Source: Granulimonas faecalis (GTDB taxonomy: Bacteria > Actinomycetota > Coriobacteriia > Coriobacteriales > Atopobiaceae). From it: DNA of 64,000 bases. Below, one piece after another: positions 1 to 64,000 of the stretch. The notes beneath the pieces are model-generated. The model worked only from the letters and a program-made list of their open reading frames with translations. It did no database searches and had not been told where the DNA came from. Each line of letters opens with the position of its first letter. Within the stretch, counting starts at the first letter, position 1. Location: assembly GCF_022834715.1 (NCBI RefSeq), contig NZ_BQKC01000002.1, positions 62,001 through 126,000 on the forward strand. Reading direction: 5' to 3'. A program made the translations under genes and the position numbers.

Positions 1-228
1 GCGGGGCTCCTGGCCCGGGTGCTCGCGGGGGCGCCCACGGTGGCCGAGGCGGAGCGCCGTCGGAAGATGCTGGGGAGGATCCGGGAGAGGCAGGCCGCGG
101 ACGGGTGCCGGGAGGCCGTGGCGGATCTATCCCGGTGCGCCCAGTTCGCCCCCTTCGACGCCCTGGAGGGGTTCCGGGAGATGGTGGGGGAGGTCCGCGA
201 GAGGTCCCGCGGCGGTCCGCGGACGTGA
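1..228 (+). CDS. C-terminal part of an unidentified protein (cut by window edge)
   Basis: The frame is open from base 1 and closes at a TGA at 226-228, so only the last 75 residues are visible. The segment is rich in Arg, Glu and Ala and should be mostly helical (for example EAERRRKMLGRIRERQ). Third positions are strongly G/C-biased as in the neighbouring genes. The next gene begins 16 bases downstream on the same strand behind its own ribosome binding site, so this may be the penultimate gene of an operon. I recognise no family and assign no function. Confidence 0.5.
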   Translation, partial: AGLLARVLAGAPTVAEAERRRKMLGRIRERQAADGCREAVADLSRCAQFAPFDALEGFREMVGEVRERSRGGPRT

Positions 229-244
229 TCTCTAAGGGGGTGCC

Positions 245-550
245 ATGGGGAGGGTCAAAGACAGGCGCGTGTTCGTCGACGTCGAGTCCTCCTGCGACCG
301 ACGCGGGCGGGTGACGCCCTCCTGCATCGTCTGGGAGGACGGGCGGAGGCTGCCTGTCCGGGTGGTACGGCGGAGCCCCGCCAGGACCGAGCGGCCGGAC
401 TGCGCCCGGGGGGTGCGCTACACCGTGGAGGTGGGGCCCGGGAGGGCGCGGAGGACCCTCTGGCTGGACCCGCCGGGGCTCTGGCACGTGCTAGCCGGCG
501 GGGGACCTGAGGGGGTGCGTCCTGAAGGGTCTCGGGGTCGGACGTTTTGA
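245..550 (+). CDS. Hypothetical 101-residue protein
   Basis: An ATG at 245 is preceded by a good Shine-Dalgarno (aaggggg, 4 bases upstream). The product is basic and soluble, with no membrane segment and no cysteine motif. The N-terminus reads FVDVESSCDRRGRVTP and the middle WEDGRRLPVRVVRR, which suggests a small beta-rich fold. It follows the truncated first gene by 16 bases and is probably co-transcribed with it. No family was recognised. The start is well supported but the function is unknown. Confidence 0.6.
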   Translation: MGRVKDRRVFVDVESSCDRRGRVTPSCIVWEDGRRLPVRVVRRSPARTERPDCARGVRYTVEVGPGRARRTLWLDPPGLWHVLAGGGPEGVRPEGSRGRTF

Positions 551-651
551 CCCGAGGCCCACCCGGGAGAGGGCGGACGCCTAAATGTAGGCCAAGGCAG
601 ACACTGTGGCCTGCGCTTCTGTCTCAAACGGGTTTCTCGGCTCGGCCAGCC

Positions 652-936
652 TCAGGGTGTCGCCCCCAGCACGCTTGCAGCCTTCTCCACGGCGGCCTCC
701 CTCATGAAGGCCGACTTCTTCACACCCAGGGCTTCCGCGGCCCGCGCTATGAGCTCGGCGGACGATTCCGGGCACTTGAACGAGAGGTTGGCATTGGGCT
801 CGTCAGACAGGCGAGGTCTCCCGGCACGGACCACCTCGAGGTGGCCGTCCCAGGTGCCGTCCTCCCACTCCCTTGCCCGGCGCTCGATCTCGTCGTCGGT
901 GAGGACATATCCGTTGTCAAGCAGGTACTCGGCCAT
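652..936 (-). CDS. Antitoxin, probable DNA-binding partner of the BrnT-like toxin
   Basis: This 94-residue protein starts at an ATG whose first base is the last base of the toxin stop codon (TGATG), which implies translational coupling. Residues 1-45 carry an acidic, helical segment (LTDDEIERRAREWEDGTW). The C-terminal half (NANLSFKCP, then an AEALGVKKSAFMREAA helix pair) resembles a ribbon-helix-helix fold of the CopG/BrnA kind. By analogy with BrnTA modules the antitoxin neutralises the upstream toxin and represses the shared promoter. An in-frame ATG six codons upstream exists, but the coupled start fits better. The family assignment is by pattern only. Confidence 0.65.
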   Translation of the reverse strand: MAEYLLDNGYVLTDDEIERRAREWEDGTWDGHLEVVRAGRPRLSDEPNANLSFKCPESSAELIARAAEALGVKKSAFMREAAVEKAASVLGATP

Positions 937-1211
937 CAGAGCTCCCTTCCGCATCTCTTCAACTCGTCTCGCGTCCTCTTGGACAAGGGTGTGTTCGCGT
1001 GGTAGATGATCCAACCCCCTTTGTAGGGGGCGGCGACCATCTCGACCTCGCGCCCTTTGTCGTCGAAGCCGACTCGCAGATACTCGGGCCAGTTCGGGCT
1101 TCCGACCCTTGCAGCCTCGACGAAGGCTGTGTCCCATGCCCTCCTCACGTCCTCCTCGGTAAGCTGCGGATGTCGCTCGAGAACTCTCGGGTGTACCTCC
1201 ACGTACTCCAA
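936..1211 (-). CDS. BrnT/RelE-like toxin
   Basis: This is a 91-residue protein in which the pattern WDTAFVEAARVGSPNWPEYL followed by GFDDKGREVEMV and GGWIIYHANTPLSK matches the BrnT-type RelE-fold ribonuclease toxins (central strand with GR.xE, then IYHA.P and a basic tail). I chose the TTG at 1211 because it has a ribosome site (ggagga) five bases upstream. The more distal TTG at 1253 overlaps the predicted -10 box and has no ribosome site. The gene order is toxin first, antitoxin second, as in BrnTA. The likely target is mRNA on ribosomes or free RNA, by family knowledge only. Confidence 0.6.
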   Translation of the reverse strand: MEYVEVHPRVLERHPQLTEEDVRRAWDTAFVEAARVGSPNWPEYLRVGFDDKGREVEMVAAPYKGGWIIYHANTPLSKRTRDELKRCGREL

Positions 1212-1249
1212 GCAATCCTCCAAGCACGACCGCGGAATCCTGTCTTTGG

Positions 1250-1289
1250 ACAATATTCTACTACTAAATCGATGTCAAACTCTCGACAT
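1250..1289 (-). promoter_or_regulatory. Promoter and operator of the BrnT-like toxin-antitoxin pair
   Basis: On the minus strand a perfect -35 (TTGACA, 1278-1273) lies 17 bases from a -10 (TATTGT, 1255-1250). An inverted repeat ATGTC/GACAT (arms 1272-1276 and 1285-1289) overlaps the -35, a typical place for autorepression by the antitoxin. Confidence 0.6.
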
Positions 1290-1436
1290 GACTCTGGGTG
1301 CACCCCCGACCCTCACCCCATGGAGAACCCCCCGAAGCCCTGCCCCGGCGCGATGCCCGGGCAGGGCTTTGGGCAGGAACCCGTGGAGGGGGCCCTCGGG
1401 CAGGGCCTTGGCCGAACTCCGGGGAAGGGGCCCGCT

Positions 1437-1634
1437 ATGGGCGAGGACATGTTGTATAGGGGCGCCGTGAGGGCCTGGGCGGAAGGGCTCGGCCGGAGGG
1501 CCGCCGGGATGGGGCCCGCAAAGGCCCGGGAGCTGATCTTGGGGGAGGTCCTCGAGAACCCCGCTGTGGCCTCCGAGGAGGAGGCCGTGTGGGCCGCCAT
1601 GGTGGCTCTGGAGGTGGCCTTGAAGGACCGTTGA
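1437..1634 (+). CDS. Small hypothetical protein (65 aa)
   Basis: ATG at 1437 with a purine-rich site (ggggaagg) upstream. The product is a single acidic-basic helical protein (MGPAKARELILGEVLENP, then EEEAVWAAMVALEVALKDR). The same frame is open further upstream to an ATG at 1320, but that extension is proline/glycine-rich and looks like read-through of non-coding DNA. It stands alone between the divergent toxin-antitoxin promoter and the convergent nuclease gene. No family recognised. Confidence 0.45.
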   Translation: MGEDMLYRGAVRAWAEGLGRRAAGMGPAKARELILGEVLENPAVASEEEAVWAAMVALEVALKDR

Positions 1635-1646
1635 GGGGGCTTCGGT

Positions 1647-1688
1647 ACGGAGGTAGTAGCTCCTCTCCTTCGGCCTCCGTTCCCCTTT
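1647..1688. terminator. Hairpin between convergent genes
   Basis: Arms ACGGAGG (1647-1653) and CCTCCGT (1674-1680) are followed by tcccctttg. It sits between the 1437-1634 gene and the convergent nuclease gene ending at 1704, so it could serve the plus-strand gene. Confidence 0.45.
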
Positions 1689-1703
1689 GCAGGATCGAGG
1701 CTG

Positions 1704-2705
1704 TCAGAGGGTATGGCGGAGGTCCGGCGGCGTACGGTCGATGACATCCTGTTCGGTGAGGGGTTTCCAGAGGCGCACAGCGTTCCCATACCTCCTCGCA
1801 CTGGCCTCCTTGGCCTTGATCTGGAGCCTCCTGAGGCCCTTCCCATCGACCATCTCCACGCCGGCGTCCCTAGCGAATTTCTTCGCCTCTGGTGTGAAGT
1901 AGCTCGTGGTGATGAACACCATGTGCTCGGCCCCTTCTGTGAAGTTGGCGCCTACGAGCTTCTGCACATCGGGGCGACCTACGGTGGTGTTCTTGCCGTA
2001 GAGCTTGCACTCCCCGATGGTCTTCTCCCCGTCCTTCTCCACCAGGAAGTCGAACCCGCCGTCGCCGGACCTACGCGTGGCCTCGCCGGTGTATCCGAGC
2101 TTACGGTAGAGGTAGACGCAGAATTGCTCGAACCGGTAGGGTTCTGACCGGTAGTGCGCGAAGACCTCGTCGGCCGACATGATGGGGAAGCCGTAGCTCG
2201 CGACGGAGCTATCCGAGCATGCCTTCTCCGACTCCCATCGGTGCGGGGTCACCTCTACACCGCCCACCCTCATCCTCTGGACGAACCTCACCGCCTCCCG
2301 CGGGGAGTCGAACGTCACGCGCCAAGGGCCGGAGACGAACTCGGAACCGCCGTAGTAGTAGGAGGTGGAGCTGTAGCGAGCGTCCCTCGTCCCGTCGTTT
2401 CGCGGGTGCTCCCAGTGGGGGAGCACGAGTTCATAGGCCGTGATGGCGTCGTTGTCGGGGTCGTAGTTGATCTCCTTGAACTCGTTGGGGTAGGGGACGG
2501 CGGGGAAGGACTCCTCCCACCGTTCGTGGAGGAACGCCTGGGTCTTGGCGCGCTCCTTCTCGGCGGCGGCCTCGCGCGAGGTCTCGACGACAGCCTTCAC
2601 GATGGTGACGACGAGCCATATGACGAGGCCGACGACGATGAAGACGACGAGCAGGAAGCCGATGAAGGTGTTGAACGCCAGGGCGAGCAGGGGAATGAAG
2701 GGCAA
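1704..2705 (-). CDS. Membrane-anchored Mrr-like restriction endonuclease
   Basis: 333 residues from a TTG start (aaagg site six bases upstream). Residues 5-37 form one hydrophobic helix (FIGFLLVVFIVVGLVIWLVV), followed by a charged helix. The C-terminal domain, roughly residues 195-310, matches the Mrr_cat PD-(D/E)XK fold: a helical lead FEQFCVYLYRKLGY, then GGFDFLVEKDGEKTIGECK, which supplies the catalytic D and ExK, and later VFITTSYFTPEAKKFA. Mrr-type enzymes cut modified or foreign DNA; the membrane anchor suggests action at the point of DNA entry. It lies downstream of the GIY-YIG gene and the MmeI-type enzyme on the same strand, so the three are probably one defence operon. Confidence 0.75.
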   Translation of the reverse strand: MPFIPLLALAFNTFIGFLLVVFIVVGLVIWLVVTIVKAVVETSREAAAEKERAKTQAFLHERWEESFPAVPYPNEFKEINYDPDNDAITAYELVLPHWEHPRNDGTRDARYSSTSYYYGGSEFVSGPWRVTFDSPREAVRFVQRMRVGGVEVTPHRWESEKACSDSSVASYGFPIMSADEVFAHYRSEPYRFEQFCVYLYRKLGYTGEATRRSGDGGFDFLVEKDGEKTIGECKLYGKNTTVGRPDVQKLVGANFTEGAEHMVFITTSYFTPEAKKFARDAGVEMVDGKGLRRLQIKAKEASARRYGNAVRLWKPLTEQDVIDRTPPDLRHTL

Positions 2706-2735
2706 CTCGGGCCTTTCTCTCGTGTCTCGGGAAGG

Positions 2736-3299
2736 TCAGCGGGCCTTGGAGCCGCCGCGGGTGCGGTTGTAGGAGCTCGTCGCGTCAAAGGCGGCGATGA
2801 GGGAGCGCTCGGTGGCGTTGAGGTCCGAAGGTGCGCAGCGGACCATGCGGACCTCCACGGGCTTTCCCGCACGAACGTCGGCATAGACGTCGCCGTTTCC
2901 GTGGCCGGTGAGGTGCGCCCTCACCCTCTGGGCCACATGGATGGACTGGCCTACGTAGACAGCCTCATAGGACACCTTGCCGGCCTCGTCGTAGACGGGA
3001 TCCGTCATGATCACGTAGCAGCCCGCCTCGTCGGTTGCCCCGTAGCCGAGGCCGGACCCCCGCCTCCCGATCCTCCAGTTCTCGAGGAACTCCTCCGCAG
3101 ACACCGGGGCCGCCTCCATGAGGGTGCGCCGGACCTCGTCCTGGCGGCGCCTGTTGGACACCTCCTGCCAGACGAGGATAGCGATGGTGAGGGCGAAGAG
3201 GACAAGAAGGACGGTGTTGATGGCCTGCTCGGTGGGCGTCGGGTGGGCCGGGAAGAACGCCTCCCAGATGTTTCGAAGCGTGCCCGTCAGTGTGCTCAT
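2736..3299 (-). CDS. Membrane protein with GIY-YIG-like nuclease domain
   Basis: 187 residues. A hydrophobic helix (INTVLLVLFALTIAILVW, about residues 27-44) anchors the protein. The rest carries a GIY-YIG-like core: GCYVIMTDP (first strand, GCYVI in place of GIYxI), EAVYVGQSIHVAQRVRAH (YVG plus the conserved Arg), and a late glutamate with asparagine and arginine (NATERSLIAAF). The ATG at 3299 overlaps the stop of the MmeI-type gene by four bases (ATGA), so translation is coupled. Together with the anchored Mrr-like protein it makes two membrane-tethered nucleases behind one restriction-methylation enzyme. The catalytic assignment is by motif only. Confidence 0.7.
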   Translation of the reverse strand: MSTLTGTLRNIWEAFFPAHPTPTEQAINTVLLVLFALTIAILVWQEVSNRRRQDEVRRTLMEAAPVSAEEFLENWRIGRRGSGLGYGATDEAGCYVIMTDPVYDEAGKVSYEAVYVGQSIHVAQRVRAHLTGHGNGDVYADVRAGKPVEVRMVRCAPSDLNATERSLIAAFDATSSYNRTRGGSKAR

Positions 3300-6193
3300 C
3301 GTTCCCCCTCTCTCACGGCTTCAGCGTAGAGCCCGAAAAGGTGGTTCACAATCCTCTCCTCGTCGCCGCCGAAGTCGACGCCGTAGGCCGCCTCGACGGC
3401 GGCGTCGAGGGAGTCATGGGCGGCCTTGAGGTCGGAGAACACGAAGCGGTCGAACTTCCTGGCCTGGGCGCCCGTCGCCCCCTCGGGCACAGGGGAGATG
3501 CCGTCGTACATCTCGGCGAGGGAGGAGTCGGGGTGCGCTGCCCTGGCGTCGAGCACCGCTTGGGCGCACCGCTCGACCTCGGACTTCTTGGATTCGTTTG
3601 GTGTTGGGAAGACGAAGGTGTTGTAGACGATGGTGTTGCTGTAGCTATAGTCGCTTTTGAGACGACCGCACGTCATGCGCATCCAGGCGTTGTGGAACCG
3701 GGACATGAGGACACCGAATAGGAAGAGGCTGCCGGTGGGGATGAAGTACAGCTTGTCCCCCGGGACCATGCCGTCGGTGACGAAGCCCATGGGGATGTAG
3801 GTGCGGTTCGCGGAAGTAACCTTGGGCACGCCGATGTAGGTGCCCTCGGGGTCCCTGACCTCGTCGAACAGCCACGGCGTGGCGGCCTTCTTCCTCGTGG
3901 CGGCCTTGGGGCTTGCCAGGCGGAAGTCCCGGACCTCCTTCACCCGCTCCTCGACCAGGGGCATGGAGGCGATGTCGTTAAGGGTCGCGTCCTTGAGCCA
4001 GAGGCATCGTCTCGCCTCGCCGTCGACGAAGTCCTTGCCCATGGAGAACGGCCTGATCCACCGGGCTGCCTCCGGCTCCGCATCCACGAGGCCGCGGGCC
4101 TCGTCATCGGTCATGATGAGGGACTTGCCCGTCGGCTGACACCCCCTCGACATCTCCGGCATCCCGCTGGCCTGCCTGGTGCTCTTGGTGACGAACCAGT
4201 CGGGGGCGGCCATGAGGTAGCCGTTGATGTTGTCGCAGAGGACGGCCTCGCCCTCCCGGGTCCGGTGGAGCACCCGGGGCTTTTCCCCCGTCTTGGAGAA
4301 CCCGACGATGACGACGTGGACGTGGGCCGGGTCGTCGGCCTCGCTGGACCAGAAGAACGTGGTCCAGGCGAAGTCGATGTGGAACCCTAAGGAGAAGAGG
4401 CGCCGCCACAGGGGCTCGACCTGCTGACCCTGGCAGATGGAGTTGGTGCTGACAAAGGCGGCCTTTATCGGTCCGTCACCCATGTACTCGGCCGCCTTCA
4501 AATACCAGCAGGCGACATAGTCCAGCACGCCGCCACCGGCGCCGAACAGGTCCTTGCGGTCCGCCTTCTGGATCGCGTCGAGGCGGTAGGACCCGAGGAA
4601 GGGAGGGTTGCCGCAGATGTGGGTGACCTTGTCAGACGAGACGACGTCGTTCCAGTCGATGCGCAGGGCGTTGGCGCAGACGATGCCCTCGTAGTCGTTG
4701 AGGGGGAGCGCCGGCCTCGTCACCGTGAGCACCTTCGAGGTGTCGCGGTCCGCCTGAATCTCCGCGATCCAGAGTGCGGTGCGTGCGACGCAACAGGCGT
4801 AGTCCTCCAGCTCGATGCCGTGGAAGTTGGCGAGCGAGACCTTCGGCTGCAGGTCCATGGCGTCCGAGAAGAGGCCGCCGGAGAACGCCGTCTGGTCTCC
4901 GGCACCTTTGCCCGTGTAGCTCAGTTCGAACAGGACCCTGTTCTCGAGGCGGCGCAGGCTCAGGTAGCTTTCGGTGAGGAAGTTGCCCGACCCGGCCGCC
5001 GGGTCGAGGACCGAAACGGCGGCGATCTCGTCCTGGAGGCTCAGGAGGGCCTTGGTCCTTGCACCGCCGGCCGTGTCCCTGTTGCAGGCGTCGACGAACT
5101 TCTCCTTGAGGTCATCCAGGAAAAGGGGGTCGATGACCCTGTGGATGGCTTCGGGCGTCGTGAAGTGCTGGCCGTTCCTTCGCCTGTGGTCGGGGGAGAG
5201 CGCTCCCTCGAAGATCGACCCGAACACGGTGGGGGAGACGCCGGACCAGTCGAACTCCTGGCATCCGTCGACGATCAGGGTGTGCCGGAAGTCCTCGTCC
5301 AGGGTGGGGATGGGGATCTTCTCGCGGAACAGGCCCCCGTTGACGTAGGGGAAGGCCCTGAGCTTCTCGGACGCATAGGGGTCCCTGTCCTCGGGCTTGG
5401 TGTCGAGCCAATCGAACAGCACCTTGAGGCCTGTCGAGAGGTTCTCGGGGCTCCACGACCTCACGTAGTCGCGGAAGGCGAGGTTATCCCGGACACCGTC
5501 CTTCTTGGCGGAGAGGAGGAGCCCCGCGTCCTCGGCGAACATCAGGAACATGAGCCTGGTCAGGAGCACCGACACGGCGTGTTGCACGGACGGTTTGGAG
5601 GTGTCTCCGTAGGCCCTCTCGGCGTGCTCGTGGAGTCGGCCCATGATGCGTCCGGCCTCGACCGACACCTCGCGGGCGAGGACCTCGGGCGGCTTGGCCT
5701 CCCCGGAGAGGAATCGGAGCACGTCGACCTGACGGGGCAGGTCCTCCAAGGGGATTCTGTAAAGGGGCTTGTCCGCCAGGGGGTTTCTCGCGGTGTCGTA
5801 GACCCACATCTCCTCGAAGTTGCATGCGATGAGGTAGCGGGGCCTCAGGGAGTAGGGGAACCCGTTGGCGTAGTCGCGAGCCTGTTCGGCTGGGGTCACC
5901 ATGCGCCCCTGGCGCATCTCCTTCTTGGCCAGGTCGACGCCCGACGATTTCATCTCGACGATGGTGGATGCGCTCGGGATGTGGACGTCGATGAAGCCCG
6001 AGCTGTCGGAGGCCAGGGTCTTGATGGGCACCTCGAACTGGAGGCGCTCGATGGCGTCGTCCAGGCCGAGCACGGTCTGGAACAGGTCGATCCAGAACGA
6101 CGACGCCTCGCCCTTCTCGTACCCGCGTCCGCTCCAGCGTCTCACGAACGCCTCGGCGTCCTTCCTCCTGTCCGTCCTGTCTGCCCTAGCCAT
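3296..6193 (-). CDS. MmeI-type (type IIL/IIG) restriction enzyme and DNA adenine methyltransferase
   Basis: 965 residues, the usual length of single-chain MmeI-family enzymes. Order seen: N-terminal nuclease core about residues 65-85 (FIDVHIPSASTIVEMKSSG, giving D and ExK); helical linker; methyltransferase motif I DPAAGSGNFL about 397-406; motif IV NPPF about 529-532; and a C-terminal target-recognition region with TYIGVPKVTSANRTYIPMG. In this family one chain both cuts and protects, methylating adenine on one strand of its site. It starts eight bases inside the small regulator gene upstream and overlaps the next gene by four bases, so it is the core of a four-gene operon. All catalytic motifs look intact. 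Confidence 0.85.
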   Translation of the reverse strand: MARADRTDRRKDAEAFVRRWSGRGYEKGEASSFWIDLFQTVLGLDDAIERLQFEVPIKTLASDSSGFIDVHIPSASTIVEMKSSGVDLAKKEMRQGRMVTPAEQARDYANGFPYSLRPRYLIACNFEEMWVYDTARNPLADKPLYRIPLEDLPRQVDVLRFLSGEAKPPEVLAREVSVEAGRIMGRLHEHAERAYGDTSKPSVQHAVSVLLTRLMFLMFAEDAGLLLSAKKDGVRDNLAFRDYVRSWSPENLSTGLKVLFDWLDTKPEDRDPYASEKLRAFPYVNGGLFREKIPIPTLDEDFRHTLIVDGCQEFDWSGVSPTVFGSIFEGALSPDHRRRNGQHFTTPEAIHRVIDPLFLDDLKEKFVDACNRDTAGGARTKALLSLQDEIAAVSVLDPAAGSGNFLTESYLSLRRLENRVLFELSYTGKGAGDQTAFSGGLFSDAMDLQPKVSLANFHGIELEDYACCVARTALWIAEIQADRDTSKVLTVTRPALPLNDYEGIVCANALRIDWNDVVSSDKVTHICGNPPFLGSYRLDAIQKADRKDLFGAGGGVLDYVACWYLKAAEYMGDGPIKAAFVSTNSICQGQQVEPLWRRLFSLGFHIDFAWTTFFWSSEADDPAHVHVVIVGFSKTGEKPRVLHRTREGEAVLCDNINGYLMAAPDWFVTKSTRQASGMPEMSRGCQPTGKSLIMTDDEARGLVDAEPEAARWIRPFSMGKDFVDGEARRCLWLKDATLNDIASMPLVEERVKEVRDFRLASPKAATRKKAATPWLFDEVRDPEGTYIGVPKVTSANRTYIPMGFVTDGMVPGDKLYFIPTGSLFLFGVLMSRFHNAWMRMTCGRLKSDYSYSNTIVYNTFVFPTPNESKKSEVERCAQAVLDARAAHPDSSLAEMYDGISPVPEGATGAQARKFDRFVFSDLKAAHDSLDAAVEAAYGVDFGGDEERIVNHLFGLYAEAVREGER

Positions 6194-6377
6194 GGTCGCG
6201 ACCCTCCCTGCGTGCCCTCTCCCGGGCCATCATGTCGCGGAACACCTCGGCCTTCGTCGAGGAGTCCTCCTCGGCCCACCGGGCAAGGTCCCGGTAGTCC
6301 GTCTCCAGCATGTTGATGAGACAGGCCTTGCGGGGCACGGCCTTCGGCCCCCGCCTGCCATCTGCCTTGGAATCCAA
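6186..6377 (-). CDS. Small ribbon-helix-helix-like regulator of the restriction operon
   Basis: A 63-residue basic protein. I chose the TTG at 6377: it has a strong site (aggggg) seven bases upstream, whereas the ATG at 6398 sits right behind the promoter -10 box with no ribosome site. The body (PRKACLINMLETDYRDLARWAEEDSSTKAEVFRDMMARE) fits a short strand followed by two helices, the ribbon-helix-helix layout. It overlaps the MmeI-type gene by eight bases. A controller role for expression of the restriction operon is inferred from position and fold only. Confidence 0.6.
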   Translation of the reverse strand: MDSKADGRRGPKAVPRKACLINMLETDYRDLARWAEEDSSTKAEVFRDMMARERARREGRDHG

Positions 6378-6404
6378 GACACACCCCCTAATTCTCATAT
6401 AACT

Positions 6405-6434
6405 ATTATATAGGAATTGCCCTCTCGATGAAAG
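6405..6434 (-). promoter_or_regulatory. Promoter of the restriction operon
   Basis: The minus strand carries an AT-rich -10 (tatataat, 6412-6405) in otherwise very GC-rich DNA, with a weak -35 (TTTCAT) about 17 bases upstream. It lies 28 bases before the TTG start at 6377. Confidence 0.5.
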
Positions 6435-6550
6435 CAAACTGACAATCCAACGGCCCTCCCCACGCCCCTTCCGCGCGGTGACGCGCGGACGGAAGCCCCC
6501 GCGAGATCCGGGCGGAAGGCCCCGGACGCCCGACCCGCGAGGAGGCCCTG

Positions 6551-7069
6551 ATGGAATCCGTCAAAAACCCCGACACCGAGAACGCCACCTCCGACGCCGT
6601 CTCCAAGGTCTGCGACGAGGGCGCCGCCTGCGTGGACGCCCTTCTGGCCCGCATCGGCGGCCACCTGGAAAGCGCCTGGTACTACCGCACCTGGATGCGC
6701 CGCGACGTGCCCTTCGAGGATGTCGGCGGCTGGTACCTCTACGACTCCCTCTATGCCACCTACGCCGTCGCCGACGTGGACCCTGTGGAGCCCACCCACG
6801 CGCTCCCGGCGGAGCCCGTCGGCGACATGGACTGGGAGGGCGTCGGCGCCTGGAACTCCTACGTGCCGCTCCTGAACGAGCTGGAGGACGCCCTGGAGGC
6901 GGTCTCAGACGGGATCTGGGAGAGCGAAGGCTGGGAGCTCTGGGACGACCTCATGACCGCCTACAACGGCCTCTACCAGCGCGCCCTGGAGCGCTCCGTC
7001 AAAGAGATCGTCCGTTGGTGCGACTGCGAGTGCGAAGAGGTAGCCTCCGGCGAGACCCTGGCGGCTTGA
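6551..7069 (+). CDS. Hypothetical protein, paralogue of the gene at 22904
   Basis: 172 residues from an ATG with a gaggagg site. Acidic and tryptophan/tyrosine-rich. A central motif VGGWYLYDSLYATY (about residues 57-70) recurs almost unchanged in the protein at 22904-23518 (VGGWYLYDSVHGTY), and both end with an ER(S/A)V..(I/V)V...C.CEC-like segment. This shows a two-member family on this element. No enzyme motif or membrane segment is visible. An accessory role tied to the mobile element is an inference. Confidence 0.65.
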   Translation: MESVKNPDTENATSDAVSKVCDEGAACVDALLARIGGHLESAWYYRTWMRRDVPFEDVGGWYLYDSLYATYAVADVDPVEPTHALPAEPVGDMDWEGVGAWNSYVPLLNELEDALEAVSDGIWESEGWELWDDLMTAYNGLYQRALERSVKEIVRWCDCECEEVASGETLAA

Positions 7070-7100
7070 CGGCGGGCCCGAGGACGCCCTGGGGTGGGTC

Positions 7101-7220
7101 GTGGGCCACATCCAGGCATCGGCCAAGGACGAGAGGGTCTGGGCCGCAGAGGTCGTCGACGGCAATACCGGAGAGGTCGTCTGGGAGCTTCCGGAGGATT
7201 CCGACAGCGGCGGCCGGTAG
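7101..7220 (+). CDS. Possible small protein (39 aa)
   Basis: A GTG at 7101 opens a short frame ending at a TAG at 7218-7220, with strongly G/C-biased third positions and a protein-like sequence (SAKDERVWAAEVVDGNTGEV). The ribosome site is weak, and the frame is open a little further upstream into the end of the previous gene. It may be a real small gene or a remnant. Confidence 0.3.
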   Translation: MGHIQASAKDERVWAAEVVDGNTGEVVWELPEDSDSGGR

Positions 7221-7226
7221 GGCCTG

Positions 7227-7427
7227 ATGGACGAGGAGGGGCTGAGGGGGTTCAGGGACGGGCCCGTGTGGATCTCGGGCAACCGCTACGGGCCGCGGGA
7301 GGCCGACTTCGTGCCCCAGGCTACCGATAGGGTCCCCGCCCACGTCGACGACCTCGAGGTCGCCGCCGCAAGGGGTGACCTCGATCCCTCGGTCAAAGCC
7401 TTCGTCCTCCACGCCCAGTATCAGTGA
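7227..7427 (+). CDS. Small hypothetical protein (66 aa)
   Basis: ATG at 7227 with a modest upstream purine stretch (tagggcc). The product (RDGPVWISGNRYGPREADFV, then HVDDLEVAAARGDLDPSV) has a compact, soluble look and typical codon use. It is the last gene before the hairpin at 7461. No family recognised. Confidence 0.45.
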   Translation: MDEEGLRGFRDGPVWISGNRYGPREADFVPQATDRVPAHVDDLEVAAARGDLDPSVKAFVLHAQYQ

Positions 7428-7460
7428 TCTGGCGCCCGGCACCCAATAGGGCCGGGCCTG

Positions 7461-7500
7461 GGAAAGGGTTCGCGCCCACCGGGACGCGGCCCCTTTCTTG
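7461..7500 (+). terminator. Terminator after the 6551-7427 gene group
   Basis: Arms GAAAGGG (7462-7468) and CCCTTTC (7491-7497), with an inner GC-rich stem, followed by ttg. It separates the small accessory genes from the VapBC promoter. Confidence 0.5.
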
Positions 7501-7570
7501 TGCCGAAGGATGCGTTCCTCGGTTTGAGTGCCCCTGCCACGTACCTTCCACGGCGCTTCGCCCCGGGCTG

Positions 7571-7611
7571 TTGCGACACCGTAGACAGTGGTGTATACAA
7601 TATGTAGACAC
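7571..7611 (+). promoter_or_regulatory. Promoter and operator of vapBC
   Basis: -35 TTGCGA (7571-7576), 17-base spacer, -10 TATACA (7594-7599). An imperfect palindrome (7591-7611, gtgtatac...gtagacac) covers the -10, and the hexamer gtagac occurs three times (7581, 7604, 7615). This arrangement is typical for antitoxin autorepression. Confidence 0.6.
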
Positions 7612-7639
7612 TACAGTAGACGCAGGGAAGGAAGGAATC

Positions 7640-7930
7640 ATGGCCAGTGTTGTCGTCTCAGCGAGGGTGGATGAGGGCACCCGCCGCAAGGCCGAGGCTG
7701 CCGCCCGTCGTGCCGGCATGTCGCTCGGATCGCTGATCTCCGGGTTCGTGTCCGACCTGGCCACGACCGGGAAGGTCCCGGACTCCTACACGACCGACAG
7801 GGAGCTGCTGCGCAGGAGGCGCGCCCTCGACACCCTCGAGGAGATCTCGAGGTCCTTCCCGGTCGGGACGCCCCTGGACACCATGACCAGGGACGAGTTC
7901 ATGGAGGAGGCGTACGGTGACCGAGACTAA
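7640..7930 (+). CDS. VapB-like antitoxin (RelB/DinJ type)
   Basis: 96 residues, ATG at 7640 with aaggaagg upstream. The N-terminus VVVSARVDEGTRRKAEAAA, followed by an AGMSLGSLISGFV helix, is the ribbon-helix-helix DNA-binding domain seen in RelB/DinJ and many VapB proteins. The C-terminal third (PLDTMTRDEFMEEAYG) would be the toxin-binding arm. Its 3' end overlaps the toxin gene by 14 bases. It should bind the operator just upstream and neutralise the PIN toxin. Confidence 0.8.
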   Translation: MASVVVSARVDEGTRRKAEAAARRAGMSLGSLISGFVSDLATTGKVPDSYTTDRELLRRRRALDTLEEISRSFPVGTPLDTMTRDEFMEEAYGDRD

Positions 7931-8342
7931 GGTGATGCTCGACACGAACATCCTGATCGACGCCGTGGTGAGCAGTCGTCCCGAACACCATGCGGCGATA
8001 GACCTCTTCAGCCTCTGCGTCGACCGTCGCGTCCGAGGATGTGTCCTGGCCTCGAGCCTGAAGGACTTCTACTACATTTGCCGTCGCTATATTCCAGAGC
8101 CGGACCCGCGGGGCGCGGCCATACGGGTCTTCCTAGAGATCCTCGACGTCGTCCCCTTGGACAGGGACGCCTGCGAGCTGGCCCTCGACCTTCCGGAGCC
8201 GGACCTGGAGGACGCTATGGTGCTCGCGGCGGCCCGATTGAGCGACGTGGACATCATCTGCTCCCGCGACCGCAGGGCCTTCGGGGAGGGGGGCATCCCG
8301 TCCATGACCGCGGCGCAGGTCCTTTCCGCGATGGGGTGTTGA
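7917..8342 (+). CDS. vapC: VapC-like PIN-domain toxin
   Basis: 141 residues from a GTG at 7917 inside the end of the antitoxin gene. The PIN fold is clear: MLDTNILIDAV with the first catalytic aspartate (residue about 9), and the late acidic cluster EPDLEDAMVLAAA plus IICSRDRRAF, which complete the metal-binding site. VapC toxins are site-specific ribonucleases, often cutting tRNA. All acidic residues look intact, so the toxin should be active. The pair works as an addiction module for the element. Confidence 0.85.
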   Translation: MTETKVMLDTNILIDAVVSSRPEHHAAIDLFSLCVDRRVRGCVLASSLKDFYYICRRYIPEPDPRGAAIRVFLEILDVVPLDRDACELALDLPEPDLEDAMVLAAARLSDVDIICSRDRRAFGEGGIPSMTAAQVLSAMGC

Positions 8343-8550
8343 GGGCACCGACGAGGGGGTGTCCGCGGGAAGGCCGGCGGGCCCTCTGGCAGGAAGGCAC
8401 TCGGATGGCGCGTCCAGGGAGGAGGGCCATGGTCGATACCTAGCCGGGGCGCAGCGGCCGGGAACGGATTCTAGGGGCTTCCGAGGGGGCGATCGGAAGT
8501 CCCTGCGCGAACCCCGGCCGCCGGCGAGATTCCCGGAGGTTCGCGCTGGA

Positions 8551-8651
8551 TTGTCCCGCAAGATGCGTCTTTGGTATGATTCGATATGGTTTTCCTTGGG
8601 GTCGGGCCACAGGATGTCGTGGGGCAGGTGGGCTCGGGCACGACCTTTGGG
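8551..8651 (+). promoter_or_regulatory. Leader of CRISPR array 1
   Basis: About 100 bases before the first repeat that are closely similar to 10220-10323 ahead of array 2 (shared runs such as agatgcgtctttggtatgat and gggctcgggcacgacctttg). A promoter TTGTCC (8551-8556), 18 bases, TATGAT (8575-8580) can be read, which would transcribe the array rightwards. Confidence 0.75.
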
Positions 8652-9149
8652 GTCGCACCCCGCAGGGGTGCGTGTATTGAAACTGCAGTGAGACCGCCCG
8701 CCACAAGGTCGTTGAAAGTCGCACCCCGCAGGGGTGCGTGTATTGAAACCTTTGCAACAACGGACGTTGAGAACAAAACGATCGGTCGCACCCCGCAGGG
8801 GTGCGTGTATTGAAACCGAAAGGGTGCCGTCGGCCCCGCGCAGGACCTCCGTCGCACCCCGCAGGGGTGCGTGTATTGAAACATCAGCACCGATTCCGGC
8901 GTCCTGCCCTGGTGGGTCGTCGCACCCCGCAGGGGTGCGTGTATTGAAACCGGAGTTGAGGTGCCGCCGAAAAGTCGAATGGACCTCAGTCGCACCCCAC
9001 AGGGGTGCGTGTGTTGAAACACGCGGGGTAGTATGCGGCGAGGCCCACGGCGCCCCGTCTGTCGCACCCCGCAGGGGTGCGTGTGTTGAAACAGCAAATG
9101 GTCCTTAAGCGGTTGCCAAGCGGACGTCGCACCCCGCAGGGGTGCGTGG
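8652..9149 (+). CRISPR. Type I-C CRISPR array 1 (8 repeats, 7 spacers)
   Basis: 32-base repeats start at 8652, 8718, 8785, 8851, 8919, 8989 and 9061, with a truncated eighth at 9126. The repeat begins GTCGCACCCC and ends GTGTATTGAAAC, the classic I-C form with a palindromic stem. Repeats 6 and 7 end GTGTTGAAAC instead, and repeat 6 has one more change (CCAC). Spacers are 34, 35, 34, 36, 38, 40 and 33 bases. The degenerate end repeat marks the distal end, so the leader is on the left. It matches the I-C Cascade genes 24 kb downstream on this element. Confidence 0.95.
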
Positions 9150-9312
9150 CCGTCCCGCCCTACAAACCCACAGGGACGGCCCGAAGGGCCCCACGAGCGT
9201 CTCTCGTGGGGCCCTTCCCCGTCTTCCCGGGGCCGGCGCCCGGAGGCGCCGGGGGCAGGTCCCGTGGAGGAGGGGTGCCGAGGCACTCCTCCCGGGTCTG
9301 CGTCCCGGTGGG
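9126..9312 (+). repeat. Trailer of array 1, copy of 10586-10762
   Basis: From the truncated last repeat onward this stretch is nearly the same as the stretch after array 2: hairpin GGCCGTCCC/GGGACGGCC (9148-9156, 9173-9181), a terminator-like hairpin (15-bp arms 9183-9197 and 9203-9217) and a shared GC-rich tail (ccggggccggcgcccggagg). Similarity stops about where the tRNA gene begins in the second copy. Confidence 0.8.
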
Positions 9313-9526
9313 CCCGGAACCAGTCCGAGACGACACCCGCGGGGCCCTGGGGGTCCCAGCGCTGTGCCCGGGTGCTCCGTCTTGTGGCGAGACCCATGGG
9401 ATGCTACGGCCCGTGTCACTGACTAGACCCCGTGGACTCCACGTGAGGCGGGGACTGGAGGGGGACTGGCGCCTTTGCCGGTTCCCCTCCTACTTTTTCG
9501 GGGATGCCGATAGGGGGGGACCCGGG

Positions 9527-10087
9527 TCAACCCACCTCGAAGGTCCTCTGTGCGACCGCGGCGCCTTCGGGAGTGCTCACCTCGACGGTGACGGGGGATG
9601 TGTCCCTCAGCTCGAAGCAGTCGGAGACCTCGATGGACGCCCCCGGCTTGATATAGGTCCCCTTGTCCGAGTCCGTCTGCGGTATGCCGGAGGTCCACGA
9701 CTCGGCATAGCCCCTGTCCAGCTCGACCCCGCCCTGGTAGGCCTTGACGGAGGCGACCCCCGTGAACGACGTCTCCTTGCCGGTGGTGTTCGTGAAGGTC
9801 ATTGGCACGAGGACGACCTTGCCGTCCCCGAAGAAGTCGTTCTCGAACGCGGCGTCTCCGACCTCCACGGTATCGCTGCCCACCCGGTCGACGCCCTCTG
9901 TCTCGGCGTCGTCGGCCTTCGACCCCCCTTGGTCCTGCGCCGTCCCCTCCATGGCGTCCACACGCTCCTCAAGGGCGGCCACCCTGGCCTCGAGGTCGGC
10001 CGCGTTGCCGGCGCCCGAGCACCCGGCCAAGACCATGAGGGCGGATGCGGAAAGGGCCGTCAAAACGACCTTCGTGCGGATTCCCAT
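9527..10087 (-). CDS. DUF5067-like surface lipoprotein
   Basis: 186 residues, ATG at 10087 with aggaga upstream. The signal peptide TKVVLTALSASALMVLAGCS ends in a lipobox LAGC (about residues 20-23), then comes a coiled-coil-like stretch (LEARVAALEERVDAME). The C-terminal domain (FFGDGKVVLVPMTFTNTTGK, later GASIEVSDCFEL and VTVEV) matches the Ig-like DUF5067 family of Gram-positive lipoproteins. It sits alone between the two CRISPR arrays on the opposite strand. Its link with the arrays appears to be positional only. Confidence 0.8.
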   Translation of the reverse strand: MGIRTKVVLTALSASALMVLAGCSGAGNAADLEARVAALEERVDAMEGTAQDQGGSKADDAETEGVDRVGSDTVEVGDAAFENDFFGDGKVVLVPMTFTNTTGKETSFTGVASVKAYQGGVELDRGYAESWTSGIPQTDSDKGTYIKPGASIEVSDCFELRDTSPVTVEVSTPEGAAVAQRTFEVG

Positions 10088-10219
10088 GACTTCTCCTGAC
10101 GGTTGTCTGACAATCAACCGCCAAAGATACCAAAGCGGCCCCTTTCCCGTGCCCCCTGAAAGCTCCTCCCGCCGCCACCCTCGGGAACGCCCGCCCTGGG
10201 TGCCTACCCGGCGCCTTTC

Positions 10220-10323
10220 CGATGTCCCGAAAGATGCGTCTTTGGTATGATTATCCATGGTTTCCCTTACGGCCGGGCCACGGGGTATCCTGAAGCAGAT
10301 GGGCTCGGGCACGACCTTTGGGA
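10220..10323 (+). promoter_or_regulatory. Leader of CRISPR array 2
   Basis: A diverged copy of the array 1 leader, with the same TATGAT box (10246-10251) and the same last 20 bases before the repeat except for one extra A next to it. It lies upstream of and divergent from the lipoprotein gene. Confidence 0.7.
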
Positions 10324-10609
10324 GTCGCACCCCTCAGGGGTGCGTGTATTGAAACGATGACCGAAGCTCACGCAAGTACACTCGGTTTGTCGCACCTCGC
10401 AAGGGTGCGTGTGTTGAAACGTTGGTTCTGAGGACTCCGCCGCTGCCGTCAAGGTCGCACCCCGCGGGGGTGCGTGTGTTGAAACCAAAATAAAACATGT
10501 CAAGCGTAAACGGGGTCAGTCGCACCCCGCAGGGGTGCGTGTGTTGAAATTTGACCCGTCAGGCCGCCAACGACCTGATCATCCCGTCGCACACCTCAGG
10601 GGTGCGTGG
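10324..10609 (+). CRISPR. Type I-C CRISPR array 2 (5 repeats, 4 spacers)
   Basis: Repeats start at 10324, 10389, 10454 and 10519, with a truncated fifth at 10586. The repeats are of the same family as array 1 but more mutated: repeat 1 has CCCTCAGGGG in the loop, repeat 2 CCTCGCAAGG, repeat 3 CCCCGCGGGG, and repeat 4 ends in T. Spacers are 33, 33, 33 and 35 bases and none is shared with array 1. The degeneracy suggests an older, less active array. Confidence 0.93.
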
Positions 10610-10762
10610 CCGTCCCACCCCCGCACTCCCACAGGGACGGCCCGGAGGGTCCCCGCGAGTGTCTCTTGCGGGGACCCTCATCTGTCTTCCCGGGGCCGGC
10701 GCCCGGAGGCGCCGGGGGCAGGTCCCGTGGAGGAGGGGTGCCGAGGCGCTCCCCCCGACCCT
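10586..10762 (+). repeat. Trailer of array 2, copy of 9126-9312
   Basis: The second copy of the array trailer, including a terminator-like hairpin (10645-10679). It runs right up to the first base of the tRNA gene, where the two copies stop matching. Confidence 0.8.
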
Positions 10763-10839
10763 GCGCCCGTAGCTCAGCAGGACAGAGCGCGGCCCTCCTA
10801 AGGCCGGCGTCGGCGGTTCGAATCCGTCCGGGCGCACCA
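10763..10839 (+). tRNA. tRNA-Arg (anticodon CCT)
   Basis: Acceptor arms GCGCCCG (10763-10769) and CGGGCGC (10829-10835) pair perfectly and the encoded end is ACCA. The anticodon stem cggcc/ggccg encloses the loop CTCCTAA, giving anticodon CCT. The T-arm contains GGTTCGAATCC. It reads AGG, a codon used very often in this window, so it may support the element's own translation. A tRNA beside a repeated segment can also mark an integration site, but no intact integrase lies next to it. Confidence 0.93.
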
Positions 10840-10853
10840 GAAGACACCCGTCA

Positions 10854-10889
10854 GAGGGTCCCTTCCCGGATTTCCGGGGAGGGGCCCTC
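10854..10889 (+). terminator. Terminator after tRNA-Arg
   Basis: A GC-rich hairpin starting gagggtccc and ending ggggccctc closes the tRNA transcription unit 14 bases after the CCA end. Confidence 0.55.
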
Positions 10890-10905
10890 GCCCTATGGAG
10901 AGGGG

Positions 10906-11472
10906 ATGCCCATGCACTACTGCGTAGCCGTGATCCGCCCAAAGGAGGGGCCGCTTTCCCTGGCAAGCATCCTCGCCCCCTTCTGCGGAGACCCCGACCT
11001 CGCCGCTCTGGGAGGGGCCGTCCCGGAGTTCCAGGAGGACGAGGACGCGAACTTCGACGACGAGGCCCAGGCGAAAGGCTACTGGTACAACCCCGACGCC
11101 CACTGGGACTGGTGGGAGGAGGGCGGCCGCTGGGAGGGTCTCTGGGGTTACGACCTCGCCCCCATACCTCTGGCGGACCTCCCGGACCCCGAGACCTACG
11201 AGCCCACGGAGGCCGAGGAGCGCGCCATCCGCCTCGACTACGAGAGCCTCCTAGCCAAGATCGAGCGCCACGGGGAGTCCCGCGAGCGCAAGCGCCCGAA
11301 GAGCTTCGACGATTTCCGCCGGACCCACATCAGGTTCCGCGAGTGCGCCGAACCCTACGCCTACGTGGATGCCGACGGCTCCTGGGTCGAGGGCGGGGTC
11401 CCCTTCTGGGACTACGTCCGGAGCCTCCCCAAGGACGACTTCACGGTCGACGTCGTCGACTGCCACTGCTGA
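10906..11472 (+). CDS. Hypothetical protein with WDWW..GGRW motif
   Basis: 188 residues, ATG at 10906 with gagagggg upstream. A striking aromatic motif (NPDAHWDWWEEGGRWEGLWG, about residues 65-84) resembles a motif common in uncharacterised phage and plasmid proteins. The N-terminus HYCVAVIRPKEGPL looks like a beta strand. The rest is acidic. It heads a run of three similar-sized acidic proteins with strong ribosome sites. Function unknown. Confidence 0.7.
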   Translation: MPMHYCVAVIRPKEGPLSLASILAPFCGDPDLAALGGAVPEFQEDEDANFDDEAQAKGYWYNPDAHWDWWEEGGRWEGLWGYDLAPIPLADLPDPETYEPTEAEERAIRLDYESLLAKIERHGESRERKRPKSFDDFRRTHIRFRECAEPYAYVDADGSWVEGGVPFWDYVRSLPKDDFTVDVVDCHC

Positions 11473-11484
11473 CAAGGAGGAGCC

Positions 11485-11865
11485 ATGAGAGCACTGCCCC
11501 TGGAAGTCTTTCGCAACCCCCTGTTCGAGGGGTGCTCCCTCGGCGGCATCAGCGAGCGCTACGACAAGGTGCTCGTGGTCTGCCCCGAAGGCCACGTCGA
11601 GGTCGACCCGGACGACCCGCCGGAGAACCTCGTGCGTCTCGTCCAGAAAAGGGGCCCCTTCGGCGCCCATACCCCCCACCTGGAGCCCGTGGCGGAACCT
11701 TCCGAGGGCTGCGCCCCGTGGATGCCGGGCGGCACCGTCGCCGGCTCCGGCGACAGCCGCTGGGGGGACCTTCTCAAAACCGAGACGGACCTGGCCCACG
11801 GGGTGCCGCTCGAGATCTTCGACCGCTCGGAGACCTGGGACATGTTCCGCTCGCTCAGCCATTGA
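11485..11865 (+). CDS. Hypothetical protein (126 aa)
   Basis: ATG at 11485 with a perfect aaggagga site, 12 bases after the previous gene, so the two are co-transcribed. The sequence has a short conserved-looking core (YDKVLVVCPEGHVEVDPDD) and a tryptophan-rich end (SETWDMFRSLS). No membrane segment or known motif. Probably an accessory protein of the mobile element. Confidence 0.65.
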   Translation: MRALPLEVFRNPLFEGCSLGGISERYDKVLVVCPEGHVEVDPDDPPENLVRLVQKRGPFGAHTPHLEPVAEPSEGCAPWMPGGTVAGSGDSRWGDLLKTETDLAHGVPLEIFDRSETWDMFRSLSH

Positions 11866-11885
11866 GATCCCTTAAGGAGGAGACC

Positions 11886-12260
11886 ATGGCCATGAACCTC
11901 AAGATCCATTGCCGCGGCGCCGAGCCCCTCGTGATCTCGGCGGCCGAGGCCGAGATCGTCTGCGACCGCGTCGACGAGGAACGCTTTGCCGACGAGGTCC
12001 GCTACCGCCTCACGGCGCGCGTCGGCGATACCTACTGCTACGACGACGACCTCACCGCCGAGGTCCGCTTCCTCCTCGATGAGGGCTGCGGGTGCCCTGA
12101 CGACATCGTCGAGGGCGCCATGGCGGCGTGGTACGACAGCGACTGGGAGGACTCCCGGGAGAGCGCCCTCAGGAGCGCCTTCGAGACCTTCCGCTGCTCC
12201 ATGGCCCGGAAGCGATCCGAGCGCGTCCGTCGGGAGATGGCGGAGCTCGGAAGGTTCTAA
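11886..12260 (+). CDS. Hypothetical acidic protein (124 aa)
   Basis: ATG at 11886 behind aaggaggag, 20 bases after the preceding gene. The sequence is alanine/glutamate/arginine-rich with VISAAEAEIVCDRVDEE near the start and a basic C-terminal helix (MARKRSERVRREMAEL). Third in a likely operon (10906-12260) ended by the 17-base G tract and the insertion sequence. No family recognised. Confidence 0.65.
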   Translation: MAMNLKIHCRGAEPLVISAAEAEIVCDRVDEERFADEVRYRLTARVGDTYCYDDDLTAEVRFLLDEGCGCPDDIVEGAMAAWYDSDWEDSRESALRSAFETFRCSMARKRSERVRREMAELGRF

Positions 12261-12269
12261 GGCGCCGGC

Positions 12270-12286
12270 GGGGGGGGGGGGGGGGG
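12270..12286 (+). repeat. Homopolymer tract of 17 G
   Basis: An uninterrupted run of 17 G between the 11886 gene and the left end of the insertion sequence. Such a run is prone to slippage and also to sequencing error, so its length is uncertain. Confidence 0.8.
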
Positions 12287-12422
12287 AGACCCCGCGACCG
12301 CCCATACCGGCGAGGAGGGCTGACCGAAACACGCGGCGCAAGCCCCTGGCTTCAGCCATGGGGTCGAGCCGCGCCCACGGGTTGCGAGAATGATAGATAG
12401 CAGGCTGTGATATAATTAGGGC

Positions 12423-12815
12423 ATGGAGTACAAGAGCAACAACAACGTCGTCTACAGCTGCAGGTACCACGTGGTCTTCTGCCCGAAGTACCGAAGGGCG
12501 GTGCTCGTGGACGGCGTGGACGTGCGCTTCAAGGAGATCGCGGCCCAGGTAGCCTCCGAGCTCTCCTTCGAGGTCGTCGAGATGGAGGTCATGCCCGACC
12601 ACGTCCACCTGCTCCTCGACGTGGACCCGCAGCTCGGCGTCCACCGGGCGGTGAAGCGCATCAAGGGCAGGACGAGCCACGACCTGCGCTCCGAGTTCCC
12701 CTGGCTGAAGAGCCGCATCCCCTCCCTATGGACCAACAGCTACTTCGTCTCCACCGTGGGCGGGGCGCCCCTGGCCGCCGTCAAGCGCTACATCGAGGCC
12801 CAGAAGGAGGTGTGA
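12423..12815 (+). CDS. tnpA: IS200/IS605 transposase TnpA (Y1 HUH enzyme)
   Basis: 130 residues, close to the family norm. The HUH metal motif is MPDHVHLLL (about residues 58-66) and the catalytic tyrosine lies in AVKRYIEAQ near the C-terminus. NVVYSCRYHVVFCPKYRR at the start is the family signature. The enzyme cuts and rejoins single-stranded DNA at the element's hairpin ends. The start has a weak ribosome site but matches the family length. Its stop overlaps the tnpB start (GTGA). Confidence 0.95.
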   Translation: MEYKSNNNVVYSCRYHVVFCPKYRRAVLVDGVDVRFKEIAAQVASELSFEVVEMEVMPDHVHLLLDVDPQLGVHRAVKRIKGRTSHDLRSEFPWLKSRIPSLWTNSYFVSTVGGAPLAAVKRYIEAQKEV

Positions 12816-13960
12816 GCGTGGAGCGAGCCTACGTGGTCCGCATCTACCCCAACAAGGCCCAGCGATCCCGAATCGAGCGCACCTTCGGGTGCCGGCGCTG
12901 GGTCTACAACCGCTGCCTCGAGGTGCGCAAGGCCGCCTACGAGGCCACGGGGAAGTCGCCCTCCCGCTGGGAGCTCGACCGGATGCTGCCGGCCTGGAAG
13001 GCCGAGCACCCGTGGCTGCGCGAGGCGGACTCCCACGCCCTCCAGCAGGCGGTGCGGGACCTCTGCTCTGCCTACGACCACTTCTTCCGCCGGGTGAGAC
13101 AGGGCGGAAAGCCCGGCTACCCCCGCTTCAAGTCGAAGTCGGACCCCGGGCAGAGCTTCCGCACCAACTGGGGCGTGTCCGTGCCCGACGAGAGGCACCT
13201 GAGGCTCCCCAAGCTCGGGGCGGTCAGGGCCCGGGTGTCCAGGCCCGTGGAGGGCCGCATCGTCTCGGCCACGGTGAAGCGGGCCCCCTCCGGCAAGTAC
13301 TTCTGCGTGCTCAGCTGCACGGGTTGCCCTGAGGCCCCCATGGCCGAGGGCGAGGTCCCCGTGCTCGGCATCGACGCCGGCGTCCGGGACCTCATGGTCC
13401 GCTCCGACGGCGTCAGGGTCGCCAGCCCCAGGGCGCTCGCCAAGGCCGAGAGGCGCCTCGCCAAAGAGCAGCGCCGCCTCTCCCGCAAGAGGAAGGGGTC
13501 CAGGAACAGGGCGAAGCAGAGGCTCAAGGTGGCCAGGGCTCACGAGGCCGTGGCCGACAGGCGCAAGGACGCCGTCCACAAGGCCACGACGCAGGCGATG
13601 CGCGAGAGCCAAGCCATCGCCGTCGAGGACCTGAACGTGGAGGGGATGAAGAGGAACCGCCGCCTGGCCAAGGCGGTCTCGGACGCCTCCATGGCCGAGG
13701 CGGCCCGCCAGCTCGAGTACAAGTGCGCCTGGCACGGCCGCCCGTTCGTCAAGGTGGACAGGTTCTACCCGTCCTCCAAGACGTGCTCGGCCTGCGGTCA
13801 CGTGCTGCCCGGGCTGCCGCTGTCGGTGCGCGAGTGGCGCTGCCCGGAGTGCGGGGCGACCCACGATCGCGACCTCAACGCGGCCACAAACATCGCCCGG
13901 GAGGGCGAGAGGATCCTGAGGGAAGGTACCGCAGGGCATGCGGGAACCGCTGGGGTCTAA
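12812..13960 (+). CDS. tnpB: TnpB, RNA-guided RuvC nuclease of the IS element
   Basis: 382 residues from the GTG at 12812. All three RuvC acidic sites are present: GIDAGVRDL (about 188), IAVEDLNVEGM (about 270) and HDRDLNAATN (about 350). The zinc ribbon is CSACGH...CPECGA. TnpB proteins use a guide RNA from the element's right end to cut the donor site and so help the transposon persist. Nothing in the sequence suggests inactivation, so this is a second RNA-guided nuclease system on an element that also carries type I-C. Confidence 0.93.
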   Translation: MSVERAYVVRIYPNKAQRSRIERTFGCRRWVYNRCLEVRKAAYEATGKSPSRWELDRMLPAWKAEHPWLREADSHALQQAVRDLCSAYDHFFRRVRQGGKPGYPRFKSKSDPGQSFRTNWGVSVPDERHLRLPKLGAVRARVSRPVEGRIVSATVKRAPSGKYFCVLSCTGCPEAPMAEGEVPVLGIDAGVRDLMVRSDGVRVASPRALAKAERRLAKEQRRLSRKRKGSRNRAKQRLKVARAHEAVADRRKDAVHKATTQAMRESQAIAVEDLNVEGMKRNRRLAKAVSDASMAEAARQLEYKCAWHGRPFVKVDRFYPSSKTCSACGHVLPGLPLSVREWRCPECGATHDRDLNAATNIAREGERILREGTAGHAGTAGV

Positions 13961-14082
13961 GATTCCAGCTACGCTTCTGGAGCGGGCGTAAGACCTACTT
14001 GCCACCCAGGTGGCAAGTAGGCAATCCGCGTCGAAGGAAGAATCCCCTTGCCTTAGCTATGGGGAGTGTCAAAAGAACTCAA
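13900..14082 (+). ncRNA. Candidate omega RNA (reRNA) of TnpB
   Basis: By analogy with characterised TnpB elements the guide RNA spans the 3' end of tnpB and the right end of the element, with the guide taken from flanking DNA just beyond 14082. The region holds a perfect 11-bp hairpin (14 kb junction: arms ctacttgccac and gtggcaagtag, about 13995-14020) and the right-end hairpin at 14044-14064. Boundaries are inferred. Confidence 0.5.
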
Positions 14083-14120
14083 GGGGCTCTTTCTCTAGAA
14101 GAATAGGTCGAGGGGTCTGT

Positions 14121-14157
14121 GCGGGGTCGCGCGAGAGCGCGGCCCCGCTCATTTTTG
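14121..14157 (+). terminator. Rho-independent terminator after the IS element
   Basis: Stem gcggggtcgcgc / gcgcggccccgc around gaga, followed by tcattttt. It could stop tnpB or guide-RNA transcription leaving the element. Confidence 0.7.
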
Positions 14158-14205
14158 TTCGTACGCGACCGTGCCTGTCTCACGGCAGACGTTCGTGGCC
14201 GTGCC

Positions 14206-14325
14206 CGGGCACCTTTTCGACCATCCGGGAACATTTCCGGCTATTCGGGCACCTTTTCGACCATCCGGGAATATTTCCGGATATTCGGGCAGTTTTTTCG
14301 AACACCTGTCTGAACCCCTGTCGGA
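14206..14325 (+). repeat. Three 40-bp direct repeats (iteron-like)
   Basis: Units start at 14206, 14246 and 14286 (each begins cgggca and a T-rich run, then cga). The first two differ at only a few positions; the third keeps the first 16 bases and then diverges. Each full unit contains a near-palindrome ccgggaa...ttccgg. No gene overlaps them convincingly. Iteron-like spacing suggests a protein-binding array for replication or partition, but no cognate protein is identified. Confidence 0.7.
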
Positions 14326-14335
14326 ATGCCGCGGC

Positions 14336-14599
14336 CTAGGCCCCCTGGAGCACCCTCACGAGGGCCCTCTCCATGAGCCGCGCCCGGGCCTCTGCCGAAG
14401 GGTCCCTCCGGGGGGCCGGGTGGACCGTCCTTGCGGCCCCGGCGGCCCTGTCCGACAGGGTCAGGCCCCAGCCGCGGCCGCGGGCCCCCTCGAGGACCCC
14501 GGGGGTGTCCGCGGGCGCCATGAGCCACCGGAAGTCCGCCCCCTCCGGGGCCTGGGCGCCGGGACCATGGCAGCCTCGCATCCGGAACATCGACGCCAT
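14336..14599 (-). pseudogene. C-terminal fragment of a paralogue of the 16488-17432 gene
   Basis: About 87 residues remain open. The sequence APEGADFRWLMAPADTPG ... GWGLTLSDRAAG ... LMERALVRVLQ aligns with the last 90 residues of the protein encoded at 16488-17432 (APAGVDFAWLCVDAAEAP ... GWGLTVCDVSAG ... LLEGALMRCLR). The N-terminal two thirds, including the DNA-binding-like part, are missing. The fragment sits between the 40-bp repeats and the Phd/RelE promoter, so rearrangement of this region is likely. Confidence 0.65.
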
Positions 14600-14611
14600 G
14601 GAGCGGGCCTT

Positions 14612-14684
14612 GGGCGAATACTATTCGCCCACATCCTCGGTCAGCCCGATTCCGTTGAATACGCGTGGCAATTCGCAGTAGAAT
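14612..14684 (+). promoter_or_regulatory. Palindrome and promoter of the Phd/RelE pair
   Basis: A perfect inverted repeat (gggcgaata, C, tattcgccc; 14612-14630) is followed by a promoter TTGAAT (14655-14660), 18 bases, TAGAAT (14679-14684). The hexamer GAATAC recurs in the palindrome, in the -35 region and after the -10, consistent with antitoxin binding. Confidence 0.6.
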
Positions 14685-14717
14685 ACAAAACGAGGTCTGC
14701 AAAGGAGGACGAACGGA

Positions 14718-15140
14718 GTGAGAACCATGGCCACGATCGAGAACGGCGCACCTGTTGCCACCTCGACATCCCTCGAGGACCGGATCCCTGTGAGGAACGG
14801 GGAGCTTCTCTTCTCCAAGGACCAGATCGTCACCGCGACGGATGCCACGAGAAACTTCAAGCGCGTCCGGGAGCAGGCCAAGAACCGTCCCCAGTTCATC
14901 CAGGGCAGGACGGGGGAGATCGAGGTCGCCGTCCTGGACTTCTCCATGCTCCAGGACCTCATGGCCCAGATAGAGGAGCTGCGGATGGAACGCTTCTACG
15001 ACGAGTGTGCCCAGCGCCTCGAGGATGTCGACGCAGGGCGCGACCAGGCCGTCCCCATCGAGGACGTTCTTGGCCGAGACTGGGAGCAAACCCTGACCAT
15101 GGCCGGTGGCGCCTTGACCGACGAGGACCTTTTCGAATGA
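14718..15140 (+). CDS. Phd/YefM-type antitoxin
   Basis: 140 residues. The GTG at 14718 is preferred over the ATG at 14727 because the aaggagg site (14702-14708) is nine bases from the GTG. The core VTATDATRNFKRVREQAKN followed by GEIEVAVLDFSMLQDLM is the Phd/YefM fold; the acidic C-terminal segment (LEDVDAGRDQAVPIEDVL) would wrap the toxin. Its stop overlaps the toxin start (ATGA). It should repress the palindrome-bearing promoter upstream. Confidence 0.85.
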   Translation: MRTMATIENGAPVATSTSLEDRIPVRNGELLFSKDQIVTATDATRNFKRVREQAKNRPQFIQGRTGEIEVAVLDFSMLQDLMAQIEELRMERFYDECAQRLEDVDAGRDQAVPIEDVLGRDWEQTLTMAGGALTDEDLFE

Positions 15141-15442
15141 GCGGGCGTTTCGCGATCGAGTTCCTTCCAGGGGCTGCCAAGGACTACGGCAAGCTCGACA
15201 ACTCCCAGCGCCTCATCGTCAACGCCGGGCTCGACAGGCTTCGCCACCGTGCCGACGAAGTGGGAAAGCCCCTGCGGGGTGGCCTGGCCCCATGTCGGGA
15301 GCTCAAATTCCGATCGGACAACCTGAGGCTCGTGTACAGAATCAGAAACGGCGTCGTAGAGGTGGTCGAGGTGGTGGCCATCGGCCCCAGGGACGGTGGC
15401 AGGGTGTTTCTCACGGCGGAGCGAAGGCTCAAGGGGCTATAG
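15137..15442 (+). CDS. RelE/ParE-type toxin
   Basis: 101 residues from an ATG overlapping the antitoxin stop. The RelE-superfamily layout is visible: FAIEFLPGAAKDYGKLD (first strand and helix), a second helix LIVNAGLDRLRH, then CRELKFRSDNLRLVYRI and VEVVEVVAIGPRDGGRVF. RelE-type proteins cut mRNA in the ribosome, ParE-type poison gyrase; which applies here cannot be read from sequence. The gene appears intact. Confidence 0.85.
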   Translation: MSGRFAIEFLPGAAKDYGKLDNSQRLIVNAGLDRLRHRADEVGKPLRGGLAPCRELKFRSDNLRLVYRIRNGVVEVVEVVAIGPRDGGRVFLTAERRLKGL

Positions 15443-15495
15443 ACCGCAAAACCCCTCCAGTACCTCTGCCCGTTCAAAGAGCGCCCCTCCGGTAC

Positions 15496-15546
15496 CGCGC
15501 GACCAAGGCCCTCCCGGCGCAGCCCCGGGAGGGCCTTGGTCGCGCG
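15496..15546. terminator. Perfect 22-bp inverted repeat after relE
   Basis: Arms 15496-15517 and 15525-15546 are exact complements around a 7-base loop. There is no T tract. The position just after the toxin and before the methyltransferase suggests a transcription barrier or transcript-stabilising hairpin. Confidence 0.6.
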
Positions 15547-15602
15547 GGGTCGTCCCCGCGCCGGAGGCGCGGGCGGCGGGGCCGCAGGGGAGAGGAGGAC
15601 CA

Positions 15603-16478
15603 ATGCCTGTCACCAAGACACCCCTGCGCTACCCCGACGGCAAGAGCCGGCTGTTCCCCCTCATGGCCCGCCTCCTCGCCGCCAACGGCCTCACGGGCGG
15701 CACCTGGGCGGAGCCCTTCTGCGGCGGGGCGGGCCTCTCCATGGCCCTCCTGCTCGAGGGCTGCGTGTCCCGGGTGGTGCTCGCCGACGCCGACCCGGCC
15801 GTGGCCGCCTTCTGGCAGGCCGTGAGGGAGCGCCCCGAGGACCTCTGCGCCTTCATCGGCCGGGTGGACCTGGACCTGGTCACGTGGCGAAGGTGCCACG
15901 ACCTCTGGGCCGGGGCCGCAGAGCCCTCCTTCGGGCTGGCCTGCGCCTGCCTGTTCCTGTCCCGGACGAATCGGGCGGGAATCCTGGGCGCGAGGCCCAT
16001 GGGGGGCATGGGCCAGACCGGTCCCTGGGCCCTGTCCGACCGCTTCAACCGGCAGGACCTCGAGGCGAAGGTGCGCTCCATCGCCGCCCTCGCCGACCGC
16101 ATCGAGGTGCGGTGGTGCGACGCGATCGACTTCATGGCCAAGGTCGCACCGACCCTCGGTCCCGATGCGGTCTGCTACCTCGACCCGCCCTACGTGGCCG
16201 CCGGCCCCGGTCTCTACCGCCGGAGCCTCTCCGAGGGCGACCACAGGGCCCTCGCGGAGGCCCTGGGGCGCCACAGGGGCCCATGGGCGCTCTCCTACGA
16301 CGCCTGCCCCCTGGTCGACGAGCTGTACGGGCCCTACGGGCCCATGAGCTTCCCTGCCACCTACACCGCCCAGAGGAAGAGGGCCGTCGAAGAGCGCCTC
16401 GTCCTCGCCGGCGGCCTCAGGGCCTTCAAGGACGGCCTCGGCAAGGCCTTCGTGGAGGACGCCGTCGCACCTCTCTGA
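15603..16478 (+). CDS. Dam-type adenine DNA methyltransferase (D12 class)
   Basis: 291 residues from ATG 15603 behind gagagg. The N-terminal KTPLRYPDGKSRL and EPFCGGAGLSMALL carry the SAM-binding motif I of the D12 class, and CYLDPPYVAAG (about residue 192) is the catalytic DPPY. Such solitary methyltransferases modify adenine in short sites (GATC for Dam) and on mobile elements mainly protect against host restriction. There is no cognate endonuclease beside it, so it is an orphan methylase. Target site unknown. Confidence 0.88.
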   Translation: MPVTKTPLRYPDGKSRLFPLMARLLAANGLTGGTWAEPFCGGAGLSMALLLEGCVSRVVLADADPAVAAFWQAVRERPEDLCAFIGRVDLDLVTWRRCHDLWAGAAEPSFGLACACLFLSRTNRAGILGARPMGGMGQTGPWALSDRFNRQDLEAKVRSIAALADRIEVRWCDAIDFMAKVAPTLGPDAVCYLDPPYVAAGPGLYRRSLSEGDHRALAEALGRHRGPWALSYDACPLVDELYGPYGPMSFPATYTAQRKRAVEERLVLAGGLRAFKDGLGKAFVEDAVAPL

Positions 16479-16487
16479 CAGCCCCCC

Positions 16488-17432
16488 TCACACCCTCCTG
16501 AGGCACCTCATGAGGGCCCCCTCGAGGAGGTCGGCACGCCCCCCGGCGTCGGCCCTCCGGCGGCGCCCCCGGGTGACCTCGGTCACGGTCCCGGCGGAGA
16601 CATCGCAGACCGTGAGGCCCCATCCGGAGGGTCTCGCCGACGCCGCGTCGGGCGCTTCCGCGGCGTCTACGCAGAGCCACGCGAAATCCACCCCGGCAGG
16701 GGCCTTGGGCACCACCGCCGACGGGGACCCGGGGTCGGCCACGGCGGCGAACCACAGGAGGTCGATCCCCGCAGGGGTGCCGTCGAGGTCTTCCAGGGTG
16801 GCCTGTCTGAGGCAGTCTGTGGCCACGAGGGTTGACGCCGAGTGCCTGCCGGAGGTCTCCGGGAAGGCCTGCCAGAGGAACCTTCGGGAGGGGTCGGAAG
16901 ACGTCGCGCCGAGGGCCTCCGGCGAGAGGGCCCAGAGCAGCTCCTCGGGCAGGTGCCCAGAAGGCGCCGAGGTGTCCGCCCGGGGGCGCCCGCGGTCCCT
17001 CAGGCCGGCCCCGGCGGCCGCCATCCGGCGGACCTCCGAAAGCGTCGTGTCGCCTGAGACGAGGGAGCCCATGAGGCGGTCGAAGGCCTCGGGGCGCCCG
17101 GCGGAGACCCTTCGGGCCTCCGCCACGGCGGTGGCCGAGACCGGGGCTGCCGAGAGCTCAGGGCAGGGCCTGCCGGCGGCCAGGGACCGCTCCCGGAAGG
17201 CCTCGTAGGAGCGCCCGGCGGCAAGGACCCGGTTGAGGTAGTTCACGGACACCCTCGACCTGTCCCCGAAGGACCTCATCCAGGAGGCGAGGGAGCGGTA
17301 GGAGTCGAGCCAGAGGCGCTCCTCGGCCACCTCCGACACCAGGCGGTAGACACGGGTCCACCCCATGGAGGCGTCCGACAGGCTCCCCTCGATCTCGCGC
17401 TCCACCTCGCGGAGCCTCTCCAACCGACCCAT
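16488..17432 (-). CDS. Probable DNA-binding plasmid-maintenance regulator
   Basis: 314 residues; the ATG at 17432 has gaggtg upstream and sits just below a perfect palindrome. The N-terminus (RLVSEVAEERLWLDSYRSLA, then FGDRSRVSVNYLNRVLAAGR) looks like a helix-turn-helix core. The middle is alanine/arginine-rich and the C-terminal 90 residues are duplicated as a fragment at 14336-14599. A partition or copy-control role is inferred from the palindrome and its place near the iteron-like repeats. No named family was recognised. It converges on the methyltransferase gene. Confidence 0.55.
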   Translation of the reverse strand: MGRLERLREVEREIEGSLSDASMGWTRVYRLVSEVAEERLWLDSYRSLASWMRSFGDRSRVSVNYLNRVLAAGRSYEAFRERSLAAGRPCPELSAAPVSATAVAEARRVSAGRPEAFDRLMGSLVSGDTTLSEVRRMAAAGAGLRDRGRPRADTSAPSGHLPEELLWALSPEALGATSSDPSRRFLWQAFPETSGRHSASTLVATDCLRQATLEDLDGTPAGIDLLWFAAVADPGSPSAVVPKAPAGVDFAWLCVDAAEAPDAASARPSGWGLTVCDVSAGTVTEVTRGRRRRADAGGRADLLEGALMRCLRRV

Positions 17433-17444
17433 GGCACCTCCAGA

Positions 17445-17466
17445 AAATATCACCCGGGTGATATTT
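17445..17466 (-). promoter_or_regulatory. Perfect 22-bp palindrome (operator)
   Basis: Aaatatcaccc followed by its exact complement gggtgatattt, 13 bases before the ATG of the 16488-17432 gene, in an AT-rich island. Bound protein here would block initiation, so autoregulation by the gene product is the simplest reading. Confidence 0.7.
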
Positions 17467-17604
17467 ATCCCCACAGTGATCATACACCGGGATCGCCGAG
17501 GGACCCGCGCCGGGGAGGCGCGGGCGGCAGGGGGCGCGAGCGGTACGGGGTGAGGCCCCGGCACCGCGGCCAAGGAAGTAAAGAAACAACGTAGAGGAGA
17601 CGCC

Positions 17605-17970
17605 ATGGCGAACACCGATGAGACCCGCCCGATCCCCATCGTCATCGACTTCCTGGGTGAACCCACGGAGCTCTACCTGACGGTGGAGGAGTATTACTTC
17701 GGAGGAACCTACGTCGGTGCCGTGGAGGCGGATACCGGGGAGCCCTTCTGCGACGTCACCGTGAACCTCGGCGGGATGCCCGATGTGGACGGCGCCATGG
17801 CCTTCATCGACACCAACGGCTGTCCCAAAGCGCTCCGGGAGCGCCTCAGGGAGCTCGGGCTGTATCGCCCCACGGGCATCGAGGAGAAGAGCGGCTTCTG
17901 CACCTACCCCCTGGTCCGGCTGGACCTGAAGGCCATGGGGCCTTACGCCGTCCGTGAGGAGGTTCTCTGA
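17605..17970 (+). CDS. DUF4313 family protein
   Basis: 121 residues, ATG 17605. It carries the family landmarks in order: LYLTVEEYYFGGTYVGAV, EPFCDVTVNLGG, FIDTNGCPKALRE, and SGFCTYPLVRLDL. DUF4313 proteins are common on conjugative and other mobile elements of gut Actinomycetota and Firmicutes; their biochemical role is not established. It is followed 68 bases later by the HD-domain gene and may share its promoter. Confidence 0.85.
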   Translation: MANTDETRPIPIVIDFLGEPTELYLTVEEYYFGGTYVGAVEADTGEPFCDVTVNLGGMPDVDGAMAFIDTNGCPKALRERLRELGLYRPTGIEEKSGFCTYPLVRLDLKAMGPYAVREEVL

Positions 17971-18038
17971 CATCAGAAACGCTAGGATTTCCCGGATGGG
18001 TTGAAAACCTGCACGTTCAGATCTCGAGAGGGGGTCCC

Positions 18039-18467
18039 ATGAACGACATCGCCCCGGCAGACGGTCGTGCCTTCGCCGAGAGGCACCTCCCACCCGACGC
18101 CTACGAACACTCCCTGAGGGTCGCCGAAAGGGCAGAGAGGAAGATCTCCCTAGACTCCGCCGACAGGACCCCCGTCGCCATCGCCTTGCTCCACGACGTG
18201 GTGGAGGACGGGGACGTCACCCTAGGGGACGTGCGTGAGGCCTTCGGGGAACGGGTGGCCGACGCCGTGGGGTGCCTCACGAGGCGACCCGGCGAGCCCT
18301 ACGACGCCTACATCGGGCGCGTCATGACGAACCCCGATGCCGCGGCCGTCAAGGCCTGCGACCTGGAGGATCACCTGGCGAGCCCCGCCACGGCACCCTC
18401 GGCCTCCTACCTGAGGCGCTGCGAGAGGGCCCTGGGAAGGCTCAGGAATACCGCCCTGGGGTTTTGA
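18039..18467 (+). CDS. Small HD-domain hydrolase (SpoT/MESH1-like)
   Basis: 142 residues, ATG 18039 with gagaggggg upstream. The HD-domain metal site is visible: YEHSLRVAE (first His), ALLHDVVEDGDVTLGDV (HD plus ED), and a later aspartate in VKACDLEDHL. This is the pattern of the (p)ppGpp hydrolase half of SpoT and of small alarmone hydrolases. A synthetase domain is absent. On a mobile element it might lower alarmone levels or counter alarmone-type toxins; this is inference. Confidence 0.75.
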   Translation: MNDIAPADGRAFAERHLPPDAYEHSLRVAERAERKISLDSADRTPVAIALLHDVVEDGDVTLGDVREAFGERVADAVGCLTRRPGEPYDAYIGRVMTNPDAAAVKACDLEDHLASPATAPSASYLRRCERALGRLRNTALGF

Positions 18468-18525
18468 GACGCCATGACAGTGCCCGCAGCGCGCCCGGAA
18501 GGGACCGCCGGAGGCATCCGCAGTT

Positions 18526-18562
18526 GGGGCCGGAGGGGACCTTCCTTTCGGCCCCTTCGTTT
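18526..18562 (+). terminator. Terminator after the HD-domain gene
   Basis: Arms GGGGCCG (18526-18532) and CGGCCCC (18549-18555) followed by ttcgttt. Confidence 0.6.
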
Positions 18563-18592
18563 AACCAACGAAGATGATTTGGAGGTACGCCC

Positions 18593-19078
18593 ATGGGAAC
18601 CGAACTCGTCGCCGTCGACTGCACCATCCTCGGCGAGACCCACCGCATCGTCGTCTGCCCGAGGGTCCAGGCGTCGCGCCTGGAGGGCCCCTTCGACTGC
18701 ATCCTCATGACCGGCCCGGACTCCGACCCCATCGAGGTGCCCGCGGGCGCCGCCCGCCACCTGGAGCTCCTGTTCGACGACGTGGAGGACGGGGAGCGCG
18801 CCTCCTGGGGCCGTCCCCTGGAGCCCATGGGGAAGGACCAGGCGAGGGCCGTGGCCGACTTCGTCTGGGACGGTGCCTTGGCCATGGACCTCGCTGGCCT
18901 CATCGTCGTGGCCTGCGACGGCGGCATCAGCCGCAGCGCCGGGGTGGCCGCCGGCATCCTCGCGGCCACCGGCAACGACGACTCCGAGATCTTCCGAAGG
19001 AAGTGCCCGAACTCGACCTGCCGGCGTCTCGTCATGGGGGCCGTGGCGGAGCGCCTCGAGGACGACCGGAACCTGTGA
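18593..19078 (+). CDS. Protein-phosphatase-like (Cys-X5-Arg) protein
   Basis: 161 residues, ATG 18593 behind ttggagg. The segment LIVVACDGGISRSAGVAAG (about residues 103-121) matches the Cys-X5-Arg-Ser signature loop of tyrosine and dual-specificity phosphatases, although the usual His before Cys is Ala. The preceding helix (DQARAVADFVWDGAL) and following helix fit the fold. Small phosphatases of this type occur on phages and plasmids of gut bacteria. Substrate unknown; activity plausible because Cys and Arg are present. Confidence 0.65.
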   Translation: MGTELVAVDCTILGETHRIVVCPRVQASRLEGPFDCILMTGPDSDPIEVPAGAARHLELLFDDVEDGERASWGRPLEPMGKDQARAVADFVWDGALAMDLAGLIVVACDGGISRSAGVAAGILAATGNDDSEIFRRKCPNSTCRRLVMGAVAERLEDDRNL

Positions 19079-19274
19079 AACACGGTCTCGGAGGCCATGG
19101 CCACGGCATCCCTTTCCGAGGGGGAGCTCGGGGAGCCCTGCGGGCCCCTCGACCAGGGTGTGGCCCGTCTCTACCGGCATTGCGCTGCCAAACCGCCAGG
19201 AATCTAGCGCCTCTGGTAGAATAATCCCAGATAAGTGCAACGCTACCGCTAAGAAACCAGCGATTCTGGAGCCC

Positions 19275-19589
19275 ATGATGGCCACACCGCTCGAGATCAT
19301 ATCCGGAACGGCGACGCCCAGGAGGACCCTCGAGGCCCTCGGCTCCCGTGTCCGGGCACGGCGGTCCGCCCTCGGCCTCACCCAGGAGCAGCTGGCGGAG
19401 CGCAGCGGCGTCTCGGTGGCCACTCTGCGGAACCTCGAGCACCGCGGCAGGGCCACCCTGAAGACGGTCGTGGAGGTGGCCCGGGCCCTGGGCTGCGACA
19501 GCGACCTGGACGCCCTGTTCGCCAAGCCCGCGTACCGGACCATTGAGGAGGTGGTCGCCGATGGCACGGAGGGGAAACCCCGTCGCTGA
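19275..19589 (+). CDS. hipB: HipB-like antitoxin, module 1
   Basis: 104 residues from ATG 19275. Helix-turn-helix of the Xre type: LGSRVRARRSALGLTQEQLA, then RSGVSVATLRNLEH. The last part (LDALFAKPAYRTIEEVV) would contact the kinase. It overlaps hipA1 by 29 bases. A -10-like tagaat lies at 19216-19221, in an AT-richer stretch with short inverted repeats that may be its operator. Confidence 0.85.
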   Translation: MMATPLEIISGTATPRRTLEALGSRVRARRSALGLTQEQLAERSGVSVATLRNLEHRGRATLKTVVEVARALGCDSDLDALFAKPAYRTIEEVVADGTEGKPRR

Positions 19590-20721
19590 GGCCCCGAAGA
19601 CCGTTTCCGTCTCCCTGGAGGGGTCGCGGGTCGGTACGGCGGCCATGACACCCGACGGCCTCATGGCCTTCTCGTACGCCCCCTCCTGGATCGAGGAGGG
19701 GTTCTCGATCAGCCCCTTCAGCCTCCCGCTGGCCCCGGGGGTCCGGGTCGCCCCGCCGGACCCCCTGGAAGGCGTGTTCGGTGTCATCGACGACGCGATG
19801 CCGGACGGGTGGGGGAGGCTCCTGCTGGACAGGTCCCTGAGGATGCAGGGCGTGGACCCGAGGTCCGTCGGGGTGCTCGAGAGGCTCTGCCTCGTGGGCG
19901 ACGGCGCCATGGGGGCCCTCTCGTTCGAACCGAGCCGGGAGTTGGCCGACACCATGGTCGCCGACATCGGCGACCTCGACCGCTTCCTGGGGGAGTGCCG
20001 CCGGATCCTCGACGACGAGCCCCTGGAGGACCCGGCCGACGTCGACAGGCTCAGGGCCCTCGCCGGCTCCTCCGGGGGCGCCCGACCCAAGGCCCTCGTC
20101 TCCATCGAAGGCGACCCGTGGATCGTCAAGTTCCCCACGGGGCAGGACGGACCGTCTGCGGGGGTCGAGGAGTATGCCTATATGGCCTGTGCCGCGGAAT
20201 GTGGTCTGGACGTCCCCGAGACGCGCCTGCTCCCGTCGGAGGTGTGCCCCGGTTATTTCGCGGTCCGCCGTTTCGACCGCACGCCCGGTGGGGGACGGGT
20301 CCACATGGTGAGCGCCGGCGGCCTTCTCGAGGTCTCCCACCGGATCCCTGTCCTCGACTACGAGAACCTGTTCCAGCTGACCGACGCCCTCCGGTGCCCG
20401 GCGGGGGACCGCCTGCGGCTCTTCCGCCTGATGTGCTTCAACGTGTTCTCGGGAAACCTCGACGACCACGCGAAGAACTTCTCGTACCTGTGCCGCGAAG
20501 GTGCCTGGGAGCTGGCACCCGCCTACGACCTCACCCCCTCATGGAGGGCCTACGGCACCCAGGAGAGGGCCTGCACGGTGGCCGGGAAGGGCTCGGGAAT
20601 CACCGTGTCCGACCTCGTGTCCGTGGCGGAGCCCTTCGACGTCCCTTGCGGCGACCTCGCTGCCGAGGCGGAGGCGATCCGGAGGGCGGTCCGGACGCTC
20701 AGGGGGACCGTCGGGTCCTAG
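19561..20721 (+). CDS. hipA: HipA-like serine/threonine kinase toxin, module 1
   Basis: 386 residues from an ATG inside the end of hipB. Landmarks: N-terminal HipA domain with GVFGVIDDAMPDGWGRLLLD; phosphorylation/activation loop SSGGARPKALV (about 177-187); kinase core NLDDHAKNFSYL (about 306-317) with the catalytic Asp and metal-binding Asn; and APAYDLTPS with the second metal Asp. HipA kinases phosphorylate aminoacyl-tRNA synthetases and induce dormancy. The frame is uninterrupted, so this module should be functional, unlike module 2. Confidence 0.9.
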   Translation: MARRGNPVAEAPKTVSVSLEGSRVGTAAMTPDGLMAFSYAPSWIEEGFSISPFSLPLAPGVRVAPPDPLEGVFGVIDDAMPDGWGRLLLDRSLRMQGVDPRSVGVLERLCLVGDGAMGALSFEPSRELADTMVADIGDLDRFLGECRRILDDEPLEDPADVDRLRALAGSSGGARPKALVSIEGDPWIVKFPTGQDGPSAGVEEYAYMACAAECGLDVPETRLLPSEVCPGYFAVRRFDRTPGGGRVHMVSAGGLLEVSHRIPVLDYENLFQLTDALRCPAGDRLRLFRLMCFNVFSGNLDDHAKNFSYLCREGAWELAPAYDLTPSWRAYGTQERACTVAGKGSGITVSDLVSVAEPFDVPCGDLAAEAEAIRRAVRTLRGTVGS

Positions 20722-20750
20722 ACAGCGAAGCAGACGACGGGCGCTCCCCC

Positions 20751-20787
20751 GAAGGGCCCCGGGATTATCTCCCGGGGCCCTTCTTTC
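20751..20787 (+). terminator. Terminator after hipA1
   Basis: A perfect 14-bp stem (gaagggccccggga / tcccggggcccttc) around ttatc, followed by tttc. Confidence 0.85.
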
Positions 20788-20810
20788 GCTGCAGGCCGCC
20801 GGCCCCTCCC

Positions 20811-20872
20811 TTGATGCCCCTCCCGATGTGCAATATCATGCCCATGGAGACTTGTGCATGATATTGCACATC
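20811..20872 (+). promoter_or_regulatory. Promoter and perfect 17-bp operator of HipBA module 2
   Basis: -35 TTGATG (20811-20816), 17 bases, -10 TATCAT (20834-20839). The arms of a perfect 17-bp inverted repeat lie at 20825-20841 and 20856-20872, so the left arm covers the -10. This is the expected layout for HipB repression. Confidence 0.8.
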
Positions 20873-20893
20873 CACCACGGACGGAGGTGTCCC

Positions 20894-21217
20894 ATGGCCT
20901 TCAGATTGGCCCTGGCGATAGGGCTCGCCGTGAGGGAGGCCAGGGAGGAGCAGGGCCTCACCCAGGCCCGGCTGGCCGAGCTCGCCGGCGTCTCCCGTCG
21001 GCGCATCCTCGACCTCGAGGCGGGCCGGGCGGACGGGATGGCGATGGACAAGGCCGACCGCATCCTCAAGGCCCTGGGGCTCGCCGTGACCGTCGGGGCC
21101 GACGAAGGAGGACCTGCGGGCCCCTCCATCCAGGAGCTTCACGCCCGACGGCAGCAGGCACGCAGCGAGGCGATCGCCAGGATGCTCGAGGCGTCCGAGA
21201 AGGGGGCGCCATGGTAG
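20894..21217 (+). CDS. HipB-like antitoxin, module 2
   Basis: 107 residues, ATG 20894 with ggaggtg upstream. Xre-type helix-turn-helix: LAVREAREEQGLTQARLAEL, then AGVSRRRILDLEAGR. The C-terminal tail (LHARRQQARSEAIARMLE) is basic and helical. The stop overlaps the hipA2 start (ATGGTAG). It should bind the 17-bp inverted repeat just upstream. Confidence 0.85.
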   Translation: MAFRLALAIGLAVREAREEQGLTQARLAELAGVSRRRILDLEAGRADGMAMDKADRILKALGLAVTVGADEGGPAGPSIQELHARRQQARSEAIARMLEASEKGAPW

Positions 21218-22462
21218 CCAAGGCCCTCACTGCATGGCTCTACGGCACCCCCACGGCCGTCGTGGACCGCGACGGGCACGGCTTCATGAGACTCCGGTAC
21301 GCCCCGGGATACGACGGCGTGCCGCTTTCGGTGCGTCTGCCCGTAAGGACGCCGCCTTACCTCGAGAAGGACCTAAAACCCTTCCTTGCCGGGCTCTTGC
21401 CGGACGACCGGGGGGGCAAGGGCGGCCACGGGCGAGGGCGAGGGGGTCGGCCCCGGAAACGTCATGGGGCTCCTGTCCCTCATGGGAAGGGACTGCCCGG
21501 AGGCCGTCTCCTTCCTCGGCGTGGGCGAGGACCCGGTTCCGAGGGCGTCCGACTACGTCGAGGTCGACGAGGGCGTTCTGGGACTCCGTCTCTCCGAGCT
21601 CATGGACAGGGGCGAGGCGTCCTGGCAGGCGAGGGCGGAGCACTGGTCCCTCGGGGGGGGGTTCCAGCCGAAAATCGCCCTCGCCTGCTTCGACGGACGC
21701 TGGTACTCCTGCGAGGGCGACGCGGCCACGACCCACATCCTTAAGCCGGGAATCAAGGGCAGGGCCTTCCAGTCCCTGGTCGAGCACGTGACCATGAGGG
21801 CATGCGCCCTCATGGGTGTCGAGGTCGCGAACACCGAGTACCTCGACGGGCTCGGTGCCGTCTGCATCGAGAGGTTCGACCGGGTCGTCCGGAGGCCCTT
21901 CGATGTCGTCCGGATCCACCAGGAGGACTTCTGCCAGGCGTGCGGGATCCTGCCGGAGAACAAGTACACGGAGAACCGGGGCCCCGTGGCCCCGGACATC
22001 GCTGCCGCCATAGACCGGTTCATTGATGACCCGGACACGGACAAGAAGGCCTTCTTCCTCATGGTCGTCGCGAACCACCTGCTGGGGGCACCCGACGGTC
22101 ACGCCAAGAACTTCTCCCTCCTGGAGTATCCCGACGGAGGGGTTCGCCTGGCCCCGATGTACGACTGCGCGTCCGGGCTTCCCTACGACGGCCCGAGGGA
22201 CCGCAGGGTCGCCATGGGCATAGGGGGCGTGAGCGCGGTGGGACGCCTGGGCATCGGGGCGGTGACGCGTATGGCCAAGGCGTGCGACCTGAACGGCGAC
22301 TGGTGCGTCGCGAAGGTGTCCGACCTCTCGAAGGGGCTCCCCGATGCCGTCGCAACGGCCCTGAACGAGGTCTCCGGTGTGAGCGGGGCCGAGGAGCTTC
22401 GCATCCGCCTCTTGGACCCGGTCGCATTCGTGTGCGAGGCCACACTGGCGAGACTTCGCTAG
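21211..22462 (+). pseudogene. HipA-like kinase toxin, module 2, broken by a one-base frameshift
   Basis: Two frames together give one complete HipA. Frame one runs from ATG 21211 (LYGTPTAVVDRDGHGFMRL ... LKPFLAGLLPDD) to a run of seven G at 21410-21416. The other frame continues (ATGEGEGVGPGNVMGLLSLM ...) to the TAG at 22460-22462. One G too many explains the break. Downstream, the kinase motifs APDGHAKNFSLL and APMYDCASGL are intact. As written only about 80 residues are made. Sequencing error, decay or phase variation are all possible. Confidence 0.8.
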
Positions 22463-22490
22463 GACCGGCTTCAATGTGCAACATCCTGCA

Positions 22491-22526
22491 CAATCGTGTA
22501 AGTTACGCCGATAACTTACACGATTG
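22491..22526. promoter_or_regulatory. Perfect 15-bp inverted repeat without an adjacent partner gene
   Basis: Arms 22491-22505 (caatcgtgtaagtta) and 22512-22526 are exact complements around 6 bases. It resembles a toxin-antitoxin operator like the one at 20825-20872 but differs in sequence, and no regulator gene follows. The last 25 bases before it (atgtgcaacatcctgcaca) partly resemble the hipBA2 operator. Confidence 0.6.
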
Positions 22527-22680
22527 CCGAGAAAGGTGGACGAAAGTCCCCCCCCCTTGCGGGCAGGGGAGGCGGGTCTGCCGCTCCGAGCTCGGCCCCC
22601 TGTCCGTGTCCCACCCGGCCGGGGGCCGTCCCTAGGCCGCCCCGCGGGACACCCGAACCAAGACATACGAAAAGGCACCC

Positions 22681-22715
22681 CGAGGGGCCCTGGGAAGAGA
22701 ATCCCGGGGCCCCTC
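22681..22715. terminator. Bidirectional terminator-like hairpin
   Basis: cgaggggccctggga and tcccggggcccctcg form a nearly perfect stem. It is the only clear structure in the 22463-22903 intergenic stretch besides the inverted repeat at 22491. I see no gene there. Confidence 0.6.
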
Positions 22716-22903
22716 GCCGATGTCGCCTGCGGCCTCGGCCTCGACGGGGCCTGGATGGCCGGGCCGGTCGACGCCCCGGCCTCCCTGGCCCATCCTCGCC
22801 TCTCTCGCCCCGGCACCGGCAAGGGTCGCGCGCAAAGGCGCGCCCGGCAGTGCCCGCGGGGGCGGCCCACAGTGGGTGCGCCCGAGACGAGAGGGGGCAT
22901 CCC

Positions 22904-23518
22904 ATGGAAACGACCGTCGAGCGCACCGGCACCTTCGGCACCGTCACCGGCCGCACCGACCACGCAACCGACGTCCTGGCCGACATGGTCGCCGGCATCT
23001 GCGCCCGGGGGGACCGGGCGGTCCGCCGCCTCTGCGCCCACGTCGGGGCCCGCCTGGTGGACGGCTTCTGGGTCTACCTCGAGAACTTCGGCACCGGGCG
23101 CATCTGCACCCTGCCGTCCGTCGGTGGCTGGTACCTCTACGACTCGGTCCACGGCACCTACCTCGAGGTGGACCTGGACGGCGACGAGGTGCCGGTCCCC
23201 ACTCCCCTTGACAGCTTCTGCGACCTGGACGCCGAGGGCTGCTCCGAGTGGAACCGCCTCGTCCCGACCCTCGCCTCCCTGGGGAGCGCCCTCGAGGCCG
23301 CCGAGGCCGACGCGTGGGGGCTCGACGAGGACGGCCTTCCCACCGACTCCTGGGACCGGTGGCTCGCCGACGTGGACGCCTACGGGTCCCTCTACCGCCT
23401 CGCCTGCGAGCGGGCCGTGAGGGCCGTGGTCGCCGCCTGCGACGGGGAGTGCGGCTTCTGGGACTCCGACGAGGGGGAGGCGGCCTGGGCCGAGGGCCTC
23501 GTCCCCGAGACCGCCTGA
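22904..23518 (+). CDS. Hypothetical protein, paralogue of the gene at 6551
   Basis: 204 residues from ATG 22904 (gagaggggg upstream). Shares with the 6551-7069 product the motif VGGWYLYDSVHGTY and the same order of acidic, tryptophan-rich segments, but has a longer N-terminus (TGTFGTVTGRTDHATDVLAD) and an extra LENFGTGRICTLP segment. It starts an operon-like run with the next gene 50 bases downstream. Function unknown; the duplication on one element suggests selection for it. Confidence 0.7.
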   Translation: METTVERTGTFGTVTGRTDHATDVLADMVAGICARGDRAVRRLCAHVGARLVDGFWVYLENFGTGRICTLPSVGGWYLYDSVHGTYLEVDLDGDEVPVPTPLDSFCDLDAEGCSEWNRLVPTLASLGSALEAAEADAWGLDEDGLPTDSWDRWLADVDAYGSLYRLACERAVRAVVAACDGECGFWDSDEGEAAWAEGLVPETA

Positions 23519-23568
23519 GGGGCCCTTCCCGAACGAGACACCCGCGACCGAACCTCAAGGAGGACATG

Positions 23569-25041
23569 ATGGACCTTCTCGACCCCGCGGTGGGCTGGCC
23601 CGCCGGAAACCTCTCCTCGATCCTTGTGAAACCGCCCCAGCCGGGCCTCGTGGCGGGCCTCGTCGGGCGCGCCGCCGAGACACTCTCGGAGCGCATCGCC
23701 GAGGTGGCCGCGGAGGCCGCCTCCCTGGGCTTCACCGAGGATGGGGCCCTGCCCGCTCTCATGGAGGTGCCGGACTGGGACACGGCCTGCCACATGGCCG
23801 TAGTCGGCACCCTGGACCTCGACGACGGGCGCGCCCTTGCCTGCTGCGTGGTGGTCACCCCCGTGGACGACCCGAGCCGCGGCGCCTGCGTGCCCGTGGT
23901 GCTCGACGAGGACCGGAGCCGCATCCTGGGGCTTCCCGGCCCCTGGGTGGGCCCTGCCACGGAGGGGCCCGCGCGCTGGGGAGAGGGCCTCTCGGCCTTC
24001 GACTACGGCCTGGACGGGGGCGACGGCCTGCCGAGCGCGGCGGCCTATATCCGCTGCACCCAGGACGGCCCGGCGCTCGGCTGCGACGGGGAGGCCGGAG
24101 AGCTCATCGTCGCTGCGGCCGACCTGGCTCGGGCCCCGGGAGAGGTCGACCTGTCGGCGGGAGGCGAGCTCGGCCGTGAGGCGGTGCTCGCCCGCACGGC
24201 GGCCACGGCAAGGCTCTGGTCGGTGCTCGACGCCATGGTCTCAGACCTCCACACCCCGGCCCCCGAGGAGGGCACCCCCTGGGGCCCCCAGGCCTTCCTC
24301 GCAGAGCTCCCGGGAGAGATCCGCGAGGCCCTGGTCTGGGCGGCCACGGCCCGGTGGTGCTCCGAGGCGGGGGCCACAGAGGCGGAGGCTGTGGCTGCCG
24401 CTTTGGCCGCCCAGCGCCTCATGGTGGCCCACGACATCTCTGAGCGAGAACTTTGGGCAGAAGTGCCCGAGGTGATCGAAGAGATCTCTGTGGGCAGCGT
24501 CCGCATGGACTGGAAAAAGAGCCTTTTGAGCGTGGTCGCTCGCAGCTATCGCTGCTCATGCTATCTAAGCGGTGGCGGCAAGACCTTCCAGGGCATCTTT
24601 GTGGGTCGTTCCTCAGACGCCAGCGCGGCAAAGCTGGTTTTTGAGTCTCTGGCGAACCTTGGGCAGAAGCTTTCCAAGAAGGCAGGGGAGGCCCGCAAGC
24701 AGCAGGCTGCCCAGGCCCAGGCGAATCTCTATGTCCATGAGTCGCTGAAAGAGGACTATGTGAAGCGTTGGCTTAACCAAGAGGCAGCCAAAGCTCGCAC
24801 GAGCTTTCTAGCGGGCTTTGTGTCGGGGGTTGCCAGTGTCCTGGACAAGCAGACCCGAGAGCTCCTTGTGCTGGTGCCCTCTGAGGTAGCCGACTATATG
24901 GACAACATGAATCTGACCTCTCACAAGCAACGCAAGAAGTCCTATAGCTGCGATGCCTACGAGCAAGGGCGCCTTGAGGGAGCCGCTGCGGTGGCTTCTG
25001 GGCGAGTGGAAGACGGACAAAACCCTTGCTTGGTAGCCTAG
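23569..25041 (+). CDS. Mosaic protein: unknown N-terminus fused to DUF2786/DUF7168-like domain
   Basis: 490 residues; start ATG 23569 (an in-frame ATG three bases upstream is too close to the aaggagg site). Residues 1-240 are acidic and of unknown type with the window's usual G/C-biased codons. From about residue 265 (TEAEAVAAALAAQRLMVAHD) the sequence follows the DUF2786-DUF7168 pattern (SYRCSCYLSGGGKTFQGIFV, VFESLANLGQKL, later a basic coiled region). At about 24430 codon use changes sharply to many A/T third positions, which indicates that the C-terminal half was acquired from another source. No catalytic residues are known for this family. Confidence 0.75.
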   Translation: MDLLDPAVGWPAGNLSSILVKPPQPGLVAGLVGRAAETLSERIAEVAAEAASLGFTEDGALPALMEVPDWDTACHMAVVGTLDLDDGRALACCVVVTPVDDPSRGACVPVVLDEDRSRILGLPGPWVGPATEGPARWGEGLSAFDYGLDGGDGLPSAAAYIRCTQDGPALGCDGEAGELIVAAADLARAPGEVDLSAGGELGREAVLARTAATARLWSVLDAMVSDLHTPAPEEGTPWGPQAFLAELPGEIREALVWAATARWCSEAGATEAEAVAAALAAQRLMVAHDISERELWAEVPEVIEEISVGSVRMDWKKSLLSVVARSYRCSCYLSGGGKTFQGIFVGRSSDASAAKLVFESLANLGQKLSKKAGEARKQQAAQAQANLYVHESLKEDYVKRWLNQEAAKARTSFLAGFVSGVASVLDKQTRELLVLVPSEVADYMDNMNLTSHKQRKKSYSCDAYEQGRLEGAAAVASGRVEDGQNPCLVA

Positions 25042-25140
25042 ACACCGGTCGTGCCGCTGGACCGGAATCGGCTCTACAGCGGTGGATAGGGGTCCGGGCC
25101 GGCAGGCCCGGGCGGAAGGTCCTGTGGAACGCAACGAAAG

Positions 25141-25312
25141 TGCCGCACGGCCTTCGGCGTCATCGACGGCGAGATAGCCTCCGGCTAGGTCAGCGTCGAC
25201 GTCCGCCGCTTCGGAACAGCCGAGGAACTTCTCGAGGCGGTCGACGTTCTGGATTGTTGGAGCTTTCGCAAGGTGACCGAGGAATGGATCCACACTGGCC
25301 CTGAGACCGGAG
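25141..25312 (+). pseudogene. Decayed gene remnant
   Basis: A frame reading CRTAFGVIDGEIASG, a TAG at 25186-25188, then VSVDVRRFGTAEELLEAVD and SFRKVTEEWIHTGPE looks protein-like but has no start and an internal stop. It runs into the start of the next gene. Most likely an inactivated small gene. Confidence 0.35.
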
Positions 25313-25837
25313 ATGCGCCGGTCGGGGGGCACGGTCATCGTGGAGTTCGACGAAGGTCGCGTCCCCTGTGACCATGTAGACGTGACGCCGGACCACGAAA
25401 CCCACCTGCAGACGGTGTGGCGCTGCTCGGCGTGTAGAAACGAGCACACCGAGCGTGCCGGCACCGAGGGTGTCGGTCGCGAATTCCGGTTCTGCCCGTG
25501 GTGCGGGCGTCCCATCGGGACCCGGGCGTCCGTGGTGAGAGACGGAGGTCCTCGCTCAGGCCCGGCCGAGGTCGTCGCCCGCGTCGAGGAGACTGTTCCC
25601 GTCTCCTGTGTTCAGCGCGGGTACCGGGGAAGCGGCCTGGTCCTCCTCGGCGACTTCGAGCTCATCGACGCCATCCCTGACCCGGGCACCTTCGACCCGT
25701 GGAACGACATCGACGACCTCGTGGCCGACGTCGCTGCCGTCGAGATTCCAGGGACGGACCCGGACCGTTCCTTCGAGGGGTGCGAGGTCCGCACCACCGT
25801 GGAGCTGATTGAAGGGGGTGACCATGGAACTGAGTGA
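25313..25837 (+). CDS. Zinc-ribbon-containing hypothetical protein
   Basis: 174 residues, ATG 25313 (gaccggag upstream). Two CxxC-type pairs, WRCSACRNEH and FRFCPWCGRP (about residues 41-65), form a likely zinc ribbon. The second half is acidic with repeated Asp/Pro (DAIPDPGTFDPWNDIDDL). The stop overlaps the next gene's start region by 14 bases. It lies upstream of the ArdC gene and may be part of the antirestriction island. Function unknown. Confidence 0.6.
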   Translation: MRRSGGTVIVEFDEGRVPCDHVDVTPDHETHLQTVWRCSACRNEHTERAGTEGVGREFRFCPWCGRPIGTRASVVRDGGPRSGPAEVVARVEETVPVSCVQRGYRGSGLVLLGDFELIDAIPDPGTFDPWNDIDDLVADVAAVEIPGTDPDRSFEGCEVRTTVELIEGGDHGTE

Positions 25838-26078
25838 GATCGTGTCAGCCGGCCTCTGGACCTACGACCCACTCCCAAAGGGGATCCTGTGGCTCTGCTT
25901 CAAGGACGGGGTCCCGGTGGCCACAGGCTCTGTGGCCTGCGACGAGTTCGGCCACCCCTTCAAGGTGGAGTGCGTCGAGTTCTTCGATGGCTGCATCACC
26001 CTGGTGGGCGACCGCAGCCACCGATGCCTCGAATACGGCGAGGCCGTCGAGCGGCCCCGCGGAAAGGAGCGGCCATGA
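25824..26078 (+). CDS. Hypothetical protein (84 aa)
   Basis: ATG 25824 with gaaggggg upstream; it overlaps the previous gene by 14 bases and the next by four (ATGA), so three genes are translationally linked. The sequence is beta-rich with cysteines (GILWLCFKDGVPVATGSVAC, VECVEFFDGCITLVGD). It resembles a small Lar-like or zinc-less sandwich but no family is certain. Confidence 0.6.
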   Translation: MELSEIVSAGLWTYDPLPKGILWLCFKDGVPVATGSVACDEFGHPFKVECVEFFDGCITLVGDRSHRCLEYGEAVERPRGKERP

Positions 26079-26299
26079 GCGATCCCTTGGACCTTCGGGG
26101 GCTTACCGCAACGATGGTCCTCGGCAGCATCAAGGGGGCGGCCTCGGAGCTCGGCCGCGCCATGGCGCTCCTGCCGGAGCTCGGCCTTGAGCCGGAGGCG
26201 GAGGAGGCCGTCTCAGATACCCTGGCCAAGGCCATCGTCTACACCCTGAGTGCCAAGGCCAAGGTCGAGATGGACCCGTCCCTCGAAGACTGTCGGTGA
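26075..26299 (+). CDS. Hypothetical helical protein (74 aa)
   Basis: ATG overlaps the previous stop. All-helical composition (GSIKGAASELGRAMALLPEL, EAEEAVSDTLAKAIVYTLSA). The last gene of the linked trio; followed by the hairpin at 26326. No family recognised. Confidence 0.55.
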   Translation: MSDPLDLRGLTATMVLGSIKGAASELGRAMALLPELGLEPEAEEAVSDTLAKAIVYTLSAKAKVEMDPSLEDCR

Positions 26300-26325
26300 G
26301 AGAGCCCATCGCAGACCTGCCCCAC

Positions 26326-26370
26326 GGAACCCGGGCGAGTCCTCAGGACCCCGCTCGGGTTCCCCTTTTC
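26326..26370 (+). terminator. Terminator before ardC1
   Basis: ggaacccgggcgag pairs imperfectly with ccgctcgggttcc and is followed by ccttttc. Confidence 0.65.
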
Positions 26371-26476
26371 TGCCTGCCCCGGCGGCCGGAGCCGCCGGCG
26401 GGATCCCCCGCGAGGGTCCGCGTCGGGCCCGTCCGGGCACTGACGCCCGCCTCAGGAAGACCGGAAGGGGATTGCG

Positions 26477-27448
26477 ATGGCTGATGAGAAGCTCGACGCC
26501 ATGAGGGAGGCCCTCGTGGCAAGGCTCCTGGAGGACATGGACGCCCTGGGGGCCAACTGGGTCAGGCCCTGGGTCTCCCAGGCGCCCCAGAACCCCTCCA
26601 CGGGCACGGTCTACCAGGGCCGCAACGCCCTCATCCTCGGCTTCGTGATCCGCTCCGAGGGCTACGGGGACCCGCGCTTCATGACCTTCCGCCAGGCCCA
26701 GAAGATGGGCCTCAAGGTCGCCAAGGGATGCCACGGGTGGCCCGTGGAGCGCTGGGGCGAGGTGTTCTTCCACAAAGAGAAGACCGGCCGGATCCCCCAG
26801 CCCAGGAGCGTCACCGAGCGCGAGCGCTACCGCAGGGACCCCGAGATCGGCAGCAAGGTGCTCCCCATCGGCCACTACACCGTCTTTAACGGCGCGGACA
26901 TCGTAGGGCTCGACCCCTTCTGCGCCCCGGACACCATGGCAGATACCGAGGCCAGAAGGACCCTCGTGGAGGGTTGCCCCTGCAAGCTCAGAATCCTTGC
27001 CACGGACAACGCCTGCTATTTGCCCAAGTTCGACCGCATCGAGATGCCACTCGCCGCCTCCTTCACCGATGAGGGCGCATTCCTTCGCTGCCTCCTCCAC
27101 GAGGAGGTCCACGCCACTGGCGCCGAGGGGCGCCTGAATCGCCCCGGCGTCGTCTCCGGCGAGGGTATGGGGTCTGCGTCCTACGCCTTCGAGGAGCTCG
27201 TGGCGGAGTTCGGCAGCGTGTTTGCCGCGAGCCGTCTCGGCATCGGCCTTGGGGAGCTTGCCGCGGCCGACCTCCAGCGAGACGGCGCCTGGGAGAACCA
27301 CGGTGCCTACCTCAAAGGCTGGCTCCAGGCGCTGTCGCCCGAGGAGCGCCCCCGCTCCCTCATGGCCGCCGCCACTCAGGCGGGACGGGCCGCCGACTGG
27401 CTTTGGGAACACTGCTTCTCCAAGGGCGAGGCAGGAAAATCGGCCTGA
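26477..27448 (+). CDS. ardC: ArdC-like antirestriction protein 1
   Basis: 323 residues, ATG 26477. N-terminal ssDNA-binding ArdC domain (residues 1-135: ANWVRPWVSQAPQNPSTGTV, GHYTVFNGADIVGL), then a zincin-like metallopeptidase domain with LLHEEVHATGAEGR (HExxH about residue 208) and a third ligand region FEELVAEFGSVFAA. ArdC proteins protect incoming plasmid DNA from type I and other restriction enzymes during transfer. The frame is intact, in contrast to its paralogue at 31185. Confidence 0.9.
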   Translation: MADEKLDAMREALVARLLEDMDALGANWVRPWVSQAPQNPSTGTVYQGRNALILGFVIRSEGYGDPRFMTFRQAQKMGLKVAKGCHGWPVERWGEVFFHKEKTGRIPQPRSVTERERYRRDPEIGSKVLPIGHYTVFNGADIVGLDPFCAPDTMADTEARRTLVEGCPCKLRILATDNACYLPKFDRIEMPLAASFTDEGAFLRCLLHEEVHATGAEGRLNRPGVVSGEGMGSASYAFEELVAEFGSVFAASRLGIGLGELAAADLQRDGAWENHGAYLKGWLQALSPEERPRSLMAAATQAGRAADWLWEHCFSKGEAGKSA

Positions 27449-27494
27449 GGGAGATACGAGAGACATCTAAAACCAAGAAAAGGAGCCGACAAAG

Positions 27495-27830
27495 ATGGTC
27501 CTCTTGACGACCAAGGTGAAGAACGCCTTCAAGCGCTTCCACCCGGAACTGGCCTGTGTGGACCTCAAGAACACATCCGTGAACGGGGCAAAAAGAGGCT
27601 GATCCGGCTTTGTCACCGACGGCAACGGTTGGGTTTATCTGAACGCGAATGTGTCGTCTTTCGACGGAAAGGACGAAGTGGCCCTGTACCGCGGCTGTGA
27701 CGGCCCTTCGGATTTCCGCGGAAAGACAAACCTGTACTGTAAACGAGCCCCCGATGTCCTGGCTGAAGCGGTGGCCAAAGAACTGCGAAGGATGGCCGCC
27801 CGATGCAACCGCGTCTCTTCGCAGTCTTAG
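27495..27830 (+). pseudogene. Small gene interrupted by an in-frame TGA
   Basis: From ATG 27495 the frame reads MVLLTTKVKNAFKRFHPELA ... GAKRG, then TGA (27600-27602), then continues in the same frame with clear protein character (SGFVTDGNGWVYLNANVSSF ... LAEAVAKELRRMAARC) to a TAG at 27828-27830. Both halves have the less GC-rich codon use of this patch. TGA is used as a normal stop elsewhere in the window, so a nonsense mutation is more likely than recoding. Family unknown. Confidence 0.6.
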
Positions 27831-27999
27831 AGGTGCTTCGAAACGCCGACGACAGGAAAAGAGGGAACTTCGTCACGTTCCGCAGGGACGTGTGGATTGA
27901 AACCCCTACAAGAACGAGACCACTGTCTGCACCTGGGAGGAGCTCTCGGAACACGTCCGGGAGACCATGCTCCGGGACGACCTCGAGCCAAACTCCTGA
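27803..27999 (+). pseudogene. Possible second small gene with a frameshift inside the solitary repeat
   Basis: ATG 27803 opens a frame ending RKRGNFVTFRRDVWIE near 27899. A different frame from 27901 continues NPYKNETTVCTWEELSEHV to a TGA at 27997. Adding one A in gaaac would join them into a 65-residue protein. The junction lies exactly inside the CRISPR-like repeat at 27872-27903. Either a small gene was broken, or the repeat's resemblance is partly due to coding sequence. Confidence 0.4.
27872..27903 (+). repeat. Solitary type I-C-like CRISPR repeat
   Basis: Exactly 32 bases, starting GTCACGTTCC and ending GTGTGGATTGAAAC. It matches the array repeats at 24 of 32 positions, including the whole loop and the last eight bases. 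Differences at positions 4/20, 6/18 and 7/17 are paired and keep the stem intact; position 8 becomes a G-U pair. No second repeat lies within 200 bases. It could be a single-repeat guide RNA, an RNA anti-CRISPR, or chance within coding sequence. Confidence 0.55.
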
Positions 28000-28038
28000 A
28001 CCGCAACTTTCAAAAACCTAAGGAAGAGGGAGGTGGCC

Positions 28039-28740
28039 ATGGCCACCGTGCTCAGCCATGACCTCGCTCGCGCCATGGGGGAGATTCGCCCCGACATCGT
28101 GGCGGGAAACCTTGCCGACACCTACCGGGGCGACGATGCCCGGGGCTGCTCCGGGCTCCTCACCGACAGGGTGAGCTGGGTCTTCGTGGATACCGTGCCC
28201 GAGGACGCCCAAGGTGCCTTCGCCGACGCCTACGGCCCCGTCGCCGTGTGCCACCGGGTGGCGGGACCCGATGACCCGACCCCGAAGGGCCCGGACACCT
28301 TCTGCCGGGTGACGCCGGAGGCCATCGCCCGAGCCGCCTCGGACCTCATCGACGACGGGACCCGGGCCACGGCCGTGAACCTCGCCGTCTCCTACCTCGG
28401 GCGCCGTGGCTACCGCGTCCTGGAACGCGACTGGGTGTGTGCCGCCGGCACCGTCGACATCGTGGCCGTAGACCCCGACGGCGCCCTCGTCCTTATGTCG
28501 ATACGCCACCGGGTGGCCCCGGGGGCCACAGACCATGAGCAGCTGGGGACCGTCGCCGTGGAGGCCGAGGAGCGCCGTGCCATGCGCAAGTGCTGCCTCC
28601 ATCGCCTCGTGGAGGAGCGCGAAGGCGGCGACCAACCCTGGGAGTCCACCCGCTTCGACGTCCTGGGACTCACCTTCACGGGCGGCCCCGACGTGCGCCT
28701 GCGCCATCTCGTCGGCGCGGTGTCCTGGGACTCCGACTGA
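28039..28740 (+). CDS. YraN-like (UPF0102) protein lacking the usual ExK
   Basis: 233 residues, ATG 28039 with gggagg upstream. The C-terminal half follows the YraN pattern: ATAVNLAVSYLGRRGYRVLE, then GTVDIVAVDPDGALVLM. In YraN the following strand carries E-x-K (VEVKxR); here it reads MSIRHRV, so the catalytic Glu and Lys are replaced. The N-terminal 100 residues are unrelated to YraN. The protein may bind rather than cut DNA. It lies within the antirestriction island. Confidence 0.65.
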   Translation: MATVLSHDLARAMGEIRPDIVAGNLADTYRGDDARGCSGLLTDRVSWVFVDTVPEDAQGAFADAYGPVAVCHRVAGPDDPTPKGPDTFCRVTPEAIARAASDLIDDGTRATAVNLAVSYLGRRGYRVLERDWVCAAGTVDIVAVDPDGALVLMSIRHRVAPGATDHEQLGTVAVEAEERRAMRKCCLHRLVEEREGGDQPWESTRFDVLGLTFTGGPDVRLRHLVGAVSWDSD

Positions 28741-28773
28741 CAAGACAAACCTCAAGGGATTGGAGCCACACCC

Positions 28774-29643
28774 ATGATCCACGGAGAGCTTCGCGACGTG
28801 AACGTGCCCGTCGTGGTTTTCGACCCAACCCAGGGACTCGTCTACTTCGGGTGCCCGAGCGACCAGGCCGAGACCGAGACCGGCGACGAGCTCATCCTCG
28901 GCATGGCCGAGTACGGCCCCGAGGGCGTCATCGCAAACGACTGGGACAACCCAGCCTTCTGGGGCATGGGGGACGACCTGCTCGGTGCCATCGCCGCCGG
29001 AAGCCTCTACGACTTCCCCGATGGCGTTGACCTGAACCTGTGCCACGTCTTCCCAACGGACGACCCGCCTGTGGACTCCCGGGACCTCGCCGAGATGGCC
29101 GAGGTCGCCGACTGGATCGCCTGCGTGGAAGAGCAGGGAGCCTCCGCAGCGCCCCGGCGCGACGGCCTCGACGCCCCCCGCGTCGTCGCCACGCCTCCGG
29201 GGGAGGGAAGCTGCCTTGGCGACCTCCTGGCCCACGCCGGTTTCGACGACGTCTGCGAGATGGACCCCGACGCCACCGAGGACGACATCTCCGTCCTCGA
29301 GCTGGCGGCTCGCACCTTCCGCCCGGCCGACACGGCCTCCCTAGACGCCGTTCTCTGTGCCGCCTACGGAGGACATCGCGGGGGAGGGGAGTACGCTCCC
29401 ACCATCTTCCGCGCCCAGGCCTTGGCATCGGCTCTCGTGGCCATGAGGGGGGCGAGGCCCTGCTTCAGGCGGCACTTCGAGTCTCCGGACGAGATGGTGC
29501 CCGCGCACAGCTGGATCGGCTTCCATGTCCGTGGGGGGCGCGTGAACGGCCGCTGCGGCTGGATGTCGATCGAGGACGCCGCCATGGCCCGCGGTGCCTG
29601 CGACGAAGGCGACATCGTGAGGGCCTGCATGGAGGCGGCCTAG
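28774..29643 (+). CDS. Hypothetical acidic protein (289 aa)
   Basis: ATG 28774, 33 bases after the YraN-like gene. Very acidic, tryptophan-containing, soluble. Some segments look conserved (GMAEYGPEGVIANDWDNPAF, HSWIGFHVRGGRVNGRC). No cysteine cluster, membrane segment or known motif. Strong acidity is common in DNA-mimic antirestriction proteins, and it sits between ArdC and Lar-like genes, but this is only a guess by context. Confidence 0.65.
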   Translation: MIHGELRDVNVPVVVFDPTQGLVYFGCPSDQAETETGDELILGMAEYGPEGVIANDWDNPAFWGMGDDLLGAIAAGSLYDFPDGVDLNLCHVFPTDDPPVDSRDLAEMAEVADWIACVEEQGASAAPRRDGLDAPRVVATPPGEGSCLGDLLAHAGFDDVCEMDPDATEDDISVLELAARTFRPADTASLDAVLCAAYGGHRGGGEYAPTIFRAQALASALVAMRGARPCFRRHFESPDEMVPAHSWIGFHVRGGRVNGRCGWMSIEDAAMARGACDEGDIVRACMEAA

Positions 29644-29849
29644 GAGGCCGCGGAGGGGCCCCGCACGGGTCCGTGGCGGAGCCCGGCGACACCGGACGTC
29701 GCGTGGAGGAGTCGGTGCCATCGCGTCTGAAGGCGAACCCAGGGAGATCCCCTAAGATGTACACGAGCCTCTTGCTTAGAGCTTGGGGCCTGGCCTGCCT
29801 CGGAGCCCGCAATCCGGGGCCTTTCCCTTTCACCCCCAGAATCCCCCCT

Positions 29850-29889
29850 CGCGAAAGGCCCCGTCGGACACCCCGGCGGGGCCTTCGCG
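29850..29889 (+). terminator. Terminator-like hairpin before the Lar-like pair
   Basis: cgcgaaaggccccg pairs with cggggccttcgcg around a 10-base loop. The weak stretch 29644-29849 before it carries no convincing gene. Confidence 0.6.
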
Positions 29890-29910
29890 TACCTGTCGAA
29901 AGGAGATCCC

Positions 29911-30519
29911 ATGGCCGTCTTCAAGTACGTCGAGGAGGGTTTCGTCTGCTACCTCTTCTGCGACCGCCCCGAGGTGAACTCCCCCGAGGCGTTCCGCGGC
30001 CTCTGCCGCGAGGTCTTCGCGAAGGCCTGCCCGGTGACCGTCGGGACCACCTTCGGGGTCGGCCTCCTGACAGCCCTCACCGACGACCCCGCGGAGAACC
30101 TCGCGAGGTTCGCGGGGATCGACGGCGGGGACCGCGAGGACTTCCTCGGGGAGTACCCCGAGAGGGTCCGAGAGGCCCTTAGGCAGGCGGGGGTCTCCCT
30201 CGAGAACCTCGGCTATTACTACCACCCCGACGAGGTGGACGAGGCCGCGGCCGCAGAGCGAGACCGCTTCTCCGAGGTCCACAGGGACGCCGTCGTGGTC
30301 GAGGACTTCGACCTCACGGACCTCCGCCGGTGCCCATTCTGCGGGGCCCCCGCGAGGGTCTACAGAGACCGTGACAGCGTCCTTGGGGGCATCACGGTGG
30401 CCGTGGAGTGCTCCTACGACATGTGCGCGGCCCGGATAGGGCTGCTCACCACGGAGGCCGGGGTGGACGTCGCCGTGACCGACGTGGTGAGCGCCTGGAA
30501 CCGCAGGGCGGGGGAGTGA
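29911..30519 (+). CDS. Lar-like restriction alleviation protein A with extra N-terminal domain
   Basis: 202 residues, ATG 29911 with aaaggaga upstream. The last 65 residues match the Lar family: DLTDLRRCPFCGAPARVYRD, a second cysteine pair in CSYDMCAA, and DVVSAWNRRAG. Lar-type proteins alleviate type I restriction, in known cases by favouring host methylation. The first 130 residues (CREVFAKACPVTVGTTFGVG, EYPERVREALRQAGVS) are shared with the next gene and are not part of classical Lar. Confidence 0.75.
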   Translation: MAVFKYVEEGFVCYLFCDRPEVNSPEAFRGLCREVFAKACPVTVGTTFGVGLLTALTDDPAENLARFAGIDGGDREDFLGEYPERVREALRQAGVSLENLGYYYHPDEVDEAAAAERDRFSEVHRDAVVVEDFDLTDLRRCPFCGAPARVYRDRDSVLGGITVAVECSYDMCAARIGLLTTEAGVDVAVTDVVSAWNRRAGE

Positions 30520-30521
30520 CC

Positions 30522-31142
30522 ATGACAACGTTTCGCTACACGAGGTCGGGATATGAGGCGTACTTCCTGGTCGAGGGCCGGCCGGTCACGACCGCATCGG
30601 ACTTCCGCGAACTCTGCCGCGAGGTCTACTCCCGGGCGTGCCCGGTGACGGTGGGCACCGTCTTCTCCGTGGGCCTCGCCCCGGCCCTCGTGGGCGAGGC
30701 CGCCGAGACCCTGGCCGAGCGGGTATGGCCCGACGACGAGGACGCCCAGAAGGACTTCATGGACCTCTACCCGGCCCGGGTGGCCGAGGCCCTCGCCCAG
30801 GAGGGGGTGAGGGTCACCTGCCTCGGATGGATGGGCCCTGTCGGCCCCTTCGAGGAGGACCTGCCGTTCCTGGACCGGATGCCTCCCGAGCCCACGGTCA
30901 CCACCGTCGAGGACTTCGAGCTCACCGACCTCGCCCCCTGCGGTTTCTGCCACTGCGACGCCCGGGTCGAGGAGACCTACGACCCGGATCTCGAGAGGAC
31001 CCGCATCGACGTGGCCTGCGCCAACGACGAGTGCGGGGCGCAGGTCACCGTCACGACGCCCCAGGACTGCCCCTACGACGTGGAGATGTCCGCCAGGGAG
31101 CAGGCCGTGGATGCCTGGAACCAGTGGCAGGGGAGGGGCTGA
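30522..31142 (+). CDS. Lar-like restriction alleviation protein B (tandem paralogue)
   Basis: 206 residues, ATG 30522, two bases after the previous stop. Same two-part build: N-terminal domain (CREVYSRACPVTVGTVFSVG, LYPARVAEALAQEGVR) and C-terminal zinc ribbon (LTDLAPCGFCHCDAR, CANDECGA, QAVDAWNQWQG). The pair arose by tandem duplication and has diverged strongly, so each copy may counter a different host system. Followed 42 bases later by ardC2. Confidence 0.75.
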   Translation: MTTFRYTRSGYEAYFLVEGRPVTTASDFRELCREVYSRACPVTVGTVFSVGLAPALVGEAAETLAERVWPDDEDAQKDFMDLYPARVAEALAQEGVRVTCLGWMGPVGPFEEDLPFLDRMPPEPTVTTVEDFELTDLAPCGFCHCDARVEETYDPDLERTRIDVACANDECGAQVTVTTPQDCPYDVEMSAREQAVDAWNQWQGRG

Positions 31143-31184
31143 CCCCCGCACCGACCATCCCGACAACCCATGAAGGAGGTCCCC

Positions 31185-32172
31185 ATGGCAGACGCCAAGC
31201 TCGACGCCGCCCGCAGGGAGCTCGCGGCCCAGATCGCGGCCGACATCGACGCCCTGGGCGCCAACTGGGTGCGCCCCTGGGTCTCCCAGGCGCCCCGGAA
31301 CCCGCTGTCCGGTACCGTCTACAAGGGGCGCAACGCCCTGCTGCTCACCTACGTTATCCGCAAGCACCGCTTCTCGGACCCCCGGTTCATGACCTTCACC
31401 CAGGCCCGGAAGGCCGGCCTCATGGTCCGCCGCGGCGCCCACGGCTTTCCCGTGGAGCGGTGGCAGGAGGTCTTCTTCCTGAAGGCCGATCCCAAGGAGC
31501 CCGTGGCCCAGCCCAAGGGGGCCCGGGAGAGGGCGGCCATGTGGAAGGATCCCCGCTACGGCACCCGGGTGGTGCCCGTGGGCCACTACACCGTCTTTAA
31601 CGCCGGCGACATCGAGGGCGTCGAGCCGTTCCTTGTGGAGGCGACCCCCGAGAACCCCGAGGTCATGGACCTCCTCGTGGACCACGGCCCGTGCCCCGTG
31701 GACACGGTGGTGAGCAATGGGGCCTTCTACGAGCCGGGCCGCGACCGCATCACGGTGCCCCCCGGCGGCGACCTTCTCCTCCGAGGGGGCGTTCTTCCGG
31801 ACGCTGCTCCACGAGGAGTGCCACGCCACCGGGGCCGAGGGCCGCCTCGGTCGCCCCGCCGTGTGCGAACGGGTCAAGGTGACTTACGAAGACATCGCCC
31901 GGGAGGAGCTCGTGGCGGAGCTCGGCAGCGTGTTCGCGGCCAGCAGGCTCTCAATCGACCTTTCCGAGCTCACCGCGGCGGACCTGGCCGAAGGGGGCCG
32001 GTGGGCGGAGCACGGGGCCTACCTCAAGGGGTGGCTTGCCGCCTTCGACGAGGGCGACCGCGCCGACGCCCTCATGACCGCCGCCACGGCGGCGGGCAGG
32101 GCCTCGGACTGGCTCTTCGACCACTGCTTCTCCGAGGCGGGAAACGGGGGCGCCGAGGCGGGGGCCGCCTGA
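31185..32172 (+). pseudogene. ArdC-like antirestriction protein 2, broken by a one-base frameshift
   Basis: ATG 31185 behind gaaggagg. The ArdC ssDNA-binding half (ANWVRPWVSQAPRNPLSGTV, GHYTVFNAGDIEGVEPF) is followed at a run of six C (31758-31763) by a shift: the metallopeptidase half (AATFSSEGAFFRTLLHEECH, HExxH intact, EELVAELGSVFAA) continues one base off to the TGA at 32170-32172. Five C would restore a protein of about 328 residues collinear with ArdC1. Cause unresolved: assembly error, mutation or slippage. Confidence 0.8.
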
Positions 32173-32186
32173 AGGGGAGGGAAGCG

Positions 32187-32444
32187 TTGAGATACTACGT
32201 CAACTACCGCGAGTCCGATGAGAAAGGCGAGCTCTGGAGGAACACGTGGCACCGGGCCCTGAAGACCCGCCGGGGCACCGAGGCGTGGCTCAAGCGCCAC
32301 GGTTACGTGGCCACCGACGACCCGAACACCTGGCACGGCACGGAGTGGCCGTACACCAACGATGCCACCGTGTACGCCTGGGACGAGCTCCCCGACCACG
32401 TCAAGGACCTCATGGCCCGCGAGGACCTGGGTCCCGACTCATGA
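32187..32444 (+). CDS. Hypothetical protein (85 aa)
   Basis: TTG at 32187 with ggggaggg upstream, 14 bases after ardC2. The product starts RYYVNYRESDEKGELWRN and is tryptophan/histidine-rich (LKRHGYVATDDPNTWHGTEW). It closes the antirestriction gene run just before the cas promoter. No family recognised; by position an antirestriction or transfer accessory protein. Confidence 0.6.
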   Translation: MRYYVNYRESDEKGELWRNTWHRALKTRRGTEAWLKRHGYVATDDPNTWHGTEWPYTNDATVYAWDELPDHVKDLMAREDLGPDS

Positions 32445-32475
32445 GAGGCCGGGCACCCGTGCGGCCTAAGGCCCT

Positions 32476-32522
32476 GTGATATAGTCACTTTCAGATTATT
32501 TAAATTTTAATGGAGGTGCCTC
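32476..32522 (+). promoter_or_regulatory. Promoter region and ribosome site of the cas operon
   Basis: An AT-rich island (gatatagtcactttcagatt, attatttaaatttta) just before cas5, in otherwise GC-rich DNA, contains plausible -10 boxes (tatagt or tattta). The ribosome site ggaggtg lies six bases before the GTG of cas5. Confidence 0.5.
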
Positions 32523-33182
32523 GTGGCCCAAGGTTTCATGGTCCGTCTCAGGGGCCCCATGGCCCTGTTCACCCGACCGGAGTTCAAGGTCGAGCGCTAC
32601 AGCTACGACGTCCCCACGCCGAGCGCCCTGGCCGGCGCCCTGGCCTCCATCTACCTCCACCCCGGCATCGAGTGGCAGGTGGAGCGCTACTGGGTCCTGA
32701 ACGAGATACGCCGCCAGTCCGTGGCGGTGAAGGAGGTCTCCTCCAAGGCGAGCTCCGCGAAGGTGCTCCAGGCGGCCAAGGGCAAAGGCCCCATGCCCAG
32801 AGTGGGGGTGGGGGAGGCCCGCCAGATCCGGTGCACGTCGCGCCTCGTGGACGTCGACTACGTGGTCCAGTGCCGCTTCTCCATCACGGACGGCACCGAC
32901 TCCAGGGCCAAGCGCGCCAAGATCGCGTCCATCGTCGATAGGCGCCTCCGGCGCGGCCAGTGCTACCAGCAGCCCTACCTCGGCGTGCGGGAGCACCCCT
33001 GCTCCTTCTCGGCCTGGGAAGGGGGCGTGCCCGAGGGCCACTACTCCCAGTGCGGCCCCGTGGACCTCGGCCTCGTGTTCTGCGGCATGGACCGCACGGA
33101 CCCCGCCGTGGACCGTCCCCGGTTCTTCCGCGCGGTCATGGACCGCGGGTGCGTCGAGGTGGCTGGAAGGGAGGTGGTCTAG
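32523..33182 (+). CDS. cas5c: Cas5c (Cas5d), type I-C crRNA-processing protein
   Basis: 219 residues, the usual size. N-terminal RAMP strand with FMVRLRGPMALFTRPEFKVE and SYDVPTPSALAGALASIYLHP, characteristic of I-C Cas5, and a late glycine-rich YLGVREHPCSF. In type I-C this protein replaces Cas6: it cuts the precursor RNA at the base of the repeat stem and stays on the 5' handle of the guide. The repeats in arrays 1 and 2 have the matching stem and ATTGAAAC handle. First gene of the operon; cas3, which normally precedes it, is absent. Confidence 0.95.
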   Translation: MAQGFMVRLRGPMALFTRPEFKVERYSYDVPTPSALAGALASIYLHPGIEWQVERYWVLNEIRRQSVAVKEVSSKASSAKVLQAAKGKGPMPRVGVGEARQIRCTSRLVDVDYVVQCRFSITDGTDSRAKRAKIASIVDRRLRRGQCYQQPYLGVREHPCSFSAWEGGVPEGHYSQCGPVDLGLVFCGMDRTDPAVDRPRFFRAVMDRGCVEVAGREVV

Positions 33183-34838
33183 GTGCTCCTGGAAGACCTG
33201 GTGAGGCTCCACGGGGAGCTCGTCTCCCGCGGGGCCGCCGTGGCCCCCGCCGGCATGGCGTGGCGGAAGGTCCGCGGGCGCGTCGCCATCGACCCCGCAG
33301 GAAGGCTCCTGGGGATCCTTCCCGGCGACTACTCCGGGGACGAACCCGCGGAGACCCTGGCGCCGGCGCCCCCGGTGAGGTCCGCCAACATCGCCGCGGC
33401 CCTGCTCTGCGACACGGCCGCCTACCTCCTCGGCTTCTCGCCCAAGGGCGACGCCCGGGCCGCCGAGAAGTTCGAGGCGTCCCGGAGGCTCCATCGCGAG
33501 GCCCTCGAGGGCGTGGCCGAGGCGGCGCCCCTGCTGGCGTTTCTCGACTCCTGGGACCCCGCCCGGGCGCCGTCCGTGACGGCCGTCGCCGAGAGCCCCG
33601 TGGACCTTAACATGGCCCTCCTCGAGTTCTGCCTGGTGGACGCCGACGGCGCCGTCCGCGACCTCCTGGACACGGAGGGCGTCAGAGAGGCCCTGGAGAG
33701 GCGCTCCTCAGAGAGGGGCGGCGGCGCCTACACGGACCTGGTCACAGGCGAGCCCTGCGAGCCCTTAAGGGTGCACCCCAAGGCCCCGGCCCTCGCGGGG
33801 CCCGGGGAGAAGGCGGCGCCGGTCGTGGGCTGCAACATCGAGAGCGCCGAGTCCTGGGGCGCCTCCCAGGGCTACCTGTCGCCCATGGCCCGTCCCACGG
33901 CCGAGCGCTACTCGGCGGCCCTGGACTGGCTCCTGAAGGATGGGTGCCACAGCCTGTGTCTCGGCGAGGCCACCTTCGCCTGGTGGGCCGACGGCGAGGC
34001 CGACGGGACCGTGGCGCCGGCCGTGGCCGACGCCCTCCGGGGCTCGGGGGCGGCCGACGTGGACGCCGACGCCGGGTGCGCGCCCCTCCACATGGCCTGC
34101 CTCTCCTCGAGGTACGCACGGGTGCAGCTCCGCTGGTACGAAACCGTCACCTGGGAAGACGCCAGGGACTCCCTGGGGCGGTGGGAGGGTTGCTTCGGCG
34201 GGAGGGTCCCGTCGGCCTTCTCGATCCTCCGGGCCCTGGAGAGGCCGGGGGAGAAGGCCCCGGCCACCCGCTGCCAGGACGCCGCCTCCCTGGTGGGCGC
34301 CCTGATCATGGGAGGCCCCTGGCCGAGGACCCTGACCCAGAGGGCGGCCGCCATGGCGTCCGCGGGAGACATCGGCCCCACGGTGGCCGGCACCCTGGCG
34401 GCCTCGGCCCTGTCGACACGAAAGGAGTCGGGAATGGAGACCGACGACCTGCTCTGCCCCGCCGACCCCGCCTACCGGGCCGGCTGCATCTTCGCCATCC
34501 TGGAGGGCCTCCAGAAGGCCGCCCAGGGGCGCCTGGCCGCCCCGGTGAGGACCCGCTACATGGCCGGGGCCGCCAAGAGCCCCGTCCGGGTGCTGCCGAC
34601 GCTCGTCGCCACCGCCCAGGCCCACCTGAAGAAGCTCTCCCGGACCAAGCCGGGGCTCGCCGCCTTCTACGAGTCGGCGCTTTCCGAGGCCGTGGCCGCG
34701 GGGCCCGTGCCCCTCACCATGGACGCTGCGGCCTCCTGGCGCTTCTACGTCGGCTACTACCGCCAGCGTGACCAGCTCTACCGCCCCGCCGGCGACGGCG
34801 CCGACCCGGAGGCGGAGGAGGAGGTGCGCGCGGACTAG
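33183..34838 (+). CDS. cas8c: Cas8c (Csd1), large subunit of type I-C Cascade
   Basis: 551 residues from a GTG directly after the cas5 stop. Matches Csd1 in order: GDYSGDEPAETL near residue 50, SANIAAALLCDTAAYLLGFS, GCNIESAESWGASQGYLSPM with AERYSAALDWLL (about 217-255), and the helical C-terminus. Cas8c recognises the PAM and opens the target. The length is slightly below many Csd1 proteins. An internal start gives Cas11c. Confidence 0.93.
   Translation: MLLEDLVRLHGELVSRGAAVAPAGMAWRKVRGRVAIDPAGRLLGILPGDYSGDEPAETLAPAPPVRSANIAAALLCDTAAYLLGFSPKGDARAAEKFEASRRLHREALEGVAEAAPLLAFLDSWDPARAPSVTAVAESPVDLNMALLEFCLVDADGAVRDLLDTEGVREALERRSSERGGGAYTDLVTGEPCEPLRVHPKAPALAGPGEKAAPVVGCNIESAESWGASQGYLSPMARPTAERYSAALDWLLKDGCHSLCLGEATFAWWADGEADGTVAPAVADALRGSGAADVDADAGCAPLHMACLSSRYARVQLRWYETVTWEDARDSLGRWEGCFGGRVPSAFSILRALERPGEKAPATRCQDAASLVGALIMGGPWPRTLTQRAAAMASAGDIGPTVAGTLAASALSTRKESGMETDDLLCPADPAYRAGCIFAILEGLQKAAQGRLAAPVRTRYMAGAAKSPVRVLPTLVATAQAHLKKLSRTKPGLAAFYESALSEAVAAGPVPLTMDAAASWRFYVGYYRQRDQLYRPAGDGADPEAEEEVRAD
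34434..34838 (+). CDS. cas11c: Cas11c, made from an internal start in cas8c
   Basis: Within cas8c and in the same frame, an ATG at 34434 is preceded by aaaggag with 6 bases spacing. It would give 134 residues (starting METDDLLCPADPAYRAGC), all helical, the size of the small subunit known to be produced by internal initiation in type I-C systems. This completes the Cascade set. Assigned from the internal ribosome site and family knowledge. Confidence 0.75.
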   Translation: METDDLLCPADPAYRAGCIFAILEGLQKAAQGRLAAPVRTRYMAGAAKSPVRVLPTLVATAQAHLKKLSRTKPGLAAFYESALSEAVAAGPVPLTMDAAASWRFYVGYYRQRDQLYRPAGDGADPEAEEEVRAD

Positions 34839-34908
34839 GGCCCCACTCCCGCACCGCCCCGAAACGACGGAAGGCCCCACCACACGTTTTCCCCAAGGAG
34901 GACCACCC

Positions 34909-35796
34909 ATGGACAATACCCTGGACCGCCGCATCGAGTTCGTCGCCTACCTCGATGTGGAGCTCGGCAACCCCAACGGCGACCCCGACGCCGGAAACCG
35001 CCCCCGCCAGCTCGACGACGGCCGCGGCATCGTCACCGACGTGTGCCTGAAGCGCAAGGTCCGCGACCGCATCGCCCTGGAGCACAGCGGCGAGGAGGGC
35101 TTCGACCTGTACATCGAGCCCACGGGGACCCTGAACTCCAAGGACGAGCGCGGCTTCGAGGCCGTGCTCGGGGCCGGGGTCGACCTCAAGGGGCTCAGGA
35201 AGAGCGACCCCGACGCGGCCCTGCGGGTCCGCGACGCCATGTGCCGCACCTACTTCGACGTGCGCTGCTTCGGCGCCGTCATGACCACCTTCGCCAAGAA
35301 CAACCTGGCCGGCGGCCAGGTGCGCGGCCCCGTGCAGCTGTCCTTCGCCGTCTCGGCCGACCCGGTGTTTCCCGAGGGGCAGACCCTCACCCGCCAGGCG
35401 GTGACCACGGAGGCCGACCGCGAGAAGAAGACCTCCGAGATGGCCGTCAAGTGGGTCGTACCCTACGGCCTCTACCGCGTCTCGGGCTTCGTCTCCCCGG
35501 CCCGGGCCAGAGACACCGGCTTCACCTGGGAGGACTGGGACGCCTTCGTCGGGGCGTTCCGCCGCATGTTCTGGGAGGACCGCAGCGCGAGCCGCCCCTC
35601 CATGAGGCTCCGCACCCTGACCTGCTTCACGCACCCCAACGCCCTGGGGGTGTGCGCCGCCGAGGCCAACCTGGAGCGCGTCTCGGCGTCCCTCAAGGAG
35701 GGCGTGGACATCCCGACGTCCTTCGGCGACTACGTCGTGGAGGCCGACGGCGAGGGCCTGCCCGAGGGCGTCGAGATGGTCCACGAGGTGCTCTAG
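34909..35796 (+). CDS. cas7c: Cas7c (Csd2), backbone subunit of type I-C Cascade
   Basis: 295 residues, ATG 34909 behind aaggagg, 70 bases after cas8c. The N-terminal signature is unmistakable: VELGNPNGDPDAGNRPR, then DDGRGIVTDVCLKRKVRD. The middle FDVRCFGAVMTTFAKNN and RGPVQLSFA continue the Csd2 pattern. Several copies would coat the guide RNA. The frame is intact. After cas7 a normal locus carries cas4-cas1-cas2; here a secreted nuclease gene follows instead. Confidence 0.95.
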   Translation: MDNTLDRRIEFVAYLDVELGNPNGDPDAGNRPRQLDDGRGIVTDVCLKRKVRDRIALEHSGEEGFDLYIEPTGTLNSKDERGFEAVLGAGVDLKGLRKSDPDAALRVRDAMCRTYFDVRCFGAVMTTFAKNNLAGGQVRGPVQLSFAVSADPVFPEGQTLTRQAVTTEADREKKTSEMAVKWVVPYGLYRVSGFVSPARARDTGFTWEDWDAFVGAFRRMFWEDRSASRPSMRLRTLTCFTHPNALGVCAAEANLERVSASLKEGVDIPTSFGDYVVEADGEGLPEGVEMVHEVL

Positions 35797-35831
35797 GGCC
35801 GCCGCTGCGGGCGTCACCGGAAGGAGGATCC

Positions 35832-36530
35832 ATGGCAAGACGCGGGAAGGGCCGCCCGAGGCTCGGCGGGGCGTGGGCAATCGTCGTCGCGGCCCTGACG
35901 GCCGTCCTCGCCCAGACCCCCTGGGAGGCCCCCGGGGTCATCGGGGACCCCACCGCATCGGCGTCGACGGCCCCGGCGGCGACGACCGCCGGGGCCCCCG
36001 AGGACATGGCGGCGTCGTTCTCGGCCTACGACGGCTCGCGGGAGCCCCACGCGACCTTCTCGGACCTCGACGGGAACCTGCGGTGCGGGCCCGTGTTCGC
36101 GGTCCTGGACGAGGCCCACATGGGGTCCGGGGAGAGGCCCGACATCTCGGGGGTGGAGCCGAGCGGGTGGAGGCAGAAGCGCTACGACGGCATCGACGGC
36201 GGCTGGCTCTACAACCGCTGCCACCTCCTGGGCGACCAGCTCTGGAACGACGACAGCGCCAACTGGAAGAACCTGGTGACCGGGACCCGTCAGATGAACG
36301 TGGAGGGGATGCTTCCCATCGAGAACGAGGTGGCCTCCCACCTGAGGTCCACGGGTCACCTCGTGATGTACCAGGTGACGCCCCTCTTCGAGGGGGAGGA
36401 GGCCGTCTGCCGGGCGGTGCGCATGGAGGCGTCCTGCCTGGAGGGGGACCTTAAGATCGACGAGCGCGTCGAGAACGTCCAGGACGGCATCGTCATCGAC
36501 TACACCGACGGGTCCAGCCGGGCGGCGTGA
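35832..36530 (+). CDS. Exported DNA/RNA non-specific endonuclease (EndA/Spd-like)
   Basis: 232 residues, ATG 35832 behind aaggagga, 35 bases after cas7. A signal or anchor helix (WAIVVAALTAVLAQTPW, residues 15-31) is followed by an Ala/Thr linker. The nuclease core has LYNRCHLLGDQLWNDDSANW (catalytic His in place of DRGH) and KNLVTGTRQMNVEGM (metal-binding Asn), typical of beta-beta-alpha-metal nucleases used for DNA entry or host DNA digestion. Export argues against direct work with Cascade, but its place in the operon where Cas3 or adaptation genes would be is notable. Confidence 0.85.
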   Translation: MARRGKGRPRLGGAWAIVVAALTAVLAQTPWEAPGVIGDPTASASTAPAATTAGAPEDMAASFSAYDGSREPHATFSDLDGNLRCGPVFAVLDEAHMGSGERPDISGVEPSGWRQKRYDGIDGGWLYNRCHLLGDQLWNDDSANWKNLVTGTRQMNVEGMLPIENEVASHLRSTGHLVMYQVTPLFEGEEAVCRAVRMEASCLEGDLKIDERVENVQDGIVIDYTDGSSRAA

Positions 36531-36633
36531 GCGGGCAGACGCCGACGTCTCCCTGCGGCCGAGGCCGCGGACACCCTCGCGCAGGCACGGTGGACGACAC
36601 CCTCGCCGGGGCGACGGCGGCCGCTTGGGAAAA

Positions 36634-36671
36634 GGGAACGGGTCACGACGTCGACGCGTGACCCGTTTCCC
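36634..36671 (+). terminator. Terminator of the cas-nuclease operon
   Basis: GGGAACGGGTCACG pairs with CGTGACCCGTTTCCC (one wobble) around a 9-base loop, about 100 bases after the nuclease gene. Confidence 0.65.
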
Positions 36672-36702
36672 CCGGATGCAAGATCTGCCCCTACTTAACA
36701 CA

Positions 36703-36738
36703 GTTTCAACCCGTGGGCGGCCACGTGGGAGGCCGCCC
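36703..36738 (-). other. Hairpin followed by a TTGAAAC end, resembling a CRISPR repeat
   Basis: On the minus strand an 8-bp stem (GGGCGGCC / GGCCGCCC, 8-base loop) is followed by 12 bases ending TTGAAAC, the same spacing and ending as the array repeats. Primary sequence otherwise differs. It is weaker than the element at 27872 and may be chance. Nothing else was seen in 36531-36835. Confidence 0.3.
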
Positions 36739-36835
36739 GCCGCACCGGGCCATGCCCTGGTGCCGACACCTAGAGCATAGCCCAACCGCCCCGTCCCCGC
36801 AGGCGGGCCCGGGGTGACGACCGAAGGGAGGGGCC

Positions 36836-37033
36836 GTGGGAGACGCCGCCAAGACGACCGGGACCGACCCGTTCGGCAAAGGCCCTGGCGCAGGCCCCGG
36901 GGACCTGCCCGCCGCCGACGACACCCCCAACGCCGAGACCCTGGAGGCCGTGGCCGAGGCCCTGGCCCTGGCCGCCGGACCCCACGAGACGTACCCCGAC
37001 GCGGCCGAGCTGTTCCGGGCCCTGGACGCCTGA
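36836..37033 (+). CDS. RelB/DinJ-like antitoxin C-terminal domain, no partner toxin
   Basis: 65 residues from GTG 36836 (gaagggagg upstream). The second half (NAETLEAVAEALALAAGPHE, then YPDAAELFRALDA) matches the toxin-binding part of RelB/DinJ antitoxins. The ribbon-helix-helix N-terminus is missing, replaced by a glycine/proline-rich lead (FGKGPGAGPGDLPAADDTP). No toxin gene follows. It could neutralise a related toxin in trans or be a remnant. Confidence 0.5.
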   Translation: MGDAAKTTGTDPFGKGPGAGPGDLPAADDTPNAETLEAVAEALALAAGPHETYPDAAELFRALDA

Positions 37034-37189
37034 CCCGGGGTCCCGACGGCACCGGGCGGCAGCGCCGTCCCCCGAAAGCCCCTTCTAAAAGATCGACCGA
37101 AAAGCGCCTACCCCGGGGTATATCAGGGTAGGCGCCATCTGACAGTCAAGGAGAACGACCCCCCTGATGGGGGGCGAGAGGAGATACCC

Positions 37190-37498
37190 ATGGCACTTCC
37201 CGACCTCACCCCCGAGCAGCGCGCCGCGAACCTCGCCAAGGCCGCCGCCGCCCGCCACGCCCGCGCCGAGCTCCTCGCCCGCGTCAAGGACGGCACGACG
37301 ACCGTCGCCGAGGTGCTGGCCTCCGACGACGAGACCTGCCGCCGGCTGCCCGTGAGGTCCCTGCTCAAGGCCCTGCCGGGCCTCGGCAACGCCAAGGTGG
37401 CCAAGATCATGGAGGAGCTGGGCATCCCGGAGAAGCGCCGCGTGGCAGGGCTCGGCGCCCGCCAGCGCGAGGCCCTGGCAGAGGCCGTCCCCCGATAG
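37190..37498 (+). CDS. mihF: Actinobacterial integration host factor (mIHF)
   Basis: 102 residues, ATG 37190 with gaggag upstream. Full mIHF pattern: LPDLTPEQRAANLAKAAAAR at the start, TTVAEVLASDDE, then the H2TH-like LLKALPGLGNAKVAKIMEEL and KRRVAGLGARQREAL. It bends DNA and supports site-specific recombination and nucleoid structure. A mobile-element copy may assist integration or repress transferred genes. Its presence is a main reason to place the host in Actinomycetota. Confidence 0.92.
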   Translation: MALPDLTPEQRAANLAKAAAARHARAELLARVKDGTTTVAEVLASDDETCRRLPVRSLLKALPGLGNAKVAKIMEELGIPEKRRVAGLGARQREALAEAVPR

Positions 37499-37510
37499 CC
37501 CTTGCCTCAA

Positions 37511-37546
37511 AGGGGGCGCACCCGACCGGATGCGCCCCCTCTTTTC
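37511..37546 (+). terminator. Terminator after mihF
   Basis: Perfect 10-bp stem aggggg cgca / tgcg ccccct around cccgaccgga, followed by cttttc. Confidence 0.85.
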
Positions 37547-37694
37547 GGGCGTCCCGGGACCCGACCCCGACAGGGACCGCGAAGATGGGATATGCTTGGT
37601 GACAGTTTCGATCGGAGGCCTGCAGGTCCTCCGGCGGCTCCCCCGAGGGGGTGCCGCATGATATTCCCGACCCGGTCACACAGGACCGGGACGA

Positions 37695-37745
37695 GGGCCG
37701 TCCCCCTCCCATGGTCTCCGGGTGACGGCCCTTTTCTTTTTTTCC
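37695..37745 (+). terminator. Terminator-like hairpin with long T tract
   Basis: GGGCCGTC (37695-37702) pairs with GACGGCCC (37724-37731), then ttttctttttttcc. It lies 28 bases before the next gene start, so it may act as a leader attenuator as well. Nothing else was seen between 37547 and 37694. Confidence 0.65.
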
Positions 37746-37772
37746 TTGCAGGCAACTATATCGGGAGGGTCC

Positions 37773-38380
37773 ATGGACGGTCGCGGACATGGCGCCGCGA
37801 GATTCGGGTCGCTGTTTCCGGTGGGGAGGTCCGCCGGGCCCACGCCGACCCGTTTCAGTGCCTTCCTCCCCATGGCCTCCCACGGGATGAGACTCTCCGA
37901 CGTCCCCGACGTTCAGGCCGACGGCCCGGGCAGACCCCCGGAGCCCCGTCGCCTCAAGGTGCCCGAGCTCTGGCAGGAGAGGGTCGCGAAGGCCCTGGGG
38001 ACGGCGTTTCCCGTCGCCGTGGCAGGGTGCGGCTGCCAGGTGGCGGTGGCGGGCCCGGAGAGGGCGGTGGGGGAGTTCGTCGAGACCTACGACGCCGTGA
38101 CCGCCACAGGTACCCGCGCCTGGGCCGCCTCGGCCATGGGCCTTTGGAGAGGCCTCGACCGGAAGGCCGCGACGGCTGTCAGGGACTCCTTCTTCGACGG
38201 GTACCGCGCCGGGGTGTGTGCGGCCTGCGGCCTCGACGACGACCCCCGCCCCTCGGCAAGGGGGCCCTGCGGAGGCGCCGCCGCGAGGCCTTCTCGGCAG
38301 GGGCCGAGGCCGCCGGGGCCTTCATGGCCGCCCTGTGGGGCCGGCCCCTGCCTCAGCCGACGACGGGCGAGACGCCGTAG
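37773..38380 (+). pseudogene. Hypothetical protein broken by a one-base frameshift
   Basis: ATG 37773 (gggaggg upstream). The first frame (LKVPELWQERVAKALGTAFP, VAVAGCGCQVAVAGPERAVG, RDSFFDGYRAGVCAACGLDD) loses protein character after about 38250. A second frame (KGALRRRRREAFSAGAEAAG, FMAALWGRPLP) with strong G/C third positions continues to the TAG at 38378-38380. One missing C in the run at 38249-38252 explains this. The rejoined protein would have about 203 residues. No family recognised. Confidence 0.55.
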
Positions 38381-39180
38381 CCGATGAGCTCGCGGTCGAT
38401 GGTCTCGACGGTGCTCTCCGGGACCCTGTCGAGGTCCCAGCGCCTGGTGGTGGCCCTGCGGGGGTTCACGATGCCTACATGGCGGACGCCCTCCCAGAAG
38501 GCGGCCCGGTCGGAGTGCATGCCGAGACGCCAGTAGACGAGGAGCTGCAGGGTCTGCAGGGCCGTCGCCCCGTAGGAGCTCACCTTCATGTCCCAGAGGG
38601 TGTCCCCGCAGACGAAGTCGGCGTCACCGGCCGACACGCAGGCGGTGTAGGCCCCGTCGAAGGTGGGGCCGTCCCAGACCATGGGGCCGTAGGCGTCGAA
38701 GAACCGCCCCATGTATCGCCTCATGGCCGCCACGTTCTCCAGGGCGGCCCCGTTCGGGACCCTGCCCTCCCCCTTGAAGAAGGCCGGGCCCCGGCGGTAG
38801 GCCTGATCGTAGGACGACAGGGCGAAGGCCGCCGCCACGCCCTCGGCGCCCCCGCGGGCGACCCGGGCCAGAAGCTCCTCGGCCCTCCGGTCCTCACCGA
38901 GGTTCCGCGCCCCCCGGAGGGAGATGGAGAAGGCCGACTCCGGGGTGGCGCCCTGGTCGAGGCGCGTCAGGTAATCCACCGCAAGGCCCATGGAGGCCGG
39001 TGAGACACTCTCGGCCGACCTCGGGTAGGGGGGAAGCAGGTCCGGGTGGTGCCTGCCGCCTCCCGTGGAGGGGTCCAGAAGGCCTTCGGGCGGCTGCGGG
39101 AAGGGCTCCACGCCGAGACGCTTCGAGCCCGCCACCCTCACGTAGACGGAGACACCCAGATGGGCCGTCGAATGGTCCAT
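38353..39180 (-). CDS. Probable PD-(D/E)XK nuclease-like protein
   Basis: 275 residues, ATG 39180 behind aaggaggg. The central part VWDGPTFDGAYTACVSAGDA, DFVCGDTLWDMKVSSYG and TALQTLQLLVYWRLGMHS follows the PD-(D/E)XK order: acidic residue, beta turn, D-x-D, D-x-K and a QL helix as in Cas4/RecB-type nucleases. There is no cysteine cluster, so it is not Cas4. Flanking context gives no operon partner. Activity on DNA ends or an antirestriction role are possible. It ends inside the convergent 37773 gene. Confidence 0.6.
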   Translation of the reverse strand: MDHSTAHLGVSVYVRVAGSKRLGVEPFPQPPEGLLDPSTGGGRHHPDLLPPYPRSAESVSPASMGLAVDYLTRLDQGATPESAFSISLRGARNLGEDRRAEELLARVARGGAEGVAAAFALSSYDQAYRRGPAFFKGEGRVPNGAALENVAAMRRYMGRFFDAYGPMVWDGPTFDGAYTACVSAGDADFVCGDTLWDMKVSSYGATALQTLQLLVYWRLGMHSDRAAFWEGVRHVGIVNPRRATTRRWDLDRVPESTVETIDRELIGYGVSPVVG

Positions 39181-39260
39181 GGACCCTCCTTGCAGGAAGC
39201 CAAAGGGACGTTCAGGTAAATCCTAACCCAGTGCCAGCCCGCCCTGGGCCGGCGCCTCCG

Positions 39261-39300
39261 CGTTCCACCGGGCGTTGCGCCCGGTGGAACGCGGCCTTTT
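39261..39300. terminator. Strong terminator
   Basis: Perfect 14-bp stem (39261-39274 with 39278-39291) around ttg, followed by cggcctttt on the plus strand. It lies upstream of the minus-strand nuclease gene and may insulate it. Confidence 0.75.
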
Positions 39301-39627
39301 GCCCGGCGTTGTGCCCGGCGCAGGCGCCGGGACACGAGGGGACCCGGGGCCCGGGAAGAGGGCGGCTCCCCGTCGGGGAAGCCGGCGGGGCACGGGAACA
39401 GGGAGGGCCCCGGCGATGGGGCGCGGCCGGACCCTCAGGGGTAGGGATGCCCCTGATTCTTCCGGGTTCCCACCATGGGCCTCGAACCTTTTAATACTCC
39501 CTTTCAGACCCCTCCTTCCGGTCCCGGGACAAGCCGGTCTCCCACCAGGGCCCCGGGACCCCACCCCCACGGCGCGATGCCCGGGACCCCTCCTTCCGGA
39601 TCCCTGAACGACCGGGGCTTCGAGCCC

Positions 39628-39740
39628 CCGCCGGAAGCCCCGCCAAGAGGGCCTCCGCCGGAAACCTCTGCCGGAAGCCCCAGCCAGAAGCTCCCGCCGG
39701 GAAGCCCCTGCCGGAGGCTCCCACCAAGAGGGCCGCAGGG
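39628..39740 (+). repeat. Degenerate 12-14-bp tandem repeats
   Basis: About eight imperfect copies of gccggaagcccc. Similar units recur at 47395-47450. No gene with normal codon use overlaps. The long gap 39301-40026 holds these repeats, an inverted repeat (39777-39808) and an AT-rich patch near 39880 that could be the promoter of the next gene. Confidence 0.55.
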
Positions 39741-39776
39741 GCCCCGGAAAGAGAGTCCCGGAATGGACCGGTTGAC

Positions 39777-39808
39777 GGACATCTGAAAGACGTTCCCTTC
39801 AGATGTCC
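39777..39808. promoter_or_regulatory. Perfect 11-bp inverted repeat
   Basis: Arms ggacatctgaa (39777-39787) and ttcagatgtcc (39798-39808) around 10 bases, 220 bases before the secreted-protein gene. Operator or transcript hairpin; no T tract. Confidence 0.5.
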
Positions 39809-40026
39809 TACAGAGAAGGATTTCATGGGCCGATGGTTCGGACTTCCATTCAGGGGACTGCGACCTACCGGCGGTTTCTAAGTATATCGATGACTGTGCC
39901 TACGAAAACCTCCAACAAGAACCCATGATCGACCGATCGGACGGCCCCTTCCCGGTCCCCGGCGGCAGGAGCCGCCGGCGGCGACCCCCGTGAGAAGGGA
40001 ACGTCGAGAGAGATCGGAGACCCGCC

Positions 40027-41154
40027 ATGGAGGCCATCCTCGAAAGCACCGTATGCAAGACCCGCGCCGCGAAGGACCGCCGGTGCACCCCCGGGAGACT
40101 GACCGGGACCCTCGCCTGCACCCTGGCCGTGACGGCCGCGGCCCTCACCTCGGCGGGGCTCTGGCAGGCCTCCGTGGAGGCCCTGGGGGCCGCCCGGGCG
40201 GAGCTCGCCGTGGCCCAGGGGAGCCTGGCGGGCCAGCGCGAGGCCCTCGCCCAGGTCATCGGGGACACCCCCGAGGGCGATGCCCGGGATGCCGCCGAGG
40301 CGTGGCTGGCGGACGGTCCGGCGGAGGTGCCGGCGGAGGGGCCCGGGGACTCCATCATGGCCATGGGGGCGGCCGCGGAGGCTGTCCGCCAGGCCCGCGG
40401 CGAGGCCCTGGACCTGGCCCAGGAGGCCTACCTCATGAGGGCCGCCTGCCTCGGGGCCCAGAAGGAGGCCGCCCTAGGCACCGCCAGGGCCGAGGCCGAA
40501 GGACCCCTGGCGGAGGCCGAGGGACTCTCCGCGTCGGACGACATCGCCCTGGCCTCGGAAGGGGCGAGGGGGCGCCTCGAGGCGGCGACCTGCCTCGTGC
40601 GCCTCATGGGCCGCGCCGGCACCTTCTGGGACGCCTCCCAGGTGAGGGGAGCGACGGAGGACCTGCAGGAGGCGACCCGTGCGGTAAAGGCCGAGGTGCA
40701 CGCGGCCGTGGCCGAGCGAGAGGCCGCGGTGGCCGCCGCCAGGGCTGCCGCGAGGGCCAGCGCCAAGACGTCCGGGACGTCCGCGGGCTATACCAGCGAG
40801 GGCGCCGCCGCGGCCGCGGCCACCACCTACCGGGGCTCCGACGGCGTCTGGCACATCGACTACAGCAGGGCCCACGGCACCGCCGAGGCCGCCTCCGACG
40901 GCGGCGTCACCGAGTGGGCCGACGGCTACTACATCGCCCACGACTGGAGCGACAGCGGCGCCAAGATCACCGGCCGCACCGAGTACGTCGAAGTCGACGG
41001 CCAGACCTACCGCCTGGCCGGCTCCAAGGAGGTCAGCCGGGACACCACCTGGAACGAGGTGGAGGGCTGGGTGCACGCCAACGGCGGCATCGGCATGCAG
41101 ACCTGCGTGGAGGGCGGCGGCTACCTGATCAACCACTACGAGCCGGTCGCCTAG
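40027..41154 (+). CDS. Secreted or anchored protein with sortase-like C-terminal region
   Basis: 375 residues, ATG 40027. A membrane helix (LTGTLACTLAVTAAALTSAG, about residues 25-44) is followed by 200 residues of alanine/glutamate-rich coiled coil, then a compact C-terminal domain (DGVWHIDYSRAHGTAEAASD, DGYYIAHDWSDSGAKI, VEVDGQTYRLAG, IGMQTCVEGGGYLINHYEPV). The order HDW ... TC is reminiscent of sortase-fold domains but the catalytic Arg is not evident. Cell-surface attachment or mating-pair function is inference. Confidence 0.65.
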   Translation: MEAILESTVCKTRAAKDRRCTPGRLTGTLACTLAVTAAALTSAGLWQASVEALGAARAELAVAQGSLAGQREALAQVIGDTPEGDARDAAEAWLADGPAEVPAEGPGDSIMAMGAAAEAVRQARGEALDLAQEAYLMRAACLGAQKEAALGTARAEAEGPLAEAEGLSASDDIALASEGARGRLEAATCLVRLMGRAGTFWDASQVRGATEDLQEATRAVKAEVHAAVAEREAAVAAARAAARASAKTSGTSAGYTSEGAAAAAATTYRGSDGVWHIDYSRAHGTAEAASDGGVTEWADGYYIAHDWSDSGAKITGRTEYVEVDGQTYRLAGSKEVSRDTTWNEVEGWVHANGGIGMQTCVEGGGYLINHYEPVA

Positions 41155-41165
41155 GGCGGCCGCAC

Positions 41166-41203
41166 CGAGGGGCCCCGGGACAACCCGGAGCCCCTCGCTT
41201 TTT
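41166..41203 (+). terminator. Terminator after the secreted-protein gene
   Basis: cgaggggccccggg pairs with cccggagcccctcg around acaa, followed by cttttt. Confidence 0.8.
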
Positions 41204-41291
41204 CCCGGCGGATTTCCGAAAGGGGCACCATAACGGAAATTTCCCGGCTATAATTTCTGTAAAGGGACGAGATCCGGAAGGGAGGTGCGCC

Positions 41292-42483
41292 ATGGAACCG
41301 GAGAGGGGTGCTTGGCCGGCCGTGGGCTGGGAGGAGCTGCCCTGGAGGTCGGGCGGCGACGACTCATGGATTCCCCGGAGCCGGCGTCGGAAGATCCTGG
41401 GGACCTTTCGGGCGGCCGTGCCGGCGGAGATCGCGGAGGAGACCCCGGAGGTCGAGGGCGACCTCTGGCCCCTGGTCTCCGAGGCCGGCCGGGAGCTCGC
41501 CCGCTTCGACGCCGAGCAGGCGGAGCGCGGCTACGACCTTCCTGCCATCCTCCTGAGGGGGGAGTCGTCGGCGAGCTCCCAGATCGAGCACCTCACGTCG
41601 AGCGCCAGGAACGTGGCCTGGGCCGAGGTGTCCGGCGACCTCCCGGAAAACGCGCGCCTCATCGCCCGGAACCTCCATGCCATGGGCCGGGCCCTGGAGG
41701 TCGAGGGCCCCGTGGACCGCGACACGGTCGTCTCGGTCCACGGGGCCCTCATGGGCAGGCCCTGGGGGCTCAGGGAGGAGCAGGTCTGGGTGGGCGGCAC
41801 CCCCTACAGCCCCCACGGGGCCCTCTTCGTGCCGCCCCAGGCGGGGCGCGTGGCCGCCCTCGTGGACGACCTCTGCGCGTTCTCCCGGAGGGACGACATC
41901 GACCCCGTGGTCAAGGCCGCCTGCTTCCACGGCCAGTTCGAGACCGTCCACCCCTTCGCGGACGGCAACGGGCGCTGCGGCCGCGCCCTCATCCACCGCA
42001 TGCTGAAAGACGACGGGGTGTGCCGCAGCCTGGTGACGCCGCTCTCGGCGGGGCTGCTCCACGACGTCGGCCGCTACATGGACGCCATCGACGTCTACCA
42101 AGGGGGGGGACGTGTCCCCGTTGGTGGGGCGCCTGGCCGAGTCGGTCCTCTACGGCGTCGCCGTGGGGCGCCGGGCGGCCACGGCCGTCGACTCGGTCAT
42201 GGAAAGGTGGCGGCAGGCCATGGGGTCGAGGCGGACGGGGGCCGCGGCGAGGCTCCTGCCCCACCTGGTGGCCCAGCCCGTCACCTCCGTCGCCATCGCC
42301 GCGAAGGCCCTCGGCGTGAGCGAGCGCCAGGCCCTGAACGTCCTCGACGAGGCGTGCGAGGCCCAGGTGGTGAGCCCCTGCGGCAACCGGCGCCGGGGGC
42401 GCTTCTTCCAGGCCACGGAGCTCCTGGAGATCGTGGACGCCGTGGGGGCGGAAGACGGGCTCAGGAGGGCGCTGCCTCGGTAG
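41292..42483 (+). pseudogene. Fic-domain AMPylase toxin broken by a one-base frameshift
   Basis: ATG 41292 behind gggaggtg. N-terminal inhibitory motif GESSASSQIEHLTSS (S.xIE, class II Fic), then the active site HPFADGNGRCGRALIHR (about residues 218-234). At a run of eight G (42102-42109) the frame shifts; the C-terminal winged-helix part (VSPLVGRLAESVLYGVAVGR, SVAIAAKALGVSERQALNV) continues one base off to the TAG at 42481-42483. Seven G would give one 396-residue Fic protein of the common Fic plus winged-helix type. As written the catalytic core is still translated. Confidence 0.8.
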
Positions 42484-42594
42484 GCCCGAGAGCGGGCCGC
42501 TCAAGGTGCCCCGGGCGACGACGCCCGGGCGGGGGTAACCGCGAGGGGCCCGGACGGCCCCTTCGGAGCAGATAGCCCCCGAAAGGAGCCAACC

Positions 42595-43836
42595 ATGGAC
42601 CTCTGGCAGAACTTCCCCGACCCCACCTACGTGAGGGACGCGGACGGCCGCCTGCTTTGCGTCTTCGCCCGTCGCGAGGAGTATGCCGAGAACCCGCGTC
42701 GGGACTTCGACCACCCGGACCACCTCGCGATGTTTGGCGACCTCGACTGGCTCACCGACGGGGCGGGCATCCGGCGCCGGGACCCCGAGGGGGTCCTGCG
42801 TTCGCTTCTGGAGGACGCCTGCACACCGGAGGAGGTCGTGGCCTTCGTGGCCGAAGGAGGCCTCACCGACCACGAGCTCGTGGGCTCGCCTTTCGGCCCC
42901 AATCCGCTCCTCGTGGGCTACGAGGGCACTGGCTACACCGGAAAGCTCGAGGGCGATGGCGCTCTCGACTGCATCCGCGAGCTTGTGGAGGCGGGGCGCC
43001 GTGCCCCGTCTCTGGAGGGCGCCACGGAGCCCGACCTATGGGACGCCTTCGAGGCCGGTCCCGTGGACGGCTTCGCCCTGATCCCCTGCCCCTGGCCCAC
43101 AGGGGACTACCTCCTGGTGGACGAGACCGACCCGGACTGCGCCCCCTCGGTGGAGGCCACGCGCGACCTCCGGCTCCTGGGGGGGCTCTGCTTGGACGCC
43201 CTCTCAGCGGAACCGGCAGACGCCGCCAGGCTCCTCGCATCCCGCGGGGTGTATCTCAGGGCCGTCGTCGCATCCGGTGACCCGCGCGACCCGTGGCGGG
43301 TGGACGGATGGGACCTCGCCGTCCTCGCAAGCCTCGGCGAGCGGGCACGTTCCGTCGACGGGTTCCAGTGGGTCTCGAAAGACGATGTGAACCGCGGCGA
43401 GGGGGAGACCTGGGAGCAGGCCGCATCGAAGCTCGTGGACTCGGAGCTCTCGGTACTGAACGCCTGGCTCCAGGGAGAGGTCTGGACCTGCGAGGCCGAC
43501 GAGGTGTTCGGCTCCGGAGACGACGTCTGCTACGACGTCATCGTCGTGGACGGGCAGGACCCGGCCGAGCAGTGCCTGGCGCTCCTGGGCCTCGAAGACG
43601 CCGTTGCCGCTCCGGCCCCGGACCTCACCGACGCGGTCTCCTGCGCCGTGGCCGAGGTGGCCGCCCAGGCGGAGGCAGCAGGCACCGCCCCGACGGTCGC
43701 GGAGGCCGTCTCCCTCGTTACTCGCGACCGCACCCTCTGGATCAGGTGGGTCGAGACCGCCGTCAAGTGCTTCCCGGATGTCCGCCTGGCCCTCCAGGGG
43801 CACCTGGAGGAGGCCTGCGGCAGCGCCATGGCTTAA
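42595..43836 (+). CDS. Hypothetical acidic protein (413 aa)
   Basis: ATG 42595 with gaaaggag upstream. Starts MDLWQNFPDPTYVRDADGRL and remains acidic throughout with many Asp/Glu-Ala stretches; DVIVVDGQDPAEQCLALLGL near residue 315 and RDRTLWIRWVETAVKCFPDV near 385. No membrane segment, cysteine cluster or catalytic motif recognised. First of four same-strand genes with strong ribosome sites (42595-45335), so probably an operon of element-specific accessory functions. Confidence 0.65.
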   Translation: MDLWQNFPDPTYVRDADGRLLCVFARREEYAENPRRDFDHPDHLAMFGDLDWLTDGAGIRRRDPEGVLRSLLEDACTPEEVVAFVAEGGLTDHELVGSPFGPNPLLVGYEGTGYTGKLEGDGALDCIRELVEAGRRAPSLEGATEPDLWDAFEAGPVDGFALIPCPWPTGDYLLVDETDPDCAPSVEATRDLRLLGGLCLDALSAEPADAARLLASRGVYLRAVVASGDPRDPWRVDGWDLAVLASLGERARSVDGFQWVSKDDVNRGEGETWEQAASKLVDSELSVLNAWLQGEVWTCEADEVFGSGDDVCYDVIVVDGQDPAEQCLALLGLEDAVAAPAPDLTDAVSCAVAEVAAQAEAAGTAPTVAEAVSLVTRDRTLWIRWVETAVKCFPDVRLALQGHLEEACGSAMA

Positions 43837-43881
43837 GGACCGCAAGGGGACGCCCGGGATAGGACCTTTAAGGAGGAACCC

Positions 43882-44097
43882 ATGGAAAAGACCAAGAGCG
43901 ACGTCGCCACCGCCCTGGACCTGCTCAGGATGTCTCTCGCGACGGCGAAGGGGGCCAAGGCGGTCCTCGACGTCGCCTACGAGGGCGGCGACCTCGACCC
44001 ACACGAAGTCGACGCCGGCTACATGCTCGACGGTGAGGTCGCCGCCATCGAGAACGTGATCGAGCTCCTGACCGGAAAGGGGGGTGGCTATGAGTGA
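43882..44097 (+). CDS. Small helical protein (71 aa)
   Basis: ATG 43882 behind aaggagga. Two amphipathic helices (SDVATALDLLRMSLATAKGA, DAGYMLDGEVAAIENVIEL). Ends eight bases inside the next gene, so the two are coupled. No family recognised. Confidence 0.65.
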   Translation: MEKTKSDVATALDLLRMSLATAKGAKAVLDVAYEGGDLDPHEVDAGYMLDGEVAAIENVIELLTGKGGGYE

Positions 44098-44731
44098 GGG
44101 TTCTTACATCGACCCCGCCGACACCCACCGCACCGTCTTTAGGTCCCTGGACCACCTCGGGGGCGACCCGGTGGGCCACCGGGGATGCTCCGGCAGCCTC
44201 CTCCCTGCACAGGTCCGCCGCCACACCTGCCGGGACGCCTTGGGGAGAGGGTCCGTGCGGCTCTCGGGTTACGCCTGCGTCCCCGGGAGCAACCTGCCGG
44301 AGATGGACCCGGGCAAGGCATCGGCAAAGCTCTCGCGGATGCTCTCCCAGAGGGGCCTCGGCGGTCTTCCCCGGGGGCTCTCCCACTACCGCCGCATCCC
44401 CGTCCCCGACAGCCTCGCCACGGGGGACCACGTGGACGTCTTCGGGATCTGCCTCGCACCTCACGGGGCGCCCCGGCAGGACGAGGGGTTCCTCATGGCC
44501 GACACCGTGGGCGCCCTGGACCGGCTCGCCCACGCCCTGGACCTGCTGGAGACCCACGTGGTGTGGGAGGGCCTCCAGGAAGGGGCCGTGGTGGGGCCGG
44601 AGGGGCAGGACCTGGTGCCCTTGGGCACCCAGCGCCGCGGGGGCCTTCTCACCGTGGACTGCCTTGTGGCGGGCCCGGGGGCGCCCCGGGGCGAGGTCGC
44701 CGTGGTGCCGCGGCACCTCGGGGTGCTGTGA
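44090..44731 (+). CDS. Hypothetical protein (213 aa)
   Basis: ATG 44090 with aaggggggtgg upstream, overlapping the previous gene. Reads DPADTHRTVFRSLDHLGGDP, later FGICLAPHGAPRQDEGFLMA and ALDRLAHALDLLETHVVWEG. Soluble, balanced charge, no motif I can name. Coupled to the small helical protein before it and followed by the SLOG-domain gene 49 bases on. Confidence 0.6.
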   Translation: MSEGSYIDPADTHRTVFRSLDHLGGDPVGHRGCSGSLLPAQVRRHTCRDALGRGSVRLSGYACVPGSNLPEMDPGKASAKLSRMLSQRGLGGLPRGLSHYRRIPVPDSLATGDHVDVFGICLAPHGAPRQDEGFLMADTVGALDRLAHALDLLETHVVWEGLQEGAVVGPEGQDLVPLGTQRRGGLLTVDCLVAGPGAPRGEVAVVPRHLGVL

Positions 44732-44780
44732 CCCGGCCGCGGCAGGCCGACGGAGCCCGCGACACCCGAAGGAGGAACCC

Positions 44781-45335
44781 ATGACCCACCTCGACATCGA
44801 GGACCTGACGGCCCGGTCCTCGACCTTGCGTCCCCGGACGGTCTGCTTCACCGGCCCCCGCCCCAAGAGGCTCTGCGGCTACGACCACGGGAGCTACCGC
44901 GGGGCGGTGGCGGGGCTCGTGGAGGTCGTCGAGTCCCTCTACCGGGATGGCTTCCGGCGGTTTCTGACAGGGGGTGCCCAGGGGTTCGACCAGCTGGCCT
45001 TCTGGGCGGTCCACAAGGCCAAGGGGCGGTCCGGCCGCTCCGACATCTGCAACGCGGTGGCCGTGCCCTTCCCGGGCCAGGAATCCCGGTGGGCCGAGAG
45101 GGGCTGCTTCGGCCAGGGTGAGTACCGGACCATGCTGGCCATGGCGGACCGGGTCTTCTACATCGGCGGGGCGGACGACCGTCGGGGCACCGCCATGCAC
45201 CGGAGGAACCGCGCCATGGTGAACGCCTCGGCCCTCTGTATCGCCCTCTACTCCGGAGGTCCGGCCTTCAGGGACGCCAGGACAGGCGACACCGAGGCCA
45301 CCATGCGGTATGCCGAGGCGGCGGGGTCCCCTTGA
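44781..45335 (+). CDS. SLOG-domain (DUF1273/YpsA-like) protein
   Basis: 184 residues, ATG 44781 behind aaggagga. Characteristic DprA/YpsA-type nucleotide-binding pattern: RTVCFTGPRPKRLCGYD, RFLTGGAQGFDQLAFWAVHK, AVPFPGQESRW, then GEYRTMLAMADRVFYIGG, RNRAMVNASALCIALYSGG. SLOG proteins bind nucleotide-derived ligands or ssDNA and occur in both competence and defence or signalling contexts. On mobile elements homologues are frequent near SSB genes, as here (46.2 kb). The exact ligand is unknown. Confidence 0.85.
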   Translation: MTHLDIEDLTARSSTLRPRTVCFTGPRPKRLCGYDHGSYRGAVAGLVEVVESLYRDGFRRFLTGGAQGFDQLAFWAVHKAKGRSGRSDICNAVAVPFPGQESRWAERGCFGQGEYRTMLAMADRVFYIGGADDRRGTAMHRRNRAMVNASALCIALYSGGPAFRDARTGDTEATMRYAEAAGSP

Positions 45336-45423
45336 GGGCCCTCGACTTCAGAATCGACGCAGGGAGACCCGCGACCCTGACCCTGGGCGCGCTCGCCGAG
45401 ATCCCGCTATAGGAGGGCAAGAG

Positions 45424-45462
45424 GCGGCTCCGGAAGACCCCGGAGGCCGCCCCTTCTCTTAG
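45424..45462 (+). terminator. Terminator 1 after the SLOG gene
   Basis: ggcggctccgg pairs with ccggaggccgcc (one mismatch), followed by ccttctctt. Confidence 0.6.
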
Positions 45463-45512
45463 AAGACGTCGTCCGGGCCCTTTGAAGGCCCCGACGGACC
45501 CACTGCCACCTC

Positions 45513-45552
45513 GCGGCCTCCGGAAGATTCTCCGGAGGCCGCCTTTTTCTTT
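45513..45552 (+). terminator. Terminator 2 after the SLOG gene
   Basis: Perfect stem gcggcctccgg / ccggaggccgc followed by ctttttcttt. It ends the 42595-45335 unit. The rest of 45336-45684 shows no gene. Confidence 0.85.
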
Positions 45553-45684
45553 CCCTCCTCTTTGAAGGTCCTGCGCTCCATGACCCGCCTCCCATCAGGG
45601 GCCGGCGAATATATCGCCGGCACGAAAGTCCTGTGAGAAGGACCGTGAAGAGACGGTCCCCACGGCACCCGAAGGAGGGGCACC

Positions 45685-45855
45685 ATGTTCGACCTCGAGA
45701 TCTACGACACCCTCACCGCCCTCTGCTCCATCGACGGCGCAGACGCGGCCTACGACCCCTACCTCGTCTCCGCGGAGGCCGTGCCCACCAGCTTCATCAC
45801 CCGTAACTCCGAGTGGGACTTCGACTCCGAGTCCATGGTCCCCTCCCTGGTCTGA
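45685..45855 (+). CDS. Small acidic protein (56 aa)
   Basis: ATG 45685 with a strong gaaggagggg site; closes at TGA 45853-45855. Acidic with a repeated Asp/Ser end (SEWDFDSESMVPSLV). Codon use is typical for the element. It heads the SSB-containing gene group. No family recognised. Confidence 0.55.
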   Translation: MFDLEIYDTLTALCSIDGADAAYDPYLVSAEAVPTSFITRNSEWDFDSESMVPSLV

Positions 45856-45877
45856 CGGACGGAAGGGAAGGAGCCCC

Positions 45878-46114
45878 ATGGAAAGCCTCAAGCCCGTCGA
45901 CCTGGCCCGCATGGCCTGCGCAGCCGTGGCCTGCGTCGCAGGGTTCGTCTGCCTCATGACCGCCACGGCCGGAACCACTCCCGAGGGCGAGGCGGCCTGC
46001 GTCCTCGACCCGACGGCCTTCGCCGTGGCGGTGGCCGCCGCCGTCGCCTACGCCTGGCTCACCGACCGCCTCGGGATGGCGGCCAAGGGGGCCCCGGAGA
46101 AGGGGAGGGCCTGA
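45878..46114 (+). CDS. Small membrane protein (78 aa)
   Basis: ATG 45878 behind gggaagg, 22 bases after the previous gene. Two hydrophobic helices (MACAAVACVAGFVCLMTATA, and FAVAVAAAVAYAWLTD) separated by a short polar loop; short basic tail. Function unknown. Confidence 0.65.
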   Translation: MESLKPVDLARMACAAVACVAGFVCLMTATAGTTPEGEAACVLDPTAFAVAVAAAVAYAWLTDRLGMAAKGAPEKGRA

Positions 46115-46237
46115 CCGAACCGGGAACCGACCGCCCCACGAGGAGTTGCGTCGCGGATCACCGCGACGACAGGACCTATGTGAGAGGGACCTAAGGAACG
46201 GTCACCTCGAGACACACCGATGAGAAAGGAACCACCC

Positions 46238-46675
46238 ATGAACGGCATCAACACCGTCGCCCTGTCCGGCAACCTCACCCACGACGCCGAGCTGCGCGCC
46301 ACCGCCGGCGGCACCCCGGTGCTCAACTTCTCCCTGGCCGTCTCGCGCTCCGTGCAGAACAAGGAGACCGGCGAGTACGAGGACAAGCCGAAGTACTTCG
46401 ACTGCGTCCTGTACGGCGGCCGCGCCAGCGCCATCGCCCAGTACATGACCAAGGGCACCCGCGCCACCGTCCAGGGCCACCTCGACCAGCGCAGCTGGAT
46501 CGACAAGGACACCCAGAAGACCCGCTCCAAGGTGGAGGTGGTGGTCGAGGAGATCGACTTCACGAGCAGTGCCGCCAAGCGTGCCGACGCCCCCGTCCAG
46601 CAGCCGCAGGCCGCCGTGACCGCCGCCCCGGTGCCCCCGGCGGTGGCCGACAGCCCCTTCATCCAGACCCAGTAG
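46238..46675 (+). CDS. ssb: Single-stranded DNA-binding protein
   Basis: 145 residues, ATG 46238. OB-fold signature: NTVALSGNLTHDAELRATAG, FSLAVSRS, KYFDCVLYGGRASAIAQYMT, GTRATVQGHLDQRSW; then a Gln/Pro/Ala linker. The acidic tip (usually DDDIPF) is reduced to ADSPFIQTQ, so contacts with host partner proteins may differ. Covers ssDNA during replication or transfer. A second OB-type protein follows. Confidence 0.92.
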   Translation: MNGINTVALSGNLTHDAELRATAGGTPVLNFSLAVSRSVQNKETGEYEDKPKYFDCVLYGGRASAIAQYMTKGTRATVQGHLDQRSWIDKDTQKTRSKVEVVVEEIDFTSSAAKRADAPVQQPQAAVTAAPVPPAVADSPFIQTQ

Positions 46676-46757
46676 CGACCGGTGCGTGGGGCCCCGCAAG
46701 GACCGGGGCCCCACCTCCACGGAACCCGCCAATCCAGCCCGACAGAAAGGGATGTCA

Positions 46758-47249
46758 ATGAACAAGGTCATGCTCTCCGGCAAGATCGCCTCCAAGAAGG
46801 GCGGCCGCCCCAACGTCGTCTGCTTCGACAACGGCCGCTGCCACAACTGGCGCCTCACCCTGATGGTCAAGGACGACTTCGCCAGCCAGCAGCCGGTCTA
46901 CAAGAACGGCGCCCAGGTGTTCAACACCGACGGCACCCCCGCCACCGAGCAGCGCCACGGCTACTCCTTCATCGACATCGAGGTCCCCGTCTTCGCCGAC
47001 CGCAACACCGGCCAGTTCCACGAGGACATCCTGATGCGTATGTTCAAGGGCGAGGTGGACGTGGTGAGCATCGTCGCCCAGATGAGCTCCTCCACCTTCA
47101 CCGACAAGCAGACCGGCGAGACCCGCTTCAAGCAGACGGTCCGCGTGGCCTCCGTCCGAGACATCATGGTCGAGTCCTGGGCACCCCGCACGGGGCAGCC
47201 TGCCCCCGTGCCCGCCCCGGCTCCCGGGGCCTACGACCAGGTCGCCTGA
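46758..47249 (+). CDS. Second SSB-like (OB-fold) protein
   Basis: 163 residues, ATG 46758. The first strand NKVMLSGKIASKKGGRPNVV and later FIDIEVPVFADRNTGQFHED, VSIVAQMSSSTFTDKQTGET resemble a diverged SSB. The C-terminal tail is Pro/Ala-rich without an acidic tip. It follows ssb by 82 bases in the same orientation. It may be a specialised ssDNA binder for the element; the relation to SSB is by pattern only. Confidence 0.65.
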   Translation: MNKVMLSGKIASKKGGRPNVVCFDNGRCHNWRLTLMVKDDFASQQPVYKNGAQVFNTDGTPATEQRHGYSFIDIEVPVFADRNTGQFHEDILMRMFKGEVDVVSIVAQMSSSTFTDKQTGETRFKQTVRVASVRDIMVESWAPRTGQPAPVPAPAPGAYDQVA

Positions 47250-47350
47250 CAAGGGGCTGCCCGGCACCCCCGCGCGCCGCGTGACCGACAGGGTCCGCGG
47301 CCCCGGGCGGAGGGTGCGCCCCGCACCGAAGACGCCGTTTCCTTCGATAT

Positions 47351-47380
47351 GCCCCCGGCTACGTGCCGGGGGCTTTTTTT
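47351..47380 (+). terminator. Terminator after the SSB genes
   Basis: Perfect stem GCCCCCGGC / GCCGGGGGC around tacgt, followed by seven T. Confidence 0.9.
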
Positions 47381-47381
47381 C

Positions 47382-49172
47382 GTGCCCCCGCCAGACCCCC
47401 CGCCGGAAACCTCTGGCGAAAACCATCCGCCGAGGCCCCGGCAAGAGGCACCCTTGAGACCGCCCTTCTCCGAGGATCTGGCGGAGGGGCCATGGGTCGG
47501 TACTAACAGCCTGACAGACTCTCAGCCTATCAGCCTGACAGGGTTTCCCTGAAGACACCCCACCGCCAACCCTCCGCGGGGTCCTGCCGAAGACCCCTGG
47601 CGGCGCCTCCGTCGCACCGGTCCGCCGGTGCCCCCCATGGGGCTCCGTCATATAAACGTCCGTAATGGAACCGCAGCGCGAAAACATCGGACGGCACCCC
47701 CTTGGGACCCTCCTTGGAAACTCCTCAGCGACGCCTCCGGACCATACCCTCCCGCAGGGGCCCAAGAGGGGCTCCGACCCTTGGAGGGGGCCGCGGCAGA
47801 CAGGCCCGGCGGGGGCCCCGTCCGAAAACCTTCCGGGAAGGCCCTTGCCGGGTCCCCGGGGAAGGCCGCGCCGGAGGCCTTGGCGGAGGGCCGGCGAAGG
47901 GTCCCGGCGGAACGTGCCGGCAGAGCCTCTCGGGAGACGGTCGAAAGGGGGGCCGGCAGGGGGTGCCCGGAAGAGGGGTTCCGGGAAGGAGGCCCTTGAT
48001 AGACCCCTTCCGAGGGGGGCGGGAAACGGTCCGCCAGACCCTTGGGGAAAAGGGCCACCGCCGGGACCCCAGGGCGGTGGGGGACGCGGGACCCGCCGGC
48101 CGCAGAGGGCCGCGCGGACGGGCCGGGACGACGCACCTTAAGCACCCCTCCGGGGAGGGCCCCGGAGGGTCCGACGCCAGGAGCCAAACGGAAGGACTCT
48201 CGCAGGGAAGCTACCTGCGGGGGTCCCGGGAGAGCCCTGGCGGGGCCTGTGGCAGGACCCGCCGGCGGGGGCGGCCGTAGGGGGCGATGGGATGCAGGTA
48301 GAGGGTCGGAAACCCGGCTCGGTGGGGACAATGACGGACATGGGGGTCTCGGGTCGTTGAAGAGCATAAGGGAATCGCGCGGCGCCTCCGGCGCCAGGGC
48401 CCGTCGGAGCCATGGCGATGCGGTTGTATAGATTATCTTGTGCCCCACCTATCTCCCGCCGTACTGCGAAGCCCTCGAGGGGGCCGGCGAAACCCCGGAG
48501 GCACCGCCGGGAGGACGTCCGAGAGGGGTCCCGGACAGGTCCCCACGGTCGCCCCGGAAGGACCGCCGCCCCCCTTTCCTCCTCCAGAGGCCGCGGCGCC
48601 GGGGACCGCACCCCGCCCCTTTCCGGGATGGCCCCGACCCGTCGCCACCGGGGCCCGCCCGGCGACGGCCTCCCGCCCGGGGCGGCTCTCAGAGGTCCCC
48701 CTCGACCGGTCTCTGGAAGACCCCCACCAGGGCCCCCGTGAGGCGCACCGATCCGCCGGGAGGTTCTGCCGGAACATCATCACAAGGGGCCCCGGGAGGG
48801 GCCGTGGATCAGGACCGTCGCGAGGGCTGGGCCGACGGTCGCCGCCGGACCCCTTTCGGCGGGACCGTACCCCATTGACCGATTGATGTTCCGGGCCCGT
48901 CTTTCAAGGGTCGATCGGCCGGCGACTGAGCGCCGGCCGGAGGGGTCTGGGAGGCGGGGCGGCAAAGACCCTGCCGCCGGGAGGCCCCCTTGGGACCGCG
49001 AAGGGTCAGGGGGGGTCATTATGCCTTACAGCCTGTCAGGCTAATAGGCTGACAGTGGCACCGGTCGGGACCCACCCATGACACGGGGTGTCACGGGCCA
49101 CGACCTCGTTCCGATAACATTGACGACACTGGAAGTTTTCAGGCAGGGCGCAGGGGAGGGGAGGAGGGTCCC
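47382..49172. other. Large non-coding GC-rich block bracketed by an inverted repeat
   Basis: No reading frame here has the codon bias of the neighbours; the apparent open frames are low-complexity Pro/Arg/Gly. The block has near-matching 19-base sequences in opposite orientation (47523-47541 cagcctatcagcctgacag; 49033-49051 its complement with one change), a direct repeat cagcctgacag at 47508 and 47531, many ccgggaagg-type imperfect repeats and a possible AT-rich spot near 48430. It may be an origin, partition or transfer site, or silent DNA. Confidence 0.6.
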
Positions 49173-49904
49173 ATGGCCAACAGCATTCGAACCGTATCCG
49201 GGGGGCTGGCACGGCTGGCGGCCCTCTGGGCCGTCTCTATGGCACTCCCCTTGGGATGCGCCCTCGTCGCCGGGACTGTCGTAGGGGATGGACGCCCCGA
49301 GGTCGTGAACCTCCTGGCGAGGGTGCTCCTCGCCGCGGTATGCCTCCCCTGGGTCGTCGGACACCGGGCCGGGAGGCGCCCCCCGTCGAAGGGCGAGCCG
49401 TCCCCCGCGCTGCCTGCCGCGGCCCTCGCCCTCGCCTGGGCCGGCGCCCAGGCGGACGCCTCGGTGACAGGGGACGCCTCCCCGGTCGGGGCGCTCGCGG
49501 CCCTTTCCGCCGTGTTCGCGGCACCGGTGGCGGAGGAGCTCCTCTTCCGGGGGGCCATCCAGCCCTACTGCGACGGGCGCTTCGGGAGGCCGGCGGCCGT
49601 GGCGATCTCCGCGGGCCTGTTCGCCCTCTGCCACGGCAGGCCCGACGACCTTCTTTGGCTCGTAGCGGCGGGAGCCTCCCTCGCTTCGCTACGGGAGGTG
49701 AGGGGACTGGCCTGGGCCATCCTATGCCACGTCCTTTTCAACGGGGGAGCATGGCTCTGGGCCGAGGCCAGCATCCCCGTCCCCGCCCCCGTGGCAGACG
49801 CGGTCTCTGTCGCCGCACCGCTGCTCTCCGTCTCCCTGACCGCCCTGTTCCTCGCGACGGCCCTGCACCCGTCGCGCACCCATAGCCCTGAGGAGTCCCG
49901 TTGA
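49173..49904 (+). CDS. CPBP-family intramembrane metalloprotease
   Basis: 243 residues, ATG 49173 behind gggaggagg. Six to seven hydrophobic helices. The CPBP motifs are in place: VAEELLFRGAIQPY (EExxxR, about residue 122), FALCHG and CHVLFNGGAW. These proteases act in bacteriocin self-immunity, membrane signalling or abortive defence. The next gene starts within its stop region. Substrate unknown. Confidence 0.85.
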   Translation: MANSIRTVSGGLARLAALWAVSMALPLGCALVAGTVVGDGRPEVVNLLARVLLAAVCLPWVVGHRAGRRPPSKGEPSPALPAAALALAWAGAQADASVTGDASPVGALAALSAVFAAPVAEELLFRGAIQPYCDGRFGRPAAVAISAGLFALCHGRPDDLLWLVAAGASLASLREVRGLAWAILCHVLFNGGAWLWAEASIPVPAPVADAVSVAAPLLSVSLTALFLATALHPSRTHSPEESR

Positions 49905-50515
49905 CCTATCAGACGACCTTCTGCCTCGCCCTCGTCCTCACCGCCTGCATCCTGTGCTGGCAGGACCGGAGGGCGGTGTCCCTCTCCGTCGTGCAGCTGT
50001 CCATGGCCACGAAGGTGTCGCCCCTCAGGGCCGCGACCTGGACCGCCGTGGCGGTATGCGCCCTGACCGCCGCCGCACCGACGGACCCCTTCGGCCCAGG
50101 CCCCTCGGCCGCCGTGGGATCCCTCGCCCTGGGAGCCCTGGTCTCCTTCGGGATCCTCGGGCCCCTGCCCGCCCTCCTGCTGCGGGGGACCCGTGGCAAG
50201 GCGGCGGTGGCCGGCCTCGCCGCCTGCGCGGTCACCCTGTGGGCCGGGGGCCGCATCGACCCGCCCACGGCGGTCCGCTGCGTGGCTGCCATGGCGGCCC
50301 TCGCCGCCTATCGGATGCCCTACGGGGCCTTCGGCTGCTTTGTCGCCTGGGCCGCCACCGTGGCGCTCGGCCCCGTGGTCACCGCACCGCCGCCCCCCGC
50401 GGCGTCGGCCGTGGCCCTCTGCCTCGCCAACGTCGTCCTCTGGCGCGGCCCCTCGCTCCTCGGGCACCTCGGGCGGCCACGACGTCCGGACAAGACAACT
50501 ACAGAAAAGAGCTGA
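49901..50515 (+). CDS. Multi-pass membrane protein
   Basis: 204 residues from a TTG at 49901 (tgaggag upstream), overlapping the previous stop by four bases. About five hydrophobic helices (CLALVLTACILCW, AVAVCALTAAAP, LALGALVSFGILGPLPALLL, VAAMAALAAYRMPYGAFGCF). No enzyme motif. Coupled to the CPBP protease and probably its partner or substrate; it also precedes the RecJ-like gene by only six bases. Confidence 0.65.
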   Translation: MTYQTTFCLALVLTACILCWQDRRAVSLSVVQLSMATKVSPLRAATWTAVAVCALTAAAPTDPFGPGPSAAVGSLALGALVSFGILGPLPALLLRGTRGKAAVAGLAACAVTLWAGGRIDPPTAVRCVAAMAALAAYRMPYGAFGCFVAWAATVALGPVVTAPPPPAASAVALCLANVVLWRGPSLLGHLGRPRRPDKTTTEKS

Positions 50516-50521
50516 TGCCCC

Positions 50522-52300
50522 ATGGCCATGGACAACGCCCTCGTCAAGTCGTTCATACTGCGCCGCGGCTACGACCGGGACTTCCTGTCCCGTCTCGACG
50601 CCGTGGACGGCAGCCGCATGATAGCCGGGCTCGACCGGTGCTCCGCCCTGATCGCGTCCGCCGTCCGGACCAGGTCCGAGATCGGGGTCTTCTGCGACTT
50701 CGACACCGACGGCATCTCGTCGCTGCTCGTCATCTGCTCCTCGCTCGCGGCCATGGGGGCCGACTTCGTCCCCTGGTTCGCCGACCCCTCGGCGGGCTAC
50801 GGCCTCAGGCCGCAGGACGTGCGGGCCATGAAGGAGGCCCACCCCGGCATCCGCGTCCTGCTCACCGCCGACGTGGGGATCTCCGCGGACGAGGCCGTCA
50901 AGGAGGCCGGACGCCTTGGGATCATGACCGTGGTGACCGACCACCACCAGAAGGACTCCCCGGACCGACCCGCCACCGCTTGGGCGGACCCGTCGCTCCC
51001 GGAGGACCCCTACCCCTACACCGTATGCGGCGCCCACGTGGCGGCCGACCTCATGGGCAGGGTCGCCGACGACCTCTGTGTGACCGACGGCGTGCGCCGG
51101 AAGGTGCGGCTCTCGAGGAAGATCGCCGGCATCGGGGCCAGGGGGGACGTCATGCCCTGCTCCGGACCGTCCAGGGCCGACAGCCGGGACGCCGTGGCCC
51201 TCTGCAAGTTCCTGCTTATGTCCGAGGACGCGGACCTCGACGACGGCGGGCTCTGGGGCCGCGTCATGCTCGGGCTCAGGACCCTTCTCCTCCATGTGAC
51301 CCAGCTAGAGGCCGACGGAAGCCCCCGGCGCTACCCGAAGGCGCCCCAGGACTTCTCGGAGACCGACATAGACATGGTGCTGTCCCCGATGCTCAACTCC
51401 ATGCGCCGCACGGGCAACGACCTCGCCTCCATCCGGGACCTCGTCTGGGCCGGGGACGCCGAGGGGAGGGCCGAGGCGGCGGCGCGCATCGCGGCCATGA
51501 ACGAGGAGCGCAAGGAGCGGGTCGCCGCCGCCATGGAGGCACTCGTCGCCCAGGACCAGCCCATGGCGCCCCTCGTCTACGTGGACAGGGAGGGCGCCTG
51601 CGAGGGGAGCTTCGTGGGCCTTGTGGCCAACAAGCTGATGGGGGAGTCGGGAAGCCCCTGCCTCGTCCTGATCGAGCGGCAGGACGGGACCCTCTCGGGG
51701 TCCGGTCGTGCCCCCGGGGGCCGCGACCTGAGAAGCCGCCTCGTTGCCCAGAGCATCCTCGCCCAGGGTCACGGCCCCGCCTTCGGCGTCTCCATGGAGC
51801 CGGGGCGCCTCGACGACGCCTGGCGCGTGGTGGCGGCAATCGCCGAGGAGGTCGAGGCGGAGCGCGACGACGACCCGTTCTGCGCCATCGACGTCCTGAT
51901 CGCCCCCGGCGACGACGGCATCTCCCCCTACGTGCCAGGAAGCGACGTGCTCTGGCACGTGGACGACCTCGTCACGGCGTGCCGGAGGATGGCCCCGTTC
52001 GGGCCCGGCTTCGAGCGCCCCGTGGCGGCCGTCGTCTTCACCGTCGACGGCACCGAGAGGCTGTCCTTAATGGGCTCCGAGAAGGAGCACGCAAAATGGG
52101 CCCTCTCCGACGGGACCCAGGCGATCCTCTGGCGGGGGGCCGAGCAGGCCTCCGGGGTCCGGGAGGGCCAGACCGTGGCCGTCGTGGGGGAGTGCGCCGT
52201 CAACAGGTTCCGCGGCAGATCCTGCGCCCAGGTCTCGGGGGAGGTGCTCCTGCTGGACGACGACGCCCGGTCCCTGGTCGACGCATTCCGCTCCCTCTGA
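50522..52300 (+). CDS. RecJ-like DHH-family phosphoesterase/exonuclease
   Basis: 592 residues, ATG 50522. DHH motifs: GVFCDFDTDGISSLLVI (about 55), LLTADVGIS (about 113), VVTDHHQKDSPDRPATAWAD (about 137). The DHHA1-type glycine motif GTLSGSGRAPGG lies about residue 397, followed by an OB-like C-terminus. RecJ proteins degrade ssDNA 5' to 3' in recombination and repair. The C-terminal region is longer and more diverged than in housekeeping RecJ, consistent with a mobile-element version working with the helicases downstream. Confidence 0.85.
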   Translation: MAMDNALVKSFILRRGYDRDFLSRLDAVDGSRMIAGLDRCSALIASAVRTRSEIGVFCDFDTDGISSLLVICSSLAAMGADFVPWFADPSAGYGLRPQDVRAMKEAHPGIRVLLTADVGISADEAVKEAGRLGIMTVVTDHHQKDSPDRPATAWADPSLPEDPYPYTVCGAHVAADLMGRVADDLCVTDGVRRKVRLSRKIAGIGARGDVMPCSGPSRADSRDAVALCKFLLMSEDADLDDGGLWGRVMLGLRTLLLHVTQLEADGSPRRYPKAPQDFSETDIDMVLSPMLNSMRRTGNDLASIRDLVWAGDAEGRAEAAARIAAMNEERKERVAAAMEALVAQDQPMAPLVYVDREGACEGSFVGLVANKLMGESGSPCLVLIERQDGTLSGSGRAPGGRDLRSRLVAQSILAQGHGPAFGVSMEPGRLDDAWRVVAAIAEEVEAERDDDPFCAIDVLIAPGDDGISPYVPGSDVLWHVDDLVTACRRMAPFGPGFERPVAAVVFTVDGTERLSLMGSEKEHAKWALSDGTQAILWRGAEQASGVREGQTVAVVGECAVNRFRGRSCAQVSGEVLLLDDDARSLVDAFRSL

Positions 52301-52305
52301 GAGGG

Positions 52306-53529
52306 TCAGTCCTCGATCTCCTTCGCGATAAGCGACCCCCACACCTCCCGGTCCGGTGCCGGGAGGTCCCGCTGGGCCACCTCGGCCATGGTCATACCCT
52401 CAGTCCCACCGGGAGCGGCGGCGCCGATGCCGCGGATGAACCCAACGGTCGAGGTGACCTTGGAGGGGGTGAACCCGGCCCGGGTCATGGTCGTGCCGTA
52501 GACCTTGCGCTGGAGGGCCAAGGGGCTCCGCTTGGAGTTGGCTATCTCCTCGACCGCGTCCTCGCCGAGCACGGACATCTCGAGGCCCCTGATCCAGCGA
52601 CTTACATAGGAGGTCGCGTCGAACCCGGTCCGGTCGTTGGGGAACAGGAACGCGTCCGGACTCGGGTCCTCGCAGGCCGCGGCGGCCCAGACCATAACGG
52701 GGTCCAGAGACTCCGGCCATTGGTTGACCATGACGGGGGCGTCCTCGACCTCGTAGTGGGGCGCGAAGCCGGACCCCAGGGGGGAGGCCTTGAGGCGCGA
52801 GGTGATGGTGCGGGTGTCGAAGTCCAGGTCGCAGCGCCTCAGGGCGACGATCCTCAGGTACTGGAATCCGGTGAGGAGGCTGATCCAGGCGTAGGCCGCC
52901 CGACGGGGGTGCCTCAAGGCGTCCCTGTCGACGGCCATCATGACCATCGTCACACCGTCCAAGGTCGAGACGACCCTGGAGACCGCCCCGGGGGCCGAGT
53001 GAGACAGACTCTGCACATAGGTCCTCGAGCGCTCGAGGACGGCGGTCAGAAGCTCCTTGGCCCGTCTCTCCACGGCCTTCTCCGCACCGGCGTCCCTGAT
53101 CATGGCCCTGACCTTGCGGGCCATGGTGTCGGTCCAGATGCGCCAAGGGGTCCTGCCGAGGTCGGTGCCGAGGAGGAGTGAGACAAGGATCTTGGAGGCC
53201 TCCTCGGTCCGGGCCATATCCTCGGCGCTGTCGAACGGCCCCTCCAGGACCTTGCCGAGATACCCCAGGATGCCGGACTCCGCCGAGTCGAAGTAACCGC
53301 CCTCGAGGGCCTCGACGATGTCCCAGCGCATCCGGTCGCGCTTCTCCTCGGCGGCCTCCCTGGAGTCGGCGACGAGGGTCCTCGTCTCCTTCATCGAATC
53401 CCCCGTGTAGGTGTCGGTGATGAGCCACCTCGTCTTCCAGACACCGTTGCCATCCTCCGACACAGGGTTCAGGGCCCAGGCGGCGACCTCGTACCGGCCG
53501 TCGGATGTCGTCGTTTTCTCGAGAGGCAT
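52306..53529 (-). CDS. Tyrosine-recombinase-like protein, probably degenerate
   Basis: 407 residues, ATG 53529 with gaaagg upstream. An N-terminal arm-type/SAM-like region is followed by AAYAWISLLTGFQYLRIVAL and RRCDLDFDTRTITSRLK, which match the first-arginine region of phage integrases (GLRxSEL..L). The second box reads LALQRKVYGTTMTRAGFTPS in place of HxLRHTxAT, so the Arg is kept but the His is not, and no catalytic tyrosine is seen at the expected place near the end. It may be an inactive integrase relative or a DNA-binding protein. It converges on the RecJ-like gene. Confidence 0.55.
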   Translation of the reverse strand: MPLEKTTTSDGRYEVAAWALNPVSEDGNGVWKTRWLITDTYTGDSMKETRTLVADSREAAEEKRDRMRWDIVEALEGGYFDSAESGILGYLGKVLEGPFDSAEDMARTEEASKILVSLLLGTDLGRTPWRIWTDTMARKVRAMIRDAGAEKAVERRAKELLTAVLERSRTYVQSLSHSAPGAVSRVVSTLDGVTMVMMAVDRDALRHPRRAAYAWISLLTGFQYLRIVALRRCDLDFDTRTITSRLKASPLGSGFAPHYEVEDAPVMVNQWPESLDPVMVWAAAACEDPSPDAFLFPNDRTGFDATSYVSRWIRGLEMSVLGEDAVEEIANSKRSPLALQRKVYGTTMTRAGFTPSKVTSTVGFIRGIGAAAPGGTEGMTMAEVAQRDLPAPDREVWGSLIAKEIED

Positions 53530-54025
53530 CAGTCGTTCCTTTCAGGGACCTATGAGGAAGTCTACAGGCCAACATATAGATTATAGGCGAACCCATGTTT
53601 TCTACAGCATCGTCCGCCCGTAGGGCCCTTCACAAAACGACTGCATTTGGCTGTGGGCACAACCCCGACCGAAGGCGGGCACCGGTTCAAACGATACGAT
53701 ATTGGTCGATACATACCTCGTCAGCGAAAGATGTTGCACGCGACGGGACGGACCATGGGAATCTTCACGGTATCGACCTCGGGCGACACCCCTCGGTCGA
53801 CGACCGATAGCATGGGGGCACACGCAGAGCTCCGACCTGCGGCTCAATGCCGAGGGGGAATCTCTGATAATGTGGATTATGTAAAGTAGAGGTTATCCAC
53901 GGCCTCCCCCGGCACAGGGGTGGGTCCACCTCGGGCCGTGCGATCGGCCCCATGGAAAAGGCGTGCGTCCAAAGGGACGCGACTTGGGGCTCGGCGACGA
54001 CAGCGCGCCTCGGAGGAATGCGGCC
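53530..54025. other. AT-richer intergenic region with DnaA-box-like sites
   Basis: No credible gene. The stretch next to 53530 is AT-rich (tatagattataggcg). Two near-consensus DnaA boxes lie close together: tgtggatta (53871-53879) and ttatccacg (53892-53900), in inverted orientation. Several short inverted repeats (cggtcgacgaccg at 53790-53802). This is a candidate replication origin or the regulatory region of the two flanking genes. Confidence 0.45.
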
Positions 54026-54937
54026 CTAGAAGGCCCCCAGGAGGTTCCCGGGCAGGGTGCCCTGGCCGCTGTCGCCGCCTTTGACGAGCGCCATGGCCTT
54101 CTGCAGGAAGTCGGCCATGACGCCGGCGCTGAAGACGCCCATGTTGCCGCCACCGGAGAAGTCCTCCGCCTTGAAACGCCCGGTGAGGGCCAGGGCCTCG
54201 GCCACCTCCTTGGACAGCGACTTGGAGACCGTGACGGGCTCAGACATGAAGGGCATCTTGAGCTTGATCCTGCGGCTGTTCTCCGGCATCACCTCGAGGA
54301 CGGCCTCGAGGTTCACCACGGCGTTCCGGCTGACCATGACGAAGCCCTTCGGGTGGAGCTCCCTCCTCGCCTCTTCCATGGTGCGCGACCACAGGAAGGG
54401 GCCATCCATGGTGTAGACCTCCACCTTGTTGCGCGATTTCGAGCTCCAGCGGACCACGGAGATGTCCGAATAGCGGGCGTAATGGACCTCGGCACCGTCG
54501 TCGATCTCGAGGCAGTCGATCATCTCGATCACGCGGGACGACTCGGGGACCATGGCCATGAGACGCTCCACGGTGGAGCGCAGGCGGGCGCCGTCGAAGG
54601 ACGCGGGCATCGCGTCCTCGGCCCTGGCCTCGGCGGCCGCGCAATAGGAGTCCTTGGAGTGGCAGACGACGGCGGCCGGGGCGGGGTCCTTAAGGCGGTG
54701 GAGCGCGCGGAGGTGCGCGGTGAACCGGCCCTTGGTGGAGCCGAAGTCGTCACCGATGAGAATCATGTCCGCGACGCCACGGTCGCAGCATTCGACAAGC
54801 TCGCGGTCCCCATGGACGTAAAAGGGCTCCACGGGCATCCCGAGCTCGCTCACGGCCTGGCAGAGGTAGAGAGCCTCCTTCTCGTTGCCCATGGCCACCG
54901 CGATACTGAAGGCGCGCAAGTTTCTGTCGGTGATCAA
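54026..54937 (-). CDS. LytTR-domain DNA-binding protein
   Basis: 303 residues. I prefer the TTG at 54937 (ttggaggtagg just upstream) over a longer frame to 55072 that lacks a ribosome site and has different composition. The central part VHYARYSDISVVRWSSKSRN, VEVYTMDGPFLWSRTMEEAR and PKGFVMVSRNAVVNLEAVLE is the LytTR fold. The N-terminal region (MGNEKEALYLCQAVSELGMP, VADMILIGDDFGSTKGRF) is unknown; no receiver signature. Probably an element-encoded transcription regulator. Confidence 0.75.
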   Translation of the reverse strand: MITDRNLRAFSIAVAMGNEKEALYLCQAVSELGMPVEPFYVHGDRELVECCDRGVADMILIGDDFGSTKGRFTAHLRALHRLKDPAPAAVVCHSKDSYCAAAEARAEDAMPASFDGARLRSTVERLMAMVPESSRVIEMIDCLEIDDGAEVHYARYSDISVVRWSSKSRNKVEVYTMDGPFLWSRTMEEARRELHPKGFVMVSRNAVVNLEAVLEVMPENSRRIKLKMPFMSEPVTVSKSLSKEVAEALALTGRFKAEDFSGGGNMGVFSAGVMADFLQKAMALVKGGDSGQGTLPGNLLGAF

Positions 54938-55178
54938 CCTACCTCCAAGGTCATACAAGATAGAGGCTGTTCCTTTATGGAACCTAAGGTAATCTTGAAT
55001 GAAGTCCAAAGACTTTTCAAGAGGGTGAGGGACTGTTTCTGGCCCTTCGCACCGAAAGCCAGGGCCCATCATCGCCCGTTCAACGCAAGCGGTTGCCGTT
55101 CAACTGTAATGACATGCTCTTACGTCCACGGGATGCGGCCCGTTCCCATCCCATCCCATCCCACGAAGGGGGTATACC

Positions 55179-55715
55179 ATGGCCACTTCTGGAAGGTCTG
55201 CGGCCATAGACATGGACGTGTCCTACGGCGCCCCTCTGGTCGTCTGCAGCCACCTGCCCCTGGCAGCCGGTTGCACCGACCGCGGGGTCATCGCCACCCA
55301 GTGCATGCTCAAGACCGTCGGCCTCGAGACGATCGGCTGCTCACCGACCATGATCGACGTGAGGATCGCCGGGTGCGACCCTTGGAGCGCCGATCGGGAG
55401 GCATCCATAGCCCAGGTCCTCAACACCCTCGGCCGTTGCTTCGCTCCGGGGGCGAACCTCGCCGTGGCCATGAGGGTCACCCAGCACAGAGTCAAATGCG
55501 GGCCCAACCGGTTCCTGCGCTGCATCCACTACTTCATCAACGTCGACCACGAAGTCGTGCTCCACAGCCACGAATGGCCCTGGAGGGACCGCAAGGAGTG
55601 CCTCGGGATGTTCGCCACGGACCCCGAAGAGGTCCGGAGAAGGCGCATCCGCCTGGACGCCCTGTCGGTGGATTCCATCAAGGGCGACCTCCGAGACCGC
55701 CCCGGGAGGGCCTGA
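55179..55715 (+). CDS. Hypothetical protein (178 aa)
   Basis: ATG 55179 with gaagggggt upstream. Cysteine- and histidine-containing, beta-rich (SYGAPLVVCSHLPLAAGCTD, VLNTLGRCFAPGANLAVAMR, LRCIHYFINVDHEVVLHSHE). The end (DPEEVRRRRIRLDALSVDS) is basic. A TCCCA pentanucleotide occurs four times just upstream (55144-55163). It overlaps the next gene by one base, so the two are coupled. No family recognised. Confidence 0.6.
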   Translation: MATSGRSAAIDMDVSYGAPLVVCSHLPLAAGCTDRGVIATQCMLKTVGLETIGCSPTMIDVRIAGCDPWSADREASIAQVLNTLGRCFAPGANLAVAMRVTQHRVKCGPNRFLRCIHYFINVDHEVVLHSHEWPWRDRKECLGMFATDPEEVRRRRIRLDALSVDSIKGDLRDRPGRA

Positions 55716-56233
55716 TGGGGGCCGTCCTGGCAGCCGCCCTGGCGGCCCTGACAGCGGTCCTTGGAGGGGCCTTCCGGCAGAGGGTCCGGAATGCGGTCCT
55801 GACGGCCCTCTGGGCAGCGGTCTTCGCGACGGCCCTGACGGCGGTCCTGGCGGCATCCCACGGGGTGTCCACCGCAGAACTCTGCCGGCTCTCCCCCGCC
55901 GGGCTTCTCGACGCAGTGATTTCATGCCCCGTCGACGAGGGGTTCCTCAAAGACGCCTCCGCCGCGACGGACCTCCTGGAAGGCCCCGACCGTCGCCCCG
56001 TGGGCGTCTTTCGGGCGGGCTGTCCGGACTGCGAGGCCGTCTTCCCGATCTTTCCCGCCGGGTCCGTCCGCTGGGTCTCCTCCGCAGGAGCCGTCGGCGA
56101 TGCCCTCTGCGAGAGGTTCGCCGTGACCGACGTGCCGGCGTTCCTCGTGGAGGGGCCCGACGGATGGCGCCTCGCCGCTGTCGAGGATGCCGTGGAAGCC
56201 ATCGGGCAGACAGGGCCAGCGGCCGCGCCGTGA
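55715..56233 (+). CDS. Membrane-anchored thioredoxin-like protein
   Basis: 172 residues from ATG 55715 (TGATG overlap with the previous gene; gggaggg upstream). Hydrophobic segments cover residues 4-50 (AVLTALWAAVFATALTAVLA). The soluble part has a CxxC active site, VGVFRAGCPDCEAVFPIF, and a cis-proline motif VTDVPAFLVEGPDGW, as in thioredoxin-fold reductases. It likely acts outside the membrane on disulfides of surface proteins of the element. Confidence 0.75.
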   Translation: MGAVLAAALAALTAVLGGAFRQRVRNAVLTALWAAVFATALTAVLAASHGVSTAELCRLSPAGLLDAVISCPVDEGFLKDASAATDLLEGPDRRPVGVFRAGCPDCEAVFPIFPAGSVRWVSSAGAVGDALCERFAVTDVPAFLVEGPDGWRLAAVEDAVEAIGQTGPAAAP

Positions 56234-56297
56234 GGCGCGGCACGGAGGGTCCACGAAAGGACACGGACGACAGGGTCGGAAGGGGGGGGGTGATCCG

Positions 56298-57767
56298 GTG
56301 CCGAATGTGAGGCTCCACGACTACCAGGAGTATTCCAAGGACCTCATCCTGCATAAATCAGGAGTTGGTTTATTCCTAGATATGGGGTTCGGCAAGACCC
56401 TCACCTGCCTCCAGGCCCTCTACGAGATGAACCCGGCCTGCCACACCCTCGTGGTGGCCCCGAAGACCGTGGCCGCGACCACGTGGCCGGCCGAGGTGGA
56501 GAAGTGGGGCTACCCCTTCCGCACCCTGAGCCTCGTGGTGGACGGGCGGGGCAGGACGCTTCCCGGGAAGAAGACCCTGGAGCTCGTGGACGGGCTGGCG
56601 GCGGAGCCCTCCACCCTGTGCTTCCTCAACAAGGAGCGCCTGGCGTCGGTCGTGGCCCACGTCATGGACGACCCCGCGTGCCCCTTCATAGGCACCTGGC
56701 CCTTCCCCGTGGTCATCTTGGACGAGCTCCAGGCCTTCAAGAGCAGCTCCAGCAAGCTCTTCGGCGCCATGGCCAGGGTCCGTCCCCAAGTGGCCAAGAT
56801 CGTGGGCCTCACGGGGACGCCCTCGCCCCAGGGCCTCACGGACCTCTGGCCCGAGCTCTACCTCCTGGATGGGGGAAGGTCCCTGGGCACCTCGGAGGAC
56901 ACCTTCCTGACGACGTTCTTCGCACCCCACGACTACGACCCGGGCCGGGGCAAGAAGAAGATCCGGTTCTGGGACCCGCTGCCCGGGGCTCACGGGGCCG
57001 TCATGGCCCGCATCGCCGACACCTGCGTGTCGGTCGCCAACCCCAACATCAGCCTCCCCGAGGTGACCGTGAACGACATCACCGTGGCCATGGACGCCAA
57101 GGAGCGCGACCTCTACGACGACCTCTTCTACAACTGGACCCTCACCCTCGGCGTCGACGGCCAGGGCAGGCCCGTGGAGGTAGACGTGGTCTCCAAGACG
57201 GTGCTCTCCAACAAGCTCCGCCAGATGGCCTCGGGGGCCCTCTACCTGGGGGACGGCCGCGAGTACGTCCCCATCCACGAGAGGAAGCTCGACGCCCTGG
57301 GACAGGTCTTCGAGGCGAGCACCGCCCCCGTGCTCGTCTGCTACCACTTCAGGAGCGACCTGGACATGATCTGCCGGCGCTTCGGGGTGGCGGGGGACGG
57401 CACCCGCAAGGACACGGCCGTGGAGGTCTTCGACGGCACCGCGGCCATGCTCTCCCGGTGGAACCGGGGTGAGATCGGGCGCCTCCTGATCCAGCCCCAG
57501 AGCGCCGGCCACGGGCTCAACTTCCAGGAGGGCGGCCACACCATGGTCTGGTACACGCTGCCCTGGGCCCTGGAGGTCTACATGCAGGCCAACGCCCGCC
57601 TCGCCCGCCAGGGCCAGCGCCACCCCGTGATCATCCACCGGATCCTGTGCGCCGACACCGTCGACCAGAGGGTCGCCGGAGCCCTCGCGGGCAAACGCGA
57701 GGTCCAGGACTCGGTGCTCCGGGACGTGGCGAGAGACGTCCTCGGCAGGAGGTCGAGGGATGGGTGA
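56298..57767 (+). CDS. SNF2-family DNA helicase/translocase
   Basis: 489 residues from GTG 56298, whose ribosome site is a run of nine G seven bases upstream. Motifs: I LFLDMGFGKTLTCLQAL (about 27), II VVILDELQAFKS (DELQ in place of DEAH), III GLTGTPSPQGLTDLWPELYL, VI region LIQPQSAGHGLNFQEGG and NARLARQGQRHPVIIHRI. Phage- and plasmid-type SNF2 helicases remodel protein-DNA complexes during replication or recombination. It is followed by a likely ssDNA-binding protein and a primase. Confidence 0.9.
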   Translation: MPNVRLHDYQEYSKDLILHKSGVGLFLDMGFGKTLTCLQALYEMNPACHTLVVAPKTVAATTWPAEVEKWGYPFRTLSLVVDGRGRTLPGKKTLELVDGLAAEPSTLCFLNKERLASVVAHVMDDPACPFIGTWPFPVVILDELQAFKSSSSKLFGAMARVRPQVAKIVGLTGTPSPQGLTDLWPELYLLDGGRSLGTSEDTFLTTFFAPHDYDPGRGKKKIRFWDPLPGAHGAVMARIADTCVSVANPNISLPEVTVNDITVAMDAKERDLYDDLFYNWTLTLGVDGQGRPVEVDVVSKTVLSNKLRQMASGALYLGDGREYVPIHERKLDALGQVFEASTAPVLVCYHFRSDLDMICRRFGVAGDGTRKDTAVEVFDGTAAMLSRWNRGEIGRLLIQPQSAGHGLNFQEGGHTMVWYTLPWALEVYMQANARLARQGQRHPVIIHRILCADTVDQRVAGALAGKREVQDSVLRDVARDVLGRRSRDG

Positions 57768-57843
57768 AAAGGACGGCCGATGACGGCCGTCCGGTTGGAG
57801 TTTTGAAGAAGAAGTGCAAGAACGAGCGGAAAGGAACCCCCTT

Positions 57844-58875
57844 ATGCCCAGCGCCTCCCAGAACCTGCTGAACGCCTCCGTCGGCGACTGCGCCATGGTC
57901 CGCGGCACCCTGGCGTACTCCCGCCTCTACGAGCCTCTCCACGGCGAGGCCCTCGAAAAGACCCGCATGTACAACCGCTATGCGAAGGACTACCCCACCT
58001 ACGTGGTCGATGTCATGGACCCCGAGATCATGGCCCAGAACCCCGCAGGCCTCACCCCCCTCGAGGCCTACGTCGCCGAGAAGATCTACCAGAGCAAGGA
58101 CGGCCACAGGCACCTGCGCCTGGAGCCCCGTGCCGCCAACAAGGACTACAAAGTCGACGTGAGCGAGCTCGGCCCCAACGAGCGCCTCTACGACCGGATC
58201 CCCGTCTGCCAGCCCAACGCCGCAGGCACCGGCTACGACAACGTGGAGCTGGTCGGCAACCTCGCCAACAACCTCCCGGTCATGGTCGCCGTCGGGTGCC
58301 ACACCAACAAGAACGGCGAGAAGTACATGAGGCCCGACATGGTGGTCCTGCCCGAGGGCGTGCGCTATTGGGGCAGCGGCAACAACGGCCCCATCGACCT
58401 GTCCGCCTGGGGCATCAACCTCACCAACACGGTCGTGGCCGCCCAGCCCGCCGCGGCCCCGGCGCAGCCCCAGCCCCAGCCGATGTTCGAGCCGGCACCC
58501 CAGCAGGCCTACGTCATCGAGGACCACGACATCGAGTTCCCGCCGACCCCCGCCGAGGCGATGGCCCAGGCGGCGCAGCCGCAGGTGGCGGCCCCCCAGC
58601 CGGTCGCGGTGCCCCCGATGGCCCAGCAGCCCTCCCCCTCCCCGCAGGTCGTGGACATCCAGCAGGTCTTCGCCGAGTACGGCGCCCTGGTGGGGCGCCA
58701 GCAGTCCCGCCTGCCGATGAGTGCCAGCGACATGGCCCGCATGGCCGAGCTCGAGGCCGTCATCAACCAGGCCCAGCAGACCCAGGCCGCACCCGCCGCC
58801 CAGGTCGTCCCCGCGGCGGTCCCCGACGCCCTCCGGGCCACCGTGGGCCTCGGCGGCCCCATGGTCCAGCCCTAA
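57844..58875 (+). CDS. Probable replication-associated protein with Gln/Pro-rich tail
   Basis: 343 residues, ATG 57844. The first 195 residues form a compact domain (GDCAMVRGTLAYSRLYEPLH, YPTYVVDVMDPEIMAQNP, DKDVSELGPNERLYDRIPVC-like segments, VMVAVGCHTNKNGEKYMRPD) that could be a single-strand-binding OB domain; the remainder is Pro/Gln/Ala-rich linker with two predicted helices. Lying between helicase and primase genes, it may be the element's replication SSB or helicase loader. Assignment by context. Confidence 0.6.
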   Translation: MPSASQNLLNASVGDCAMVRGTLAYSRLYEPLHGEALEKTRMYNRYAKDYPTYVVDVMDPEIMAQNPAGLTPLEAYVAEKIYQSKDGHRHLRLEPRAANKDYKVDVSELGPNERLYDRIPVCQPNAAGTGYDNVELVGNLANNLPVMVAVGCHTNKNGEKYMRPDMVVLPEGVRYWGSGNNGPIDLSAWGINLTNTVVAAQPAAAPAQPQPQPMFEPAPQQAYVIEDHDIEFPPTPAEAMAQAAQPQVAAPQPVAVPPMAQQPSPSPQVVDIQQVFAEYGALVGRQQSRLPMSASDMARMAELEAVINQAQQTQAAPAAQVVPAAVPDALRATVGLGGPMVQP

Positions 58876-58891
58876 CCGAACGGAGAGCCCC

Positions 58892-58920
58892 ATGGCCCGC
58901 CCTACCGGGCGGGCCATCCC
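58892..58920 (+). terminator. Terminator-like hairpin before the primase gene
   Basis: ATGGCCCGCCC pairs with GGGCGGGCCAT around taccg, then ccctttac. Confidence 0.7.
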
Positions 58921-58943
58921 TTTACCTGAGACAAGGAGTCCCC

Positions 58944-59855
58944 ATGGCCCTCGAAGTGCTCCGCGCCAGCGCCGCCTGGCCCCTGATCTCCCCCCTCCAC
59001 CGCTGGGCCGCCACCATGCCGGGCAACCCCAAGGTGCCCGTGGCCATGGACTCCTGGGGGACCGACCGACTCCGGGGCAACCGGCACCGCGACGAGACCG
59101 ACTGCGTGGACCTCCCCCGCCTCCTCGACCTGGTGCCCGACGGCACCTCCTATGGCTTCTACCTCGATTCTCGCGAGGCGGGCATCGTGGTCGCAGACAT
59201 CGAGCCGGACTGCCCCGAGGACCTGCGGGAGCGCCTCCTCGACGCACCCTGGGCCTACGGGGAGATCTCGGTCTCCGGCAAGGGCCTCCACCTGCTCTTC
59301 CTCACCGACGACCTCGGCGGGTCCTTCGTGGAGGATGCCGAGCGCCTCCGCTCGGAGAACAACTGGTTCGAGTTCCTCCAGCGCCACTGGGTGACGTTCA
59401 CCGGAAAGGCCCTGGCCAGGGACCCGGGATACGACCTCACCTCCCTTCGGGAGCTGTACGAGGGCTGCCCGACGGCCCTCGGGGGCTCCTCCTCGACGGC
59501 CGCCAGGGACGCTGCAGAGCTGGCCTGTGCCAGGAGGCCCGCCCGCAACTCTTACGAGGGCGACGAGGCCACCCTCATGGCCTACCTCGAGAGACTCGAG
59601 TACGGGCGCTCCCCCGCCGACTTCGGCGACGACCGGTCCACCTACGAGTGGACCCGGATGCGCTGGCTGCTGCACCGCATCCGCGAGTCCCGGGAGTACG
59701 GCGGCCTCGGCAGGTCCCAGGCAGAGGAGATCGCAGCGGAGTGCGCCCGCAGGACCTTCCCCGACGCCTATGAGCGCGAGGTCAAGAAGGGTATCCGCCA
59801 AGGGCTGCCCTGGTTCTCCTGGCTGGCCCAGAGGGCCGCGCAGGGGATTCTCTAG
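58944..59855 (+). CDS. Primase-like protein (AEP/prim-pol family)
   Basis: 303 residues, ATG 58944 behind aaggag. Features of the phage-type prim-pol domain: SYGFYLDSREAGIVVADIEP (acidic pair), ISVSGKGLHLLFLTDD (SGKG-H motif), NWFEFLQRHWVTFTGK (second acidic site and TGK). A helical C-terminus follows. It would lay primers for the element's replication together with the SNF2 and UvrD helicases. Family call is by motif order. Confidence 0.8.
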   Translation: MALEVLRASAAWPLISPLHRWAATMPGNPKVPVAMDSWGTDRLRGNRHRDETDCVDLPRLLDLVPDGTSYGFYLDSREAGIVVADIEPDCPEDLRERLLDAPWAYGEISVSGKGLHLLFLTDDLGGSFVEDAERLRSENNWFEFLQRHWVTFTGKALARDPGYDLTSLRELYEGCPTALGGSSSTAARDAAELACARRPARNSYEGDEATLMAYLERLEYGRSPADFGDDRSTYEWTRMRWLLHRIRESREYGGLGRSQAEEIAAECARRTFPDAYEREVKKGIRQGLPWFSWLAQRAAQGIL

Positions 59856-59858
59856 GGC

Positions 59859-60407
59859 CTAGCGGCAGACCGCGGGAAGGATCACGCAGACCCCGCAGAA
59901 CAGGACCACCATGAGGGCCTCCCCGGCGCTCCCCACGCGGTAGACGCCGTGGTGGCCCCTCTTGTAGCGGTACGGGCCCGACCCCAAGAACCGCTGTGCG
60001 GGCCAGAGCCAGAGCACCCCCTGGCTGGACAGCGAGTCCAGGAAGAGGTGCAGGAGAAACCCGCCGAGGAACCACCAGGGGTATGCACCGAGGCCGCTTG
60101 AGGAGAGCCACCAGCAAGCCGCCCCGACCGAGAGTGCCGCCATGAGGGAGTGGGTAAGGGTCCTGTGGGCAACCCCCAAGGCGGCGAGGGTGAAAGACAC
60201 CGGCCTGAGGCAGCGACCGGCCACCGACGTCTCGGTGTCCACGTCGGGAAGGAGCGAGCCTGCGACGGTCAGGGCGACCGCCAGGGCGCCGGGGGGAGAC
60301 ATGGGGTCCTGACCCATGAGCGTCAAGGCCGCCGCCCCCGCGCAGATGGCCGTGCAGACGTGCCCCGCACCTGTCATGGCAGACCCCACTTTCGGGTTCG
60401 AGTCCAT
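59859..60407 (-). CDS. YdjM/DUF457-type membrane metal-dependent hydrolase
   Basis: 182 residues, ATG 60407. Four hydrophobic helices and the family motifs GSLLPDVDTETSVAG, AHRTLTHSLMAAL and LHLFLDSLSSQGVLWLWP. These proteins are often LexA-regulated and of unknown biochemical role. Oriented opposite to its neighbours and convergent with the primase gene; divergent from the UvrD gene with an AT-rich shared promoter region. Confidence 0.85.
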   Translation of the reverse strand: MDSNPKVGSAMTGAGHVCTAICAGAAALTLMGQDPMSPPGALAVALTVAGSLLPDVDTETSVAGRCLRPVSFTLAALGVAHRTLTHSLMAALSVGAACWWLSSSGLGAYPWWFLGGFLLHLFLDSLSSQGVLWLWPAQRFLGSGPYRYKRGHHGVYRVGSAGEALMVVLFCGVCVILPAVCR

Positions 60408-60445
60408 ATCTTTCGTACCTCAGTTTACTCATGTTCTACTGCGGT

Positions 60446-60474
60446 TTTACAGTTATTGGCACCTTTTCTATACC
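60446..60474 (+). promoter_or_regulatory. Promoter of the UvrD-type helicase gene
   Basis: -35 TTTACA (60446-60451), 17 bases, -10 TATACC (60469-60474), in the only AT-rich stretch between the divergent genes. Confidence 0.55.
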
Positions 60475-60557
60475 TGTGTCGGTCAAAGAGACGAAAATGG
60501 TTTCAGCTCAAGGCGGAAGCCCCGACCACGGGGTGGCCCGACCCTAAGGAGACCCCT

Positions 60558-62267
60558 ATGCACATCGATCAGCGACACGGCCCGGACGGGGCCCTACCAC
60601 CGCGCGTGAGGGAGGCCCTCGACGCCTTCGCCGCCGCGAGGGGGTCCATGGGCACCGTGGCCCTCCCCGTGCCGGAGAGGCCTTGGACACCCACCGAAGA
60701 GCAGCTCCGCTGCGCCCAGGCCTCCGGGCCTGCCACCCTCGTGGTCGCCGGGGCCGGATGCGGCAAGAGTTCCGTGGTGGACATGCGCCTCGACGCCCTT
60801 TCCGCCGCCGGCGTGGAGGCGGCCTCGGTGCTGTGCCTGTCGTTCACCAACGCCGCGGCAGACCACCTGAGGGAGCTCCACCCCGGGGTGCAGTCCCAGA
60901 CGGTCGCGTCGTGGACCAAGGAGCGGTTCGAGGGCGTGGCCCCGGGTGTCGCCCTGGCCCCCGCCGAGACCTTCGCCAACATCACCCAGGCAGACCCCCG
61001 GCTCACCCGCTGCGCCGACATCGTCCGCCAGGGCACCCTAGGGCGCCGCGGGGCGGCGCTGTCCTGCGTGGAGGAGGTCACGGGCGACCCCGACGGGATC
61101 CTCGGCGCCCTCGAGGAGGTGGGCATCGCGGACCTCGTGATGCAGGCCGCCGTCGTGCTCGCCATGAACGGGCGGACGGGATCCGGCGGCATCTCCCACG
61201 TGATCGTGGACGAGGCCCAGGACAACTCCGCCGTCGACCTCCTGCTCGTCCTCTCGTTCTGCACCGCCTACGGGGCATCCCTGTTCATCGTCGGAGACGC
61301 CTGCCAGAGCCTCTACGAGTTCCGCGACGCCTCCCCCGACACGCTTTTGGCCCTCGCGTCCTCCGGTGTCTTCGAGACCCTCACGCTGTCAACCAACTTC
61401 CGGTCCTCCCCCGAGGTGCTGCGCTGCGCCAACGCCCTGCTGGGCGTCATGGAGTCCAACCGGGACTCGAGGATCGTGCTGCGCTGCCCGGAGGGGACCG
61501 ACACCGGGTCGTGCTCGTGGGTGGACTACCGGCACCGCCGGGTGCACCCCCTGCGCAAGGACGTCGCCGGGCAGGTCGTCAGGGCGGCTTGGGAGAAGGC
61601 CACGCAGACCCTGGCCGCCGACGGCTCCGTGGGGCTCCTCGCCAAGACCAACGCCCATGCGGACGAGCTCGCCGAGGCCGCCCGGGAGGCTTGGCCGTGG
61701 GCCCGGGTGGTGCGCCCGGGGAGCCCCCAGAAGGCCCCCGCCACGGTGCTGTCGCGCTACCTGGCGCAGTTCGGCGACGTCGTCTCCCTCATGGAGGGCC
61801 CGGGGCTGGTCCCCATGGTCGAGCGCCATGTGATCGGCCACCTGGGCGACCTCGGCTGCGGGGAGGACCGGGCCACGGCGTCCCAGGTGTCCGCCTGGGC
61901 CTCCTGGGCGATGTCCCAGGGGGTCTCCGACATGCGGGGGCTCACCCGCTCGATCGCCTTCTTCGAGTCGTCGCTGTCGGACGAGACCGACGGGAACCCT
62001 TCCGTCGAGGAGGGCCCCACGGTGGTCTGCACCACGGTCCACGGGGCCAAGGGCCTCGAGTACGACTGCGTGGCGGTACCCCTCAACGCCCTAGACACCG
62101 ACGAGGCGGACCTCCGGTGCGACTACGTGGCCCTGACCCGGGCCCGCAGGCACCTGGTAGCCGTGGGGTGCGTGAGGGAGCCAATGGCCGAGGAGGTGGG
62201 AGAAGCGCCCCTCGGATCCGTGCGGAGGGCATGCAACAGCGACGACGGCGATAAGGGAAACCGTTAG
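60558..62267 (+). CDS. UvrD/PcrA-like superfamily 1 helicase
   Basis: 569 residues, ATG 60558. Motifs: Q/I region TPTEEQLRCAQASGPATLVV then AGAGCGKSSV (Walker A), SFTNAAADHLREL (Ia), ISHVIVDEAQDNSAVD (II), LFIVGDACQSLYEFRDA (III), STNFRSSP (IV), TVHGAKGLEYDCVAVPL (V) and VALTRARRHL (VI). Shorter than housekeeping UvrD; the 2B domain is reduced. Unwinds 3'-tailed duplex in repair, replication restart or plasmid replication. All ATPase residues are present. Confidence 0.92.
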   Translation: MHIDQRHGPDGALPPRVREALDAFAAARGSMGTVALPVPERPWTPTEEQLRCAQASGPATLVVAGAGCGKSSVVDMRLDALSAAGVEAASVLCLSFTNAAADHLRELHPGVQSQTVASWTKERFEGVAPGVALAPAETFANITQADPRLTRCADIVRQGTLGRRGAALSCVEEVTGDPDGILGALEEVGIADLVMQAAVVLAMNGRTGSGGISHVIVDEAQDNSAVDLLLVLSFCTAYGASLFIVGDACQSLYEFRDASPDTLLALASSGVFETLTLSTNFRSSPEVLRCANALLGVMESNRDSRIVLRCPEGTDTGSCSWVDYRHRRVHPLRKDVAGQVVRAAWEKATQTLAADGSVGLLAKTNAHADELAEAAREAWPWARVVRPGSPQKAPATVLSRYLAQFGDVVSLMEGPGLVPMVERHVIGHLGDLGCGEDRATASQVSAWASWAMSQGVSDMRGLTRSIAFFESSLSDETDGNPSVEEGPTVVCTTVHGAKGLEYDCVAVPLNALDTDEADLRCDYVALTRARRHLVAVGCVREPMAEEVGEAPLGSVRRACNSDDGDKGNR

Positions 62268-62312
62268 AACGACCCATTAAAGGGCGAACCACGATGTGTT
62301 TTGGAGGAGACC

Positions 62313-62666
62313 ATGGACAAGACCGAGAAGAAGATGGACGGGCAGACCTACCTCACGTGGTGGGACGAGGCCAGGGAGGTCCCCGCCGTCCACCGGTGGG
62401 CCTACGACGAGATCGAGGCCGCCGCAGGAAGGGCCTTCGTCGGCATGATGTACGGGACGGACGCCCTGGACCCTCTGGACATCGGCGTGCGCGGCCTGAT
62501 CGAGCTCCTCGAGGATGAGGGGGACCTCGACCCCAAGGCCTTGACCTGGAGGGCCGTTGCGGTGGCGGCCTTCGAGAACGCCACCGACCTCATCCCGTAC
62601 CTGCTGGAGACCTACCCCCACTGCATCGACTGGGGCATCGACAGGAATCCGGAAACCGACGAGTAG
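62313..62666 (+). CDS. Hypothetical acidic protein (117 aa)
   Basis: ATG 62313 with ggaggag upstream. Helical and acidic (KKMDGQTYLTWWDEAREVPA, VRGLIELLEDEGDLDPKALT, LIPYLLETYPHCIDWGI). Same strand as the UvrD gene and 45 bases after it. No family recognised. Confidence 0.65.
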   Translation: MDKTEKKMDGQTYLTWWDEAREVPAVHRWAYDEIEAAAGRAFVGMMYGTDALDPLDIGVRGLIELLEDEGDLDPKALTWRAVAVAAFENATDLIPYLLETYPHCIDWGIDRNPETDE

Positions 62667-62686
62667 GGCGCATTGCCCGACCGGGT

Positions 62687-62722
62687 GAGGGGAAGGCCCT
62701 CCGGGACCTTCCCCTCGTTCTG
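62687..62722 (+). terminator. Terminator after the 62313 gene
   Basis: GAGGGGAAGG (62687-62696) pairs with CCTTCCCCTC (62707-62716), followed by gttctg. Confidence 0.8.
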
Positions 62723-62757
62723 TGAGACAATTAAGGTACCTGATAAGGAGGTTTCCC

Positions 62758-63249
62758 ATGGCCGATCAAGAACCGGTTTTCCCGATGATGCCCCTGGAGG
62801 AGTTCGAGGCAGCCGTGAGGGCCCACGAGGAACAGCTCGCGGGTTACGGAATCATGGACCCGCCTGCGATCGAGGTCGCGAGGCCGGCGCGTCTCGAGGA
62901 GAGGCCCTGGCGCTTCTTCTTCCCGGAGCACTGTGCGAAAATCGTGGCCAACAGCCTTAACGGTGCGGGTGCCCACACCGAGGTGGAATACGCCATCTCC
63001 CTCAGCCTGAGAAGGGACGGCACCTTCGAGCGGGGTACGGAGGCCCTTGCCTCCATGAACCTCCCTGTCTGGGCCAAGGACGAAAGGCCGGCCGTCGTCG
63101 CGACGGTGGCACCCAAAGACTGCGTCCGCAGGCTCGCAGATGCGGTCCTGTCCAGCCCCGATGTCGAGAAGTGGGACCGGACGGTCTACGCCCCACGCAG
63201 CTATACGGATGAGGAGTGGCAGGCCTCCCCCTCCGCCCACGAGGACTGA
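62758..63249 (+). CDS. Hypothetical protein (163 aa)
   Basis: ATG 62758 behind aaggagg. Reads MMPLEEFEAAVRAHEEQLAG, RPWRFFFPEHCAKIVANSLN, EVEYAISLSLRRDGTFERGT, then APKDCVRRLADAVL. Soluble, mixed alpha/beta, two cysteines without zinc spacing. It is followed directly by the gene running off the window. Function unknown. Confidence 0.65.
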   Translation: MADQEPVFPMMPLEEFEAAVRAHEEQLAGYGIMDPPAIEVARPARLEERPWRFFFPEHCAKIVANSLNGAGAHTEVEYAISLSLRRDGTFERGTEALASMNLPVWAKDERPAVVATVAPKDCVRRLADAVLSSPDVEKWDRTVYAPRSYTDEEWQASPSAHED

Positions 63250-63252
63250 GCC

Positions 63253-64000
63253 GTGGCCATGCCGGCCGACAGCTTCGGCGCGTTCGACCCGAGAGGCTAC
63301 CTGAGAGACTTTCTCCGCCCGAGGGTGTCCCATATCTCAAGGCATGTCGGCAAGGACCCGTCGTCGCTCATCGACAGGATCTGCGCCGAGCCCGGGTGCA
63401 AGAAGGCATCGTCGTTCGCCCCCTCCATGGACGTCCCGTTGCTGGTGAGAAACTCGCTCAAACTCAACTGGGACCACATAAGGGCCGCCTTCAGCACACG
63501 GGGACGCGACCGTCACGAATACCAGGTGGACCAGCAAGGATGCGGGCTCTCCATCCTGTGGGACGGCTACGGTCTCGTGGCCCGTAAGAGCGACCGGTTC
63601 AAGGTGGTCCTCGCCAAGGACCCGTCCATGAGGTACGGATTCTTCATCATGACCGCCTACCCGACCTTCTCCATGGAAGACCCCGCGGCCCCCGTGGACC
63701 TCGAGAGGGCGCTCCTCGGATCCGCCGCTTTCATGGCCCCCGCCACGGCCCCGGCCGAGGCCCTGAAGAAGGGGGCCATGAGGGCCTCCGCATACCTCGG
63801 CGAGGACATCCCCGTGGTCAGCACCGGGAACACCGTGCAGGCCCTGATACCGGTGTCCGACCGGGCGCTCCCGGAGGTGAGCGTCGCGACGAGGATCGAC
63901 CACGGCCGGATCACCGCGACCCAGTTCACCGCCGTCAGGAGGGGCCCGGACGGGTCCTGCATGATCTGCGGCATCCCCGAGGGCACCGTGGGGATGTCCG
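63253..64000 (+). CDS. Large unidentified protein, 3' end outside the window
   Basis: GTG 63253 (gagg eight bases upstream) or ATG 63259 opens a frame that continues to the window end (at least 249 residues). Sequence: GAFDPRGYLRDFLRPRVSHI, DRICAEPGCKKASSFAPSMD, LLVRNSLKLNWDHIRAAFST, VARKSDRFKVVLAKDPSMRY, GFFIMTAYPTFSMEDP. The RYGFFIMTAYP strand and the His/Arg around it recall small ribonuclease-toxin domains, but this is only a pattern. Codon use is typical, so the gene is real. Confidence 0.6.
   Translation, partial: MAMPADSFGAFDPRGYLRDFLRPRVSHISRHVGKDPSSLIDRICAEPGCKKASSFAPSMDVPLLVRNSLKLNWDHIRAAFSTRGRDRHEYQVDQQGCGLSILWDGYGLVARKSDRFKVVLAKDPSMRYGFFIMTAYPTFSMEDPAAPVDLERALLGSAAFMAPATAPAEALKKGAMRASAYLGEDIPVVSTGNTVQALIPVSDRALPEVSVATRIDHGRITATQFTAVRRGPDGSCMICGIPEGTVGMS

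Follow-up and report, generated by a model that had tools for sequence, protein, structure and literature searches.

Membrane-anchored GIY-YIG defence has already been described in the form of SNIPE, a membrane nuclease that cleaves the DNA of phages as it is injected and becomes toxic to its host once the anchor is removed (PMC13190303). For restriction enzymes that also methylate, the crystal structure of MmeI (PDB 5hr4) and its catalytic residues D70, E80 and K82 provide a reference (PMC4833311). Additionally, a plasmid that carries BREX together with the type IV enzyme BrxU provides a case in which the methylating system and the additional nuclease complement each other (PMC8565348). The locus analysed here places an MmeI-type gene directly upstream of genes for two putative membrane nucleases.

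The operon and its contig

The window, that is, the whole 64,000-nt stretch of DNA that was analysed, lies on a contig of 146,863 bp in an Atopobiaceae genome. The features of the operon, in the order of transcription, are as follows.

6405..6410, minus strand: TATAAT, possible -10 element of an operon promoter (read from the sequence; tentative)
6186..6398, minus strand: small RHH-like protein, possible controller, 63-70 aa; the ORF overlaps the MmeI-type gene by 8 nt
3296..6193, minus strand: MmeI-type (type IIL) restriction endonuclease-methyltransferase, 965 aa (P0003; Pfam, PADLOC and 5hr4 alignment)
2736..3299, minus strand: membrane-anchored GIY-YIG protein, 187 aa, with a TM helix at 26-44 and a nuclease domain at about 93-180 (P0002; hydropathy, weak Pfam match and conserved residues)
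1704..2705, minus strand: membrane-stalked Mrr-type nuclease, 333 aa, TTG start, with a helix at 3-66, a middle beta domain at about 70-150 and Mrr_cat at about 187-298 (P0001; Mrr_cat match and AlphaFold2)

The four ORFs (1704-6398) were all recovered by codon-based gene calling. After the 8-nt overlap of the first two, the MmeI-type and GIY-YIG genes share 4 nt (ATGA), and a gap of 30 nt precedes the Mrr-type gene. The two short overlaps suggest translational coupling, and the operon genes are presumably cotranscribed. Catalytic motifs look intact in the MmeI-type, GIY-YIG and Mrr-type proteins. The TATAAT at 6410-6405 lies just before the first ORF, and position 6412, at which the preliminary description had ended the operon, is just upstream of it. 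Its role as a -10 element is tentative, since a consensus promoter and terminator scan, itself uninformative here, reported no promoter at that place.

The preliminary description had listed a regulator, an MmeI-type restriction-methyltransferase, a membrane GIY-YIG protein and a membrane Mrr-like protein on one strand, three of them overlapping. Strand, place, gene order and predicted membrane anchoring proved right, the overlap of three genes is exact, and the last three identities agree with the evidence given below. The regulator is plausible but unproven: the ORF is present and has an RHH-like pattern, judged by eye only, but the protein matched no Pfam, PADLOC, NCBIfam or PHROG family. 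It may begin at an ATG at the 6398 end or, as is more likely, at a TTG at 6377 that has the better upstream sequence, AGGGGG.

The 965-aa protein contains all five MmeI Pfam domains (MmeI_N, hel, Mtase, TRD and C; E values of 5e-81, 8e-66, 5e-29, 4e-14 and 8e-14), matches the PADLOC type IIG model (E 2e-285) and aligns over nearly its full length with the MmeI structure 5hr4 (E 2e-150). Its residues D69, E80 and K82 align with the catalytic D70/E80/K82 of MmeI, and methyltransferase motifs I (LDPAAGSGNFL) and IV (NPPF) are kept. On the domains, the PADLOC match, the structural alignment and the catalytic D/E/K taken together, the protein is by sequence a full type IIL enzyme.

Hydropathy predicts a single TM helix in P0002 (26-44), after which come an Arg-rich segment and a domain of the GIY-YIG type. 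Its match to the Pfam GIY-YIG model is weak (E 0.002, below Pfam's cut-off) and is backed by GIY-YIG-type residues that are invariant in 8 relatives (G93, Y115-VG, R125, H129, E164 and N178); one relative (L064) passes the cut-off. The structure model (pLDDT 71) was too poor for a fold search, which returned no structural match. In its closest relative (58%; G102, L054 1-2400), the gene is followed by those for a 255-aa membrane zinc-ribbon protein and an 'MSRTIDERK' protein, and the same two proteins also follow an MmeI-type gene in another genome (G095, L184).

P0001 begins with 35 hydrophobic residues and has a clear Mrr_cat match (E 3e-27). AlphaFold2, run with 22 sequences (pLDDT 91), predicts one helix from 3 to 66, a middle domain that is ordered and rich in beta strands, and a PD-(D/E)XK domain that matches AF1548 (1y88, Z 14.9), MspJI (Z 13.1) and AspBHI (Z 12.2). 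D219, E232-C-K234 and Q248 are invariant in 22 relatives. No match was reported in the structure search for the middle domain, which was modelled only as part of the whole protein; across the family it carries the motif P-W-x-x-A-x-x-D-G-x-x-D-x-R. All 22 members of this TM-Mrr family match a PADLOC PDC-S02 model, and these matches centre on the nuclease half. Both P0001 and P0002 are predicted to be anchored in the membrane and would be expected to act as nucleases.

The contig itself looks like a conjugative megaplasmid of 147 kb. It encodes a TraG/VirD4 coupling protein, a topoisomerase, a ParM-like actin and a DNA polymerase III beta clamp (all from Pfam), and an SSB gene was recognised by eye. 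A comparison of its ends revealed no overlap, leaving circularity unproven, and the operon region had no close match in the plasmid collection. Other mobile or defence genes on the contig include CRISPR I-C, toxin-antitoxin and TnpB genes. The type I-C Cascade genes for Cas5d, Cas8c/Csd1 and Cas7 lie at 32538-35796 (plus strand) of the window, and I-C-like repeats at 8651-9111 and 10323-10569. Neither Cas3_HD nor Cas1 was matched anywhere in the 96%-complete genome, and the set is possibly a CRISPR effector that is devoid of both nuclease and adaptation genes. Just downstream of the operon, at 652-1253 (minus strand), are genes for an RHH protein and a DUF433/DUF4258-like protein, likely a toxin-antitoxin pair; a similar-looking pair lies upstream of MmeI in another genome (G129, L092).

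Occurrence of the gene set and of its parts

The exact four-gene set was found nowhere else among 140 genomes of the family, 346 of the phylum (searched with P0002), 397 of the order (searched with the MmeI-type protein), 44 TM-Mrr loci, plasmids, phages and IMG/VR. For lack of a second such locus in these searches, a fixed defence system of four genes was rejected. Relatives of the single proteins are more widely distributed: within the 140 family genomes, the window's own included, they occur in 28 (P0002), 25 (P0001) and 29 (P0003). A P0002 relative and an MmeI-type gene occur together in 6 genomes and are adjacent in 2, namely the window genome and G079, the latter from a second genus. The rough chance estimate for two such adjacent pairs in 6 genomes is 6e-5, on the assumption of random gene order, which defence islands violate. 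In G079 the frame downstream of MmeI encodes two hydrophobic segments, one TAA and then the GIY-YIG domain; this gene appears to be either a broken copy or a sequence error, because homology to a membrane GIY-YIG protein runs across the single stop into the TM region.

In the phylum sample (346 genomes), P0002 relatives were confined to the same order. One copy is in a prophage: in an IMG/VR contig (L106, 4803-5471), the membrane GIY-YIG gene is flanked by ORFs that, judged by eye, resemble terminase and portal genes and are on the opposite strand, and an Atopobiaceae genome has the same arrangement (L063, 8337-9005; 91% identical). Superinfection-exclusion genes typically sit in such a place, and the prophage copy would be a candidate for one.

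The TM-Mrr family (L108-L145), defined by a membrane stalk, the middle domain and an Mrr nuclease, was found at 44 loci in public genomes, mostly of gut Clostridia and Coriobacteriia. Some members have housekeeping genes as conserved neighbours (L110/L145, L112/L131). An MmeI-type or P0002-like gene was found near none of the 44 (within up to 6 kb on each side). The plasmid database yielded no GIY-YIG (P0002) match and only domain-level matches for Mrr; its MmeI-like matches were on Bifidobacterium megaplasmids, and in the one inspected, pMP7017, the annotated MmeI neighbours did not include the nucleases. No relatives of the MmeI-type or Mrr proteins were detected in IMG/VR by a scan for short exact patterns, which would miss distant ones.

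The four genes had been proposed to form a composite system, an idea that would be refuted if the anchored nucleases were mostly found without the MmeI-type gene. This was the case for both families: the TM-Mrr gene lacks an MmeI-type neighbour at 44/44 loci and the membrane GIY-YIG gene is beside MmeI in only 2 of the 28 Atopobiaceae genomes that have it. Therefore, a dedicated four-gene system is not supported. A looser version survives, in which the pairing of MmeI with a membrane GIY-YIG gene recurs in a second genus and a second nuclease often follows MmeI-type genes of Coriobacteriales.

A second restriction nuclease is encoded directly downstream of the MmeI-type gene at 17 of 52 Coriobacteriales loci (L074-L103, L156-L190), counting either the gene that immediately follows or, where two genes form a tight pair, the latter of the two, and assigning families by Pfam. 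These are GmrSD (6), Mrr (4), HNH/EndoVII-like (2), YhcG (2), GIY-YIG (2, one of them that of the window) and EC042_2821 (1). Upstream, by comparison, none of the tight neighbours at the 52 loci is a restriction nuclease (Fisher p 3e-6). Since the tally was made by hand and the loci are phylogenetically non-independent, this enrichment is a lead rather than proof. Together with the MmeI-then-membrane GIY-YIG order in a second genus, the 17/52 loci argue against pure accident.

Competing interpretations of the operon

The operon appears best explained by an MmeI-type gene that gained nucleases in an often-filled slot, both of which here happen to be membrane proteins. It would then be a plasmid-borne, modular restriction operon with membrane-tethered add-on nucleases that probably cut DNA near its entry, as SNIPE does, a reading to which a probability of about 0.5 is given. 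Its core would be a self-sufficient type IIL enzyme that methylates adenine at its site, cuts unmethylated DNA some 20 nt away and could both protect and restrict alone. The two add-ons would fill the position downstream of MmeI that often holds a second restriction nuclease in Coriobacteriales, and both would be held by their anchors at the cytoplasmic side of the cell membrane, from where they would probably cleave the DNA of phages or plasmids near the point at which it enters. By analogy with SNIPE, for which this has been demonstrated, the tether would keep them off the host nucleoid, and they might act on DNA in which the MmeI-type site is missing or masked.

The order of the genes, their domains, the predicted anchors and the conserved catalytic residues can be read from the sequence; the anchors consist of the P0002 helix with its Arg-rich flank on the nuclease side and the continuous helical stalk 3-66 of P0001. 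Co-expression, nuclease activity and a division of labour are presumed, and action on DNA as it enters, as the preliminary description suggested, is plausible in the light of SNIPE (PMC13190303). The modular reading is favoured by the co-directional, overlapping genes, the intact catalytic motifs of the three enzymes, the predicted anchors, the nucleases downstream of MmeI at 17/52 loci, the second MmeI and membrane GIY-YIG pair in G079, the prophage-borne GIY-YIG relative, the conjugative-plasmid-like setting, and the precedents of SNIPE and of BREX with BrxU. Several observations count against it: the full set occurs once, TM-Mrr is never with MmeI elsewhere (0/44), the G079 copy is interrupted by a stop, and the GIY-YIG assignment of P0002 is below Pfam's cut-off, with a model pLDDT of 71. 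A broader version is doubtful, namely that type IIL operons possess a slot into which a second nuclease can be plugged, and that this slot holds membrane-tethered nucleases on some plasmids, giving a two-layer barrier of cytoplasmic, sequence-specific restriction and entry-site cleavage in which the tether protects self DNA.

The strongest competitor, though rather unlikely, is a chance pile-up in a plasmid defence region of an ordinary type IIL restriction-modification gene and two unrelated membrane nucleases, each working alone. Such an origin would suit a singleton set, nuclease families that are mostly without MmeI, and a plasmid that also carries CRISPR I-C, toxin-antitoxin and TnpB. However, the 4-nt and 8-nt overlaps, which suggest translational coupling, the recurrence of MmeI with a membrane GIY-YIG gene in another genus, and the enrichment of nucleases in the downstream slot speak against it.

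At the other extreme, the four genes could encode one integrated machine, in which methylation by MmeI guides or licenses the tethered nucleases, with the Mrr-type protein reading the methyl state at the membrane and MmeI providing self/non-self information. The structural closeness of the Mrr domain to the modification-dependent MspJI and AspBHI, as well as the overlapping genes, are consistent with this. Nevertheless, the MmeI-type protein is a complete enzyme by itself, the nucleases occur without MmeI elsewhere and no shared or interaction domain was found, which makes the idea improbable. Equally remote is the suggestion that the membrane nucleases serve DNA processing at the membrane, such as uptake, recycling or host-plasmid transfer, instead of defence: several TM-Mrr and TM-GIY-YIG genes do occupy conserved places among housekeeping genes, but a GIY-YIG copy is carried by a prophage and the context here is a restriction operon.

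If the tethered nucleases of the modular operon work with the restriction-modification enzyme, then recognition of self through methylation and protection of self through localisation at the membrane, so far described apart, would be joined. The enriched slot downstream of MmeI-type genes would offer a simple route to further partner nucleases, and the stalked Mrr proteins, which are frequent in gut Clostridia and Coriobacteriia, would be candidate entry nucleases in their own right.

Comparison with described systems

In comparison to SNIPE and PD-lambda-1 (PMC13190303, PMC9519451), P0002 has the same single-pass anchor and cytoplasmic GIY-YIG domain, with an expected N-out/C-in topology; the N-terminal TM helix is predicted and the GIY-YIG score is below Pfam's cut-off. 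However, SNIPE has DUF4041 between anchor and nuclease, whereas P0002 had no Pfam match to it at E<=0.1, and the stretch from its TM helix to its nuclease domain, about 50 residues, is too short to hold it. Membership in SNIPE was rejected on the absence of DUF4041.

P0001 shares the Mrr_cat nuclease domain, with D...ExK intact (E 3e-27; D219, E232 and K234 invariant), with Mrr, the PADLOC PDC-S02 candidates, MspJI and AspBHI. Mrr has the winged helix Mrr_N, which was not matched in P0001, where a membrane stalk and another middle domain are found instead. Zorya also combines a membrane component with an Mrr-like nuclease (ZorD), but its ZorA/ZorB motor and helicase are absent among the four proteins; ZorA/B had no PADLOC matches there, and ZorD matches were limited to the Mrr domain. 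For DISARM, DrmA/B/C were not matched in the other three proteins, and the DrmMI profiles match the MmeI-type protein far more weakly than the type IIG ones do. Both Zorya and DISARM were rejected because their partners are absent among the four proteins.

The MmeI-type protein belongs by sequence to MmeI and the type IIL enzymes, whose five domains it has in one chain, together with the PD-ExK motif and those of a gamma-class N6A methyltransferase; MmeI works without a partner, whereas here two membrane nucleases accompany the enzyme. The BREX and BrxU plasmid (PMC8565348) likewise has a methylating system beside a type IV restriction nuclease, the two being complementary in spectrum; the operon described here differs in having a type IIL enzyme of a single protein at its core and predicted membrane-tethered partners. 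The preliminary description knew of no described system with this combination, which stands for the exact set, found nowhere else, but not for its parts, each of which is known elsewhere. The preliminary observation is confirmed and its interpretation is partly supported: the locus is best read as a modular restriction operon whose partner nucleases are unusual in being, by prediction, tethered to the membrane.

Follow-up and report, generated by a model that had tools for sequence, protein, structure and literature searches.

A solitary type I-C CRISPR repeat in an antirestriction gene cluster on a probable conjugative plasmid of Granulimonas faecalis, a candidate RNA decoy

RacrIC1 is a single type I-C repeat that is co-transcribed with acrIC5 and inhibits I-C interference (PMC10651486). 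The SRUFinder criteria for solitary repeat units (SRUs) are the absence of a repeat in the 100-bp flanks, an identity of at least 90% to a known repeat, and an intergenic location (PMC10651486). The host of 83% of the prophage SRUs has a CRISPR-Cas system of the matching subtype, while the 90 SRUs known from plasmids have no significant link with acr genes (PMC10651486). The element described here lies in a window of 64,000 nucleotides of a Granulimonas faecalis contig, to which all positions refer unless otherwise indicated:

27872..27903, + strand: solitary type I-C CRISPR repeat, identified by covariance model, null model and fold

Like the SRUs, this unit has no full or partial repeat within 100 bp on either side (PMC10651486), and the plasmid-type genes of the contig place it on a mobile element. 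Its highest identity, 82% (27/33), was to the closest repeat collected here from the class and stays below the 90% required by SRUFinder (PMC10651486); identity to the plasmid's own array was 75%. Having the solitude of an SRU and lacking the identity, the unit is regarded as a Racr candidate and not as a member. With respect to a matching host system, the sole I-C genes found in the host were the plasmid's own cas5-8-7, and relatives have I-C systems.

The repeat at 27872-27903

The + strand sequence of the unit is GTCACGTTCCGCAGGGACGTGTGGATTGAAAC. It begins with GTC, followed by a 7-bp stem with a closing C-G pair, a GCA loop and the handle GTGGATTGAAAC. As had been noticed in a sequence-only reading of the window, the unit shares with the array repeats (8652 and others) the length of 32 nt, the GCA loop and the ATTGAAAC end. 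Compared with the main array repeat there are eight differences, seven in the stem and one in the handle. The same reading had pointed to three paired substitutions that preserve the stem, and these were located at pairs 4-20 (GC in the array repeat, AU in the unit), 6-18 (AU to GC) and 7-17 (CG to UA); a fourth stem difference converts CG to a UG wobble. The eighth difference, T to G, changes the GTGT of the array handle to the GTGG of most I-C repeats. The complete handle of the unit is the usual I-C handle in related genomes, whereas the plasmid's own arrays have GTGTATTGAAAC. Identical 8-bp hairpins were predicted for the unit RNA and the array-repeat RNA, at -10.3 and -15.3 kcal/mol, respectively.

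Every position of the contig was scored for 15 flank bases and 7 stem pairs, with a maximum of 22. The unit scored 22/22; elsewhere the masked 147 kb contig did not exceed 17, and in a simulation of 160 million positions with the third-order composition of the window no score was above 19. A covariance model of 16 I-C repeats from the plasmid and related genomes, from which the unit was left out, assigned it 37.4 bits (E = 3.1e-7 over 146,863 bases) with all six model pairs kept. The best match outside the arrays and the unit reached 12.3 bits. These results strongly supported the identification of 27872-27903 as a genuine type I-C CRISPR repeat, beyond chance.

The meaning of the paired changes is another matter. 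They had been taken to suggest selection for RNA structure, an argument that proved weak when 12 I-C repeats from the plasmid and related genomes were aligned: both partners vary in five of the seven stem pairs, and 94% of the helix is paired. Throughout type I-C, the stem sequence turns over while pairing persists. Since paired stem changes are common in I-C repeats, any repeat of another I-C lineage would look 'compensated' when compared with the local arrays, and because such changes are the rule, the paired differences are by themselves no proof of selection on the unit. We read the unit as a member or descendant of an I-C repeat lineage other than that of the local arrays.

A pattern scan of the whole genome detected 11 full array repeats and the unit, and nothing else. 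No second repeat was found within 1 kb of the unit, where covariance-model matches were at most 5.6 bits, and the best similarity of the flanks to the repeat (53-56%) was at shuffle level; the unit is alone, as originally described. The distance of 19 kb from the arrays given in that description holds for the first array, but only about 17 kb separate the unit from the array repeat closest to it. Neither a leader-like sequence nor a second degenerate repeat was found near the unit. A potential upstream partner repeat at 27813-27844 (GTC..GAAAC) was dropped (5.6 bits, E=0.89 within 1 kb). Two solitary pattern matches in related genomes (G142 and G144) have the flank pattern without a clear hairpin and are what chance yields at that pattern stringency.

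For the flanking genes, no relatives were found among phages, plasmids, viral contigs, genome contigs and up to 398 class genomes, the weak matches in class genomes being spurious on reading. Neither the viral contigs nor the 84,980 species genomes searched contained an array with the same or a similar stem, nor did 296 phylum genomes, for which two mismatches were allowed. The absence of such an array from the 84,980 species genomes indicates that the unit was not copied from an array sampled there. Nor did the searches turn up a relative in which a single frame reads through the site and the hairpin is missing.

Gene remnants within an antirestriction cluster

The genes and remnants around the repeat are the following:

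26477..27448, + strand: ArdC-like antirestriction gene (ArdcN + MPTase-PolyVal), upstream of the repeat
27501..27776, + strand: remnant with homology to the N-half of the 28033-28740 gene and interrupted by an in-frame TGA, identified by genome search, local alignment and G+C
27777..27903, + strand: 127 bases that separate two gene remnants and end, 3', in the repeat
27904..27999, + strand: truncated gene tail (PYKNETTVCTWEELSEHVRETMLRDDLEPNS and stop), with its paralogue at the end of the 32166-32444 frame
28033..28740, + strand: UPF0102 / NucS-like nuclease-domain protein, downstream of the repeat
29911..30519, + strand: Lar-like restriction-alleviation domain protein
30570-31142: second Lar-like protein
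31170..32172, + strand: second ArdC copy, split over two frames, with ArdcN in one and MPTase-PolyVal in the other (31717-32172)

The repeat is located 0.4 kb downstream of the ArdC gene, on the same strand, within a + strand ArdC/Lar cluster, and the ArdC and Lar-like neighbours named earlier were confirmed. The frame of the second ArdC copy is split near 31717 by either real decay or an assembly indel. The contig has 146,863 bases and is the second of a 2.23 Mb genome estimated to be 96% complete. It encodes a T4SS coupling protein, a plasmid-type topoisomerase, an actin-like partition protein, two SSBs and an anaerobic ribonucleotide reductase, a gene content that suggests a probable conjugative megaplasmid. 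No overlapping contig ends, a sign of circularity, were found. A TnpB/OrfB-family gene (IS605 type) is present on the same contig at 12728-13960. A CRISPR-associated transposon was considered and rejected; among the scanned contig ORFs there was no TniQ/TnsB-like match, only a sub-threshold TniB match in an AAA protein.

In the genome search the 27501-27776 remnant matched 28057-28341 (E=2.3e-4) with one TGA, and its G+C goes down to 0.54-0.60. No homology was found in 27777-27903 except for the repeat itself. The tail at 27904-27999 matched the end of the 32166-32444 frame (E=1.8e-7, 50% identity), and its nucleotide alignment to this plasmid paralogue starts at 27904, the first base 3' of the repeat. 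A 72-codon ORF runs across the repeat, and there is no intact homologous gene over the site. In the upstream frame, third codon positions at 27831-27890 resemble those of coding sequence (log-odds 6.0, GC3 0.80). The view that the site is a coding sequence with a frameshift, also put forward from the sequence alone, accounts for the 96 bases after the repeat but not for the repeat, inasmuch as the similarity of the upstream frame to the paralogue is not significant (p 0.16-0.25) and the homology starts at 27904. Because the homology begins right after the repeat, the 'frameshift' is best read as the junction of two remnants, the repeat lying on the seam between them. An assembly indel may be an alternative cause of the frame break at this point.

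If the unit were a guide, 27904-27999 would be its 'spacer', that is, 96 bases of homology to a paralogue. Apart from themselves, the bases after the repeat matched nothing significantly in the genome, in phages or in plasmids. The comparison of the 35 bases that follow the repeat (27904-27938) with phages and the host genome, which had been proposed as a check, accordingly yielded no target.

Type I-C genes and arrays of the plasmid

The replicon carries its own type I-C components:

8652..9150, + strand: CRISPR array A, 7 full repeats and a degenerate terminal one
10324..10610, + strand: CRISPR array B, 4 full repeats and a degenerate terminal one
32523..33182, + strand: cas5c; its protein family would be the one to bind the RNA of the repeat
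33183..34838, + strand: cas8c
34903..35796, + strand: cas7c, with no cas4-cas1-cas2 after it

The cas5c-cas8c-cas7c genes (32523-35796), which the sequence-only reading did not mention, are 4.6 kb downstream of the repeat on the same strand and replicon. No cas3, cas4, cas1 or cas2 adjoins them, and the genome search yielded neither Cas1 nor a Cas3 above the curated cut-off, nor any Cas8c besides the plasmid's own. Cas8c matches were found in 46 of 396 class genomes, this one counted; the plasmid Cas8c is about 30% identical to its class relatives. The four related loci in which the genes were read have longer cas operons around cas5c, cas8c and cas7c. The plasmid Cas5c has CRF in place of (A/F)HF, the histidine of the motif, common to eight of nine relatives, being an arginine, and AVKE where relatives have RRNE. 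In work on BhCas5d this histidine is reported to be catalytic. The cleavage activity of the plasmid Cas5c may be lost or altered.

The repeat of arrays A and B is GTCGCACCCCGCAGGGGTGCGTGTATTGAAAC and variants. The array leaders (8552-8651 and 10223-10322) are 84% alike and the stretches downstream of the arrays 89%; this likeness suggests the duplication of a single array-leader unit. A tRNA-Arg at 10763-10836 follows shortly after the end of array B. None of the array spacers matched phages or plasmids. Spacer 5 of array A (8951-8988, 38 nt) has a 38/38 match to the host chromosome (G000:C1:433951-433988, minus strand), within codons 5-17 of an ImmA-like Peptidase_M78 gene that has an XRE regulator immediately upstream. 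The 5' flank of the chromosomal target is CTA, not TTC. Since no Cas3 was found above the cut-off, this self-match may be tolerated or serve repression.

Possible roles and known systems

Our tentative preference, by a narrow margin, is for a Racr-like RNA decoy for Cas5c over the relic of an array. The unit would be transcribed, probably within the ArdC-side transcript, and its RNA would form the I-C hairpin, the handle being intact. This RNA would be bound by the Cas5c of a recipient cell's type I-C system, not by the plasmid's own, and, without a second repeat or a useful spacer, would hold Cas5c (perhaps also Cas7/Cas8) in non-productive complexes. The decoy would in this way help the plasmid to establish, alongside its antirestriction genes of the ArdC and Lar kinds. 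That the unit is transcribed, that its RNA binds Cas5c and inhibits, and that the I-C systems of recipients are the target is what we infer. The repeat is intact, far above chance and solitary; ArdC is 0.4 kb upstream on the shared strand with the ArdC/Lar cluster around; and the handle is that of related genomes instead of the plasmid's. The contig resembles a conjugative plasmid, the class genomes with Cas8c include possible recipients, the unit is not a copy of any array sampled in the species genomes, and RacrIC1 is a precedent as a type I-C inhibitor (PMC10651486). Against the decoy, no promoter-like site was found near the unit, although an own promoter would be unnecessary given that RacrIC1 is co-transcribed with acrIC5 (PMC10651486). 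In addition, no relative of the locus was found that would serve as a measure of conservation, both identity values are under the SRU threshold (PMC10651486), the sole sequenced host lacks a complete I-C system that could be inhibited, and the plasmid's own Cas5c would be loaded too.

The broken gene remnants on both sides likewise count against the decoy and also fit a relic. An I-C array that has since been lost could have left the unit as its last repeat, or recombination could have brought it in; it would now be stranded between two truncated genes and without function, an explanation that we rate only slightly below the decoy. The decayed N-half with its in-frame TGA upstream, the gene tail whose homology starts at the end of the repeat, and the frame break in the second ArdC copy all agree with it, as does the normality of stem divergence between I-C lineages. 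The incomplete I-C system and the two other arrays imply that I-C material has been lost or moved on this replicon. A relic is harder to reconcile with the integrity of all 22 scored positions amid broken neighbouring genes, with the failure to find an array with this stem in species genomes, viral contigs or the relatives searched, and with the lack of a leader-like sequence or second degenerate repeat nearby. A chance likeness in a coding sequence with a one-base frameshift after the repeat is scarcely credible: the upstream frame is coding-like and the frame after the repeat is homologous to a gene tail, but the null model (22 against a maximum of 19) and the covariance model (E of 3e-7 over the contig) ruled it out, the upstream frame has no significant similarity to the paralogue, and the junction falls precisely at the repeat's end.

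A guide or mini-array had also been proposed, and both ideas found little or no support, there being no second repeat and a 'spacer' that is a gene tail matching only itself. In detail, the unit and about 35 following bases would make a crRNA that steers the plasmid's Cas3-less Cas5c-Cas8c-Cas7c for regulation or inter-element competition. Effector genes 4.6 kb away on the shared strand and the lack of Cas3 above the cut-off are compatible with such a guide, and the apparent tolerance of a perfect chromosomal match by one array spacer makes RNA-guided binding without cleavage conceivable here. Nonetheless, nothing would set the 3' end of the crRNA, the putative spacer is a coding tail that runs into paralogue homology and has no other significant match, and the unit differs from the arrays presumably read by the plasmid Cas5c, which makes this role quite improbable. 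A broader variant, in which the Cas3-less I-C complex would be the plasmid's RNA-guided binder and the solitary repeat a private regulator that titrates Cas5c or gives a specialised guide, fits the perfect spacer match at the start of the chromosomal ImmA-like gene and is unlikely, if a little less so.

If the unit is a decoy, it would be a type I-C Racr candidate on a conjugative plasmid, inside an antirestriction island, and would strengthen the view that RNA anti-CRISPRs accompany protein antirestriction genes on plasmids, for which published data are thin (PMC10651486). The full repeat architecture could then persist well below the usual 90% identity, so that units of this sort may escape searches by identity, and more of them would be detected with covariance models. 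As a relic, the unit would be a small record of array turnover on the plasmid.

Among known systems, orphan or incomplete plasmid CRISPR-Cas loci (PMC9071438) resemble the present one in the plasmid-type contig, the arrays and an effector operon without adaptation genes; here, however, there is a single diverged repeat apart from both arrays, and cas3 is missing too. Viral CRISPR mini-arrays (reviewed in PMC11656645) also consist of a repeat with a short downstream sequence on a mobile element. Unlike them, with at least one spacer between two repeats, the unit is one repeat, identical to no host or plasmid array, and is followed by a gene tail with no foreign target. With respect to Racrs and SRUs (PMC10651486), the unit differs in its 82% identity to the closest class repeat collected, and from RacrIC1 in adjoining ArdC and Lar instead of a known acr and in lying between gene remnants on a replicon with I-C cas genes (PMC10651486). 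It is like them, and RacrIC1 above all, in being one full I-C repeat with hairpin and handle and no partner repeat, located on a mobile element with adjoining counter-defence genes, on the strand of the gene upstream (PMC10651486).
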